45,337 nucleotides of DNA from Candidatus Nitrosopumilus sp. (GTDB lineage: Archaea > Thermoproteota > Nitrososphaeria > Nitrososphaerales > Nitrosopumilaceae), in NCBI GenBank assembly GCA_008080815.1, contig VMDM01000006.1, positions 1 to 45,337 of the forward strand. Reading direction: 5' to 3'. Position 1 is the stretch's first letter. Each line of letters begins with the position of its first letter. The notes beneath the pieces were generated by a model that was not told where the DNA came from, did not search any database, and was given only the letters and a program-made list of their open reading frames with translations. Positions 1 to 45,337 of the stretch are shown here, one piece after another. The position numbers and the translations under genes are program-made.

Positions 1-68
1 TTCAAAAAATGACTATTCAAAAAATGACTATTCAAAAAATGACTATTCAAAAAATGACTATTCAAAAT
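1..68 (+). repeat. 15-bp in-frame tandem repeat
   Basis: Four perfect head-to-tail copies of a 15-base unit (ttcaaaaaatgacta), then the first bases of a fifth that decays. The unit is a multiple of three and is read in frame as the pentapeptide SKNDY inside the partial gene below. The array runs off the left edge, so the copy number is a minimum. This is a coding minisatellite rather than a CRISPR array: there are no spacers. Confidence 0.9.
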
Positions 69-445
69 CGAAAGTCAAGAATGATAAATTTCTAAAAAAA
101 CAAGAGAAATTCCTCTCAAATGGTTCTGAAAAATTCTATTCAACCATTAAAGAAAAACTGTTTCAAATTCTAGGTGGAAAAATTTGTTCTAGTTGTGGTT
201 TTCGTGATGAAAGAGCTCTAGGCTTTAGTCATATTTACGATGATGCTATCTTTGATAATGTACGAAGGAGCGGTGCTGTTTCTTCTTGGGCAAAATATAT
301 CTCAGATCCAGAACTTGCTAGAAAAGAGCTAAATGTATTATGTCTAAATTGTAACGAAATTAGGCAACCAGTTTCAAAACCAACTAGATCAAATTCATCA
401 AACCCCAAAAAATATAACAAAAAAAGTAGATTTTTTCCTAGATAG
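2..445 (+). CDS. HNH-like zinc-finger nuclease-type protein, 5' end missing
   Basis: The reading frame is open from the window edge to a TAG at 443-445; the start lies outside. The visible 147 residues begin with four SKNDY repeats, continue through a lysine-rich linker, and then show a treble-clef HNH-like core: CSSCGF, about 12 residues later a histidine in LGFSHIYDD, and after a helical stretch VLCLNCNEI. In many HNH nucleases the last motif is CxNCH; here the final histidine position is Asn, so catalysis is uncertain while the four-Cys zinc site is intact. The basic C-terminus (SKPTRSNSSNPKK) suggests nucleic-acid binding. The family call is inference from motif spacing. The repeat-rich N-terminus is probably disordered. 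Confidence 0.6.
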   Translation, partial: SKNDYSKNDYSKNDYSKNDYSKSKVKNDKFLKKQEKFLSNGSEKFYSTIKEKLFQILGGKICSSCGFRDERALGFSHIYDDAIFDNVRRSGAVSSWAKYISDPELARKELNVLCLNCNEIRQPVSKPTRSNSSNPKKYNKKSRFFPR

Positions 446-494
446 AAATCTGAAAATTTATTAACACATCAATAACTAAATTTTTTAGAATAAA

Positions 495-578
495 ATGAAT
501 GGCGACAGTAAAGCAATGGGAATCGCAATGATTGCAATGGTTGGAATAGTAGCTCTTTATGCTGCATTTGGATGGTAA
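495..578 (+). CDS. 27-aa single-helix membrane peptide (candidate)
   Basis: ATG at 495 and TAA at 576-578. The product starts with a short polar end (MNGDSKAMG) followed by one hydrophobic helix (IAMIAMVGIVALYAAFGW). The stop abuts the stop of the convergent gene at 579 with no spacer, the same tight packing seen at other convergent pairs here. An A/T box (tttattaac, about 457-465) lies upstream at a plausible but not ideal distance. No family is recognised. The support is composition and packing only. Confidence 0.45.
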   Translation: MNGDSKAMGIAMIAMVGIVALYAAFGW

Positions 579-860
579 TCAGCCTTTAACAATTTCAACT
601 TGTTTATCGATTATCTTTGTAGATAATATTTTATGGTCTTTATCTAATATTGATTGAACAAAATCTGCAAATTTTTCTACATTTTGAGAATTTTCTAACA
701 ATATACTGTGAGCCGACTTGTCTTTCACGGAAATAACTAGTTCATTTTCTACAATGTTTAGAATACCTGTAATGAAAGTTTCATTACCTTCTTTAACAAA
801 AATTAAACTCGATAGCTTCTGGGCTTCATATTTATCATCACATGATATTATTACTTTCAT
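579..860 (-). CDS. conserved-looking 93-aa protein downstream of trpS
   Basis: Small soluble protein whose start overlaps the trpS stop by four bases (ATGA type), so it is probably cotranscribed and translationally coupled. Secondary structure looks like beta-alpha-beta-beta-alpha. Its size and pattern, including a strand ENELVISVKD followed by a helix with ENSQNVEKFADFVQSI, faintly recall Pcc1, the small KEOPS subunit. The diagnostic Pcc1 residues are not clearly present, so the function is left open. A profile search against the Pcc1/CTAG family would decide. Confidence 0.7.
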   Translation of the reverse strand: MKVIISCDDKYEAQKLSSLIFVKEGNETFITGILNIVENELVISVKDKSAHSILLENSQNVEKFADFVQSILDKDHKILSTKIIDKQVEIVKG

Positions 861-1969
861 TTATTTTCCAACAAAAATGCATCAATTTGGTCTTTAGCCT
901 TTTCTCTTTTCTCTTGGTGAATTGCAAGAAATTGATTAATTTTTTCAATTAAAATTGCTTTTAGTTCTCCAGAAAGTAATTTTCCAGACCTGTATTCTTC
1001 ATAAATCGTTTTAAGTTTACTATCATCTGGTTCAAAAAATATTCTAAGATACTGATATGATACATCAATATCGGGATTTCCACCGAGTTTTCTATGTTGT
1101 TCTAAATCTGGTTGACCACCAGAAAAAGCATATTTGTTAATCTTCTTTTTAACTACATTTGGAGCATCAGTTGTATAGATAGTACCATTTTCATCTGATG
1201 CTGACATTTTTCCACCAGGACCTTCTAAGGCTGGAATCATTATATTGTGAACTAATGCCGGTTTTTCTTTACCAATTTTGGGAGCGATATCTCTAGTTAA
1301 TCTAAAATGAGGATCTTGATCAACTCCTAAAGGAATCAATACTGGTTTATCTTCAATAAAACACGGTGCTGATTGTAAAGATGTGTAGAAAATCATTCCT
1401 AAATTAGTTTCATTTGTAAAACCAAAAGTAGCTTTTGTATTTGAAAAATTAATTTTTTTTGCAACTTGAGCTGCAATTGGATATAATGTTTGAATATTTC
1501 TAGTATTGATAATAATTTTTGTTTTCTTTGGATCAAAACCCAATGCAATGAAATCTAAAGCATTTTCTAAAGCATATTTTTTTGTATCCTCTAATGTTAG
1601 ATTTGGTTTTGAGAAAAATTTTTCATCATCTGTTAATTGGAAATACAAATTTACATCAAATTTTTCTTGTAACCATTTAGTAAACACCCATGGAACAAGA
1701 TGACCGATGTGTGTGTTTCCAGAAGGTCCTCTTCCAGTATATAGGAAGAACTTCTTACCTTTTTCATAATCCTCTAAAACTCTGTTTAATTCTCTATGTG
1801 AGAAAAAAATTCCTCTTCTTAACATAAAATGTTCCTCACCCGTAATTTTTCGAATTTTTTCTAATAGCTCGGAATTAATTTTTTCAGTACCGAATTTTTT
1901 GATTAGTTTCTCATAATCGATTTCTCCTTCAACATGCCAAGGAGTAACGGTAAAATCATCCGCAGACAT
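857..1969 (-). CDS. trpS: tryptophanyl-tRNA synthetase
   Basis: Class I aminoacyl-tRNA synthetase that charges tRNA-Trp in the cytoplasm. The 370-residue length fits archaeal TrpRS. The Rossmann-fold HIGH signature is seen as THIGH at residues 86-90 in the context GPSGNTHIGHLVPW, and the second signature is KMSAS in GGKMSASDENGTIYT. The N-terminal MSADDFTVTPWHVEG stretch is typical of archaeal and eukaryotic TrpRS. The ATG lies 24 bases below the TTTAAA element shared with pheS on the other strand, so the transcript is probably leaderless. The downstream 93-aa gene overlaps it by four bases. The window also holds tRNA-Trp (9885-10038), though not next to it. Confidence 0.95.
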   Translation of the reverse strand: MSADDFTVTPWHVEGEIDYEKLIKKFGTEKINSELLEKIRKITGEEHFMLRRGIFFSHRELNRVLEDYEKGKKFFLYTGRGPSGNTHIGHLVPWVFTKWLQEKFDVNLYFQLTDDEKFFSKPNLTLEDTKKYALENALDFIALGFDPKKTKIIINTRNIQTLYPIAAQVAKKINFSNTKATFGFTNETNLGMIFYTSLQSAPCFIEDKPVLIPLGVDQDPHFRLTRDIAPKIGKEKPALVHNIMIPALEGPGGKMSASDENGTIYTTDAPNVVKKKINKYAFSGGQPDLEQHRKLGGNPDIDVSYQYLRIFFEPDDSKLKTIYEEYRSGKLLSGELKAILIEKINQFLAIHQEKREKAKDQIDAFLLENK

Positions 1970-1990
1970 TCATGTTTTCTTAGGTTAAGG

Positions 1991-1996
1991 TTTAAA
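1991..1996. promoter_or_regulatory. bidirectional TATA-like element between trpS and pheS
   Basis: TTTAAA is its own reverse complement, within ggtttaaaaagt. Its centre lies about 24-25 bases from the trpS ATG (minus strand) and about 26 bases from the pheS GTG (plus strand). The 50-base gap holds no other obvious A/T box and no Shine-Dalgarno sequence. One TFB/TBP site could therefore drive two leaderless divergent genes, both encoding aminoacyl-tRNA synthetases. Confidence 0.6.
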
Positions 1997-2019
1997 AAGT
2001 CTTTTTAGCACTTTTTCGT

Positions 2020-3408
2020 GTGTCTCAGGTATTACATGAAATTGAAAAAAAAATTATTTCATCATTGAAAATTAATGAAAACCAAACTCCTGAACAATTA
2101 GAGGAATCCACAAAACTATCATCTGATCAAATTCGCAGAGGAATCGAGTGGTTGAGACTCAAAGAAATTATCAATGTAAATGAAACCCAAAAAATTTTCT
2201 ATCGTTTAGGCAAAAATGGTCTTGAATCTCTAGAAAACGGTTTACCGGAAAAACGATTACTTCAATTATTATTTGATGGACCAAGAAATATTACCGATTT
2301 ACAAAAAGAACTAGGACCAGTTTTTGGTCCTTCAATTGGTTTAGCACGAAAAAATAACTGGATTGAGACCAATAATAATGAAATATCATTAAAAAACAAA
2401 CCTGACAAAATTCCCGGTGAAAAAACTATTGAAATAATTCAAAAAGAAAAAACTTCAATTGATGTTCTAGATAAAACTGAAATTGAATATTTACAAAAAA
2501 GACCCGACTTTCTTGAAGAGGAAATTGAAAAAATTAAAGAAATTAGTTTATCTGAATCCTCTAAGAATATCCAAGTCTCTGAATTGCCAGTTGGAATTGA
2601 TGTGGAGGCAAAAGTTCCACAGACCTTTATGGGAAGAACTCATCCATTAAAAGATACAATTGATGAAATTCGAGAAATTTTTGTCACACTAGGCTTTTCT
2701 GAAATTATTGGTAACATGACTCAATCAAGCTTTTGGAATTTTGATGCATTGTTTACCCCACAAGACCACCCAGCAAGAGAAATGCAAGATACATTCTACT
2801 TAGATGGAATTTTATCTAAAAAAATTGCAACTCCTGAGCAAATTAAAAAAGTTTCAGCTTCTCATAAAAATAATTGGAAATATTCATGGGATATTCGGGA
2901 ATCTCAAAAAATGGTTTTACGAACTCATACAACTTGTGTTACCATTAAACATCTAGCAGAAACAAAACCTGATGAAGCAAGATTTTTCTCTCTTGGGAGA
3001 GTTTTTAGAAATGAAAAAGTTAGTTACAAACATTTAGTAGAATTTAATCAAATTGAAGGTGTTGTAATTGGCAAAGATGCAACATTAAGGAATCTTATGG
3101 GTATTCAAAGAGAATTCTACAAAAGAATTGGAATTACAAAAATTAAATTCTGGCCGACATTTTTCCCTTACACTGAACCATCCCTGCAAACTATGGTCTA
3201 TAATGATAGACTAGGAAAATGGGTAGAATTATTTGGAATGGGAATTTTCCGTCCAGAGGTAACAAAACCATTGGGAATTACCAAACCAGTTCTTGCATGG
3301 GGTGGAGGAATAGAAAGAATTGCAATGCTCAAATATGGATTAGATGATGTCAGAGAATTCTATAACAACAACTTAGATTGGTTGAGGAATGTGCCAAAAT
3401 GCCAGTAG
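2020..3408 (+). CDS. pheS: phenylalanyl-tRNA synthetase alpha subunit
   Basis: Catalytic alpha chain of the heterotetrameric class II PheRS. The 462-residue protein carries an N-terminal winged-helix region (about residues 5-100) as in archaeal and eukaryotic PheS. The class II core includes MGRTHPL (motif 1 approach), the aromatic HTTCVTIKHLA segment, the motif 2 arginine in FFSLGRVFRNE, and motif 3 in WGGGIERIAML. The GTG start lies about 26 bases below the shared TTTAAA box. pheT overlaps its 3' end by ten bases, so the two subunits come from one message. Confidence 0.95.
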   Translation: MSQVLHEIEKKIISSLKINENQTPEQLEESTKLSSDQIRRGIEWLRLKEIINVNETQKIFYRLGKNGLESLENGLPEKRLLQLLFDGPRNITDLQKELGPVFGPSIGLARKNNWIETNNNEISLKNKPDKIPGEKTIEIIQKEKTSIDVLDKTEIEYLQKRPDFLEEEIEKIKEISLSESSKNIQVSELPVGIDVEAKVPQTFMGRTHPLKDTIDEIREIFVTLGFSEIIGNMTQSSFWNFDALFTPQDHPAREMQDTFYLDGILSKKIATPEQIKKVSASHKNNWKYSWDIRESQKMVLRTHTTCVTIKHLAETKPDEARFFSLGRVFRNEKVSYKHLVEFNQIEGVVIGKDATLRNLMGIQREFYKRIGITKIKFWPTFFPYTEPSLQTMVYNDRLGKWVELFGMGIFRPEVTKPLGITKPVLAWGGGIERIAMLKYGLDDVREFYNNNLDWLRNVPKCQ

Positions 3409-5033
3409 TTGAATTATCCTTCAAAAATCTTCAGAAATTAATTGGTAAAGTTTCTAAAAAACAACTTTCCGATAATTTACCATTTTTAGGATTGGATATT
3501 GAATCTGAAGAAAATGATTCTATACGAATTGAATATAGTCCAAATCGTCCAGATTTCTCAACTGATTTTGGAATTGCATTAGGTATGCAGGGCTTATTAG
3601 GAATTAAAACAGGAATTTTAAAATTAAAAATTACAAATTCTAAAAACTATTCAATAACTGTAAAAAATGATGTTTCCAAAGTACGACCTTTTGTAACAGG
3701 AATTATTGCAAAAGGCGGTAAGATAGATGATCAAATAATTAAACAATTTATGGCAATGCAGGAAGATCTTCATTTTGGAATTGGTAGACAAAGAAAAAAA
3801 TCTTCTATTGGAATACATGACTTAGATAAAATTCAATTTCCATTAATTTACACCACTACATCTAGAACGCATAAATTCATTCCACTAAATGCAAAATCAG
3901 AGAGCTCAATAACTCAAATTTTAGAATCCACCCAAGTTGGAAAAGATTATGGACATTTACTAGCAAATTCACAAAAAGTTCCAATAATTTTAGATTCTAA
4001 TAATCAAACTGTATCATTTCCTCCTATCATAAATGGCTCGATAACAACAGTCCTACCAAAAACAAAAAATCTTTTTGTTGAAGTTACTGGAATTAATAAA
4101 GAAGAAGCAGAAAATATGCTTGCAATTGTTGCAACCATTTTACAAAGCGCAGGTTTCTCATTAGAATCAATAAATATCTCTGGTGCAAAAAATTCATCTC
4201 CAAAATTTCTTGAAAGAAAAATCTTATTGGATCCATTACTAGTAAACCAAATTTTAGGACTAGATCTTAATACATCGAAAATCATTTCATGTCTGAAAAA
4301 ATGCCGGCTAGATGGTGTTCTTAAAGGAAAAAAAATTCAGTGCACAATACCCGCATATCGTTTTGATATATTTGGTGAAATGGATTTAGTAGAAGAAGTT
4401 GCACTAGGATATGGAATTCAAAATTTAACTCCAACTTTAACTCCATCCCAAACAATTGGACAAACAAATTTAATTTCTGAAAAAATTAAGCTCTTGACAA
4501 ATTCCATGGTTGGATTCGGATTTATTGAAGCACTTAATTCCAGTCTTACAAGTAAAAGAATTCTTTATGACAATTCAAATAGAATTGATTCATTATCACT
4601 ATCTGTCTTAGATTCAAAAAGTTTGGAACATACGATCCTACGCGATTCTATATTGCCACAATTAATTGAAAATTTATCCAGAAATATCCATGAACCATAT
4701 CCACAAAAAATATTTGAAACTGGAACTGTCTTCTTGTCTAGAAAAGAGATTGATGAAGAATTCAATTTTGCAGGAATTGTTGCCCATCAAGATGCAAATT
4801 ATTCTGAAATGAAGTCTATTTTACAGTCAGCTCTAAAAACCTCTTTTGATTTAGATATTGAAACCAAAACCAATTCAGAACCACTCTTTGAAGATGGCTA
4901 CTGTGCAAATATCACAATAAAAAATAATTCTGTTGGATTGATTGGAAAAATTAATTCAAAAGTATTAGAGAATTATAAAATTCGTGTTCCAGTAATGGGT
5001 TTTGAAATTTCACTATCTAATTCAATCCTTTAA
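3399..5033 (+). CDS. pheT: phenylalanyl-tRNA synthetase beta subunit
   Basis: Beta chain of PheRS in its archaeal short form (544 residues), with the B3/B4 editing region and B5 domain (LVEEVALGYGIQNLTP) followed by a catalytic-like B6/B7 module. I chose the ATG at 3399 because the protein then starts MPVVELSFKNLQ, as family members do. An in-frame GTG at 3378 would add seven residues lying inside pheS. The ten-base overlap with pheS implies coupled translation. The convergent gene at 5022-5258 overlaps its stop. Confidence 0.94.
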   Translation: MPVVELSFKNLQKLIGKVSKKQLSDNLPFLGLDIESEENDSIRIEYSPNRPDFSTDFGIALGMQGLLGIKTGILKLKITNSKNYSITVKNDVSKVRPFVTGIIAKGGKIDDQIIKQFMAMQEDLHFGIGRQRKKSSIGIHDLDKIQFPLIYTTTSRTHKFIPLNAKSESSITQILESTQVGKDYGHLLANSQKVPIILDSNNQTVSFPPIINGSITTVLPKTKNLFVEVTGINKEEAENMLAIVATILQSAGFSLESINISGAKNSSPKFLERKILLDPLLVNQILGLDLNTSKIISCLKKCRLDGVLKGKKIQCTIPAYRFDIFGEMDLVEEVALGYGIQNLTPTLTPSQTIGQTNLISEKIKLLTNSMVGFGFIEALNSSLTSKRILYDNSNRIDSLSLSVLDSKSLEHTILRDSILPQLIENLSRNIHEPYPQKIFETGTVFLSRKEIDEEFNFAGIVAHQDANYSEMKSILQSALKTSFDLDIETKTNSEPLFEDGYCANITIKNNSVGLIGKINSKVLENYKIRVPVMGFEISLSNSIL

Positions 5034-5258
5034 TTTTTTAAATATTGAAATTATTGTCATACTAATTCCTGATATTAATAAAATATTTCCAATCAGAAAT
5101 TCAATTTGCATTTTAAAAAGAATCTCTTTTTCCTCAGATGTTAATGAATAATCATTCTCTAATAATTGTAATTGTGAATAATCAAAAATCACAACAAACA
5201 AACCTATGATGAGTATAATAATTCCTATAAAAAATAATCTTGTATCTTTAATTTCCAA
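5022..5258 (-). CDS. small two-helix membrane protein
   Basis: 78 residues with two hydrophobic helices, LFFIGIIILIIGLFVVIF near the N-terminus and FLIGNILLISGISMTIISIF near the C-terminus, joined by a polar loop, with a Lys-rich tail (KKLKD). No family recognised. Its end overlaps the end of pheT by 12 bases on the opposite strand. Confidence 0.65.
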   Translation of the reverse strand: MEIKDTRLFFIGIIILIIGLFVVIFDYSQLQLLENDYSLTSEEKEILFKMQIEFLIGNILLISGISMTIISIFKKLKD

Positions 5259-5341
5259 TATTTTTTAATTAATTTAATTAAATATTATTTTATTTCACTT
5301 TTCTCATCAATGGTTTTTAGTAAGTTCTATCAATCAATTTT

Positions 5342-5503
5342 GCCCAACGAGCAGGCATGCAGACGGATTAGGATGAGTTGATCGTAACGATACCCATGAT
5401 TTCTAATTCACCCAGGTGTGCTACATAATGGGCAGCCCCGGTTTCAGAACCCAAGGAGGTTAAGGCTAAAATACCAATGAACTTGCGCGAGTCAGAACCG
5501 GGG
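5342..5503 (+). ncRNA. candidate structured non-coding RNA, class not recognised
   Basis: A gene-free gap (5259-5549) contains about 160 bases visibly richer in G and C than anything around it. Two folded domains can be drawn by hand. Domain 1 closes with 5342-5346/5429-5433 (gccca/tgggc) and continues with 5350-5353/5419-5422, 5365-5371/5403-5409, 5373-5375/5395-5397 and a terminal atcg-taa-cgat hairpin (5381-5391). Domain 2 closes with a nine-pair helix, 5436-5444/5495-5503 (ccccggttt/gaaccgggg), holding two small hairpins (5448-5461 and 5481-5492). I could not match RNase P RNA, SRP RNA, 5S rRNA or tRNA. The strand is uncertain; plus is preferred from a weak TATA-like tttttag near 5313-5319. 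It lies just upstream of the EVE gene, so a leader role is also possible. Confidence 0.55.
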
Positions 5504-5549
5504 AACAATTTTACAAAAAAATAAAACATACTATCTTTGAAAATATTTA

Positions 5550-5969
5550 ATGACAAATTTCTGGCTTGCAAAACAGGAACCCAGTGGTCCAAGAGGATAT
5601 AATTTTGAACAATTAAAAAAAGATAAAACAACTGTTTGGGACGGAGTTCACAATAATTTAGCTCTAAAACATATGAAAGAAATGAAACCTAAGGATCAAG
5701 TGTTTTTTTACCATACTGGAGATGAAAGACAGGCAGTAGGAATAATGGAAATTACTTCCAAACCTTATCCAAACCCAAAAGAAGATAATCCTAGATTCAT
5801 AGTTGTTGATGTCAAATACAAAAAACATCTCAAAAGAGCAGTTACTTTAGATGAAATAAAAGATAATAAGAAATTCGAAAATTGGGAATTAGTGCGAATT
5901 TCTAGATTGTCTGTTATGCCTGTTCCAAAAACAATTTGGGATGAAATTTTAAAGCTTTCTCAAACCTAA
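5550..5969 (+). CDS. EVE-domain protein
   Basis: A 139-residue protein consisting of one EVE domain, the PUA-related fold that binds modified bases in DNA or RNA (the thymocyte nuclear protein 1 family). Signature segments are WLAKQEPSGPRGYNF at the N-terminus, VFFYHTGDERQAVGIMEI in the middle and the closing LVRISRLSVMPVP. No fused effector domain is present. In archaea such proteins may read tRNA or rRNA modifications; in bacteria some accompany restriction systems. Nothing here decides between these. It follows the structured RNA candidate by about 45 bases. Confidence 0.88.
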   Translation: MTNFWLAKQEPSGPRGYNFEQLKKDKTTVWDGVHNNLALKHMKEMKPKDQVFFYHTGDERQAVGIMEITSKPYPNPKEDNPRFIVVDVKYKKHLKRAVTLDEIKDNKKFENWELVRISRLSVMPVPKTIWDEILKLSQT

Positions 5970-6012
5970 AACAAATCGTTTTATTGATATAGTCGTACAG
6001 CTTAATTGAATT

Positions 6013-6252
6013 ATGGCAACAGCTTATGTTCTAATAAACTGTGAACTAGGTTCTGAAGAAGCAATCATTTCGCAACTAAAGGGCTTAGAAGGTGTGAGAG
6101 AAGTTCATGGAACTTTCGGCGCTTATGATATTTTGGCCAAAATCGAATCCGATACAGTCGAAAAACTAAGAGAGACAATCACTTGGAAGATTAGAAAAAT
6201 CGAAAAAATTCGTTCTACTTTGACCCTTATGGGTATTGAAGGCCAATCATAA
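6013..6252 (+). CDS. stand-alone Lrp/AsnC-type RAM (ligand-binding) domain protein
   Basis: 79 residues matching only the C-terminal effector domain of Lrp/AsnC regulators: a beta-alpha-beta unit (AYVLINCELGSEEAIISQL), the turn VREVHGTFGAYDILAKI and the closing strand IRSTLTLM. There is no helix-turn-helix. Such single-domain proteins are common in Nitrososphaerota and may co-assemble with full-length Lrp proteins or act as amino-acid sensors. An A/T box (ttattgata, near 5981-5989) lies about 28 bases upstream. Confidence 0.88.
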   Translation: MATAYVLINCELGSEEAIISQLKGLEGVREVHGTFGAYDILAKIESDTVEKLRETITWKIRKIEKIRSTLTLMGIEGQS

Positions 6253-6270
6253 ACCTCCTTTTTTCTTGAA

Positions 6271-6840
6271 ATGATTCTACATTTTATTTTTCTTAAAAAA
6301 GAAGAAGAAAGTGATAAACGTCAATTTGAATTTGAATATATTCAAAAAATGGCACAATTTTTTAAAATTTGGATTAAAGAAAAATTTGACAGAGATTATG
6401 AAGTTCAATGCGATGAGATGGTTGTCAAACCATCCAATCTTTTTAGACGAATAGATACTCACACTCTAATCCGAGATCATGAAGCACGTGGAAAAGATGT
6501 CTATCATTTTTACTTGGCAAATTTTAGACCATTGTGGACAGATTGCACCTGTGAGGGATATTACGCAGAAAATTTTGGCATGATTACTTGGCAATCATTA
6601 AAAGATTCTGATGATTCACTTTTTCTAGCAGAAAAAAACTGTACAACTGTATCTCATGAAATTTTACATGAGATGTTAAGACTGGCTGGAAGAAAAAAAC
6701 ATCATCAAGAAGTTCATGAACTATGGACAAAACACCTCTTTAATCAATTGGAATTTGAACAATATGATGAGAATTTTAAATTAACTAACCAAAAACCAAT
6801 GTTCTTAACTGTGGATACTAAAGAACTTAAAAATGATTAA
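6271..6840 (+). CDS. zincin-like protein with an HEILH motif
   Basis: 189 residues of unrecognised family. The clearest feature is VSHEILHEMLRLAGRKKHH about two thirds along: HEILH fits the HExxH zinc-binding and catalytic pattern of zincin metallopeptidases. A glycine and a His pair follow, but the spacing does not match the metzincin HExxHxxGxxH rule. A cysteine pair occurs at DCTCEGYY, just ahead of the motif. No signal peptide is evident, so a cytoplasmic protein is likely. It starts 18 bases after the RAM-domain gene and may share its transcript. The peptidase role is inference from one motif. Confidence 0.65.
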   Translation: MILHFIFLKKEEESDKRQFEFEYIQKMAQFFKIWIKEKFDRDYEVQCDEMVVKPSNLFRRIDTHTLIRDHEARGKDVYHFYLANFRPLWTDCTCEGYYAENFGMITWQSLKDSDDSLFLAEKNCTTVSHEILHEMLRLAGRKKHHQEVHELWTKHLFNQLEFEQYDENFKLTNQKPMFLTVDTKELKND

Positions 6841-7481
6841 CATTTTGTGACCGAATAAATGTTGTTTTCAAAATTTGCTGTTTTAAAATCTAATTTATTT
6901 TCTGGATCATTATCATTTCTTACTTTACTCATTTCTTCTAATAATACTAGAGATTCACCTCTGAATCCAACTGATGAGCCGTAAATTGCATCAGCAAGCA
7001 TTGTACCCTGTTCTCCTTTTTTGATATCGTCTACCATCTCAAAAAATTTCTCTGTGTCTTTTTTATTTACGGGATTACCAGTAGCCTTGTTTGTTGCTAC
7101 TGCAATATACATTCCATTATTTTTGACTGCAACCTGAATTTTATGATTTTTACCTGTTGCGCCAGGAATTGCTTCATTAACTAATACCTCACATTTGTGA
7201 TACATGCTAGAAACATATGCATAAAATCTGTATTGTGCAAATTTTCCTACATCATCTTCCTCACAATTTACAAATACTTTGTGGAGTAATTCTAATGCGT
7301 CATCATTCATACTTTGTAATCTGTCATCAATTCGACCTCTTTCAAGTAAATCTGATTTACATTCTTTTGCTATCATTGCTAAAATAAAATCTGGTAAATT
7401 ATAATTTTTTAATGCAGCAACATAAGCTCCTGCTTGTGACATTCCAAATTTTGGAAATCCTTTATTGACCAAAAACCTCAC
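6837..7481 (-). CDS. unknown 214-aa protein
   Basis: Starts with GTG at 7481; an ATG three bases upstream of it is followed by a stop two codons later, so it cannot be used. The first half is helical (QAGAYVAALKNYNLPDFILAM). The second half alternates strands and helices (HKIQVAVKNNGMYIAVATNK), vaguely like restriction-nuclease folds but without a visible catalytic triad. It overlaps the end of the zincin-like gene by four bases, convergently. Its promoter region is shared with aconitase and contains a palindrome. Confidence 0.7.
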   Translation of the reverse strand: MRFLVNKGFPKFGMSQAGAYVAALKNYNLPDFILAMIAKECKSDLLERGRIDDRLQSMNDDALELLHKVFVNCEEDDVGKFAQYRFYAYVSSMYHKCEVLVNEAIPGATGKNHKIQVAVKNNGMYIAVATNKATGNPVNKKDTEKFFEMVDDIKKGEQGTMLADAIYGSSVGFRGESLVLLEEMSKVRNDNDPENKLDFKTANFENNIYSVTKC

Positions 7482-7498
7482 TCCATGAAATTAAGTAA

Positions 7499-7520
7499 AA
7501 CATTGACAATGTTATATAAA
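7499..7520. promoter_or_regulatory. palindrome next to a TATA box between the 214-aa gene and aconitase
   Basis: aacattg-a-caatgtt (7499-7513) is a perfect 7+1+7 inverted repeat directly abutting the A/T box tatataaa (7513-7520). Toward aconitase the palindrome sits in the TFB-recognition (BRE) position. Toward the minus-strand gene it sits between the TATA box and the start. Either place suits a dimeric regulator. Binding is inferred. Confidence 0.45.
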
Positions 7521-7609
7521 GTGGCTTTTGGCTTATAATTGTTAAGAATTTTCTTTAATTTTTGATTTTTTATGATAATAATAAATTCGGGCAAATTTTC
7601 AATTATACT

Positions 7610-9874
7610 GTGAATGTTGAAACAACTCCAGAATTAGTTTCTAAAGTTTATCAGAAATTAAATGAGAATATTCAAAAATTTAGAAGTGTTACTGGAAAAC
7701 CTCTTACTTTAACTGAAAAAATTCTATCTGGTCATCTCTATGATGTGGATGGAACAAATTTTGTAGGTGGAAAAAATTATGTTTTTCTAAAACCTGACAG
7801 GGTAGCCCTTCAGGACGTAACAGGTCAGATGGTCATGCTTCAATTCATGCAAGCCGAATTGAAACAAGCAGCATTACCAACAACTGTTCATTGTGATCAT
7901 CTGATTAGAGCTGAAGTTCAAGGTGATGTTGACATGAAAGTTTCATTAGATGAAAATAGTGAAGTATTCAAATTTCTTCAATCTGCTGCTGCAAAATATG
8001 GTTGTGGTTTTTGGAAACCTGGTGCAGGAATTATCCATCAAGTTGTTTTAGAAAATTATGCTTTTCCAGGAGGTCTTATGATTGGAACAGATTCACATAC
8101 TCCAAATGCAGGTGGTTTAGGAATGATTGCAATTGGTGTGGGTGGTCTTGATGCTGCAGAAACAATGGCTGGAATGCCCTGGGAATTACTTTATCCAAAA
8201 AAAATAGGTGTAAAATTAACTGGAACACTTAACGGGTGGACTGCACCAAAAGATATTATCCTAAAAGTTGCCGAACAACTTACAGTTTCTGGTGGAACTA
8301 ATTCTATTGTTGAATATTTCGGACCTGGTACTAGTTCAATTAGTTGTACTGGAAAAGCAACTATAACAAATATGGGTGCTGAGATTGGTGCAACCTGTTC
8401 AATTTTTCCATATGATGAAAGAATGGAAACTTACTTGAAACACACCAATCGAAGTGAGATTGCTGAACTTGCAAATCAAAATAAAGAATTACTAGTTGCA
8501 GATTCTGAAGTTGAACAATCACCAGAAAAATTCTTTGATAAAGTAATTGAAATTAATCTCTCTACTTTAGAACCCCATATTGTTGGTCCTCATACTCCTG
8601 ATTTAGCAAGAGAAATTTCAAAATTATCTGATGATGTTAAGTCAAACGATTATGTTGATCCTATTTCAGTAGCATTGATTGGAAGTTGTACAAATTCATC
8701 TTACGAGGATATGTCTAGAGCTGCAAGTATTGCTGAACAAGCAAAACAAAAAGGAATTAAAGCAAAAATTCCATTACTTGTAACTCCAGGTTCTGAACAA
8801 ATCAGAGGAACTATAGAGAGAGATGGTCAAATGAGTTCACTAATTGATATTGGTGCAACAGTTTTAGCTAATGCATGTGGACCATGTATTGGACAATGGA
8901 ATAGACCTGAACTGGAAAAAGATGCAAAAAACACTATCATTACTACTTTTAACAGAAACTTTCCTGGCAGAAACGATGGTCATAGAAGTACTCTGAATTT
9001 TATTGGTAGTCCTGAAATGATTATTGCATTATCACTATCTGGAAAACTATCTTTCAACCCATTAGTTGATGAACTGACAGCTTCTGATGGAACCAAATTC
9101 AAATTAGAACCTCCACAACCTGCACCTGAAGTTCCAAGTAATGGTTTTCTTAAACCTGAAGGAATTTTTGTAGCACCTCCAGTAAACTCAGATGGTTTGG
9201 AAGTAATCATTGACCCAAACAGTAAACGACTTCAAAAATTACAACCATTTGAAAAATGGAATGGAAAGGATTTTGTTGATTTACCTATTATGGTCAAAGC
9301 CAAAGGTAAGTGTACTACAGATCATATCTCTCCTGCTGGAGCATGGCTATCACTAAGAGGACACCTTGACAATCTTAGTGATAATATGCTTTTAGGAGCA
9401 GTTAACGCATTTAATGATGAAGTAGGAAAAGGAAAAAACACTCTCAATAATCAACTAGAGAATTTTTCAAAAATTGCTAGAGACTACAAAGAAAAACAAA
9501 TGTCTTGGATAATTATCGGAGATAACAATTATGGTGAAGGAAGCAGTAGAGAACATGCTGCCATGACTCCAAGATATCTTGGATGTGGAGCAGTAATTAC
9601 AAAAAGTTTCGCCAGAATTCATGAAACCAATCTTAAAAAGCAAGGAATTTTGGCATTAACATTTTCTAACACAGATGATTATGATAAAATTTTAGAAGAT
9701 GATAGAATTAGTTTGATTGATTTGAATTCATTAGAACAATCAAAGCCTGTAAAATGTTTAATCAAACATTCAGATGGCACAAATGAAGAAATTTTGTTGA
9801 ATCATTCTTACAACAATTCTCAAATTGAATGGTTCAAAGCTGGTTCAGCATTAAACGTTCTTAGAAATAAATAG
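7610..9874 (+). CDS. acn: aconitate hydratase, mitochondrial type
   Basis: Fe-S enzyme interconverting citrate, cis-aconitate and isocitrate in the cytoplasm. The 754-residue length and architecture match mitochondrial-type aconitase. The three [4Fe-4S] cysteines are seen in IGSCTNSSYED (about C360) and NACGPCIGQW (about C423 and C426). Active-site segments include GTDSHTPNAGG, RNFPGRNDG and the C-terminal swivel-domain loop YGEGSSREHAAM. I place the start at GTG 7610, giving MNVETTPELVSKVYQ. The frame stays open to a TTG at 7562, but those 16 residues look unlike the family. An A/T box with a palindrome lies at 7499-7520. In this lineage aconitase serves 2-oxoglutarate synthesis. Confidence 0.95.
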   Translation: MNVETTPELVSKVYQKLNENIQKFRSVTGKPLTLTEKILSGHLYDVDGTNFVGGKNYVFLKPDRVALQDVTGQMVMLQFMQAELKQAALPTTVHCDHLIRAEVQGDVDMKVSLDENSEVFKFLQSAAAKYGCGFWKPGAGIIHQVVLENYAFPGGLMIGTDSHTPNAGGLGMIAIGVGGLDAAETMAGMPWELLYPKKIGVKLTGTLNGWTAPKDIILKVAEQLTVSGGTNSIVEYFGPGTSSISCTGKATITNMGAEIGATCSIFPYDERMETYLKHTNRSEIAELANQNKELLVADSEVEQSPEKFFDKVIEINLSTLEPHIVGPHTPDLAREISKLSDDVKSNDYVDPISVALIGSCTNSSYEDMSRAASIAEQAKQKGIKAKIPLLVTPGSEQIRGTIERDGQMSSLIDIGATVLANACGPCIGQWNRPELEKDAKNTIITTFNRNFPGRNDGHRSTLNFIGSPEMIIALSLSGKLSFNPLVDELTASDGTKFKLEPPQPAPEVPSNGFLKPEGIFVAPPVNSDGLEVIIDPNSKRLQKLQPFEKWNGKDFVDLPIMVKAKGKCTTDHISPAGAWLSLRGHLDNLSDNMLLGAVNAFNDEVGKGKNTLNNQLENFSKIARDYKEKQMSWIIIGDNNYGEGSSREHAAMTPRYLGCGAVITKSFARIHETNLKKQGILALTFSNTDDYDKILEDDRISLIDLNSLEQSKPVKCLIKHSDGTNEEILLNHSYNNSQIEWFKAGSALNVLRNK

Positions 9875-9884
9875 AATTTTTACG

Positions 9885-10038
9885 TGGGGCCGACCGGAAT
9901 CGAACCGGCGACCTACGGGTCACTACAGCTCCAAACTTACATCATCCGTGAGTCAGTTTAGCTTAGTTTACCTCTGGAGCCCTTAGCGGTGATCTTTTTC
10001 GTAGACACTGTCGCCCTACCAGGCTAGGCTACGACCCC
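9885..10038 (-). tRNA. tRNA-Trp (CCA) with two predicted introns
   Basis: The mature parts fold fully: acceptor GGGGTCG/CGGCCCC with discriminator A, D-stem GCCT/GGGC, T-arm GCCGG-TTCGAAT-CCGGT, and anticodon arm ACGGG-CTCCAGA-CCCGT carrying CCA. To form that arm two insertions must be removed: 9983-10009 (27 nt, after position 28, non-canonical) and 9921-9973 (53 nt, canonical 37/38). The larger one carries a D'-box-like CTGA and a C'-box-like ATGATGT, plus TGGAGC complementary to the anticodon loop, as in haloarchaeal tRNA-Trp introns that guide 2'-O-methylation. The exact splice points could shift by a base. No 3' CCA is encoded. Confidence 0.88.
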
Positions 10039-10120
10039 ACAAACAAACTGAAATAGACTTGAATTTTAAGTTACTTTTAACCAAGATTTATTTGCAATAA
10101 TTTTCAAAATTTGATAGAAT

Positions 10121-10654
10121 ATGGTAAAAAGTTCACTTTTGGTATTAGGTGCAATTCCTGTGATAATTGCAATATTGTTATCTGTACCAATGTTAATCAA
10201 AAATGAAATTCCAATTTCTGCTGGTAATTCTTTTGATAAAATTGATATTGAATATACTAAACTTCAATTAAAAAAAATTGATTATGGTGTTACTGAGAGA
10301 GTTGGAGCTCAAAAAACAGAAATTTTGAAAATAAAAAATGATGGAGAATTAATTTATTCTGTAACTGATGAAGGATACATACAACCTGACATCCGCTCAA
10401 AACTTGATGAAAAATCACTAACAAAAATAAAATCATTGATTAAAGAAACTGGGTTTATTTCTATTCCTTCTGAATCATTTCAGATTTTAAGTAATGTTAC
10501 TGATTATCAAAAATCTAATGTTAAAGTCACCCTTAATGGAAAAGAAAACCAAATTTATTGGCCTGAACAATCAGCAACTTCTGAATTTATTCCACCAATT
10601 ATCACCATGGTCGAAGTTGAGTTAGATGATATTATTTCAAAAATAATTGAATAG
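10121..10654 (+). CDS. membrane-anchored extracytoplasmic protein, function unknown
   Basis: 177 residues. A single N-terminal helix (LLVLGAIPVIIAILLSVPML) serves as signal anchor, followed by an exported beta-rich domain (LKIKNDGELIYSVTDEGYI and VKVTLNGKENQIYWPE) and a C-terminal helix. No catalytic motif or Cys pair is visible, and no family is recognised. It stands between tRNA-Trp and pdxS. Confidence 0.72.
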   Translation: MVKSSLLVLGAIPVIIAILLSVPMLIKNEIPISAGNSFDKIDIEYTKLQLKKIDYGVTERVGAQKTEILKIKNDGELIYSVTDEGYIQPDIRSKLDEKSLTKIKSLIKETGFISIPSESFQILSNVTDYQKSNVKVTLNGKENQIYWPEQSATSEFIPPIITMVEVELDDIISKIIE

Positions 10655-10684
10655 GTACAAATAGTCAAATGTGCGATTTAGTAT

Positions 10685-11653
10685 ATGTTACCTCTATCTG
10701 GTGAACGTCCTACTTCAAATGGAGTAGTTTGTGAAAGAATTGATTCTTCTGAAATTGTCAGAGGCTCTTCTACTCTAAAGCGTGGTTTTGCACATATGCT
10801 GAAAAATGGAGTAGTGATGGATGTTACCACAGTTGAACAGGCTCAAATTGCAGAAGAGGCTGGCGCTGTATCTGTTATGGTTTTGGATAAACTACCATCT
10901 GAAGTTAGAAAAGCAGGTGGCGTTGCTAGAACTGCTAGTATTAGAATTATTGAAGAGATTATGGATTCTGTTACAATTCCTGTAATGGCAAAATGTAGAA
11001 TCGGTCATGTTAGTGAAGCACTTGTTTTACAACAAACAGATGTAGATATGATTGATGAATCAGAAGTATTGACTCCTGCAGATGAATTACGTCATATTTG
11101 GAAATGGGATTTCACAACACCATTTGTAAATGGTGCAAGATCTCTAGGTGAAGCATTGAGAAGAGTTGAAGAAGGTGCCGCAATGATTAGAACAAAAGGT
11201 GAACCTGGAACAGGAAATGTTGCAGAAGCAATCACTCACATTAAAAAAGTAAATGACGATTTAAGATTAATCAAAGCAATCTATGATTCAGGAGATAATC
11301 AAGAACTGGTTAGAATGGCAAGAGAGTTTAAGGTTTCTTATGATATTGTAGAACAAACTGCAAAAATTGGGAGATTACCTGTTGTCAATTTTGCTGCTGG
11401 TGGAATTGCAACTCCTGCTGATGCAGCATATCTGATGTCTTTGGGATGTGATGGTATCTTTGTTGGTTCTGGAATTTTTAATGCAGATGATGCTAAAGAA
11501 AGAGCAAGAGCAATTGTTTTGGCTACCACATTTTGGAATGAATCTGATAAAGTAAAAGAAGCTCAAAAGATGATTGATGAAAGACAATCCATGATTGGTT
11601 TAGATGTAAAAACTCTTGAATTACGTATGCAAGATCGTGGTGGTTCTGCATGA
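10685..11653 (+). CDS. pdxS: pyridoxal 5'-phosphate synthase, PdxS subunit
   Basis: Synthase subunit of the DXP-independent vitamin B6 pathway; it joins ribose 5-phosphate, glyceraldehyde 3-phosphate and ammonia from PdxT into PLP. The 322-residue (beta/alpha)8 barrel is well conserved: [14 protein letters not shown], the lysine-bearing [39 protein letters not shown] and the phosphate loop [14 protein letters not shown]...[12 protein letters not shown]. The final four bases overlap pdxT, so the two subunits are made together. Confidence 0.97.
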
Positions 11654-12267
11654 CTCTTAAAGTAGGAATTCTTGCCATTCAGGGTGATGTTCAAGAAAAT
11701 GTTTTGTCTTTAGTAAAGGCTGCAACAGAATTGAAAATCGATGCAGAAATTAGTCAAGTAATGACTTCTGATGAGATTTCAAAATTAGATGGTGTTGTAA
11801 TTCCTGGAGGAGAAAGTACTACTATTGGACAACTTTCACTGGTTAATGGTTCTCTTAAGACCTTAAAGGAAAAAATTGATAGCGGAATGCCTGTATTGGG
11901 AATTTGTGCAGGAATGATTATGCTCTCAAATACTGCAAATGACCGTATTGTTGGAACTACAAATCAGCCACTTCTAAATATTCTAGATATTAAACTCGAA
12001 CGAAATTCATTTGGACGTCAAAAGGATTCCTTTGAATCTGATATTTCTTTGGAATCTATGAGTATTCCAAAATATCGTGGCGTCTTTATTCGTGCTCCAG
12101 CAATTTCTGAAGTAGGTGATGGAGTGGAAATACTTTCAAAATTTAATGAGAAAATAGTTGCAGTCAAAAAAGGAAATGTTATTGGCACTGCATTTCATCC
12201 TGAATTAACTCAAGATACATCTGTTCAAAAGTATTTTCTAAATCTTATTAGTTCCTTGAAGAATTAG
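11650..12267 (+). CDS. pdxT: pyridoxal 5'-phosphate synthase, PdxT glutaminase subunit
   Basis: Class I-type glutaminase that hydrolyses glutamine and channels ammonia to PdxS. The triad is visible: nucleophile Cys in [11 protein letters not shown], and His and Glu in [10 protein letters not shown]. Family motifs IQGDVQEN and [10 protein letters not shown] are present. It is 205 residues with a four-base ATGA overlap with pdxS. Its stop overlaps the convergent valS stop by four bases. Confidence 0.97.
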
Positions 12268-14582
12268 ACTTCCAAATTGTGCATTGACTGCAAATCTTTC
12301 TTAAATTCTGACAAACTCTCAGGAACTTGAATTGAAATGGAATCCTTTAATGACAATCCCTTTGTCTTTTTCTCATTCCATACTTTGGAATTAAACTGAA
12401 CAACTTCTTCAGTAGTTTTGGAATAATCTTCTACCTCTTCTGCTTCAGCTTGTCTTTCTTTATGAATACTGGTTTCAGAGTATAATGTCTGCCACAAATG
12501 TTCAGTGATAAATGGAGTAATTGGTGCCAATAATTTCAAAACTGTCGATAGCACTTTATGCAAAGTGTAGATTGCTGCATCTCGTTCTTCATCAGAAAAT
12601 CCTTCTCCATACGCACGTTTTTTGACCATTTCAATGTAATGAGCTGCAAACAAGTTCCAAGTAAACTCTCTAATTGCAATTGCTGGAACAAAGAAATTGT
12701 ATTCATCATATCCTTTCTTACAATCTTTAACTAAGTTATTTAATTCAGATAAAATCCATTTATCCACTGTAGTTGGTTTGCCTTCCTTAACAACAGGAAA
12801 ACTAGACAAGAATCTTGAAACATTCCATAGCTTACTCAAGAATTTCTTTGTAGACTCTATTTTTTGTTCATTACATCTAAAATCATATCCATGATTAACT
12901 TCACTAGCACTCCAAAATCTAAACGTGTCAGCTCCGAATTTTTCAATTACTGGCAAAGGATCAATAGCATTACCTTTACTCTTACTCATTTTCATTCCAT
13001 TTTCATCAAGACCATATCCCATAATCCATGCTTCATTCCATGGTTTTTTACTTGTCAATTGATCACAACGCAAAAGTGTATAGTACAACCATGTTCTAAC
13101 TATGTCTTTTGCTTGAGGTCTAATTGATGTAGGATAGACTTTTTCAAAGAATTCTTTATCCTTGTGATATTTTGAAACAAATAGTGGTGATACACTGGAA
13201 TCCATCCAAGTATCAAATGTTCTATCTTCACCAATAAAATCAGTTGAAGCACATTTTGAACATTTTTCTATTGGACATTTTTCTTTCCAGGGTTGATAAT
13301 ATTTCCCAGGTTCTGGAACATGAGGTTCTTTACAACTAGAGCAATACCATATTGGAATCTCTGTTCCATAATATCTCCTCCTAGAAATTGGCCAATCAAT
13401 TGAAATTGAATCAAGCCAGTTCATCAAAATTTGTTTATGCATAGCTGGATAGAAAGTGATTTCTGACCCTAATTTTCTCATTTTTTCTATTGAGTCCTTT
13501 TGTTTAAGATAATATTCTTCCATTGGAATGATTTCGATTGGAATCTTACTTCTTTCAGAAATTGGAGTTCTGTGAGAAATTTCCTCAATTTTCTCCACAA
13601 ATCCTTTTGATTCCAAATCTTCAATAATTTTTTCTCTTGCTTGTTTTGGCTTTAATCCTGCATAATCTCCTGCTGCTTGTGTCATTCTTCCATCTAAACC
13701 AATTGCAACAATCTCTTCTAGTTCCATCTCTCTAAACAGTGCTACATCATTTTGGTCACCATAACTACAAACCATCACTGCTCCGGAACCAAAATCCTGT
13801 TTGGCTGAATGATGAGTTTTGATTTCAACTTCAGCATTAGTGATTGGGACAATTACTTTACTTCCTACAAATGGAATGTATCTTTCATCTTCAGGATTAA
13901 CAATGATTGTTCTACATGCACATAGTAATTCTGGTCTAGTACTTGCAATAATGATTTCTTTGTCTGTATCTTTTATCTTGAATCTCATATGAACTAATTT
14001 TGTTTGCAAGTCCTGATATGTAATTTCTGCATCTGCAATAGTGGTTCCTGAAACCCAATCATAGTTGTTAGGTCTTGTTGCTAGAATTATTTTTCCTTCA
14101 TTCCATAACGAGATAAACGTAGATTGTGTTAACGCCCTGTATTCTTGAGAGTCTGTTCTGTAATGATTCTTCAAATCTCCACTCAAACCAAGATTTGTCA
14201 TGATCAATACCATTTCTTCTTCCAAATCATCAAGTGCATCTCTACATAAATTCAAAAATTCTTCACGGTCTGTCTCTCTCATTCTGATATTGTGTTTTTT
14301 TTCAGTGTAGAATTCTACAGGTAATCCGTTTCTGTCAATTCCTATTGGAAAGTAGACATTTTTCTCATTCATACGAGCAGTTCTTGCAATCATGTCTATC
14401 TGAGAATAATGAGCAGCAGCTCCAATGTGCCAAGGTCTGCCTGATGGGTATGGAGGTGGAGTATCTATGGTGTAGTTCTCATCAGTTGGAGTGAATTTGT
14501 AAATGTCTGAGTCCTGCCATTTCTTCAAAACCTGTGCTTCTAATTCTGGATTCCAAGCCTTTTCAGTAATTTTTGGGTCCAT
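12264..14582 (-). CDS. valS: valyl-tRNA synthetase
   Basis: Class I synthetase charging tRNA-Val, 772 residues, shorter than bacterial ValRS. The first signature appears as HIGA in PSGRPWHIGAAAHYSQ, a variant of HIGH. The second is KMSKS in GMKMSKSKGNAIDP. The CP1 editing domain contains the usual STRPELLCACR segment. A Cys cluster (CSSCKEP...CSKC) forms the zinc ribbon in the insertion. The anticodon-binding domain follows residue ~580. The HIGA variant and the overall layout resemble a lineage-specific ValRS form; IleRS is the main alternative but fits less well. Confidence 0.9.
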   Translation of the reverse strand: MDPKITEKAWNPELEAQVLKKWQDSDIYKFTPTDENYTIDTPPPYPSGRPWHIGAAAHYSQIDMIARTARMNEKNVYFPIGIDRNGLPVEFYTEKKHNIRMRETDREEFLNLCRDALDDLEEEMVLIMTNLGLSGDLKNHYRTDSQEYRALTQSTFISLWNEGKIILATRPNNYDWVSGTTIADAEITYQDLQTKLVHMRFKIKDTDKEIIIASTRPELLCACRTIIVNPEDERYIPFVGSKVIVPITNAEVEIKTHHSAKQDFGSGAVMVCSYGDQNDVALFREMELEEIVAIGLDGRMTQAAGDYAGLKPKQAREKIIEDLESKGFVEKIEEISHRTPISERSKIPIEIIPMEEYYLKQKDSIEKMRKLGSEITFYPAMHKQILMNWLDSISIDWPISRRRYYGTEIPIWYCSSCKEPHVPEPGKYYQPWKEKCPIEKCSKCASTDFIGEDRTFDTWMDSSVSPLFVSKYHKDKEFFEKVYPTSIRPQAKDIVRTWLYYTLLRCDQLTSKKPWNEAWIMGYGLDENGMKMSKSKGNAIDPLPVIEKFGADTFRFWSASEVNHGYDFRCNEQKIESTKKFLSKLWNVSRFLSSFPVVKEGKPTTVDKWILSELNNLVKDCKKGYDEYNFFVPAIAIREFTWNLFAAHYIEMVKKRAYGEGFSDEERDAAIYTLHKVLSTVLKLLAPITPFITEHLWQTLYSETSIHKERQAEAEEVEDYSKTTEEVVQFNSKVWNEKKTKGLSLKDSISIQVPESLSEFKKDLQSMHNLEV

Positions 14583-14583
14583 T

Positions 14584-15408
14584 TTACAAATTATCTTTTG
14601 AAATGTTTGATATTATGTGGGATCCTTTATTGTAACCCTCATAGATGTAAACACCTACTGCCTCTACATTTGATGGCATTTTAGGTGCTAGTAGTTTGAT
14701 TAATTCACTTGAAAGATTTTCAACAGTTGCCTCACCTTCCAATAGATAAGTTGTGTTTTTTGGTACTTGTAACTCAAACATTCCTTTAGGACCCTCAAAT
14801 GAAATTACATAATGAGATTCGTCTTCAGATTTCATATACTTTCTATTAATGAAAAACTTGTGATCAAATGCGCCTAGAACTTCTTTAACAATTCTTTTTG
14901 CTACTCCAAAATCTACAAGTAAATTATCTTTCATCTGTCCAACCAATTCTACCATTACTGAAGATGTATGTCCATGTAAGATAGAACATTTTTCGACAAG
15001 TGGAAGTATATGAGCATAATCAAATGCAAACGAACCATCATCTAAAAAGATAGAACCAGTTTGCGGTGTTTTGTCATAAAATACAATATCTTGCAACTCT
15101 TTTAGTTGTGCAGCATATTTTCCGTGTCCAATTGCCATAACTTTTTCATCAGGAAAATCTTCTTTGATTTGTTTGTATTTTGTAATATCTTCTTCATTAT
15201 CAATAACTTCGATAAGTCCTTTACTAGTTTTGAAATCCACTACTACTTCAGTTCCATTTTTCAATGTAATCTTGTGATTATATTCATAATCATCTTCAAG
15301 AAACTCTAACATTTGAGCAACTGTCAATTCGGTACGAGTTTTCATCAGGTTTCCTTTCTTGTCAATGTATTTGAAATCTGAATCCAATATTGTAGGACTT
15401 GTCGTCAT
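14584..15408 (-). CDS. fusion: nuclease-fold-like domain + 6-pyruvoyl-tetrahydropterin synthase/QueD domain
   Basis: 274 residues in two parts. Residues ~115-274 are a PTPS/QueD domain: zinc ligands H133 in FDYAH and H145/H147 in LHGH, a catalytic-position cysteine C141, DF at 166-167, DH at 182-183 and GEATVEN around 225-231. Residues ~22-112 resemble a PD-(D/E)XK fold: an early ELTVAQMLEFL helix, VVVDFKTSKGLIEVID at the core, then a helix and VMAIGHGKY. The lysine of the ExK motif is replaced, so that part is probably not a nuclease. PTPS domains act on dihydroneopterin triphosphate; which product is made here is open. The neighbouring PCD gene points to pterin metabolism. Confidence 0.78.
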   Translation of the reverse strand: MTTSPTILDSDFKYIDKKGNLMKTRTELTVAQMLEFLEDDYEYNHKITLKNGTEVVVDFKTSKGLIEVIDNEEDITKYKQIKEDFPDEKVMAIGHGKYAAQLKELQDIVFYDKTPQTGSIFLDDGSFAFDYAHILPLVEKCSILHGHTSSVMVELVGQMKDNLLVDFGVAKRIVKEVLGAFDHKFFINRKYMKSEDESHYVISFEGPKGMFELQVPKNTTYLLEGEATVENLSSELIKLLAPKMPSNVEAVGVYIYEGYNKGSHIISNISKDNL

Positions 15409-15469
15409 GTAATGTCAACTGACTTGGAGTCATTATATAAATTCTGAAATTTTTGTGCCTAGAATATTT

Positions 15470-15745
15470 TCAAACTAGAGAATTAAGTATTTTGGCTAGA
15501 TTGATATCATTTCTTGTGATCCCTCCAGCATCATGGGTCATTAAATCAATTGTTAATCTGTTGTATACATTAAACCACTCTGGATGATGATTCATTTTTT
15601 CAATCTCCATTGCTGCTCTAGTCATAAATCCAAATGCTTGGTTAAAGCTATCGAATTCGATTTCTCTGTGTAGTTTCTCATTTACAACACTCCATCCTGG
15701 TAGATTTTTTATTTCATCATCAATTTCATCTGGTGATAATCTCAT
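15470..15745 (-). CDS. pterin-4a-carbinolamine dehydratase
   Basis: 91-residue PCD/DCoH protein that dehydrates 4a-hydroxytetrahydropterin. The signature is complete: [16 protein letters not shown] followed by THDAGGIT. The initiator ATG lies about 25 bases below an A/T box (aaaattaat, 15766-15774) that could also serve the divergent AsnB-like gene. It sits directly upstream of the PTPS fusion on the same strand, separated by about 60 bases, which supports a shared pterin theme. Confidence 0.93.
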
Positions 15746-15817
15746 AATCTATTATGAATTGTTCCAAAATTAATAGTTAAAGGGTTTAATTCATTAGCCT
15801 TGGTAGATTTGAAGGAT

Positions 15818-16576
15818 ATGATGGATGAGAAATATCTAAAACTATTTGAGGAAATAACTAGTGCGATTTCTGAAACTGTGATAGACAAAAAAATTGGTAT
15901 TGCATTTTCTGGAGGTGTTGATAGCACATTAATTGCAAAAATTTGTAAAGAAATGAATTATGATATCGTGCTTCTAACAATTGGTTTTGCACAATCGCAT
16001 GATATTTTGTTTGCACAAGAAGTTAATGAACAATTGAATTACTCTCATCATATTTTAGAAATTGATTCAAAAGATTTTCCATCAATACCAACTATGATTA
16101 ATGAAAAAATTAAAACTGATAATTTATCTTGGAACGAAAATTGTATTGCGTTTTACTATGTATCAAAGCTTGCAAAGAGTTTAGGAATTAGTACTGTAGT
16201 AACTGCAAATGGAATTGATGAGTTATTTTGTGGATATAATGCCTATAGAGATGCCTTTCTGGGAGGGGAATCAAAGATTATTGAAGTCATGGATGCCAAA
16301 CTTGATAATGAATTAAAAATGATGAAGGCAGTCAATATGATTGCATCAGAATTTGGAGTGAGTATCTTGCAACCCCTACTGTCTAAAGATTTTATTGACT
16401 ATGCAAAGAATGTCCCAATAACCGAGAAAATTACTGATTCAGAAGATCTTTATCGTAAACATATGATTAGAAAATTAGCTAGACAAGTTAACGTTCCAGA
16501 AGTTTCATACAACAAAAGAAAGAAAGCATTACAGTATGGTTCAAAAATTCATAAAACCTTACTAAAAACTAGATGA
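15818..16576 (+). CDS. asparagine-synthase-like ATP pyrophosphatase (PP-loop) protein
   Basis: Matches the synthetase half of AsnB without the N-terminal glutaminase. The PP-loop is IGIAFSGGVDSTLIAK. Further motifs are VVTANGIDELFCGYNAYR, the SxDxxxxG-type aspartate pair of AsnB, and C-terminal YNKRKKALQYGS. It probably adenylates a carboxylate and aminates it using free ammonia or a partner amidase; the substrate is unknown, so this need not be asparagine synthetase. I chose ATG 15818; a TTG at 15800 is in frame and fits a leaderless promoter about as well. It overlaps purB convergently by eight bases. Confidence 0.85.
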   Translation: MMDEKYLKLFEEITSAISETVIDKKIGIAFSGGVDSTLIAKICKEMNYDIVLLTIGFAQSHDILFAQEVNEQLNYSHHILEIDSKDFPSIPTMINEKIKTDNLSWNENCIAFYYVSKLAKSLGISTVVTANGIDELFCGYNAYRDAFLGGESKIIEVMDAKLDNELKMMKAVNMIASEFGVSILQPLLSKDFIDYAKNVPITEKITDSEDLYRKHMIRKLARQVNVPEVSYNKRKKALQYGSKIHKTLLKTR

Positions 16577-17930
16577 ATTTTTTTACAGTTTTTTGAACAG
16601 ACTGATTTACGTTACTAATAATTTTGGATGATGCACCCAAGTGTTTTTCTGGAGAGAATATTGCATCAATCTCTTTTTCAGTTAATTTTGATGAGAATGC
16701 TTTATCATTTTTGATTGCATCTTTGTATAACATTCCCTTGTCATTTGCTAGAAATGCAACTCGCTGGACATCTCTATATGCAACAAATCTGGGAACTCCT
16801 TTCTTGATTAGTGCTTCAAGAACAAATTCAGCAAATATCTGTCCTTTTGTGATTAAAAGATTATCAACAATTCTCTTTTCATTCACCAACAAATTATCCA
16901 CAATTCTAGTCATTGTTTCAAGCATTTCATCTACGAGAATTGAAACTGTAGGAATCACAAATCGCTCATTAGCTGAATTTGATAAATCCCGCTCATGCCA
17001 AAGTGGAATATTTTCAAACGCTAATGCAACTTGACTTCTAACTAATTTCGATAATGATGATACACGCTCACTTTTGATTGGGTTTCTCTTTACAGGAACA
17101 GCACTACTTCCCATCTGTCCTTTCTTAAATTGCTCAGCAACTTCTCCTATCTCAGTTCTTTGGAGATTTCTAACTTCAATTGCAATTTTCTCTAATGTGG
17201 ATCCGATTAATGCCATTTCAAAGACATATTCAGCATATCTTTCTCTTGGAACAACTTGAGTTGTAACTTCAGCAGGATATAATTTCAATTTCTTTGCTGC
17301 TCGTTTTTGTACCTCCAATGACTTTGCACCCATAAGAGAACCTGTTCCAACAACCCCTAATGTCTTACAAATCAAAATTCTTTTCTTAATTTCTTCTATT
17401 CTCTCTACATGTTTTGCCATCTCAGCTGCCCAGTTTGCAAATTTTAATCCAAATGAAATGATACTTGCATGTTGTCCATGTGTTCTTCCAACTGCTGGAA
17501 CTTTGGAATGTTTTACTGCTTTTTTTGCTAAAATAGATGCAATCTTTGCAACTTTTGGTTCAATAATTTGTAATGCATCTCGCATCTGCATAGAGTTACT
17601 TGTATCAACTAAATCGTTACTTGTTAATCCATAGTGTATCCATGGTCTTGCATTTTTACTGCATTTCTCACTTAATGATTCAACTAAAGCTGCAGTGTCA
17701 TGATCACTTTTTGCTTCAAGTTGTTTAATTCTTTTTGCAGTTATTTTTCCAGACATTGCTGCTCTGTGAATTTCTTTTCCTATACTTTTTGAGATCATTC
17801 CAATTTCACTTTGAGATAATGCTGCAGCACCTTCAATTTCTAATTGATAGTTAATCTTTTTTTGTTCACTAAAGATTTCCATCATTTCTTTTGTTCCATA
17901 ACGTCCATTATCGATAGGTAATATTGCCAA
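16569..17930 (-). CDS. purB: adenylosuccinate lyase
   Basis: Fumarase/aspartase-superfamily enzyme acting twice in purine synthesis (SAICAR to AICAR, adenylosuccinate to AMP). 453 residues. Visible signatures are VGRTHGQHAS (catalytic His) and the mobile loop GSSAVPVKRNPIKSE, matching the family GSSxMPxKxNP. TSNDLVDTSNSMQ is also typical. purA, the enzyme before it in AMP synthesis, is at 33806-34807 in the same window but unlinked. Confidence 0.95.
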   Translation of the reverse strand: MAILPIDNGRYGTKEMMEIFSEQKKINYQLEIEGAAALSQSEIGMISKSIGKEIHRAAMSGKITAKRIKQLEAKSDHDTAALVESLSEKCSKNARPWIHYGLTSNDLVDTSNSMQMRDALQIIEPKVAKIASILAKKAVKHSKVPAVGRTHGQHASIISFGLKFANWAAEMAKHVERIEEIKKRILICKTLGVVGTGSLMGAKSLEVQKRAAKKLKLYPAEVTTQVVPRERYAEYVFEMALIGSTLEKIAIEVRNLQRTEIGEVAEQFKKGQMGSSAVPVKRNPIKSERVSSLSKLVRSQVALAFENIPLWHERDLSNSANERFVIPTVSILVDEMLETMTRIVDNLLVNEKRIVDNLLITKGQIFAEFVLEALIKKGVPRFVAYRDVQRVAFLANDKGMLYKDAIKNDKAFSSKLTEKEIDAIFSPEKHLGASSKIISNVNQSVQKTVKKFI

Positions 17931-18031
17931 TAATTTTTGTTAAAATATATCGAAAATAAATCTACTTATGCTTAGTTTTTTGAGGAAATTCCTATGATTA
18001 AAATTGGAACAAAAAGTATTTAGCTGATAAC

Positions 18032-19480
18032 ATGTCTTCAAATACTCCTAAAAAAATCGGTGAAAATCAATATCAGATTGATGCTGATTCTAACTCTGGA
18101 ATGAAAGTTCCTGTTAGAATCTACGCTAATGATGAATTACTCCAAAAAATGCTATCTGATAGAACTATTATGCAGGCACGAAATGTTGCCTCAATTCCAG
18201 GCATAGTTGGTCATAGTGTAGTTCTTCCTGATGGTCATGAAGGTTATGGATTTCCAGTAGGTGGAGTTGCTGCTATGGATGCTGAGGAAGGAATGATTAG
18301 TCCTGGTGGAGTAGGATATGATATCAACTGTGGAGTAAGACTACTCCGTTCAAATCTTACTGAAGACAATGTAAGACAAAAACTCAAAGATTTGGTAACT
18401 GACCTTTTTAATTCCATTCCATCTGGTGTCGGCTCTAAAGGTGCAGTAAAATTATCTAACTCTCAATTAGATGAGGTTTTAGTTAATGGAGTTAATTGGG
18501 CAATTGATAACGGTTATGGTTCATCAAATGATTCAGATGTGTGTGAAGAAAACGGTCAAATAAAAAATGCTGATCCTAACAAAGTTTCAGATAAAGCAAG
18601 AAAGAGAGGTGCACCACAATTAGGAAGTCTTGGTTCAGGAAATCATTTTCTTGAAATTCAAAAAGTCGCAGAGATACATGATGAAGCTGCTGCTGAAAAA
18701 ATGGGTATTACAGAGGGAACTATTACTGTCTTAATTCATTGTGGTTCCCGTGGATTTGGTCATCAAGTCTGTAGTGATTACCTGAGAATTTCTGAACAAG
18801 CAATGAGTAAATATGAAATTGAATTACCTGATAGAGAACTTGCGTGTGTCCCAAATTCTTCTGAAGAGGGTGAATCATATAGAAAAGCAATGTTTTCTGC
18901 ATTGAATTTTGCATGGAGTAATAGACAAATGATTACTCATTGGACAAGAAAATCATTTGAACGTGTTTTCAATCAATCTGAATCTGATTTAGATATGAAG
19001 TTAGTTTATGATGTTGCACACAATATTGCTAAAGTTGAAAAACATAAAGTCAATGGAGAAGATAGAAAATTAGTGGTTCATAGAAAAGGTGCTACTAGAG
19101 CATTTCCTGCAAATCGTGATGAGATTCCTTTCAAATATCGAAATTTAGGTCAACCTGTTTTAGTTCCTGGTTCAATGGGAACTGCTAGTTGGATTTTACT
19201 TGGAAAGCCAAATTCGATGGATCTTAGTTTTGGTTCTACTGCTCATGGTGCAGGCAGAACCATGTCTAGGTCAAAAGCTAGAAGAAATTTTACGGAAGAA
19301 GGAGTCAAAAAATCTCTCAATGATAAAGGAATTTTCATCAAGGCTCTCACCAGAGACGGTGTAGTTGAAGAGACTCCCAGCGCCTACAAAGATGTTGATT
19401 CTGTAGTCGATGTTTCTCACTCATTAGGAATTGCTACAAAGGTAGCTAAATTGGTACCAATCGGAGTGATCAAAGGTTGA
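18032..19480 (+). CDS. rtcB: RNA-splicing ligase RtcB
   Basis: GTP- and Mn-dependent ligase that joins 2',3'-cyclic-phosphate and 5'-OH RNA ends, the archaeal tRNA exon ligase. 482 residues without an intein. The signature GVGYDINCGVRLL carries the Asp and Cys metal ligands; further ligand histidines lie in GSGNHFLEI, LIHCGSRGFGHQ and VYDVAHNIA, and the guanylated histidine is in STAHGAGRTM. The substrates probably include the interrupted tRNA-Trp of this window. Upstream, agga-a-ttcct-like symmetry (17983-17993) flanks the promoter. The next gene overlaps its stop by four bases. Confidence 0.97.
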   Translation: MSSNTPKKIGENQYQIDADSNSGMKVPVRIYANDELLQKMLSDRTIMQARNVASIPGIVGHSVVLPDGHEGYGFPVGGVAAMDAEEGMISPGGVGYDINCGVRLLRSNLTEDNVRQKLKDLVTDLFNSIPSGVGSKGAVKLSNSQLDEVLVNGVNWAIDNGYGSSNDSDVCEENGQIKNADPNKVSDKARKRGAPQLGSLGSGNHFLEIQKVAEIHDEAAAEKMGITEGTITVLIHCGSRGFGHQVCSDYLRISEQAMSKYEIELPDRELACVPNSSEEGESYRKAMFSALNFAWSNRQMITHWTRKSFERVFNQSESDLDMKLVYDVAHNIAKVEKHKVNGEDRKLVVHRKGATRAFPANRDEIPFKYRNLGQPVLVPGSMGTASWILLGKPNSMDLSFGSTAHGAGRTMSRSKARRNFTEEGVKKSLNDKGIFIKALTRDGVVEETPSAYKDVDSVVDVSHSLGIATKVAKLVPIGVIKG

Positions 19481-19878
19481 GTAATGACGATTCTGAATTA
19501 GAAAGATTAAAAGCTAAACGTTTAGCTGAGATGCAGCGAAATATTCAGAACAGTCAGACTCAAAATCAACCTGAGCCAAATTCAACCCCTACAAAAAATT
19601 CACGAGATGTTGTGTTGGAAAGATTGGGCTTTAGAGGATTAGAAGTTCTTCAAAACGCAGAAAATCAATTTCCAAACGAAACTAAAATGATTATTCAAAA
19701 ATTATCTGAATTAATTTCATCTGGAGAGATTAATGAAACTCTTGATGGTGGAAAATTATTGTCACTTTTTAGGGCTGTTGGAATAAGTGTTAGAATGGAG
19801 ACAAAAATTAATGTGGAAAAAGATGGCAAGTTTGTTTCTTTGACTGATAAATTGAGTAATCAAACTGACGAGGATTGA
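19477..19878 (+). CDS. PDCD5/TFAR19-family DNA-binding protein
   Basis: 133 residues starting at TTG, overlapping the rtcB stop. The N-terminus is charged and helical (ELERLKAKRLAEMQRNIQ), followed by a Pro/Asn-rich linker and a triple-helix core (MIIQKLSELISSGEINETL) with a C-terminal strand, as in archaeal PDCD5 homologues. The family binds double-stranded DNA in archaea, with an unclear cellular role. The link to rtcB suggests coupled expression. The linker (about residues 25-45) is longer than usual. Confidence 0.82.
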   Translation: MSNDDSELERLKAKRLAEMQRNIQNSQTQNQPEPNSTPTKNSRDVVLERLGFRGLEVLQNAENQFPNETKMIIQKLSELISSGEINETLDGGKLLSLFRAVGISVRMETKINVEKDGKFVSLTDKLSNQTDED

Positions 19879-19879
19879 T

Positions 19880-20191
19880 ATGGCAATAATTTTAGAAATC
19901 TCAACAAAAAATTATCTTGATGATCTTTTACAAATTAAAAAGGCATTATCTCATATGGAAACTCTGTTAAGTGCATATAATGGATTCTCACTTAGTGAAC
20001 CTGTAGACAATTTCGGTTGGACTTTTTTTAAAATTTCTTTTAAATCTGAATTACAGGATGGAATTGAAAAGAAATTTGCAGATATGATTCAAAGATATCG
20101 TTTCTCAAATGATAAAGAAAAATTTGCTAAATTTATGACGGACTATTTTAATTCCAAAAATTGTAATGTAAAAATCAAAGTAGTTGACTAG
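19880..20191 (+). CDS. unknown 103-aa protein
   Basis: Starts one base after the PDCD5-like stop and is therefore probably the third gene of the rtcB unit. Alpha/beta pattern with no Cys pair, signal peptide or recognised motif (central segment [19 protein letters not shown]). It overlaps the convergent uS11 stop by four bases. Confidence 0.7.
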
Positions 20192-20679
20192 ACTCTTCTT
20201 CCTCTTTTTCCACCTTTCTTTCTAGTGGTGTCATGAGGTATAGGTGTAACATCATCAATTCTTCCAATCTTAAATCCTCCTCTGGCTAAAGCTCTAATTG
20301 CTGCTTGAGCACCTGGACCTGGAACTCTGGAACCAACTCCACCTACTGCTCTAACTCTGATATGAAATCCAGTAAATCCTTTAACTTTGGCAGCTTCTAC
20401 AACTGCATTAGCTGCTTTCATTGCTGCAAATGGTGATGATTCGTATCTATCGGCATTCACATGAATTCCACCTGAACTGATTGATACAGTTTCTGCACCT
20501 GTAAGATCGGTCATGTGAATAATTGTATTATTGTAACTACTGTAAATATGGGCAATTCCCCATTTTTCAGGTCCATCCTTTTTAGTCTCAGTTTGAGTCT
20601 CAGTCTGAACTTCAGTATCTTCCACTTCGACACTTTCTTCTAGTTCGACTTCCTCTACTTCGGCTTCAATTTCTGACAA
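20188..20679 (-). CDS. rps11: small-subunit ribosomal protein uS11 with acidic N-terminal extension
   Basis: Ribosomal protein of the 30S platform, binding near the 3' end of 16S rRNA. The core from about residue 38 ([20 protein letters not shown]) is canonical through [20 protein letters not shown] and the basic GGKRGRRV tail. The first ~35 residues are almost all Glu, Val, Asp and Thr ([18 protein letters not shown]), an acidic extension not found in most archaeal uS11. The start is TTG, 25 bases below the box ggtttaaaaaac (around 20699-20710). It is apart from the usual S13-S4-S11 cluster as far as this window shows. Confidence 0.96.
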
Positions 20680-20789
20680 TGACTACCACACCGTTAGGGG
20701 TTTAAAAAACATTGATTTTCAACACGACTCTCATTTTTAGTCTATATTAATTCAAAATTCTACTTATACTGTAAAATCCGATTTTAAAC

Positions 20790-21110
20790 GTGGCTTCAAT
20801 TCTTATTTTGTGTGTCATAGTTGGTTTTGCTGTAATATTGATTGGTTCAATATCATTTCAATATTTGATACCCTCTGGAGATTCTGGAATGACGCCCCAA
20901 GAGATCAAATGCCAATATCTTGCAAATGAGGGGTACAAAATGCATTTACTATATCCTGAATCAGAACCTGATGATCTTCCTGAGAGTGATAGGGATAGAT
21001 TACTCAAATTAGATGAACAATGGATGAATGAATGTGTCTCAGTTTTACCTGCTGAAAAAATTTTCAGTATCGTGAATAATGTTGATAGAGATGTAAAGTA
21101 TGGTGAATAA
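20790..21110 (+). CDS. single-pass membrane protein, function unknown
   Basis: 106 residues from a GTG start. One N-terminal helix (ILILCVIVGFAVILIGSISF) anchors a short acidic domain with two cysteines (KCQYLANEGYK and NECVSVLP) that could form an extracytoplasmic disulphide. No family recognised. It ends exactly where the convergent thiL ends. Confidence 0.65.
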   Translation: MASILILCVIVGFAVILIGSISFQYLIPSGDSGMTPQEIKCQYLANEGYKMHLLYPESEPDDLPESDRDRLLKLDEQWMNECVSVLPAEKIFSIVNNVDRDVKYGE

Positions 21111-22061
21111 TTATTTAAAATGACTCCATCCAAAATTTTCAATTTTTTTTAAAATTTTTCCATCTTTCAAAAATACATTTTTTCCTGAAATTACATAGCC
21201 AATTCTAATAATTGGTATTCTGGATTTTTTTGCAAGACTTAAAATTTTCTTTTCAAATCTTTTGTTTGCTGTAAAAATAAATTCAAATTCTTCACCAGCA
21301 TCAAAAATTAAATTAAATGAATCGATTTTATTCAATCTTGCAAAATCATAAACACCTTTTTTTGTAGGAATTTTTTCAATCAGAAATTTCTTTTTACTTT
21401 GAGTAGCCATTTCATTTAATGTTGTTGAAAGACCATCACTAGAATCCATTGATGATGTGATGAACTTGTTAACATTGATTCCAAACTTTAGTCTGGATTT
21501 TGGCATTAATACTGATTTGACACATTCTTGGACAAATTTTCTATCGCCTTTTTTATTTTCAAGAAGAACTTTCATTCCTACACCTGTTAAACCAAATGGT
21601 CCAGTAGCAAAAATTATGTCATTATTTTTTGCACCATTTCTTTTGATATTTTTTTGAGACTTGCCGAACATGCATACATGTGAAACAAATTCTCTACCTT
21701 CATTCATATCGCCTCCTAAAATCTTAATTCCAAATTCCTTTGATGAATTCTTGAGACTTTTTGTAATATCTTGAATATCTTTTTGCTTTAATGTTCTTGG
21801 CAAGTTCATTGAAATGATTGCATATTGAGGTTTTACACCCTTACAAGCAAAATCACTTACACATGAAATAATGCTTTTTCTCACCGCCTGATACATTGTC
21901 ATTTTTTCAGGTTTATCTGTACTTTCTACAAAAGTGTCAACTTTAGTAACAAATTTTTTTCCATCAATCTCAAATCTTTCTACATCGTCTGAGAGAAATT
22001 TCTTTTTGTCTAAACCCCTCTGAATTTTTTCAATTATTTCTTTTTCATCTAATTTTTTCAT
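21111..22061 (-). CDS. thiL: thiamine-monophosphate kinase
   Basis: ATP-dependent kinase making thiamine diphosphate from the monophosphate, a member of the PurM/ThiL superfamily. Motifs include FLSDDVERFEIDG, VTKVDTFVESTD (Mg-ATP binding), SCVSDFACKG, ILGGDMNEG, SMDSSDGLSTTLNEM and GEEFEFIFT. I use ATG 22061; another in-frame ATG at 22070 adds three residues. Either start lies inside the end of the upstream phosphohexomutase, so the two are cotranscribed. Length (~316) fits the family. Confidence 0.92.
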   Translation of the reverse strand: MKKLDEKEIIEKIQRGLDKKKFLSDDVERFEIDGKKFVTKVDTFVESTDKPEKMTMYQAVRKSIISCVSDFACKGVKPQYAIISMNLPRTLKQKDIQDITKSLKNSSKEFGIKILGGDMNEGREFVSHVCMFGKSQKNIKRNGAKNNDIIFATGPFGLTGVGMKVLLENKKGDRKFVQECVKSVLMPKSRLKFGINVNKFITSSMDSSDGLSTTLNEMATQSKKKFLIEKIPTKKGVYDFARLNKIDSFNLIFDAGEEFEFIFTANKRFEKKILSLAKKSRIPIIRIGYVISGKNVFLKDGKILKKIENFGWSHFK

Positions 22062-23343
22062 AGATATCATTAACTAATTTTATATTCTCTTGAATTATCT
22101 TTTTACATTTTTCAATGTCGTTAGATTCTCCAGAAATTCGTATGATGTCTTCTGTGTTTGACTTTCTGATTAAAACCCAACTATTCTCATCAATAATTCC
22201 TTTAATTCCATCCATTTCATTTACTTCTGAAAAATTATGATTGAATTTTTTTGATAATTCTTCAATTACATTATCATGAAGATTAGAATCCACTTGAGTT
22301 TTTTCTCTTAATTGGTAAAAACTTTCCATGAACTTTAGAATTTCAAAATATGTTTTATCGTGTATCATTGATGAAATAAAACCCGCCGTTAAAATGCCAT
22401 CACGACAATAATTGAATTTTGGAAAAATAAATCCTGCACTACTACCTTCACCACCCGCATCTGCATTTGTTTTAATTATTTTTTCAATAACATTCGCTTC
22501 TCCAACTTTCGATCTATCTACAATTCCTCCATGTTCTTTGATAAATTTCTCAATTGCTACACTAGTATCGATGCTAATTACAAATTTTTTGAATCCTAAT
22601 TGTAATGTTTTTGCAATGCCCAATCCTAAAGTGATATCTGGTGTTTGTTTTATTCCATCTTTTACTACGACTGCTCTGTCACCATCAAGATCAAATGCAA
22701 AACCTATATCAAAATTTTTAGATTTTGTGCTTATCTCATCAAGTTTATCTGATGTAGGATCTGGACCTCGATTACAGTTTTTTAATTCATTATTAATTAT
22801 ACTGACTTCGCAGCCCAAACTTTCTAGTAAATTTGCAGCATAGTTTTTTGCGGCTCCTCCACCTACATCAATTATTATTTTAGATTTCTGTTGATTTTCT
22901 CCAATTATCTCTTTAGCCTCTAGAACATAATTTGATGAGATTTTTTCTTCATTTCCTATTTTGATATTTTCTAAATTCTGTTTTTTCAGAATCTCTGGTA
23001 ATTCTGATTCGTTTATTCCTCTTCCATCTAAAATGAATTTCAATCCATTCCATTCAATAGGATTGTGTGATGATGTTACAATTATTCCTGCGCCATACTT
23101 TCTTGATTCTCTGAATGCTACTGGAGTAGGTGCTAAACCCAAATCATATACATCAATTCCATTTTTTAAGAGTACTGCACTTGATACCTCCTTCATAATT
23201 TCACCTGAAGGTCTTGTATCTCTCGCAATAATGCATTTTTTCGACTTGATTAATGATGAAAAATTATTACAAAATTCCATTGTTTCTTTAATTGTTAAAT
23301 CTGAACCAAAAATTCCTCGAATTCCCGAAATTGTTTTTTTCAT
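22045..23343 (-). CDS. phosphohexomutase (phosphoglucosamine/phosphomannomutase family)
   Basis: Alpha-D-phosphohexomutase superfamily, 432 residues. The phosphoserine loop is GIIVTSSHNPIEWNGLKF, the Mg-binding loop is FDLDGDRAVV, the sugar-binding loop is GGEGSSAG and the phosphate-binding loop near the C-terminus is RISGESND. It is GlmM-like in order and length, but substrate preference (glucosamine, glucose or mannose) cannot be told from sequence here. The ATG lies 26 bases below an A/T box (23365-23373) that also fits the divergent tRNA-Thr. It overlaps thiL downstream. Confidence 0.9.
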   Translation of the reverse strand: MKKTISGIRGIFGSDLTIKETMEFCNNFSSLIKSKKCIIARDTRPSGEIMKEVSSAVLLKNGIDVYDLGLAPTPVAFRESRKYGAGIIVTSSHNPIEWNGLKFILDGRGINESELPEILKKQNLENIKIGNEEKISSNYVLEAKEIIGENQQKSKIIIDVGGGAAKNYAANLLESLGCEVSIINNELKNCNRGPDPTSDKLDEISTKSKNFDIGFAFDLDGDRAVVVKDGIKQTPDITLGLGIAKTLQLGFKKFVISIDTSVAIEKFIKEHGGIVDRSKVGEANVIEKIIKTNADAGGEGSSAGFIFPKFNYCRDGILTAGFISSMIHDKTYFEILKFMESFYQLREKTQVDSNLHDNVIEELSKKFNHNFSEVNEMDGIKGIIDENSWVLIRKSNTEDIIRISGESNDIEKCKKIIQENIKLVNDIYEKIR

Positions 23344-23397
23344 TTCAATGAAACTCGGAAAGACTTTTTATTAACTCTGATGAATTTTTCCAAACAT

Positions 23398-23471
23398 GCC
23401 TCGATAGCTCAGCCTGGTAGAGCGAACGCCTCGTAAGCGTTAGGTCGCGGGTTCAGATCCCGCTCGAGGCT
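23398..23471 (+). tRNA. tRNA-Thr (CGT)
   Basis: Complete uninterrupted cloverleaf: acceptor GCCTCGA/TCGAGGC, D-stem GCTC/GAGC, anticodon arm AACGC-CTCGTAA-GCGTT with CGT, variable AGGTC, T-arm GCGGG-TTCAGAT-CCCGC, discriminator T as usual for archaeal tRNA-Thr. No CCA is encoded. Confidence 0.97.
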
Positions 23472-23500
23472 TTAATATTTCAAAATTTTTTTAATTGCTT

Positions 23501-23578
23501 TTATTCAGTAAAAGTTTCAATATCTACTTCTAATTCTTTTCCTAAACCTTCCCACCATTGTTTAGTTTGTTCTGTCAT
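23501..23578 (-). CDS. 25-aa acidic peptide (candidate)
   Basis: ATG at 23578, stop at 23501-23503. The peptide begins MTEQTKQWWEGLGKELEVD and ends acidic (ETFTE). A GAGG sequence four bases before the ATG could serve as a ribosome-binding site, which is rare in this window. It lies in an otherwise empty 190-base gap after tRNA-Thr. The Trp-Trp pair and the amphipathic pattern look protein-like. No family recognised. Confidence 0.42.
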   Translation of the reverse strand: MTEQTKQWWEGLGKELEVDIETFTE

Positions 23579-23661
23579 ATCCTCTGTAATTTTTCAATGA
23601 TTTGTCCTTTATAGATCTGTCGGTTTATAGAAAATTGATCAATTCTTAACATTCATTATAG

Positions 23662-23847
23662 TTATTCTGAATTATCTTCTTGTTTCTTTTTCATTTTTTT
23701 GAAAATAATGATCATTAATGTTGCACCTGCACAACCCCAGAACAATGGAGATAATCCTGGTTCAATTGAGGGTTGAAACAAGCCTACAAAACCTAATGAC
23801 ATTATTACTACAAGAGCTAATCCTATCAGATCCAGCATTTTCGACAA
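23662..23847 (-). CDS. small two-helix membrane protein A
   Basis: 61 residues: helix 1 LIGLALVVIMSLGFVGLF, a loop FQPSIEPGLSPLFWG, helix 2 CAGATLMIIIF and a Lys-rich tail KKMKKKQ. The loop-plus-helix pattern (F-x-P-S ... P-L-x-x-L-F-aromatic-G) recurs in the divergent neighbour at 23907-24119, so the two look like distant paralogues. No family recognised. Confidence 0.62.
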   Translation of the reverse strand: MSKMLDLIGLALVVIMSLGFVGLFQPSIEPGLSPLFWGCAGATLMIIIFKKMKKKQEDNSE

Positions 23848-23906
23848 TGTTCTATCTATTTCTCAATATTTCAAAAAGATATATGGTTTTGTTATAATTC
23901 AAAATT

Positions 23907-24119
23907 ATGGACAAATATCTGCTGATAATTTTGATTTTTATGATTGTAAGTATTCCAATTTCATTTTTCAATCCTTCTACTGGTCAACTACGTGAACAGC
24001 CGTTAATTTTATTATTTTATGGTGCAATTGCTGGAATTATTGCAATTGTTATCTATAGTTCCTATAAGGATAAAAAAGATAGACAAGCAAGAAATGCAAA
24101 AAGAAGATCTAAAAAGTAG
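23907..24119 (+). CDS. small two-helix membrane protein B
   Basis: 70 residues: helix 1 YLLIILIFMIVSIPISF, loop FFNPSTGQLREQPL, helix 2 ILLFYGAIAGIIAIVIYSS and a strongly basic tail (KDKKDRQARNAKRRSKK) that should face the cytoplasm. A TATA-like gatatatgg sits about 26 bases before the ATG. It is divergent from the similar small membrane protein A; the basic tail is longer here and could bind RNA or lipid headgroups. Confidence 0.65.
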   Translation: MDKYLLIILIFMIVSIPISFFNPSTGQLREQPLILLFYGAIAGIIAIVIYSSYKDKKDRQARNAKRRSKK

Positions 24120-24120
24120 T

Positions 24121-24402
24121 TTAGAGTTCTAAACCAAATGATTCTGCAATACTAGAAAAGTTTGCATATGATTCTAAATATTGTCTGCCTTTTGGAGTTA
24201 TGACAAATGTGTTTTTTCCATCATATTCGATTCTATTGATTAGTCCTGCTCCAGTTAGATTTTCAAGAAACTTTGATAGTCTTGAATGTGATAAGTTTGC
24301 CTTTGTTAGAAGTGAAGTTGTTTTGATACCTTCTTGTCCAGATTGCTCTGTAGCAGTTAGAAGATCAGCTACAATTTGCATACTAGTTCTATAGGAAACC
24401 AT
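24121..24402 (-). CDS. winged-helix transcription regulator, ArnR1-like
   Basis: 93-residue single-domain winged helix of the kind abundant in Nitrososphaerota (HTH_45/ArnR1-like). The start MVSYRTSMQIVADLL leads to a recognition region KANLSHSRLSKFLENLTGAGLI, a wing with KNTFVITPKGRQYLE, and a C-terminal helix. The ATG is 26 bases below gatataag. It is a paralogue of the gene at 31262-31549: both share YRT, LSHSR/VSHSR and the ending SFGLEL/NFGLNI. The ligand and targets are unknown. Confidence 0.82.
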   Translation of the reverse strand: MVSYRTSMQIVADLLTATEQSGQEGIKTTSLLTKANLSHSRLSKFLENLTGAGLINRIEYDGKNTFVITPKGRQYLESYANFSSIAESFGLEL

Positions 24403-24484
24403 AGGTATTCTAGTTTCTATCTCAGATATAAGGGTATTACAAATTTTCAGATCAGATAAATAATATTCCTATTTAATCTCCCTA

Positions 24485-25066
24485 TTGTCTGATATTTCAT
24501 CAATACCTTGGTATGATGACTTTTTAGGAGTTGCGTACAGGTACTATGACCTTAGAATGAATGTTGTTCCACTTTTTGGAGATAGAAAGGAATCCACAAA
24601 TCTTTGGCATGATACAATACATTTCTGGGTTGATCCAAGTATCAAAATTAGATTTGTTGAGTTTGATGATAATTACTGGTTTATCATGGGGGCAGATTCT
24701 CAAAAACCTGATACCAATCTATCATTTTATAAAATCTTACCCAATTCAGAAAATTACACACGATTCAAAAAAGGTCATGGTGGAGAGGCGTATTTACGAT
24801 TTGGTGTATATGCTGAAAAAACTCTAAACGATTCAAAAAAAGATGCAATCTGTAATTGTGGTCATGAAGCAGTAGATCATGATGAAGGAGATGATGATGT
24901 ATGCCTTTACAACGATTGTAGTTGCAAAAAGTTTTCTAGTTTCCAAGTAAATTTACTTAAAAGAAAAAAAACCATAACTGACATCAAATTTCTTAACGAG
25001 TCTGAAATTAAAGATGAACCCTTAGTTTGGAATTGTTTTAATTCAAATAAATTCTCAAAAAAATAA
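24485..25066 (+). CDS. unknown protein with a compact Cys/His zinc motif
   Basis: 193 residues from a TTG start about 25 bases below gataaataat. The main body (WYDDFLGVAYRYYDLRMNVV, IHFWVDPSIKIRFVEFDD) is beta-rich and unrecognised. Near residue 145 is a CxCGH...H...C...CxC cluster (ICNCGHEAVDH followed by DDDVCLYNDCSCKKF), a compact zinc-binding motif found in varied prokaryotic proteins. It abuts the convergent 55-aa zinc-ribbon gene with no spacer. Confidence 0.68.
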   Translation: MSDISSIPWYDDFLGVAYRYYDLRMNVVPLFGDRKESTNLWHDTIHFWVDPSIKIRFVEFDDNYWFIMGADSQKPDTNLSFYKILPNSENYTRFKKGHGGEAYLRFGVYAEKTLNDSKKDAICNCGHEAVDHDEGDDDVCLYNDCSCKKFSSFQVNLLKRKKTITDIKFLNESEIKDEPLVWNCFNSNKFSKK

Positions 25067-25234
25067 TCAATCTAGTTCTTTGTTGACCCTGATATGATCC
25101 CCTGGATAATGTTCATCAAGTTTCTTTGAATAACATTTTCCACACATTGGGCCTTCCATATTCCATTCATCCATTGGAACGTAGCGTTGTACTATTTGTT
25201 CACTACAAATTTTACATTTCTCACTTTTGCCCAA
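25067..25234 (-). CDS. 55-aa zinc-ribbon protein
   Basis: TTG start at 25234 just below an in-frame stop, TGA at 25067-25069. The sequence has two CxxC knuckles, SEKCKICSEQ and GPMCGKCYSKKLDE, typical of a rubredoxin- or ribbon-like zinc site. Its stop abuts the stop of the convergent gene exactly. Conserved spacing of the four cysteines makes chance unlikely. The specific function is unknown. Confidence 0.7.
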   Translation of the reverse strand: MGKSEKCKICSEQIVQRYVPMDEWNMEGPMCGKCYSKKLDEHYPGDHIRVNKELD

Positions 25235-25322
25235 ATCGATATTCCTCTAATAATTCAATATAAAAAACATTCTGGAATAATCAAAAAATTATGTTAAATA
25301 TTACTACTGGGGACATGATATA

Positions 25323-25380
25323 GGTAAAGCTCTGACCAATGTAAACCTCCTGCAAGATTTTTACTTGGTTGGACTTTACC
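25323..25380. other. strong imperfect hairpin just past the 3' end of the AIPR gene
   Basis: Three nested perfect helices: ggtaaag 25323-25329 with ctttacc 25374-25380, accaa 25335-25339 with ttggt 25365-25369, and gtaaa 25341-25345 with tttac 25360-25364, with one bulged T and a small internal loop. The loop holds cctcctgcaagat. It lies three bases from the AIPR stop on the minus strand. It could be an mRNA 3' end element, a small RNA or a protein-binding site. No A/T box was clearly assigned. Confidence 0.5.
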
Positions 25381-25383
25381 CAC

Positions 25384-27135
25384 TCAAAGTAAATTATTGG
25401 TTAATTTCTTAAGGGACACAATTTCGTCTTCTTCTTGTCTTATTTTTTTATCAATTACTCTAAGCATTGTATCATTCCAAACATGCTGAGAGAAGAAATT
25501 ATGTTTAGTGTTAGCAAGCTCTATTTCATCATCGACAACTGTATCTTCTAGAAATTTTGTAACTACGATATCTGTTAATCTCAATATGCGTGAATTTAAT
25601 TTGAAACTTCTAAAAATAGGCTCAACTTTTCGAATGTCTGATTTAAAATCTCCCTTTGATTCTAAAATTTTATTTTTTAAAATTCTGAAATAAACAGCGA
25701 CAAAAAACAATGTTGCGTATCTTTTTGTTTTATGTCCACCTTTTTTTCCATATTTCAAAGATTTTTTTGCATACTCTTTTACCAAATATGGATAAAGTAA
25801 AACTCTATAATCATCTTTGAGATTATCATTGAAAATATCATCGTATTTACTTCCTCTTGGTAAAAATTGTGCTGGAGAACTATATGCCTCTGTAGGTCTT
25901 TGTTCAACTCCTGCAACTAACGCTTGAATTGCATCTTTTGCAACAATTACTTTTTTGTGATTGTCTGGAAGATATTCATTATATGTTATATCACCAAAGT
26001 AATCTGATTGTTGTGATTTTGTTTTACTATCAAACGAACCTGCTTGAATCTCATAAAAATATCCAGAGTTTCTTAATTGTGATTTAATTGACTTGTGGAA
26101 ATCCATTAAGGAAACTAGATCTTTTCCTCTAACTGAATTTTGTGAATTTCGATATTTTGTAATATTATTTTGTTCTTGTTCATCATCAGCTTTGATTATC
26201 GTAACTGTCATTGAACCTTCCATATTTTTCGTTCTTTTTGCATGATCTAAAATTGAATTTGATGTTTGTGCACCATTAACAATTTGTGGTGCATGTAATT
26301 CAATTAAATTTTCTTCAATTTCATTAAAATCACTAACAACGATGGTGATTCCGTTGTTATAAAAAAAGAATTTACTTGGATTATTTTGTAATGTGTCTCT
26401 CAATCCTTTATTGACAGTAGTTTTGAATTGCATCCATTGTCTGATATTGGATTCAAACACATAATCTCTATTCTTACTCACAAAATCAGTCAATTCTCTT
26501 AATTTTAGAATTCCTAAAATTGTATTTTCATGTCTAAGCATTTTTTCAAGTCTGATTGAGGATTTTTTTCCAGCAGCTGGTTTCTTGATTCTCTCCCAAA
26601 GTCTGTTAATGATTTTTTCCTCATCAATTATTTCTATAATATCATCTTTGTAATCGACTTTTTGATTAGTCACATAACAACATTTTATTTTCAAATTTTT
26701 TTCTTTGATCTTTGTAATCAATTGTGCCAGTTCTGGTCTAATCTTTGCCACATCTTTATCTAATAATCGCTCCACATCTTGTCTAAATTTTGCTATTGCC
26801 TCCATAGAATGTGATGAACCATATTTTGATTGAAATAGTCTAATTGTATTATCTGAAAAATCTACAGGTAAATATGCATCAATTCCTAGATCATTTGCAC
26901 CGTCAATAATTGCATCTGCAGCATCATCTTCAGTTGCTTCAAAAACTCTAGTTAAAACCCATTGGAGAAAATTATTACCTTTTTCAACTTCATTTTTTGA
27001 ATTTTCAGCAAATTCGGTAATACTGATTCTAATATTTTCTGCAAACCCCTCTAAGGGCATACTGGAATTTTTTTGAACTAACAAAACTTTAGAACCTGGA
27101 ATGTATTCTAATAATCCATTTCCATTGTTTGACAT
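25384..27135 (-). CDS. AIPR-family (abortive infection phage resistance) protein with Mrr-like nuclease motif
   Basis: 583 residues. The AIPR signature is clear: FFFYNNGITIV at about 256-266 and APQIVNGAQTSNS at about 282-294. The N-terminal part looks like a PD-(D/E)XK nuclease of the Mrr type: an acidic helix region, then GIDAY with D86 and, after a strand, QSK at 102-104, equivalent to D...QxK. The family is linked to abortive infection and phage resistance in bacteria, so an antiviral nuclease is a fair inference, but no experiment on an archaeal member is known to me. It stands alone with no methylase or helicase beside it. A strong hairpin lies at its 3' end. Confidence 0.82.
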   Translation of the reverse strand: MSNNGNGLLEYIPGSKVLLVQKNSSMPLEGFAENIRISITEFAENSKNEVEKGNNFLQWVLTRVFEATEDDAADAIIDGANDLGIDAYLPVDFSDNTIRLFQSKYGSSHSMEAIAKFRQDVERLLDKDVAKIRPELAQLITKIKEKNLKIKCCYVTNQKVDYKDDIIEIIDEEKIINRLWERIKKPAAGKKSSIRLEKMLRHENTILGILKLRELTDFVSKNRDYVFESNIRQWMQFKTTVNKGLRDTLQNNPSKFFFYNNGITIVVSDFNEIEENLIELHAPQIVNGAQTSNSILDHAKRTKNMEGSMTVTIIKADDEQEQNNITKYRNSQNSVRGKDLVSLMDFHKSIKSQLRNSGYFYEIQAGSFDSKTKSQQSDYFGDITYNEYLPDNHKKVIVAKDAIQALVAGVEQRPTEAYSSPAQFLPRGSKYDDIFNDNLKDDYRVLLYPYLVKEYAKKSLKYGKKGGHKTKRYATLFFVAVYFRILKNKILESKGDFKSDIRKVEPIFRSFKLNSRILRLTDIVVTKFLEDTVVDDEIELANTKHNFFSQHVWNDTMLRVIDKKIRQEEDEIVSLKKLTNNLL

Positions 27136-27202
27136 GTATTTTCTAAAATGCTATATATTTAGAGAATTTGGTAATTATGTTATAACTTTAGATGAATGAA
27201 AT

Positions 27203-27622
27203 ATGAATAAAATTATTGTAATTCCACTTTCAATCTTTCTACCAATTCTAATAATTGTTGGTGTTCTATCTGTAGCTTCTGACAAATCGGAAATAAGTTC
27301 TGAAATCGAAGAAATTGAGAATAGTGTTGATGCAGATGTAATAATGCCTACCAAAGTCTCAAGACCAGGTTGTGAGGAAATTGATAGATGTTACATTCCA
27401 TCAATGGTCAATATTGTTAAAGGCGAGACAGTTACTTGGCTAAATGAGGATTCTGCATTTCATAGCGTAACATCGGGATTTTACGATGAACCGACTGGTC
27501 TTTTTGATAGTGGCTATATGGAATACCTTCAATCATTTTCTTATACTTTTGATGACTCTGGTGTCTTTGATTACTATTGTACTTTACATCCCTGGATGAA
27601 AGCACAAGTAGTTGTAGAATAA
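27203..27622 (+). CDS. membrane-anchored cupredoxin (blue-copper protein)
   Basis: 139 residues. N-terminal helix IIVIPLSIFLPILIIVGVLS anchors or exports the protein, followed by an acidic linker and one plastocyanin-like domain. The type 1 copper ligands are visible: His in NEDSAFHSVTSG, and Cys, His and Met in YYCTLHPWM. An additional Cys pair (PGCEEIDRCYIP) may form a disulphide. Such proteins are plentiful in ammonia-oxidising archaea and are thought to carry electrons on the outer face of the membrane. The TAA ends on the discriminator base of the convergent tRNA-Cys. Confidence 0.93.
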   Translation: MNKIIVIPLSIFLPILIIVGVLSVASDKSEISSEIEEIENSVDADVIMPTKVSRPGCEEIDRCYIPSMVNIVKGETVTWLNEDSAFHSVTSGFYDEPTGLFDSGYMEYLQSFSYTFDDSGVFDYYCTLHPWMKAQVVVE

Positions 27623-27693
27623 GGTACCCGAGGGAGTCGAACCCCCTTGAAAAGGCTTTGCAGGCCCACGCATGACCGTTCTGCCAGAGTACC
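27622..27693 (-). tRNA. tRNA-Cys (GCA)
   Basis: Acceptor GGTACTC/GGGTACC, D-stem of three strong pairs (GCA/TGC), anticodon arm TGGGC-CTGCAAA-GCCTT with GCA, variable TTCAA, T-arm GGGGG-TTCGACT-CCCTC, discriminator T as expected for Cys. The 27-43 pair is a T-T mismatch, otherwise the fold is complete. No intron and no encoded CCA. Its discriminator base overlaps the last base of the cupredoxin stop codon on the other strand. Confidence 0.95.
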
Positions 27694-27736
27694 GTTTTTC
27701 AAAATTTATCGCGATTAATTAAACTCTTTAGATTGC

Positions 27737-27952
27737 TCAAGAAAGTGTTTTAGATGCTAATTTGATATCCTCAGACTTTATTGTTTTTCTACCTGCATGT
27801 TTTGCCATATCTACAGCATTTTTTCCAATATTATCTGCCAAATCTTCTAACACTTTTCTTAATTCTTCTGCAGATTCTTCACTAACTCTCTCTGCACCAG
27901 CTTTCTTCAAAATTCTATACATTGCAGATAATGCCAATTCTGATGACTTCAT
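27737..27952 (-). CDS. archaeal histone
   Basis: 71-residue minimal histone fold with no tails. The three helices are readable: LALSAMYRILKKAGAERVS, the long EESAEELRKVLEDLADNIG and KTIKSEDIKLASKTL, with loop-2 RKTIK as in HMf-type histones. It forms dimers that stack on DNA to compact the chromosome. Only one histone gene is seen here. Its divergent neighbour is the TatD gene. Confidence 0.96.
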   Translation of the reverse strand: MKSSELALSAMYRILKKAGAERVSEESAEELRKVLEDLADNIGKNAVDMAKHAGRKTIKSEDIKLASKTLS

Positions 27953-28046
27953 ATCCTAAATTTTAATAATTTATGAAAAAACATAACGAGTTAAAAAAAA
28001 TCACTAAGGAATCGATTTATACAGACTAGAGTTAGTTAGGTTTAGA

Positions 28047-28802
28047 ATGGTTTGGCTCTTTGATTCTCATATTCATCTTTCAGATACAGATTATTTTGAA
28101 GATATTGAAATTATTTTAAACCAAATGAAATTTTTACAGATTAAATCATGTTGTGTTTCAATGAACTATGCCAATTCCCTTGAAACTCTTAATCTATCTA
28201 AAAAAAGTAATCTGATATTACCTTTTTTAGGAATTCATCCAGAATTCGCAACTGAAAATATATCTGATTGTGTGGAATTAATTAGAAAAAACCACAATGA
28301 AATAATCGGAATTGGTGAAATTGGATTAGATCCTACATATTGTAAAAATGATGCTGATTATCCTATACAAAAAAATGTTTTTGAAACTTTTCTCAGTATG
28401 GCAGAGAAATACGAAAAACCAGTTTCAATTCATTCACGGAAAAGTCTAGATGATATTTTTGACGTGATGTCTAGTTTCAGTACAAAACATGCATTATTGC
28501 ATTGGTTTGATGGAAGTAAAAAACAACTTCAAAAAGCAATGGATTTAGGATTCTATGTATCCTTTGGACCTGTTTCGGTTTATGCCGATGATAAAAAATC
28601 ACTTATTTCTAAAACTGATTTGTCTCAAATTCTTGTTGAAACTGATGGACCGGTTAGATTCTCACGATGTTTTGAGATGAAGTCTGGACAAATTACTTTC
28701 ATACCTAGTGTGATTTTCAACATTTCAAAAGTACTCAAAATAACATATGATGAGATGGTTGAAATTTTAGAAAAAAATTCAATTGCCTACCTTGGAATAT
28801 AG
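28047..28802 (+). CDS. TatD-family metal-dependent hydrolase
   Basis: 251-residue amidohydrolase-fold protein. Metal ligands: DSHIHLS at the N-terminus, GIGEIGLD (Glu), SIHSR (His), ALLHWFDG (His) and VETDGP (Asp). The family has 3'-5' DNase or RNase activity and may act in DNA repair or turnover. Length fits. It runs into the eS17 gene, whose TATA box overlaps its stop. Confidence 0.9.
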   Translation: MVWLFDSHIHLSDTDYFEDIEIILNQMKFLQIKSCCVSMNYANSLETLNLSKKSNLILPFLGIHPEFATENISDCVELIRKNHNEIIGIGEIGLDPTYCKNDADYPIQKNVFETFLSMAEKYEKPVSIHSRKSLDDIFDVMSSFSTKHALLHWFDGSKKQLQKAMDLGFYVSFGPVSVYADDKKSLISKTDLSQILVETDGPVRFSRCFEMKSGQITFIPSVIFNISKVLKITYDEMVEILEKNSIAYLGI

Positions 28803-28832
28803 GTATAAAAGTCCCCTGTATTTACTCGTCTC

Positions 28833-29192
28833 GTGGATAGAATCAAACGACTTTCCTTTGAAGTAATGGCTCAACACAAGTCAAAATTTGGTGAAGATTT
28901 TGGAGATAATAAAAAAATCTTAGATCAGGTTTCGATTGTTCGTTCAAAAGGACTAAAAAATGAAGTCGCTGGATATATCACAAAATTTATCAAAAAAGAA
29001 GTTAGAGAAGCAAAAGCAAAACAAGCTAGACATGAGCATTCTAGAGCTCAGAGACAAAATGTAACTGAAGAAATTACTGATGATCTTGTAGAAGAAATTG
29101 AAACAGAATCTACAGAAGTAGTTGATACTATTGAATCTACTACTGATGACAGTTCAGAAGAACTAGTTATTGATAATCAAGAAGAATCATAA
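28833..29192 (+). CDS. rps17e: small-subunit ribosomal protein eS17 with acidic C-terminal tail
   Basis: Archaeal and eukaryotic-type 30S protein. The first ~62 residues are canonical: FGEDFGDNKKILDQVSIV then SKGLKNEVAGYITKFIKK. It is followed by a basic helix and then about 45 residues rich in Glu, Asp, Thr and Ser (for example DDLVEEIETESTEVVDT) absent from the short archaeal form. GTG start, 26 bases below a textbook TATA sequence (ggtataaaag, 28802-28811), so leaderless. Confidence 0.93.
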   Translation: MDRIKRLSFEVMAQHKSKFGEDFGDNKKILDQVSIVRSKGLKNEVAGYITKFIKKEVREAKAKQARHEHSRAQRQNVTEEITDDLVEEIETESTEVVDTIESTTDDSSEELVIDNQEES

Positions 29193-29228
29193 ATTAGATT
29201 TTAATTTCACTAAATTTTTCATAGATTG

Positions 29229-30005
29229 ATGATTACTGTAAAATTTATTGGGGGTGCTAAAAAAATTTATCAAACTGAGCAAACCTCTGTCTCAGAATCG
29301 AATATTTCAATTAATGAATTAATAGAAATTTTAGATAAAATTAAACCCTCAAACACTGAAAATCTAGACCTTGATAATACATTGCTTGCAATTAATGGAG
29401 TTGATTCTGCATCATTAGATGGTTTATCAACTATTCTTAAAGATGGTGACATTGTGAGTTTGATTCCAATCATTCATGGTGGTTCACAAAACTCTCTAAG
29501 TTTTACATTTTTAGCAAAAAATGTTCAAATTTATCAAATTAAAGGGGAAAAAATTATCGATGTAAAATTTCTTGAAGAACTAAGAAATCATTTTCCAAAA
29601 TTAACCATTCAAGCCATATCTAGTAAATTCATTTTAAATTCATCTCACCTGAAAAAAATTATCAAACTATCCATTATTTCGCAAAAAAATCATGTATTGC
29701 TATCTAATAAAATCGAAACTGATATCTTAATGAGATTTGCATTAATGACTCAAATCTCATCTGCAATTACTACAGTTGGTATAAAACCAAACGACGATTT
29801 TATTTTGATTTGTATTGGGAACAAAAAACAATTATCCCAACTAAAAAAACAATTAACTGTTCAAATAATTCCTATGTTTGCAAAGAGAAATGAATTATTT
29901 CTAAAAAGATATTTTAAAATCCAAAAAAATGAATTAGAAAGTATCTATTCTAAAAATCCTTTAGAGGATATTTTATTGGAGCGAGCATCAGTACTATTCT
30001 CATAA
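29229..30005 (+). CDS. ubiquitin-like (MoaD/Urm1-type) domain fused to KEOPS subunit Cgi121
   Basis: 258 residues in two domains. Residues ~1-85 have the MoaD/ThiS beta-grasp pattern (ITVKFIGGAKKIYQ, ELIEILDKI, LLAINGVDS, LKDGDIVSLIPIIHGG), ending in His-Gly-Gly at 83-85. Residues ~95-258 match archaeal Cgi121: a middle strand-helix unit ending NKIETDILMRFALMTQISSA, then ITTVGIKPNDDFILICIGN and a C-terminal helix with LLERASVLFS. Cgi121 binds Bud32 and helps deliver tRNA in t6A synthesis. The ATG is about 26 bases below attttaattt; a TTG three bases earlier is ignored. The Sua5 and THUMP genes alongside support the tRNA-modification role. Confidence 0.82.
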   Translation: MITVKFIGGAKKIYQTEQTSVSESNISINELIEILDKIKPSNTENLDLDNTLLAINGVDSASLDGLSTILKDGDIVSLIPIIHGGSQNSLSFTFLAKNVQIYQIKGEKIIDVKFLEELRNHFPKLTIQAISSKFILNSSHLKKIIKLSIISQKNHVLLSNKIETDILMRFALMTQISSAITTVGIKPNDDFILICIGNKKQLSQLKKQLTVQIIPMFAKRNELFLKRYFKIQKNELESIYSKNPLEDILLERASVLFS

Positions 30006-30515
30006 ATCTCGTTTAGTTTTTTCAATACTTAGGATATCTGATTTTCTAATAATTGAAATACCTGTTTTTGAACCCAATATTTCAATTAGAATAATTTTAT
30101 CAGGATATTCTAATGAAACTTTATTTGGAAAAATTTTTGCTACTGAAGAAATGATTTCTTTACTAGAAATATTAGAATTTCTTTTTTCAATCTCGATCAT
30201 ATATTTCTCATCTCTATTGATTTTATCTGAAAGACTTTCTACGGATTTTTTTATCTCATCAATTTTTGTATCAACTACATTTTGAATTGGAATAATTCTT
30301 GAAATGTATCTAATTTCCCATGGTTCGTCTATAATGATACCTCTAACTTTTTTGATTAAATCAATTATATTTACAGTAGTTTTTACTGTTAAAATTCCAG
30401 ATATCTTGGTGATTATTACTTCCGGATTCTCATCCCCCTCTACTCCGACTATCCTTGTAATTTCTTCACGTGTTTCTTCCTCTAAATTTCGAGGGCAAGT
30501 AACAATTAGATTCAT
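30000..30515 (-). CDS. THUMP-domain protein, Tan1-like
   Basis: 171 residues. N-terminal MNLIVTCPRNLEEETREEI and then VRGIIIDEPWEIRYISRIIP fit the N-terminal ferredoxin-like plus THUMP layout of Tan1 homologues, with the closing strand VSLEYPDKIILIEILGSK. THUMP domains bind tRNA; yeast Tan1 assists acetylation of C12 in tRNA-Ser and tRNA-Leu. No catalytic domain is attached. It is downstream of sua5, separated by one base, and its end overlaps the Cgi121 fusion by six bases. Confidence 0.82.
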   Translation of the reverse strand: MNLIVTCPRNLEEETREEITRIVGVEGDENPEVIITKISGILTVKTTVNIIDLIKKVRGIIIDEPWEIRYISRIIPIQNVVDTKIDEIKKSVESLSDKINRDEKYMIEIEKRNSNISSKEIISSVAKIFPNKVSLEYPDKIILIEILGSKTGISIIRKSDILSIEKTKRDL

Positions 30516-30516
30516 T

Positions 30517-31128
30517 TTATGATAATTCCTCTTTTTTCAAAGCACCCTCTCGGATTATTTTCCAATCTTCACCATGAAATTCAATAATTGTTGATTCACC
30601 TTTACCGCTGATTTTGCCTCCATCAATAAAAATATCAAAATTTTTTATTTCATTTTTACCTATCTCAGGATCAGTGAATGATGGTTTACCTGAAATATTT
30701 GCACTAGTTCCTATCAAAAATTTACATTTCTTTAAAAGTTCTTTTGCACAATTATTATTTGGAACTCTTACTGCAATTTTTTCTTGCACCGACAAAATCT
30801 TTCCCAATTCTTTATCTTTTAATTCTAAAATCATTGTGAGCTGTCCTGGCCAAAACTTTTTTGCAAATTCTTTTGCTGATTTATTAAAAAAAACAATTTT
30901 TTCTGCAGTTTCAATTGAATCAACTAAAATTGGTAATGGTTTTGACATTGATCTTGATTTGATTTCATAAATTTTTTTTACAGAATTTTTAAGATATGGA
31001 TTACACCCTATTCCATAAACTGTATCTGTAGGAAAGATAATGATTCCTCCATCTTTGTAAATTGAAAGTGCTTTATCAATTCCATTTTGATCACACTTAA
31101 CAATCATATTTTCAAAAAACAGGTTCAT
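30517..31128 (-). CDS. threonylcarbamoyl-AMP synthase (YrdC/Sua5 family)
   Basis: Makes threonylcarbamoyl-AMP from threonine, bicarbonate and ATP, the first step of t6A37 synthesis. Motifs: GIIIFPTDTVYGIGCNP, KSRSMSKPLPILV, FWPGQLTMILE, IAVRVPNN, TSANISGKPS and IIREGA. Only the YrdC domain is present (203 residues), without the Sua5 C-terminal extension. I use ATG 31128, which lies 27 bases below the shared ttttaaaa box; an in-frame start at 31143 would lie too close to that box. The adjacent THUMP and Cgi121 genes make a tRNA-modification group. Confidence 0.93.
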   Translation of the reverse strand: MNLFFENMIVKCDQNGIDKALSIYKDGGIIIFPTDTVYGIGCNPYLKNSVKKIYEIKSRSMSKPLPILVDSIETAEKIVFFNKSAKEFAKKFWPGQLTMILELKDKELGKILSVQEKIAVRVPNNNCAKELLKKCKFLIGTSANISGKPSFTDPEIGKNEIKNFDIFIDGGKISGKGESTIIEFHGEDWKIIREGALKKEELS

Positions 31129-31151
31129 TATTAATAATCTCACTCCATAAG

Positions 31152-31160
31152 TTTTTAAAA
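31152..31160. promoter_or_regulatory. bidirectional TATA-like element between sua5 and a 25-aa gene
   Basis: tttttaaaa, near-symmetric. Its centre is about 27-28 bases from the sua5 ATG (31128) and 26 bases from the ATG at 31182 on the other strand. No Shine-Dalgarno sequence precedes either start. Confidence 0.55.
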
Positions 31161-31181
31161 CAAAATTTTTTCATAAAAAAA

Positions 31182-31259
31182 ATGTCTCTACCTAATGATG
31201 AAATCACTGATTTTGAAGATGATTTTGATGATGATTTAGATGAGTTTGAGGATTTTTAA
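31182..31259 (+). CDS. 25-aa highly acidic peptide
   Basis: ATG 31182 to TAA 31257-31259. It starts MSLPNDEITDFED and continues as an almost pure Asp/Glu/Phe run (DFDDDLDEFEDF). The ATG sits exactly where a leaderless start would be below the shared tttttaaaa box, and the stop lies two bases from the convergent regulator's stop, so it is framed like a real gene. The regular Phe spacing within acid suggests an SLiM-type binding peptide or nucleic-acid mimic (inference). Confidence 0.6.
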   Translation: MSLPNDEITDFEDDFDDDLDEFEDF

Positions 31260-31261
31260 TT

Positions 31262-31549
31262 TTAAATATTTAATCCAAAATTATCTGCAAAACTTGTGAA
31301 TTTGTAATATGCTTGAAGAAATTCCCTACCATTTTGACTAATTTTATATTTACTTGCTCCATCACATTGTACTTGTTCCAATAGTCCTTGTGAAACAAGA
31401 GTTTTTAGAATTCTTGAAATTCTTGAATGTGAAACATTGGCTTTTCTAATAAGATAAGTAACTGAGGCTCCATCTTCATCTTGTAAATCATCACGTGTGG
31501 TGGATAAAATATCTCCGATAATTTTGATATGAGTTCTATACTCTGCCAT
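31262..31549 (-). CDS. winged-helix transcription regulator, paralogue of 24121-24402
   Basis: 95-residue ArnR1/HTH_45-like winged helix. MAEYRTHIKIIGDIL leads to the recognition segment KANVSHSRISRILKTLVSQ and the wing GASKYKISQNGREFLQ. A short acidic insert (RDDLQDEDGAS) sits before the recognition helix, and the core is colinear with the first paralogue. No effector domain. Target genes unknown; the neighbours are sua5/25-aa peptide and a membrane protein. Confidence 0.82.
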   Translation of the reverse strand: MAEYRTHIKIIGDILSTTRDDLQDEDGASVTYLIRKANVSHSRISRILKTLVSQGLLEQVQCDGASKYKISQNGREFLQAYYKFTSFADNFGLNI

Positions 31550-31659
31550 TTACAAAAATTGTTTTATGAATTTCTATGATAGGTAAATGATATTTTGCAT
31601 TATACCATTAAGATAAAAGAATTTGACAATTCTTAAAATTTGAGCCTAGGATATAATTT

Positions 31660-32301
31660 CTAGTCGAAATCAGCATCAAATTTTATCTTTGTAAGTGGAA
31701 CTTTGCTGACCGGAATAAACAATGCAATTAATCCACCAATTTTGATTATGAGAGATGCTGAATACAGAATTGATTCTGGAAAAACAAACGAATACCATCC
31801 AAGAAATTCTCCTAAAGCTAATAGTGATAATCCTACTGAAACTGAAATTGCACCTTTATTTTTATTTTCAAAGTATGAAAGTATAGTTTCAATCGCTCCA
31901 TATGCAAGTAGAATAAATCCTACTGATCTGAATAGATGTTCTAGTTGTACTGATGATACTAAAAATAATGGAAAAATTATCACTGATCTAAAATATTTTG
32001 TCTTTGGAAAAAATGATTTAATGCTATGTGAAAATGCAATAAAGAAATATCCTACTGTCTGAATTGCTATTCCTAATGTTTGAACCCATCTTTCTATACT
32101 TCCTGATTTTAAAATAAAATCTTCAACCAAAAATCCAACCCAAATGACACAAAATCCTGCACTAATTGAGAAAAATGCTATTGATAAACGAAATAATGTG
32201 GGACTTCCTGTATTTCTAAATCCAATTAGCGACATTACCCCAATCCCTAATCCTACTAAAAATCCAATTAAATTTAGAATATTTTCAAGTAAAAACTCCA
32301 C
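31660..32301 (-). CDS. multi-pass membrane protein, function unknown
   Basis: 213 residues with about six to seven hydrophobic helices (for example ILNLIGFLVGLGIGVMSLIG, LSIAFFSISAGFCVIWVGFL, LGIAIQTVGYFFIAFSH, IIKIGGLIALFIPV). The layout of short loops recalls seven-helix sensors or transporters, but no motif identifies a family. A charged stretch KSFFPKTKYFR falls midway. Confidence 0.72.
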   Translation of the reverse strand: MEFLLENILNLIGFLVGLGIGVMSLIGFRNTGSPTLFRLSIAFFSISAGFCVIWVGFLVEDFILKSGSIERWVQTLGIAIQTVGYFFIAFSHSIKSFFPKTKYFRSVIIFPLFLVSSVQLEHLFRSVGFILLAYGAIETILSYFENKNKGAISVSVGLSLLALGEFLGWYSFVFPESILYSASLIIKIGGLIALFIPVSKVPLTKIKFDADFD

Positions 32302-32359
32302 AATATTTCTTAACTTGAAAACTAATTATTTTAATCTGATGAATGATTTTACCTTCTTG

Positions 32360-32569
32360 TTAATCCCATTCATCTAATGAGCCTGCAGTATGACCTTCAG
32401 TACTACCTGTATAATCTCCTAAAATATCTGAATATGTTGCAACATTATGAGCAACAAATTTGATATATTCGCCATACGACATGTCTAGATCACATGAACC
32501 ACATTTTACATTTGAAAAATCCATCGCCAAGATTGCATCTTCTTTGCATTTTGGACATTTAATTTTCAT
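32360..32569 (-). CDS. small zinc-ribbon protein
   Basis: 69 residues. The N-terminal half is a zinc ribbon with two knuckles, KCPKCKED and KCGSCDLD, followed by a helix (YGEYIKFVAHNVATYSDIL) and an acidic, Gly/Ser-rich tail. No enzyme domain is attached. Such proteins may act as transcription or RNA-associated factors. Confidence 0.72.
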   Translation of the reverse strand: MKIKCPKCKEDAILAMDFSNVKCGSCDLDMSYGEYIKFVAHNVATYSDILGDYTGSTEGHTAGSLDEWD

Positions 32570-32625
32570 AAAGTAATTTATTTTTATTAATTATTATTGG
32601 TTGTCATGAATTAATGTATGAGAAC

Positions 32626-32907
32626 TTATTGTAATCTTTGATTTTCTGGATATATTTCATCATAAATTTCACTGCATAATCTGTAATGAATCCACAATAA
32701 AGACTCTCTATCGTCTTCTGAAAGTTCACCCAAATCATCTCCCATAAATTCTAAAAATTCATCTCTGTCCATTTTGAAAATTTTTAATCTTTGTTCAGCG
32801 GAAAAAATTATTCCTTTGTCTCTAATCCTACTAAAAACTCTAAAATCATCATTATCATTAATTTGTAATTCCCAATCTACACCTATAATCAGTGGCTTAA
32901 ATTCCAT
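32626..32907 (-). CDS. unknown 93-aa acidic protein
   Basis: Soluble acidic protein with N-terminal strands (PLIIGVDWELQINDND) and C-terminal helices rich in Asp/Glu (EFLEFMGDDLGELSEDD). No cysteine motif or signal peptide. No family recognised. It lies between two small zinc proteins. Confidence 0.62.
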   Translation of the reverse strand: MEFKPLIIGVDWELQINDNDDFRVFSRIRDKGIIFSAEQRLKIFKMDRDEFLEFMGDDLGELSEDDRESLLWIHYRLCSEIYDEIYPENQRLQ

Positions 32908-32987
32908 AATATGCTTGAAAATTTATTATTTTTAAAACTTGGAATATTCTACAATAGAGATAAAAATAGTAATTTTTAATGTATCAT

Positions 32988-33269
32988 ATGAGCAGAATTT
33001 GTACAAAATGTAAGAATTCAATTCCGGACGAAGAAACTTTGGCAATGACTGCTGAAAAATATCCTACATGTAACAAATGTTGGGCAGAATGGAAAGAATA
33101 TCAAATCATGGTCATTAACGAGATGAAATTAGATCTGTCCATGCTTGATCATAGAAAATTATTAAAAAAACATGAAAAAATCTTTGTTGGCGTAATGTCT
33201 CCTGAAGGTGATGTAATTGATTATTCCAATGAGGATAATAGAAAACCTGACGAACCTAATCAATCTTGA
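32988..33269 (+). CDS. small Cys4 protein resembling YggX/Fe(II)-trafficking fold
   Basis: 93 residues. Two CxxC knuckles (RICTKCKN and PTCNKCWA) coordinate a likely zinc. After the second knuckle comes CWAEWKEYQIMVINEMKLDL, which resembles the W-xx-W-xxx-Q-xxx-INE-x-L core of bacterial YggX, followed by RKLLKKHEKIFVG. YggX protects Fe-S enzymes from oxidants, so an analogous role is possible. I chose ATG 32988, 25 bases below gataaaaa; an earlier ATG at 32979 adds three residues. It overlaps the convergent gene by ten bases. Confidence 0.72.
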   Translation: MSRICTKCKNSIPDEETLAMTAEKYPTCNKCWAEWKEYQIMVINEMKLDLSMLDHRKLLKKHEKIFVGVMSPEGDVIDYSNEDNRKPDEPNQS

Positions 33270-33727
33270 AGATTTAGAGATTTTTTTGCATTATTTGGAA
33301 TTATTATCATTAGAATTTTGATTTCTTTTTCATTTAATTTTGAAACAATATTTTTTACTGTTTGAGAAATTATTTCCTGTTGGTTTTTTTCTAAACTCAT
33401 AAAAATTTCTAAAATACCATCTAAATTGAATAAAATTAATTTTTCTGGATTCTTTAAAATTTCATCAATATATGCAACAAAAACTTGCTGCCTTTGCTCT
33501 TCAGAAAATGTAGTTAGAATTTCAAGCCATGTTTTAAACAATTTTGAAAAATTTGGAAATGGTATTGTTGGACCTGCCTCTAATGCATTATTAATTATCT
33601 CATTTTTTTCAACTTCACTCAAACCAAAAAATTCTGAAATTCGTTTTTTCAAAATGGGCTTTCTTAAGAAGTCAGGTAAATTTGCTAGATTGACTATTAT
33701 GTTTCCAGCAAAATTTTCAGTACTCAA
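33260..33727 (-). CDS. unknown all-helical 155-aa protein
   Basis: Predicted all-alpha with repeated hydrophobic helices (PDFLRKPILKKRISEFFG, LFKTWLEILTTFSEEQRQQV). The C-terminus is EKEIKILMIIIPNNAKK. It has no Cys, no membrane helix and no catalytic motif. The helical hairpins weakly recall a HEAT-type repeat. No family recognised. Confidence 0.65.
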   Translation of the reverse strand: MSTENFAGNIIVNLANLPDFLRKPILKKRISEFFGLSEVEKNEIINNALEAGPTIPFPNFSKLFKTWLEILTTFSEEQRQQVFVAYIDEILKNPEKLILFNLDGILEIFMSLEKNQQEIISQTVKNIVSKLNEKEIKILMIIIPNNAKKSLNLQD

Positions 33728-33805
33728 TAATCGATCTTTTTTTATTTCTGATATTAATCCTATGTATACAATTTAGCTTAAATAAACCAAAATGAGTTTG
33801 AAATT

Positions 33806-34807
33806 ATGACTTCTACAATTGTTGTTGGGGGATTTTTTGGCGATGAAGGTAAAGGAAAGATCATTTCTTATTTGGCAATGAAAGATAATCCAAAAATTAT
33901 TGTTAGAGGGGGAGCAGGACCAAATGCTGGACATACTATTAGAGATGGTGATAAAGTTTACAAAGTTAGAATGCTTCCAAGTGGGTTCCTAAATAAAAAT
34001 TCTAAAGTAATGATTGGTCCTGGTGTTGTAATTAACCCTGAAGTATTGAATAAGGAAATTGAAGATTTTGGTGTTTCAGGACGTTCATTTATTGACAAAC
34101 ACTGCGGAATTATTGAAGAATCTCATCTTAATCGTGACTCTAAAGGTGAATTAAAAGAAAAAATTGGAAGCACTGGTTCCGGAACTGGACCTGCAAATTC
34201 TGATAGAGCAATGAGAGTTTTGAAACTAGCAAAAGATTTTGATTCTCTTTCGTCATTGATAGTTGATGTGCCTCATGAAGTTAATTCTGCAATAGATTCT
34301 AATGAAAATGTTCTAGTGGAAGGTACTCAGGGAACTTTTCTATCACTATGGCATGGAACTTATCCATTTGTTACTTCAAAAGATGTAACTGCTTCTGGAA
34401 TTTGTGCAGATATAGGTCTTGGACCTACAAAAGTCGATGAAGTAATCGTTGTCTTCAAATCTTATGTTACCCGAGTTGGAACTGGACCGTTAGCAAAAGA
34501 ATTATCTCTTGAAGAAGCAGAAAAGAAAGGCTGGTCTGAATTTGGAACAGTGACTGGAAGACAGAGAAGAGCAGCTGATTTTGATTTTGAACTTGCTCGA
34601 AGAGCAATCATGCTTAACAGTGCTACACAAATCTCAATCACAAAACTAGATGTTCTTTATCCAGAATGCGCTGGTATGACTTCATACACAGAATTATCTG
34701 ATGAGGCTAAATCATTTATAAAAAATATTGAAGATGAATTACACGTGCCTGTAACAATAATTGGAACAGGTCCTGCAATCAACGACGTAATTGATAGAAG
34801 AGCTTAG
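33806..34807 (+). CDS. purA: adenylosuccinate synthetase
   Basis: GTP-dependent enzyme condensing IMP with aspartate. 333 residues, the short archaeal form compared with about 430 in bacteria. GTP loop GGFFGDEGKGKIISYLA, then RGGAGPNAGHTI with catalytic His and the GTQGTFLSLWHGTYPFVTS segment are diagnostic. The Asp-binding loop TVTGRQRRAADFD is also present. An A/T box (cttaaataaa) lies 26 bases upstream, so leaderless. It works with PurB (16569-17930). Confidence 0.96.
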   Translation: MTSTIVVGGFFGDEGKGKIISYLAMKDNPKIIVRGGAGPNAGHTIRDGDKVYKVRMLPSGFLNKNSKVMIGPGVVINPEVLNKEIEDFGVSGRSFIDKHCGIIEESHLNRDSKGELKEKIGSTGSGTGPANSDRAMRVLKLAKDFDSLSSLIVDVPHEVNSAIDSNENVLVEGTQGTFLSLWHGTYPFVTSKDVTASGICADIGLGPTKVDEVIVVFKSYVTRVGTGPLAKELSLEEAEKKGWSEFGTVTGRQRRAADFDFELARRAIMLNSATQISITKLDVLYPECAGMTSYTELSDEAKSFIKNIEDELHVPVTIIGTGPAINDVIDRRA

Positions 34808-34857
34808 GCTCAAAAATTGTTGGATAAGTTTAATTTGATTATTGTAAATTAACTTCT

Positions 34858-35538
34858 GTGGATTCTCCTACTTTAGTTGATAAACAACCTCGTTACATTC
34901 AAGTTCATTCGACTTTAGAATTTTCAAGATTAGTTTGTGCGTTGGAACGTGCTCCCCGTGTTTCATTTTTACATGATTATCATGGCCAAAAAATTCTTTC
35001 TGTTCAAATGGATATTTTAAAAGAGAAACCAATTGTTTACTATACTCCATTAGATAATTACGGACATTATCTACGATATGGTATCAAAGGTGAAAAAGAA
35101 GAATCAGATATTGTAGATTCCACATCTGATTCAAGTAAATTGTATTCACCGATTGTTAAAATCAAATCATTACCGAAAACTCTCAAACCAGGAAATGGGA
35201 CTCTTGATAGATACGAACCAATTGAATTAGAAGATATGTCTAGTCTTGCTAAACTAACTTGGGGTTTTGATGAAATTCCTTTCCCATTATTTCTATTTCC
35301 ACATGGTCAAAAATGGTTAATCGGTGTTTTCATGAATTTTAATGAGGAAGGAACTTCGTATTTCTGTCATGTTACTTTGGATTCCGATCCAAAAAAACCA
35401 TTTCTAAAATTTTCAACCAACAATGGAATCGATCCACTTTTTGTTGATTCCCCCTCAGAGCATGGTTATTCCTATATCAAAATTATAAAATTAAAAGAGA
35501 CCCATCCTCTGGTTAATTATGAACACATTCAAAACTAA
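34858..35538 (+). CDS. unknown 226-aa protein upstream of pyrF
   Basis: GTG start. A beta-rich soluble protein (VSFLHDYHGQKILSVQMD, WGFDEIPFPLFLFPHGQKW) with no known motif, Cys pair or signal peptide. The last 20 bases overlap the start of pyrF, implying cotranscription. A shadow minus-strand frame over its start is not credible. Confidence 0.68.
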   Translation: MDSPTLVDKQPRYIQVHSTLEFSRLVCALERAPRVSFLHDYHGQKILSVQMDILKEKPIVYYTPLDNYGHYLRYGIKGEKEESDIVDSTSDSSKLYSPIVKIKSLPKTLKPGNGTLDRYEPIELEDMSSLAKLTWGFDEIPFPLFLFPHGQKWLIGVFMNFNEEGTSYFCHVTLDSDPKKPFLKFSTNNGIDPLFVDSPSEHGYSYIKIIKLKETHPLVNYEHIQN

Positions 35539-36256
35539 ACTTTCAACAATATCTAGTAAACACGGAAAAGTGATCTTAGCTAACGACTATGGACACAATG
35601 TAAAAAATCTAGAACAAAAAACTATCAAAAATATTGAAAATCTACATAACTACCTTTGCGCAATCAAACTAAACTTTCATCTTTTATTACCATTGGGAAC
35701 CAAAGAGATCAAAAATATCACAAAGACTGCTCACAAATATGGATTACAAGTAATTGCTGACATAAAACTAAATGATATTGGAAATACAAACATTGTAACA
35801 ATTGAAAACCTATGGAAATTAGGATTTGACGCAGTTATTGCAAACCCAATTATGGGATTAGATAGCTTGAAAAATCTCGTATCAAATGCTCATAAAAATG
35901 GAAAAGGCGTGATTACTCTATGTCACATGAGTGCTCCTGAAGCAAAATTAACCTATGACATGGAAGTAAAATTAGCTAAAAAACAGCCTCTGTATCAGTT
36001 ATTTCTAAAATGGGCAATTGATTGCAAGGTGGATGGAATTATTGTGGGTGCAACATTTCCTAAAATTATTGAATATTGTTCAAAACAGGCTGGAAAAAAA
36101 CTAGATATTTTTTCACCTGGAGTGGGCACTCAAGGAGGTGATGCAAAAAAAGTTCTTTCATCTGGTACAAATTATTTAATTGTGGGCAGAACAATTCTTA
36201 ATGATAAAAATCCGTCTAAAGTTGCAAAAGAATTACAACTAGATAGTTTGAATTAA
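35519..36256 (+). CDS. pyrF: orotidine 5'-phosphate decarboxylase
   Basis: Last enzyme of UMP synthesis, a (beta/alpha)8 barrel. 245 residues. The catalytic Lys-Asp array is VIADIKLNDIGNTNI (K-x-x-D-I in the family pattern), and the phosphate-binding GVGTQGG and YLIVGRTIL close the barrel. The N-terminal aspartate is in LANDYGHN. The ATG lies within the previous gene's 3' end. Convergent with the Nudix gene, overlapping by 18 bases. Confidence 0.93.
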   Translation: MNTFKTKLSTISSKHGKVILANDYGHNVKNLEQKTIKNIENLHNYLCAIKLNFHLLLPLGTKEIKNITKTAHKYGLQVIADIKLNDIGNTNIVTIENLWKLGFDAVIANPIMGLDSLKNLVSNAHKNGKGVITLCHMSAPEAKLTYDMEVKLAKKQPLYQLFLKWAIDCKVDGIIVGATFPKIIEYCSKQAGKKLDIFSPGVGTQGGDAKKVLSSGTNYLIVGRTILNDKNPSKVAKELQLDSLN

Positions 36257-36658
36257 TTTTTTCTGTGCTTTAGACAATACAGTTTTTGCATTGTCAAATG
36301 TTGTTTTTTCCATGGCATCAATGTAGTTCAACCAGATAAAATTCTGATGCTCATGTGAAATTTCAATGTCTTTAGTTTTCGTTTCAGCTAAAAAGAAAAC
36401 TACTTTTTTATTTACTAATTCTTTTTGAAACTGAAAATTATATTCAATCCATTCTTCAAAACCTTCAACAAATTTAATATCTGTAATTCCTGTTTCTTCC
36501 CTAGTTTCTCGTACTGCAGTTTCAGTATGTGATTCATTCTTTTCCATTTTTCCTTTAACAAAATCCCAATGTCCTGAGGGATAATGCAATAATAGAAACA
36601 GGTTTTCATCATTTTCTTTTCTAAACAAAACGATTCCTGCAGATGTCTCTTCTATCAT
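36239..36658 (-). CDS. Nudix hydrolase
   Basis: 139 residues with a complete Nudix box G(x5)E(x7)REUxEExGU, seen as GKMEKNESHTETAVRETREE followed by TGI. The start ETSAGIVLFRKEND and WDFVKGKMEKNE point to the diadenosine polyphosphate (Ap4A) hydrolase branch, which clears Ap4A made by aminoacyl-tRNA synthetases; the substrate is inferred. It overlaps the uppS stop by four bases (ATGA), so the two are coupled. Confidence 0.92.
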   Translation of the reverse strand: MIEETSAGIVLFRKENDENLFLLLHYPSGHWDFVKGKMEKNESHTETAVRETREETGITDIKFVEGFEEWIEYNFQFQKELVNKKVVFFLAETKTKDIEISHEHQNFIWLNYIDAMEKTTFDNAKTVLSKAQKKLIQTI

Positions 36659-37446
36659 TTTCCTAATCTCCTTTTTCTTTCTTGATATGTTCTAATTGCT
36701 CTCATTAGATCTATTTTTCTAAATTCTGGCCAAAAAATATCCATAAAAACTAATTCACTATATGCACTTTGCCACATCAAAAAACCGCTCAATCTTTTTT
36801 CACCAGATGTTCTTAAAATCATATCTGGAGATGATTGTGGTAAATGTGATGTATATAGATTGGACTCTATTTCCTTTTTAGATATTTCATCAACTTTTAG
36901 TTTTCCTTCTTGAATCTTTTCACCAATCTTCTTTACTGCATCAACTAATTCGTATTGTCCACCATATGCTAATGCAATATTCAAGAAATGATTATTGTAA
37001 TCCTTTGTGGCTTCATCTAATTTTTTTAAAACATCTTTAATTGAATCTGGAAGTAATTCTATTCTGCCAATTGCCTTTACTCGCATTTTTGAACGATGAA
37101 TTCGAGGATCATGATATAATTTCTCTAGTCTCTGTCTAATCAATTCGTAAAGGTAATCCAATTCATCATCTTTTCTACCTAGATTCTCTGCTGATAAAGC
37201 ATACAATGTGACTATCTTGATATCAAATTCTTCACACCAGTCAAGTAAATTCTCAACTGCATCTGCTCCTTTCCAATGTCCTGATTTAGGTAAAGTAAGA
37301 TGTCTTTTTGCCCATCTTCTATTTCCATCTAAAATTAAAGCTACATGATTTGGGATATCTCCATTTTGGATATTTTTCTCTAATTTTCTACTATAGATTT
37401 TGTATAATCCTGAGACCTGAAATAAAATATCTGTAAACTTACTAAT
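36655..37446 (-). CDS. uppS: cis-prenyltransferase (UppS family) with non-canonical start
   Basis: Makes long-chain polyprenyl diphosphate, the lipid carrier for glycosylation, from isopentenyl diphosphate. The frame contains the full domain: ALILDGNRRWAKRHLTLPKS (catalytic Asp and phosphate loop), TLYALSAENLGR, DMILRTSGEKRLSGFLMWQ and the ending SELVFMDIFWPEF. The domain needs about 80 residues before the first TTG (37206), and no ATG, GTG or TTG occurs in frame above it until a stop at 37453-37455. I place the start at ATT 37444-37446 (SKFTDILFQVSGLYK follows), which lies about 28 bases below an A/T box. A sequence error or other start cannot be excluded. Confidence 0.82.
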   Translation of the reverse strand: MSKFTDILFQVSGLYKIYSRKLEKNIQNGDIPNHVALILDGNRRWAKRHLTLPKSGHWKGADAVENLLDWCEEFDIKIVTLYALSAENLGRKDDELDYLYELIRQRLEKLYHDPRIHRSKMRVKAIGRIELLPDSIKDVLKKLDEATKDYNNHFLNIALAYGGQYELVDAVKKIGEKIQEGKLKVDEISKKEIESNLYTSHLPQSSPDMILRTSGEKRLSGFLMWQSAYSELVFMDIFWPEFRKIDLMRAIRTYQERKRRLGK

Positions 37447-37511
37447 TGCTGGTCACCGATTTTGGTAATTAGAATAAAGATATCAAGGTTTTTGCAAAAA
37501 ATATCTAAACT

Positions 37512-38654
37512 TTAGTCATGAACCATTTCTTGATTTTTGTGTTTTCTGTATTTTTTAAACAGAATTGTGGCTGAAATCAATGTAGCAGCTAATCCTCCCA
37601 ATAATGGAGGAATCAATGTGAATGAACTTTCATCATTAATCATAATGTTTGTAAATTGAATAATTACAGGATATAGTGACACTAGGACGATAATTCTTAA
37701 TGAATCACTAATCTGTCTTGGAATTCCTCCAATCCAATTACTAAGTAAAAATCCTGCAAATATTGCACCTAGACCTGTCCATAATATTGGAAGTGTTCCA
37801 GAAATGTATTGTCCTATGATCACCTTGTCAGAAATTTTTAGTAGGATATCTCTATCTGCATCTAGTAAATCTGGTTGAATCGCATCTAATCCTGCAGGTA
37901 CTGATGATAATATCAAAAGAATTCCTGCAACCATTGTGAACATTCGAATAAAACCCATCGGCGTTGGTTTTGACCAGTTAGATAATTTGCGGTCAATGTC
38001 AAAAGCTCTGATGAGAAATGCTCCACCTAAGACACTAATTAATAATGCAAAAATTTCTGCTGTATATCCAAATACAGTTCCAATTCCACCAATTAATAAC
38101 AAAATACCTGGAACTCCCAAGAAAAATTTTGAATATCTAGAATCGTACGCAATCATTTTAAGATATTTTCCAAAAACTGCATAAGAATATTCTACACTTC
38201 TACTAACTTTCATTACCACTCTTTGAACAGATACAACTGGTATGACATTTTGTATTACTGGAATTACCGTTTCATCATCTTCGCCATCTGATACAATAAC
38301 TGCTCCATTTGCAGAGAATTTTTCCAAAACTTTTTTTGTTTCTAAAAGAATTTTTTCATCTGCTTGAACTCCTCTATTTTTAACTCCTGCAATTGTTACT
38401 ACTTCAACTTCGTATCCTTTACTTATCAAATCCTCATATGTTTTGATTGCAGCAAAAATTGAATTTGAATCCGCATCTTCTGGGTCCTCTAAAGCCAATC
38501 TTTGAGCTGCCTCTATACATGCATCTCTACCAATTACAGGTGTGCTTAGACCTGTTTTTTCTCCAACATCATTGTCTCTATCTACACAAATTACGACAAG
38601 CTTGTTTGCAGTCGAAGCATTAACTTCTTTTTCTACTTTTGTGCTCTGAGACAT
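37512..38654 (-). CDS. DUF373-family membrane protein
   Basis: 380 residues. The N-terminal ~150 residues are soluble, opening with VVICVDRDNDVGEKTG (family signature), then TPVIGRDACIEAA, EVEVVTIAGVKNRG and VIVSDGEDDETVIPVIQ. About six membrane helices follow (for example FLGVPGILLLIGGIGTVFG, FAGFLLSNWIGG, LLGGLAATLISATILF). The family is confined to archaea and has no firm function; the N-terminal domain resembles a nucleotide-binding Rossmann-like fold (inference). Confidence 0.9.
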   Translation of the reverse strand: MSQSTKVEKEVNASTANKLVVICVDRDNDVGEKTGLSTPVIGRDACIEAAQRLALEDPEDADSNSIFAAIKTYEDLISKGYEVEVVTIAGVKNRGVQADEKILLETKKVLEKFSANGAVIVSDGEDDETVIPVIQNVIPVVSVQRVVMKVSRSVEYSYAVFGKYLKMIAYDSRYSKFFLGVPGILLLIGGIGTVFGYTAEIFALLISVLGGAFLIRAFDIDRKLSNWSKPTPMGFIRMFTMVAGILLILSSVPAGLDAIQPDLLDADRDILLKISDKVIIGQYISGTLPILWTGLGAIFAGFLLSNWIGGIPRQISDSLRIIVLVSLYPVIIQFTNIMINDESSFTLIPPLLGGLAATLISATILFKKYRKHKNQEMVHD

Positions 38655-38728
38655 TCAATGTAACTTGTAGAATTACCTTTTAAAAATTTCCAACTAATAT
38701 GATTATTAATTTGGGGTTTTTGAGCCTA

Positions 38729-39226
38729 CTATGGTCTGGCATCATTTGAAAATTTGGCTAGTTCCAAGGATTCTTGCTTTAGTGATTCTAGTTTATTCAT
38801 AATTTCATTAATTTTTGATTCATCAGCATTATTATCAATTAAATCAGCAAGAACCTTTGTTTCAACAAGATATTCATTATATTTTCTCAGAGAGTCCATA
38901 TAGCTAATGTAGCTTGATTGCCATTCTTCTGGTGGTTTAGATGTTACAAATTCACTAATTTGAGAGGTTGCTTGAGATAGTGTAATGTCTACACTCTCAA
39001 TATATTCTTGAGATGAAATTTCTCCATTGATTAATTTATTCAATTCAATTTCTGTTGACTCTTGTATTACTTCGTGGATATTTTTTACTCCCTCTAGATA
39101 ATTTCCATAATCTGTAACAATGAATGTACTTTCATTATTTTCTGGAATAGTCCAAACAAGAAAACTTGCACCAGAAATTATTGCTAAAATTGAAACTGTT
39201 ACAATTACTCCTTTTTTGGAACCCAT
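38729..39226 (-). CDS. membrane-anchored helical extracytoplasmic protein
   Basis: 165 residues: N-terminal anchor KGVIVTVSILAIISGASFLV, then a largely helical coil-like extracytoplasmic part (VKNIHEVIQESTEIELNKL, INEIMNKLESLKQESLELA). No cysteines or catalytic motif. Possibly a surface or envelope protein; no family recognised. Confidence 0.7.
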   Translation of the reverse strand: MGSKKGVIVTVSILAIISGASFLVWTIPENNESTFIVTDYGNYLEGVKNIHEVIQESTEIELNKLINGEISSQEYIESVDITLSQATSQISEFVTSKPPEEWQSSYISYMDSLRKYNEYLVETKVLADLIDNNADESKINEIMNKLESLKQESLELAKFSNDARP

Positions 39227-39410
39227 AAAATTCTATGATACGTCTAGCTTATAATTGATCATTTAACATTCAATTTATTTCTAAATAATTTCTAAAAATT
39301 AAATTTTTAAGAAAAGTTCTTGATTTTTAGCAAAAAACCCGATTTTAAACGATTTTTTTAAATATCATTAGACTTTTCTTTTAAAGATTTATCCATCTAG
39401 TCTAGTTAGG

Positions 39411-39428
39411 TGTGAATTTATTTTCACA
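39411..39428. promoter_or_regulatory. perfect palindrome upstream of the DUF5679 promoter
   Basis: tgtgaa-tttatt-ttcaca: six-base arms around a six-base A/T spacer. It sits a few bases above the likely TATA sequence (tttctaaata, 39434-39443) that precedes the ATG at 39468 by about 29 bases. It could be an operator or, if transcription starts earlier, an RNA hairpin. The 240-base gap (39227-39467) otherwise holds only A/T-rich promoter-like sequence; I see no gene in it. Confidence 0.4.
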
Positions 39429-39467
39429 GCCTCTTTCTAAATACCAGCAAGAAAGACCATTTTTAGA

Positions 39468-39614
39468 ATGGTACAAGCATATTGCGTAAAATGCAGAGAA
39501 AAAAGGGATATCAAAGATCCTAAAGAAACTAAATTAAAGAATGGACGTCCAGCTGTAAAAGGCGTTTGTCCAACATGTGGAACTAATGTTTTCCGTATAG
39601 GAAAAATGGAATAA
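39468..39614 (+). CDS. DUF5679-like zinc-ribbon protein, 48 aa
   Basis: ATG 39468 to TAA 39612-39614. MVQAYCVKCREKRDI and GVCPTCGTNVFRIGK form a single zinc ribbon; the NGRPAVKG segment between them is typical of archaeal DUF5679 proteins. It heads the collinear aIF2-beta to Top6A run, although a separate TATA-like box exists ahead of aIF2-beta. The role is unknown; DNA or RNA binding is plausible. Confidence 0.86.
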   Translation: MVQAYCVKCREKRDIKDPKETKLKNGRPAVKGVCPTCGTNVFRIGKME

Positions 39615-39683
39615 ATTAGAAATAATCTCCACAGATTCTTCTTTTTCAAAACCCATATAGGTAAATCCATTTTTTATTAATTT

Positions 39684-40106
39684 ATGGCAAAATCAGAATA
39701 TGAGAGTCTTTTAAAACGAATTCAAGATAAACTTGGAGATACTGAAAAGAAGTCTAATAATCGATTTGAATTGCCTGTTGTTGATGTAATGTGGGAAGGT
39801 CAAAAGACTTTTCTAAGAAATTTCTCTGAATTTCCCAAGGTTTTACGAAGGGATCCTGATAAAGTATTACAATATCTCTCAAAAGAATTTGCAGTTCCAG
39901 CAGAGAGATTGGGTGATAAGGCTATGTTTATTGGAAAACGAGATCCTGATGATTTCACTCGTCTATTCCAAATCTATGTAAAAGACTATTTGGAATGTCC
40001 AACTTGTAAAAGCCCTGACACAAAAATTTCCAAAGAAAATAGAATTTCATTTTTAATTTGTGAAGCATGTGGTGCAAAATCTACTCTTAAAGGTAAATAT
40101 GCATAA
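39684..40106 (+). CDS. translation initiation factor aIF2 beta subunit
   Basis: 140 residues. Central alpha-beta core (NFSEFPKVLRRDPDKVLQYL, the aIF2 and eIF5 shared domain) and C-terminal C4 zinc ribbon (LECPTCKSPDT and LICEACGAKS). It is part of the aIF2 GTPase that delivers Met-tRNAi to the ribosome. The N-terminal helix that binds aIF2-gamma is short. It has its own TATA-like catatagg 28 bases upstream. The next gene starts on its stop codon. Confidence 0.94.
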   Translation: MAKSEYESLLKRIQDKLGDTEKKSNNRFELPVVDVMWEGQKTFLRNFSEFPKVLRRDPDKVLQYLSKEFAVPAERLGDKAMFIGKRDPDDFTRLFQIYVKDYLECPTCKSPDTKISKENRISFLICEACGAKSTLKGKYA

Positions 40107-40402
40107 TGCCTTTTGCAGTAAAATTACAAAATTATCAACAGAATAAAATGTTAAACATTTGTGATGCTGAATTGCTTGGAAAAAATATTGTTGAAGGAGA
40201 ATTAACAATGAATATCAGTGAAAATTATTATGGAGAAAAATTTGTTGAAAAAGAAGAAGCTGAAGATTTGCTCAAAACTTCTAGCATAATCAATATGGTA
40301 GGTGAAAATACTGTTTCACTTTCAATTGATCTTGGAATTGGAAATGAAAATGGAATAAAAACTATCTCAGGTGTTCCATTCTTGATTGTCTTTAAGATGT
40401 AA
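40106..40402 (+). CDS. DUF424 protein
   Basis: 98 residues. AVKLQNYQQNKMLNICDAEL and LGKNIVEGELTMNISENYYG match the archaeal DUF424 family, which is habitually encoded beside aIF2-beta. The start overlaps the aIF2-beta stop by one base. The function of the family is unknown, but its steady link to initiation and ribosome-assembly genes suggests a translation role. Confidence 0.85.
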   Translation: MPFAVKLQNYQQNKMLNICDAELLGKNIVEGELTMNISENYYGEKFVEKEEAEDLLKTSSIINMVGENTVSLSIDLGIGNENGIKTISGVPFLIVFKM

Positions 40403-40447
40403 TATGAAAATTTTTATCAAAAATCTTTTCATAAAAGGAATGTCAAC

Positions 40448-41233
40448 ATGACAGATATTTTATCTAAAAAATTAGAATCAAAGATTGATAATAAATTATT
40501 TTCAAAATCAAGACGCAAAACATTAGACGATGGATTCAAGAAAGGTAAAGTCATCAATGAAGTTTTAGACAAACCTACTGTAATGACTTTATACAAAATT
40601 ATTTCTGATGGAATTATTTCTTATGTTAATGGTCCAGTCAGTGCTGGAAAAGAATCTGTATTATTTTGGGCAGTCGATAAAAATGAAAATGATATTGCAC
40701 TCAAAGTTTATCTTGTAAGTACTTCAAATTTTAAAAAAAGAGAATCATACATTGCAGGAGACCCAAGATTCAAAAATATCAAAAGTGGTACCAAAAACCT
40801 CGTTTATCTTTGGGCAAAAAAGGAATACAAGAATTTACAACAATCATTTGAGGCTAAAATCCCTGTACCTAAACCACTACATGTCTCAAACAATGTTTTG
40901 GTAATGGAGTTTGTAGGCATAAATGGAAAACCATCACAATTACTACTAAATTCTGAAGTTGATGAGAATGATTACTCTCAAGCATTAGATATGATCAAAA
41001 ATCTCTATTCTAAAGCCAAATTAGTTCATGGTGATTTTTCAGAATATAATATCTTCAAAACTGAAAACGGATTATGTTTGTTTGATCTTGGGTCCGCAGT
41101 TGATCTGAAACACCCTAATGCCATCGAATTTCTTAAAAGAGATATTAATAATATCAATAGATTTTTCTCTAAAAGAGGTATTTCTACTATTGAAACTAAT
41201 GAAATCATGGAGGACTTGTTAGATGAGCTTTGA
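40448..41233 (+). CDS. rio1: RIO-type serine kinase, Rio1
   Basis: 261 residues with an atypical protein kinase fold. GPVSAGKESVLFWA is the phosphate-binding loop, IALKVYLVSTSNFKKR carries the ATP lysine, LVHGDFSEYNIF is the catalytic loop (Asp), and CLFDLGSAVDLKHPNA is the metal-binding loop. Rio1 acts in late small-subunit maturation. It fits a run with aIF2-beta and a KH protein related to Pno1/Dim2, its functional partner in ribosome assembly. Confidence 0.93.
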   Translation: MTDILSKKLESKIDNKLFSKSRRKTLDDGFKKGKVINEVLDKPTVMTLYKIISDGIISYVNGPVSAGKESVLFWAVDKNENDIALKVYLVSTSNFKKRESYIAGDPRFKNIKSGTKNLVYLWAKKEYKNLQQSFEAKIPVPKPLHVSNNVLVMEFVGINGKPSQLLLNSEVDENDYSQALDMIKNLYSKAKLVHGDFSEYNIFKTENGLCLFDLGSAVDLKHPNAIEFLKRDINNINRFFSKRGISTIETNEIMEDLLDEL

Positions 41234-41795
41234 AAAAATTATCCGAATACCTAATGATCGAATTGGTGTGTTGATTGGAAGATCAGGAAACACAAAATCT
41301 GAAATTGAAAAAAAATGTGGTGTTCTATTGGAAATAGATGGCTCTTCTGGGGAGGTTGTCATTAAATCAAATGGTGATATTGAAAAAATTGAACCTTTCA
41401 AAGCAATGGAAATTGTAACTGCAATTGGAAGAGGTTTTTCTCCAGAAAAAGCATTAACATTACTGAAAGGTGATAACACTTTGCATGTAATGGATCTTAG
41501 AGAGTTTTCAGGAAAATCATCTTCTGATATTGAAAGGATAAAAGGGAGAATTATTGGAGAAGGTGGTAGAGCAAGAAGAAATATGGAAAATCTTAGTGGC
41601 ACTTACATTTCTGTTTATGGTAAAACTGTTTCAGTAATTGGAAATTCAAATAAACTAAGACAAGTTGTTGATGCAATTTCATCTTTATCCAATGGAAGTA
41701 TTCACGGTGCTGTATATCAAAAATTAGAATCTTCTAATAGACGTGAAAAAGAAGATAAAATGAAATTGTGGGAGAATCAAAATGTCTTCGATTAA
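41223..41795 (+). CDS. KH-domain RNA-binding protein, Pno1/Dim2-like
   Basis: 190 residues. First KH-like module begins RIPNDRIGVLIGRSGNTK and the second carries IKGRIIGEGGRARRNMENLS. Both contain the GxxG loop (GRSG; GEGG). Archaeal homologues of Pno1/Dim2 bind the 3' end of 16S rRNA with Nob1. Start overlaps the rio1 end by eleven bases, and its own end overlaps top6B, so these genes are coupled. Confidence 0.9.
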   Translation: MSFEKIIRIPNDRIGVLIGRSGNTKSEIEKKCGVLLEIDGSSGEVVIKSNGDIEKIEPFKAMEIVTAIGRGFSPEKALTLLKGDNTLHVMDLREFSGKSSSDIERIKGRIIGEGGRARRNMENLSGTYISVYGKTVSVIGNSNKLRQVVDAISSLSNGSIHGAVYQKLESSNRREKEDKMKLWENQNVFD

Positions 41796-43695
41796 AGAAA
41801 AATTTAATCAGATTTCTCCAAGTGAATTCTTTTACAGTAATCGTGATTTAGCTGGATTTAGCAATCCTACTCGTTCTCTATACACTGCAGTTCGTGAATT
41901 TGTTGAAAATGCTCTTGATGCATGTGATCAAAAAGGAATCCTACCTGATGTTCATCTATCAATCAAGCCAGTACACCCAGACAAGTCTGACCCTCAGGCG
42001 TATATTTTGACTGTAAAAGATAATGGTCCTGGCGTTGATGCACACCATATTCCTCTAGCTTTTGGAACTGTTCTTTATGGTTCAAAATTTGGTCTTAAAC
42101 AAGCAAGAGGAATGTTTGGTCTGGGTGCAACCATGGCAATTTTGTATGGTCAAATTACAACCAACAAACCAGTTACTGTTAAAAGTTCATCTGATGGAAA
42201 AATCCAAAACCAATTTGAAATTCTATTGGATATTCAAAAAAATAAACCTGTAATTCTTAAACACACTACTAAAGAAGTTTCAAAGAAAGGACTTTCTGTA
42301 AGTATCTGTCTTGAAGGAGACTATTCAAAAGCTGGAGCCAAAATTAGAGATTATGTTTATGAAACTTCACTGATTACACCTTATGCATCAATCACTTTTG
42401 ATGATCCAAAAGGTGAGAAGTTTGTTCATAGCAGATTTGTAAAAGATATCCCACCCCCACCCACAATTATTCGTCCACACCCACATGGTATTGATGTTGA
42501 AAGAATTAGAAGAATGATTGTTGAATCACAATTTGATATTCCAGTAATTGATGATGTAATGATTGAAAAAGTTAGAAAAGATCTTGGTTTGTCAAAACAG
42601 AATCTTGCATTTACTGCAATTATGTCTAAAGCAAAAAAGAAATGGAAAACTCTTTCGAGACAAATTAGAGTTGTGATAGCTTTAATGTCATTTCTAAAAA
42701 TGGATTTTGAAAAACTAAGTAAAATTAGAATTGAAGACCTTGATGTACCTAACAAAAAATTGTACTATTGGGATTTTGGTGATTCACAATCAAAATCAGT
42801 TGATATGGATCCTGAAAGTGATTATTACAAACAACTAACAAACACTGTTCAAGGTGAACCACTAACCACATTTCTTACAAAGAGATTTCAAAGAATTGGT
42901 CCATCTACAGCTGTAAAGTTTGCAGAATTTGCAAAATTCAAACCCGAAAGAAGAATGGGTACATTATCAAATGAGGAACTGGTTCATCTCAGTGATTCTC
43001 TACAGAAATTCGAAGATTTTATGGCGCCTGATTCAAGTTGTCTGGCACCCTTGGGTGAATCCCCTCTCGAAAAAGGAATTAAAAAATTCTTTAATCCTGA
43101 TTTTGTAGCCGTAATCCAGCGTCCTGCATCGGCATATTCTGGTTTTCCATTTATTGTTGAAATGGGTATTGCTTATGGTGGAGACATCAAGGCAGGTGGT
43201 CCTCATGTGTATAGATATGCAAACAGAATTCCACTCCTTTATGATGAGGGAAGTGATGTTGTAGTTAAAGTTGTAAAAGAAACTGATTGGGGAAGATACA
43301 AAGTAAAAGGAGAACCACCATTCATTATAGTTTCACACATTTGTTCCACTAGAATTCCATACAAAACTGCAGGAAAAGAAAATGTGGCAGACAGACAAGA
43401 AATTGAAAGAGAATTGAAATTAGGTTTACAATATCTATCAAGAAAATTAGCAGCCTTTATGTCTAAAAAAGGTCAAGCAGAGATGGCAAAGAAGAGAGCA
43501 AATCTCTATGCAAAATACATTCCACTGATTGCAGAATTTTGTACAGAATTAGCTGGCAAAAAATCACAACCAAACTTTAAGAAACTTCTTGAAGAAGAAT
43601 TCCCTGCTGATAAAAATAATTCTGAAACTGATAATAATGAAGCACCTTTAGATGATAATGAAGAACAAACAGAGGAAAATGAAGAAAATGAGTAA
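41782..43695 (+). CDS. top6B: DNA topoisomerase VI subunit B
   Basis: GHKL ATPase subunit, 637 residues. ATP-binding signatures: AVREFVENALDACDQ (N-box), VKDNGPGVDAHHIPLAFG (G1), ARGMFGLGATMAILYG (G2) and, farther on, the transducer Lys region. ATP binding clamps the DNA that subunit A cleaves. The C-terminal tail is acidic with no domain (DNNEAPLDDNEEQTEENEEN). It is upstream of and overlaps top6A, the usual order for the pair. Confidence 0.96.
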   Translation: MSSIKEKFNQISPSEFFYSNRDLAGFSNPTRSLYTAVREFVENALDACDQKGILPDVHLSIKPVHPDKSDPQAYILTVKDNGPGVDAHHIPLAFGTVLYGSKFGLKQARGMFGLGATMAILYGQITTNKPVTVKSSSDGKIQNQFEILLDIQKNKPVILKHTTKEVSKKGLSVSICLEGDYSKAGAKIRDYVYETSLITPYASITFDDPKGEKFVHSRFVKDIPPPPTIIRPHPHGIDVERIRRMIVESQFDIPVIDDVMIEKVRKDLGLSKQNLAFTAIMSKAKKKWKTLSRQIRVVIALMSFLKMDFEKLSKIRIEDLDVPNKKLYYWDFGDSQSKSVDMDPESDYYKQLTNTVQGEPLTTFLTKRFQRIGPSTAVKFAEFAKFKPERRMGTLSNEELVHLSDSLQKFEDFMAPDSSCLAPLGESPLEKGIKKFFNPDFVAVIQRPASAYSGFPFIVEMGIAYGGDIKAGGPHVYRYANRIPLLYDEGSDVVVKVVKETDWGRYKVKGEPPFIIVSHICSTRIPYKTAGKENVADRQEIERELKLGLQYLSRKLAAFMSKKGQAEMAKKRANLYAKYIPLIAEFCTELAGKKSQPNFKKLLEEEFPADKNNSETDNNEAPLDDNEEQTEENEENE

Positions 43696-44803
43696 AGTAA
43701 AATCTGCAAAGACAAAAGAACTGAGCAAAAAAGCTCTAGAAAAACAAAAGAATATTCTTGAATCACTAAAATCACATGGTGCAAAAATATATGACGATCT
43801 AAATAGTGGACAATTTCCAAAATTCTCAATTCCCAGCCGTTCTGTTAGTAACATTGTATATGACAAAAAACTACGTCAATACATTCTTGGAACAAACGCT
43901 GCAATTAGAAGCTCTAGAAATTCATCACAATTGCGTTCATTTACTCAATTAATGTGGTTGGCATTTTTTGCAAATAGATTAACTCAAGAAAAGAAATCAT
44001 CTACATTAAGAGATGTCTATTATTCCTCTCAAGCTTTTGCAATAGATTTTGAAGATCAGGCTGAATCTGACAACATTATTGTCGATTTGGAGGCTGTAAC
44101 TTCAAAACCTCGTGAAGATTTTCATATTTTCCCTGAAGAGAGAAGCTCCATCTTTGGTGATTTGAATATCGAATACACCATTCCTGGATATGAGGGTAAG
44201 ACAATGAATCTATCAAATCACCCTGATGGATATTCTATTGGACCCAGTTTGACTACTGCTGAGTTGGTTGACACTAGTGCTGAAATTGTAATTGCAATTG
44301 AAAAGGGTGGTCTTTTTACAAGATTTGTTGAAGAACAAGTAGATAAAAAATTCAAATCAATTATCATCAATACTGGTGGACAAGCTCCTCGTTCAACTAG
44401 AACTCTACTCAAAAGATTACATGATGAAATGAAATTACCTGTAATTGTTTTGACTGACGGTGACGTGTATGGAGAACATATTGCAATGGTCATCAAATCT
44501 GGTTCTGCAAATGCTGCTCATCTAAGAGAATTGACTGTACCTGATGCAAAATGGGTTGGAGTTTGGGCAACAGATATTGAAAAATACAAACTTCCAACAA
44601 TCCCAATGACTGAAGCTGACATTAAACGATGCTATGATTTACAAAAAGATCCTAGATATGAAGATGGAATTTGGAAAAAAGAATTAGATGTATTTCTAAG
44701 AATTAAAAGAAAAGCAGAGTTGGAAGCATTCTCAAAATATGGATTGACAAACATTACTGACAAGTATCTTCCACAAAAACTAGAACTAGCAAAAAGTTTG
44801 TAA
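43688..44803 (+). CDS. top6A: DNA topoisomerase VI subunit A (Spo11 relative)
   Basis: DNA-cleaving subunit of Topo VI. ATG 43688 is used (MSKVKSAKTKELSKK), overlapping the top6B stop by eight bases; in-frame upstream ATGs would extend it into the top6B acidic tail. The winged-helix CAP domain carries the catalytic tyrosine in STLRDVYYSSQAF, and the Toprim metal site is seen as AIEKGGLF and VLTDGDVYGEHIA. Length (~371) fits. It closes the information-processing run; the next gene is convergent. Confidence 0.95.
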   Translation: MSKVKSAKTKELSKKALEKQKNILESLKSHGAKIYDDLNSGQFPKFSIPSRSVSNIVYDKKLRQYILGTNAAIRSSRNSSQLRSFTQLMWLAFFANRLTQEKKSSTLRDVYYSSQAFAIDFEDQAESDNIIVDLEAVTSKPREDFHIFPEERSSIFGDLNIEYTIPGYEGKTMNLSNHPDGYSIGPSLTTAELVDTSAEIVIAIEKGGLFTRFVEEQVDKKFKSIIINTGGQAPRSTRTLLKRLHDEMKLPVIVLTDGDVYGEHIAMVIKSGSANAAHLRELTVPDAKWVGVWATDIEKYKLPTIPMTEADIKRCYDLQKDPRYEDGIWKKELDVFLRIKRKAELEAFSKYGLTNITDKYLPQKLELAKSL

Positions 44804-45322
44804 TTATTTTATTCTTAGTGTTAAAACACCGTTTCTGTATTTGAAATCAAAGATTTGCATTTGACCTGCTCCTTCAATTGGAACTTCTTTTGAAAATCCA
44901 CCATTGCCTCTGATATACAAAATTCCATCTACTAATCTGACTGATACTCTATCTTCAGGACCTGGAACTTCTGCAACAAAAACAAATTCTCCCTCTCCTT
45001 TGATAAGGTCATATACCCAATTCTTTTGTTCTTGTTCTCTTGCTTGTGAGTATGTTGGTTTTTGGTCTTTTGTCATCTTTTTTAGAACTTTAACCCAGTA
45101 AATCATTGTGATTGCTGCTGCTCCAATTAAGAAAAAGCTAACAAATCCTGCATCTGCTCTCTGAGTCATTATGTATATGACTCCAAGAAACAAAATTACA
45201 ATAATTGGAATTCCAAAATTAAGTGATTGTTCATTTGAATAAGCTCCTTTGTAACTAGCCAAACATTCAAAATTCGGTTCTACCAAATATAAAGTATCTT
45301 TGATAAATGGACAATTTATCAT
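44804..45322 (-). CDS. membrane protein with C-terminal alpha-crystallin (Hsp20-like) domain
   Basis: 172 residues. Two membrane helices (FGIPIIVILFLGVIYIM and GFVSFFLIGAAAITMIYWV) precede a cytoplasmic-side linker and a compact beta-sandwich: EFVFVAEVPGPEDRVSVRL, GILYIRGNGGFSKEVPI and finally RNGVLTLRIK, which keeps the Hsp20 NGVL motif. Small heat-shock proteins are normally soluble, so a membrane-tethered one is unusual. The N-terminus has two cysteines (NCPFIKD and FECLASY). No initiating TATA box is visible because the window ends 15 bases upstream. Confidence 0.75.
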   Translation of the reverse strand: MINCPFIKDTLYLVEPNFECLASYKGAYSNEQSLNFGIPIIVILFLGVIYIMTQRADAGFVSFFLIGAAAITMIYWVKVLKKMTKDQKPTYSQAREQEQKNWVYDLIKGEGEFVFVAEVPGPEDRVSVRLVDGILYIRGNGGFSKEVPIEGAGQMQIFDFKYRNGVLTLRIK

Positions 45323-45337
45323 GAAATAATCATTTTA

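Follow-up and report, generated by a model that had tools for sequence, protein, structure and literature searches.

The question raised by this locus is whether a ubiquitin-like (Ubl) domain and the KEOPS subunit Cgi121, encoded as one protein, remain joined in the cell or are parted at the Gly-Gly that lies between them. The gene is found in a stretch of 45,337 nucleotides from Candidatus Nitrosopumilus sp. (contig VMDM01000006.1), which is referred to below as the window. On balance, the product is probably a precursor from which a cut after an HGG motif yields Cgi121 and an Urm1-like protein in free form, and less probably a permanent addition to the KEOPS surface, the cleavage being deduced from comparative evidence.

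Domain structure of the Ubl-Cgi121 protein

The fusion gene (29229..30005, + strand), recognized from its open frame, Pfam and NCBIfam profiles and family comparison, is a single open frame of 258 amino acids that runs from an ATG at 29229 to the stop codon at 30003-30005 with no internal stop or frameshift. The initial annotation had described this very layout, one uninterrupted frame with a beta-grasp domain ending in HGG (residues 83-85) and then Cgi121, and it is borne out by the open reading frame, Pfam and NCBIfam. The Urm1/SAMP-type beta-grasp domain (residues 1-85; 29229..29483, + strand) matches the Pfam family ThiS (PF02597) over residues 4-85 with 37 bits (cut-off 22.5) and, when the Ubl part is searched alone, Urm1 (PF09138) with 22.9 bits (cut-off 21.8). 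A PDB profile search with the Ubl part found Trypanosoma Urm1 (2k9x, E 2e-6) as well as Sulfolobus and yeast (2ax5) Urm1, and Foldseek matched the model of the domain to 2k9x, 6yuc and 4wwm. Judged by sequence profile, Urm1 is the nearest relative of the domain among solved structures. Like Urm1 of eukaryotes and Sulfolobus the domain ends in HGG (29475..29483, + strand); unlike Urm1, which is a free protein, it is encoded fused. The Gly-Gly is internal in the fused product and not at the encoded C-terminus, whereas split orthologues have it C-terminal or nearly so.

The Cgi121 domain (29487..30002, + strand) is matched in the whole protein by CGI-121 (PF08617) over residues 116-251 with 31.8 bits (cut-off 25) and by the NCBIfam Cgi121 model NF011465 with 140 bits (cut-off 40); with the Cgi121 part alone the scores are 34 and 135 bits, respectively. 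Both profiles agree with the earlier assignment of residues 90-258 to Cgi121. Profile searches with this part also found the Methanocaldococcus and Pyrococcus Cgi121 structures, although a PDB search using it as a single sequence gave no match. The AlphaFold model, based on 16 sequences, has two domains and a low-confidence joint (pLDDT 74 overall, 59 at residues 81-90), and the top 16 Foldseek matches are all Cgi121/TPRKB entries or complexes thereof (E 5e-7 to 5e-5, at a high rmsd and a model pLDDT of 74). No Cgi121 other than the fusion was found in the genome of the window. Of the residues that contact the tRNA CCA end in M. jannaschii, Q71, I72 and G80 are kept as Q175, I176 and G184, invariant in 108 sequences, whereas K56 and M60 are replaced in the window by N160 and T164.

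Fused and split genes across the order

Within the window's family, 78 of the 80 genomes have the uninterrupted two-domain frame; many of them are single-contig assemblies, and the frame is therefore neither chance nor assembly error. The fusion is also encoded at 80 named loci from GTDB genomes, almost all of which carry the label Nitrosopumilus, Nitrosarchaeum or Thaumarchaeota/Nitrososphaerota. Fourteen further families of the order have Ubl and Cgi121 as separate genes, which mostly lie side by side and overlap in some cases, and their free Ubl either stops at HGG or continues past it for a short tail such as S, A, L, CL or MVGV. Family f8 is mixed, the majority of its genomes being split (HGG-stop or tails such as SPKPA) and several genomes of genus g45 fused. 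The two-domain architecture singled out in the initial annotation is, in short, a trait of the window's family and of part of a second family.

In a tree of 65 Ubl plus Cgi121 sequences the fused or split state changes at least six times, at least three of the changes being forced by strongly supported branches, and in every case the junction lies immediately after HGG. Secondary splits within the fused family, in G103 (HGGA-stop) and G209, have kept the motif. Separate orthologues without HGG had been named at the outset as evidence that would speak against a meaningful fusion; separate orthologues do exist, but with HGG. The single exception to Gly-Gly in fused frames may be G050, a divergent and 82% complete genome of family f15, whose fused frame reads HCS in place of HGG (L046:230-520) and in which E1 and JAMM proteins were looked for and neither was found.

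The fusion itself is already known. Makarova and Koonin described it in 2010 in every thaumarchaeal genome available at the time, next to an upstream ribosomal S17 gene, and suggested that KEOPS is regulated by SAMPylation or that the parts act in a coordinated way, linking SAMPylation or sulfur transfer with KEOPS (PMC2948915). The fusion and the S17 neighbour found here are the same. Their scope was all Thaumarchaea, whereas the fusion as mapped here belongs to a single family and some members of a second, other lineages of the order having split genes with a Ubl that ends in HGG; the present study differs also in its processing hypothesis, which is backed by the invariance of HGG. Full-text literature searches, whose coverage leaves out most subscription journals, found no later experimental work on the fusion. 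As far as the searched literature shows, the clade limits, the invariance of HGG and the recurrent fusion and fission at a single point are new supporting evidence.

Conservation of the HGG motif and the junction

HGG, whose conservation the initial annotation had proposed to examine, is unchanged in all 114 distinct fused proteins, with all four glycine codons in use at both glycines. Among 108 family sequences (tree length 24) the three positions rank 5, 23 and 24 of 258 by site rate, and of the 20 invariant positions among the 258 HGG forms the sole run of three. The variable junction that follows (residues 86-95; 29484..29513, + strand), set apart by site rates and pLDDT, begins in the window with Ser86 adjoining HGG and evolves fast (median site rate 1.28 vs 0.65 in the Ubl domain). 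The residue directly after HGG is Ser in 68 of the 114 proteins, Ala in 28, Thr in 8, Leu in 4 and Met in 2, with four others once each, so that S, A or T accounts for 104. Such a pattern would be unexpected for a plain linker: the glycines are either bared by cutting or used by a partner inside an intact chain. The Haloferax protease HvJAMM1 is reported, as cited in PMC8832034, to cut linear fusions without needing the di-glycine, and conservation of HGG would therefore report the function of the Ubl more than its cleavage.

We also considered an internal translation start as a source of free Cgi121. The window has no in-frame ATG, GTG or TTG within 45 codons past HGG and therefore would yield no free Cgi121 by initiation at these codons in that interval; this route is ruled out for the window only, since a possible start codon lies within 20 codons after HGG in 50 of the 114 fused proteins.

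JAMM proteases, E1 and the second Ubl

A JAMM protease is encoded in the genome of the window and in nearly all fused genomes. The protein of the window's genome (G000:C47; PF14464, 65 bits) carries the full metal and catalytic motif E..HSH..S..D, and its best NCBIfam match is desampylase, at 58.8 bits and thus below the cut-off of 130. JAMM proteins were found in each of 30 additional genomes of the fused family that were tested, the split G103 and G209 included; in the fused genome G174, which is 84% complete, the lower-scoring JAMM type is the only one present. By hand count, the higher-scoring type is present in all 7 families with a fused or tailed Ubl and in 4 to 6 of the 9 whose Ubl ends exactly at HGG (one-sided Fisher 0.03 to 0.15, with families taken without phylogenetic correction). 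The co-occurrence is suggestive only, and we have set it aside as proof of processing. A second JAMM paralogue in the window's genome (G000:C5, L088:925-1347) has lost the first metal-binding histidine, HSH having become RSH, a change not seen in the relatives examined.

Genomes of the window's group hold at most two Ubls, the HGG Ubl and a Ubl-E1 fusion, and a search of them for further Ubls detected none, yet NcsA/TtuA is kept: it is present in 56 of 61 genomes, including that of the window (TIGR00269, 83.6 bits). The second Ubl keeps AGG followed by Ser at its junction with E1 in 22 of 22 genomes. In G006 (L107:3185-5735) a gene for a ThrC-type PLP enzyme is followed directly by the Ubl-E1 fusion with its AGGS junction, a pair that resembles the sulfur-carrier-dependent amino-acid synthesis modules CysO/CysM and HcyS/HcyF.

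E1 is present in every single-contig fused genome tested; E1 (ThiF) was not found in 13 drafts from the window's group, including the 87%-complete assembly to which the window belongs. ThrC, used as an anchor for the locus in the E1-less drafts, found nothing, and of 12 such drafts tested for hisF, a gene of that locus, 10 lack it (G000, G003, G004, G011, G014, G020, G024, G025, G027 and G028). The hisF/ThrC/Ubl-E1 locus either dropped out of these assemblies alike, next to a large S-layer-like gene, or has really been lost. An E1-independent role for HGG, with E1 lost and the motif kept, was set aside because the hisF locus is absent as well and the single-contig genomes have E1.

Precursor model and alternative explanations

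In the model that we favour, a JAMM-type, desampylase-like metalloprotease would cut the linear precursor after HGG. The freed Ubl, ending in Gly-Gly, would carry sulfur for the 2-thiolation of tRNA together with NcsA/TtuA and might also tag proteins; the freed Cgi121 would join Bud32-Kae1-Pcc1 and hold the tRNA CCA end for t6A synthesis. The fusion would set the stoichiometry and co-expression of both parts, and a coupling of the two chemistries would not be required. The cut, the cutting enzyme and the role of the Ubl in thiolation are what we infer; among the ideas of the initial annotation, release of both parts after HGG is the best supported in that free Ubls end at HGG and the motif is invariant.

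By likeness to known systems the product is most likely a precursor. M. tuberculosis MoaX is cut between Gly82 and Ser83, and the cut is required for activity (PMC4326299); DRJAMM cuts the MoaD-MoaE protein of Deinococcus (PMC8832034). As in these proteins, a Gly-Gly Ubl lies N-terminal to its partner and a small residue follows the glycines (Ser in MoaX), although there the Ubl is joined to the large subunit of molybdopterin synthase, with cleavage proven and needed, and here to a KEOPS subunit, with a proposed cut. In Haloferax volcanii, HvJAMM1 cuts a SAMP1-MoaE linear fusion (PMC4443979), again an archaeal Ubl in linear union with an enzyme subunit and, as proposed here, freed by a JAMM protease, but SAMP1 and MoaE are normally separate proteins, whereas here one gene encodes the fusion. 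Ub and SAMP precursors of Caldiarchaeum have C-terminal tails that Rpn11 and JAMM trim off (PMC6043591).

The precursor model is favoured by the invariant HGG, with all glycine codons in use and a fast-evolving stretch next to it, by the ends of the free Ubls in other families, and by repeated switches just after the motif, which secondary splits retain. The predominance of Ser, Ala or Thr at the position that is Ser83 in MoaX points the same way, as do the intact JAMM of the window's genome and its counterparts in the 30 further genomes, the AGG-Ser junction of the Ubl-E1 fusion, the retention of NcsA/TtuA where no other Ubl was detected, the lack of a nearby start codon in the window and the conserved CCA-contact residues Q71, I72 and G80. 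Weighing against it, JAMM proteins occur widely and their substrates may be just the Ubl-E1 partner or conjugates of Ubl, G174 has the lower-scoring type alone, HvJAMM1 reportedly does not depend on the di-glycine, the window's draft has no detected E1 (though the neighbourhood of that gene is missing too), and two CCA-contact residues, K56 and M60, are replaced.

It is possible, if somewhat unlikely, that the fusion stays intact and that the Ubl is a permanent KEOPS domain docking a partner such as NcsA, E1 or Kae1, with HGG inserting into that partner and thiolation and t6A synthesis taking place on one tRNA. The near-universality of the fusion in the family, the adjoining Ubl and Cgi121 genes in most of the order and the action of both parts on tRNA, by family assignment, agree with such an arrangement. 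A sulfur carrier, on the other hand, requires a free C-terminal glycine, the Ubl of sister families ends at HGG, repeated fission preserves the motif, and the junction, variable and modelled with low confidence, is unlike a fixed interface. The permanent new KEOPS contact surface offered as an option in the initial annotation likewise found nothing specific in its favour and fits badly with repeated fission and fusion.

Still less probable is a proteolytic switch, in which the linear fusion would be an inhibited, constitutively "sampylated" Cgi121 that a JAMM protease activates on demand. The analogy is to Haloferax, where molybdopterin synthase regains its activity when HvJAMM1 cuts SAMP1-MoaE (PMC4443979), and JAMM proteins are indeed present here, but sister lineages produce free Cgi121 without such control. 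We think it equally doubtful that a regulated JAMM cut at the genome-encoded junction makes sulfur-carrier release and KEOPS activation one event and so couples tRNA thiolation to t6A synthesis. The least probable alternative is neutral, a stop codon lost between overlapping genes with no processing, the Ubl then decaying or working without a free end. Genes that abut or overlap in many split genomes would make such a loss easy to picture, and the divergent, 82% complete G050, fused, devoid of HGG and with neither E1 nor JAMM found, would suit it; yet not one amino-acid change at HGG occurs in 114 proteins, and decay of the Ubl is therefore excluded in the main clade.

Since its publication in 2010 the fusion has lacked a mechanism, and the pattern described here reduces an open guess about Ubl and KEOPS to the single question of whether the chain is cut after Gly85. 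If it is, the Urm1-like protein of these marine ammonia-oxidising archaea would be matured from a KEOPS precursor, in a way comparable to eukaryotic ubiquitin, which is matured from fusions to ribosomal proteins.

Genomic neighbourhood

The upstream operon partner of the fusion gene encodes ribosomal protein S17e (28833..29192, + strand; GTG start; Pfam Ribosomal_S17e, 63 bits). A first pattern scan caught 57 named fused loci, and 52 of them have S17e upstream, as do many loci with split Ubl/Cgi121 pairs, in several other families. The S17e of the window has an acidic C-terminal tail that extends some 45 residues past the part covered by the S17e equivalog model.

Sua5/YrdC is the enzyme that makes the threonylcarbamoyl donor for KEOPS. 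Its gene (30517..31143, - strand; PF01300, 176 bits) lies downstream, next to a convergent gene for a THUMP-domain protein (30000..30515, - strand; PF02926, 37.6 bits) that shares 6 bases with the end of the fusion gene; with both assignments confirmed by Pfam, the tRNA-modification setting noted earlier for this locus stands. Elsewhere in the window, an AIPR-family protein is encoded at 25384-27135 on the - strand (Pfam AIPR, 200 bits; PADLOC AbiU, 162 bits), and this gene is a candidate for abortive-infection phage defence.
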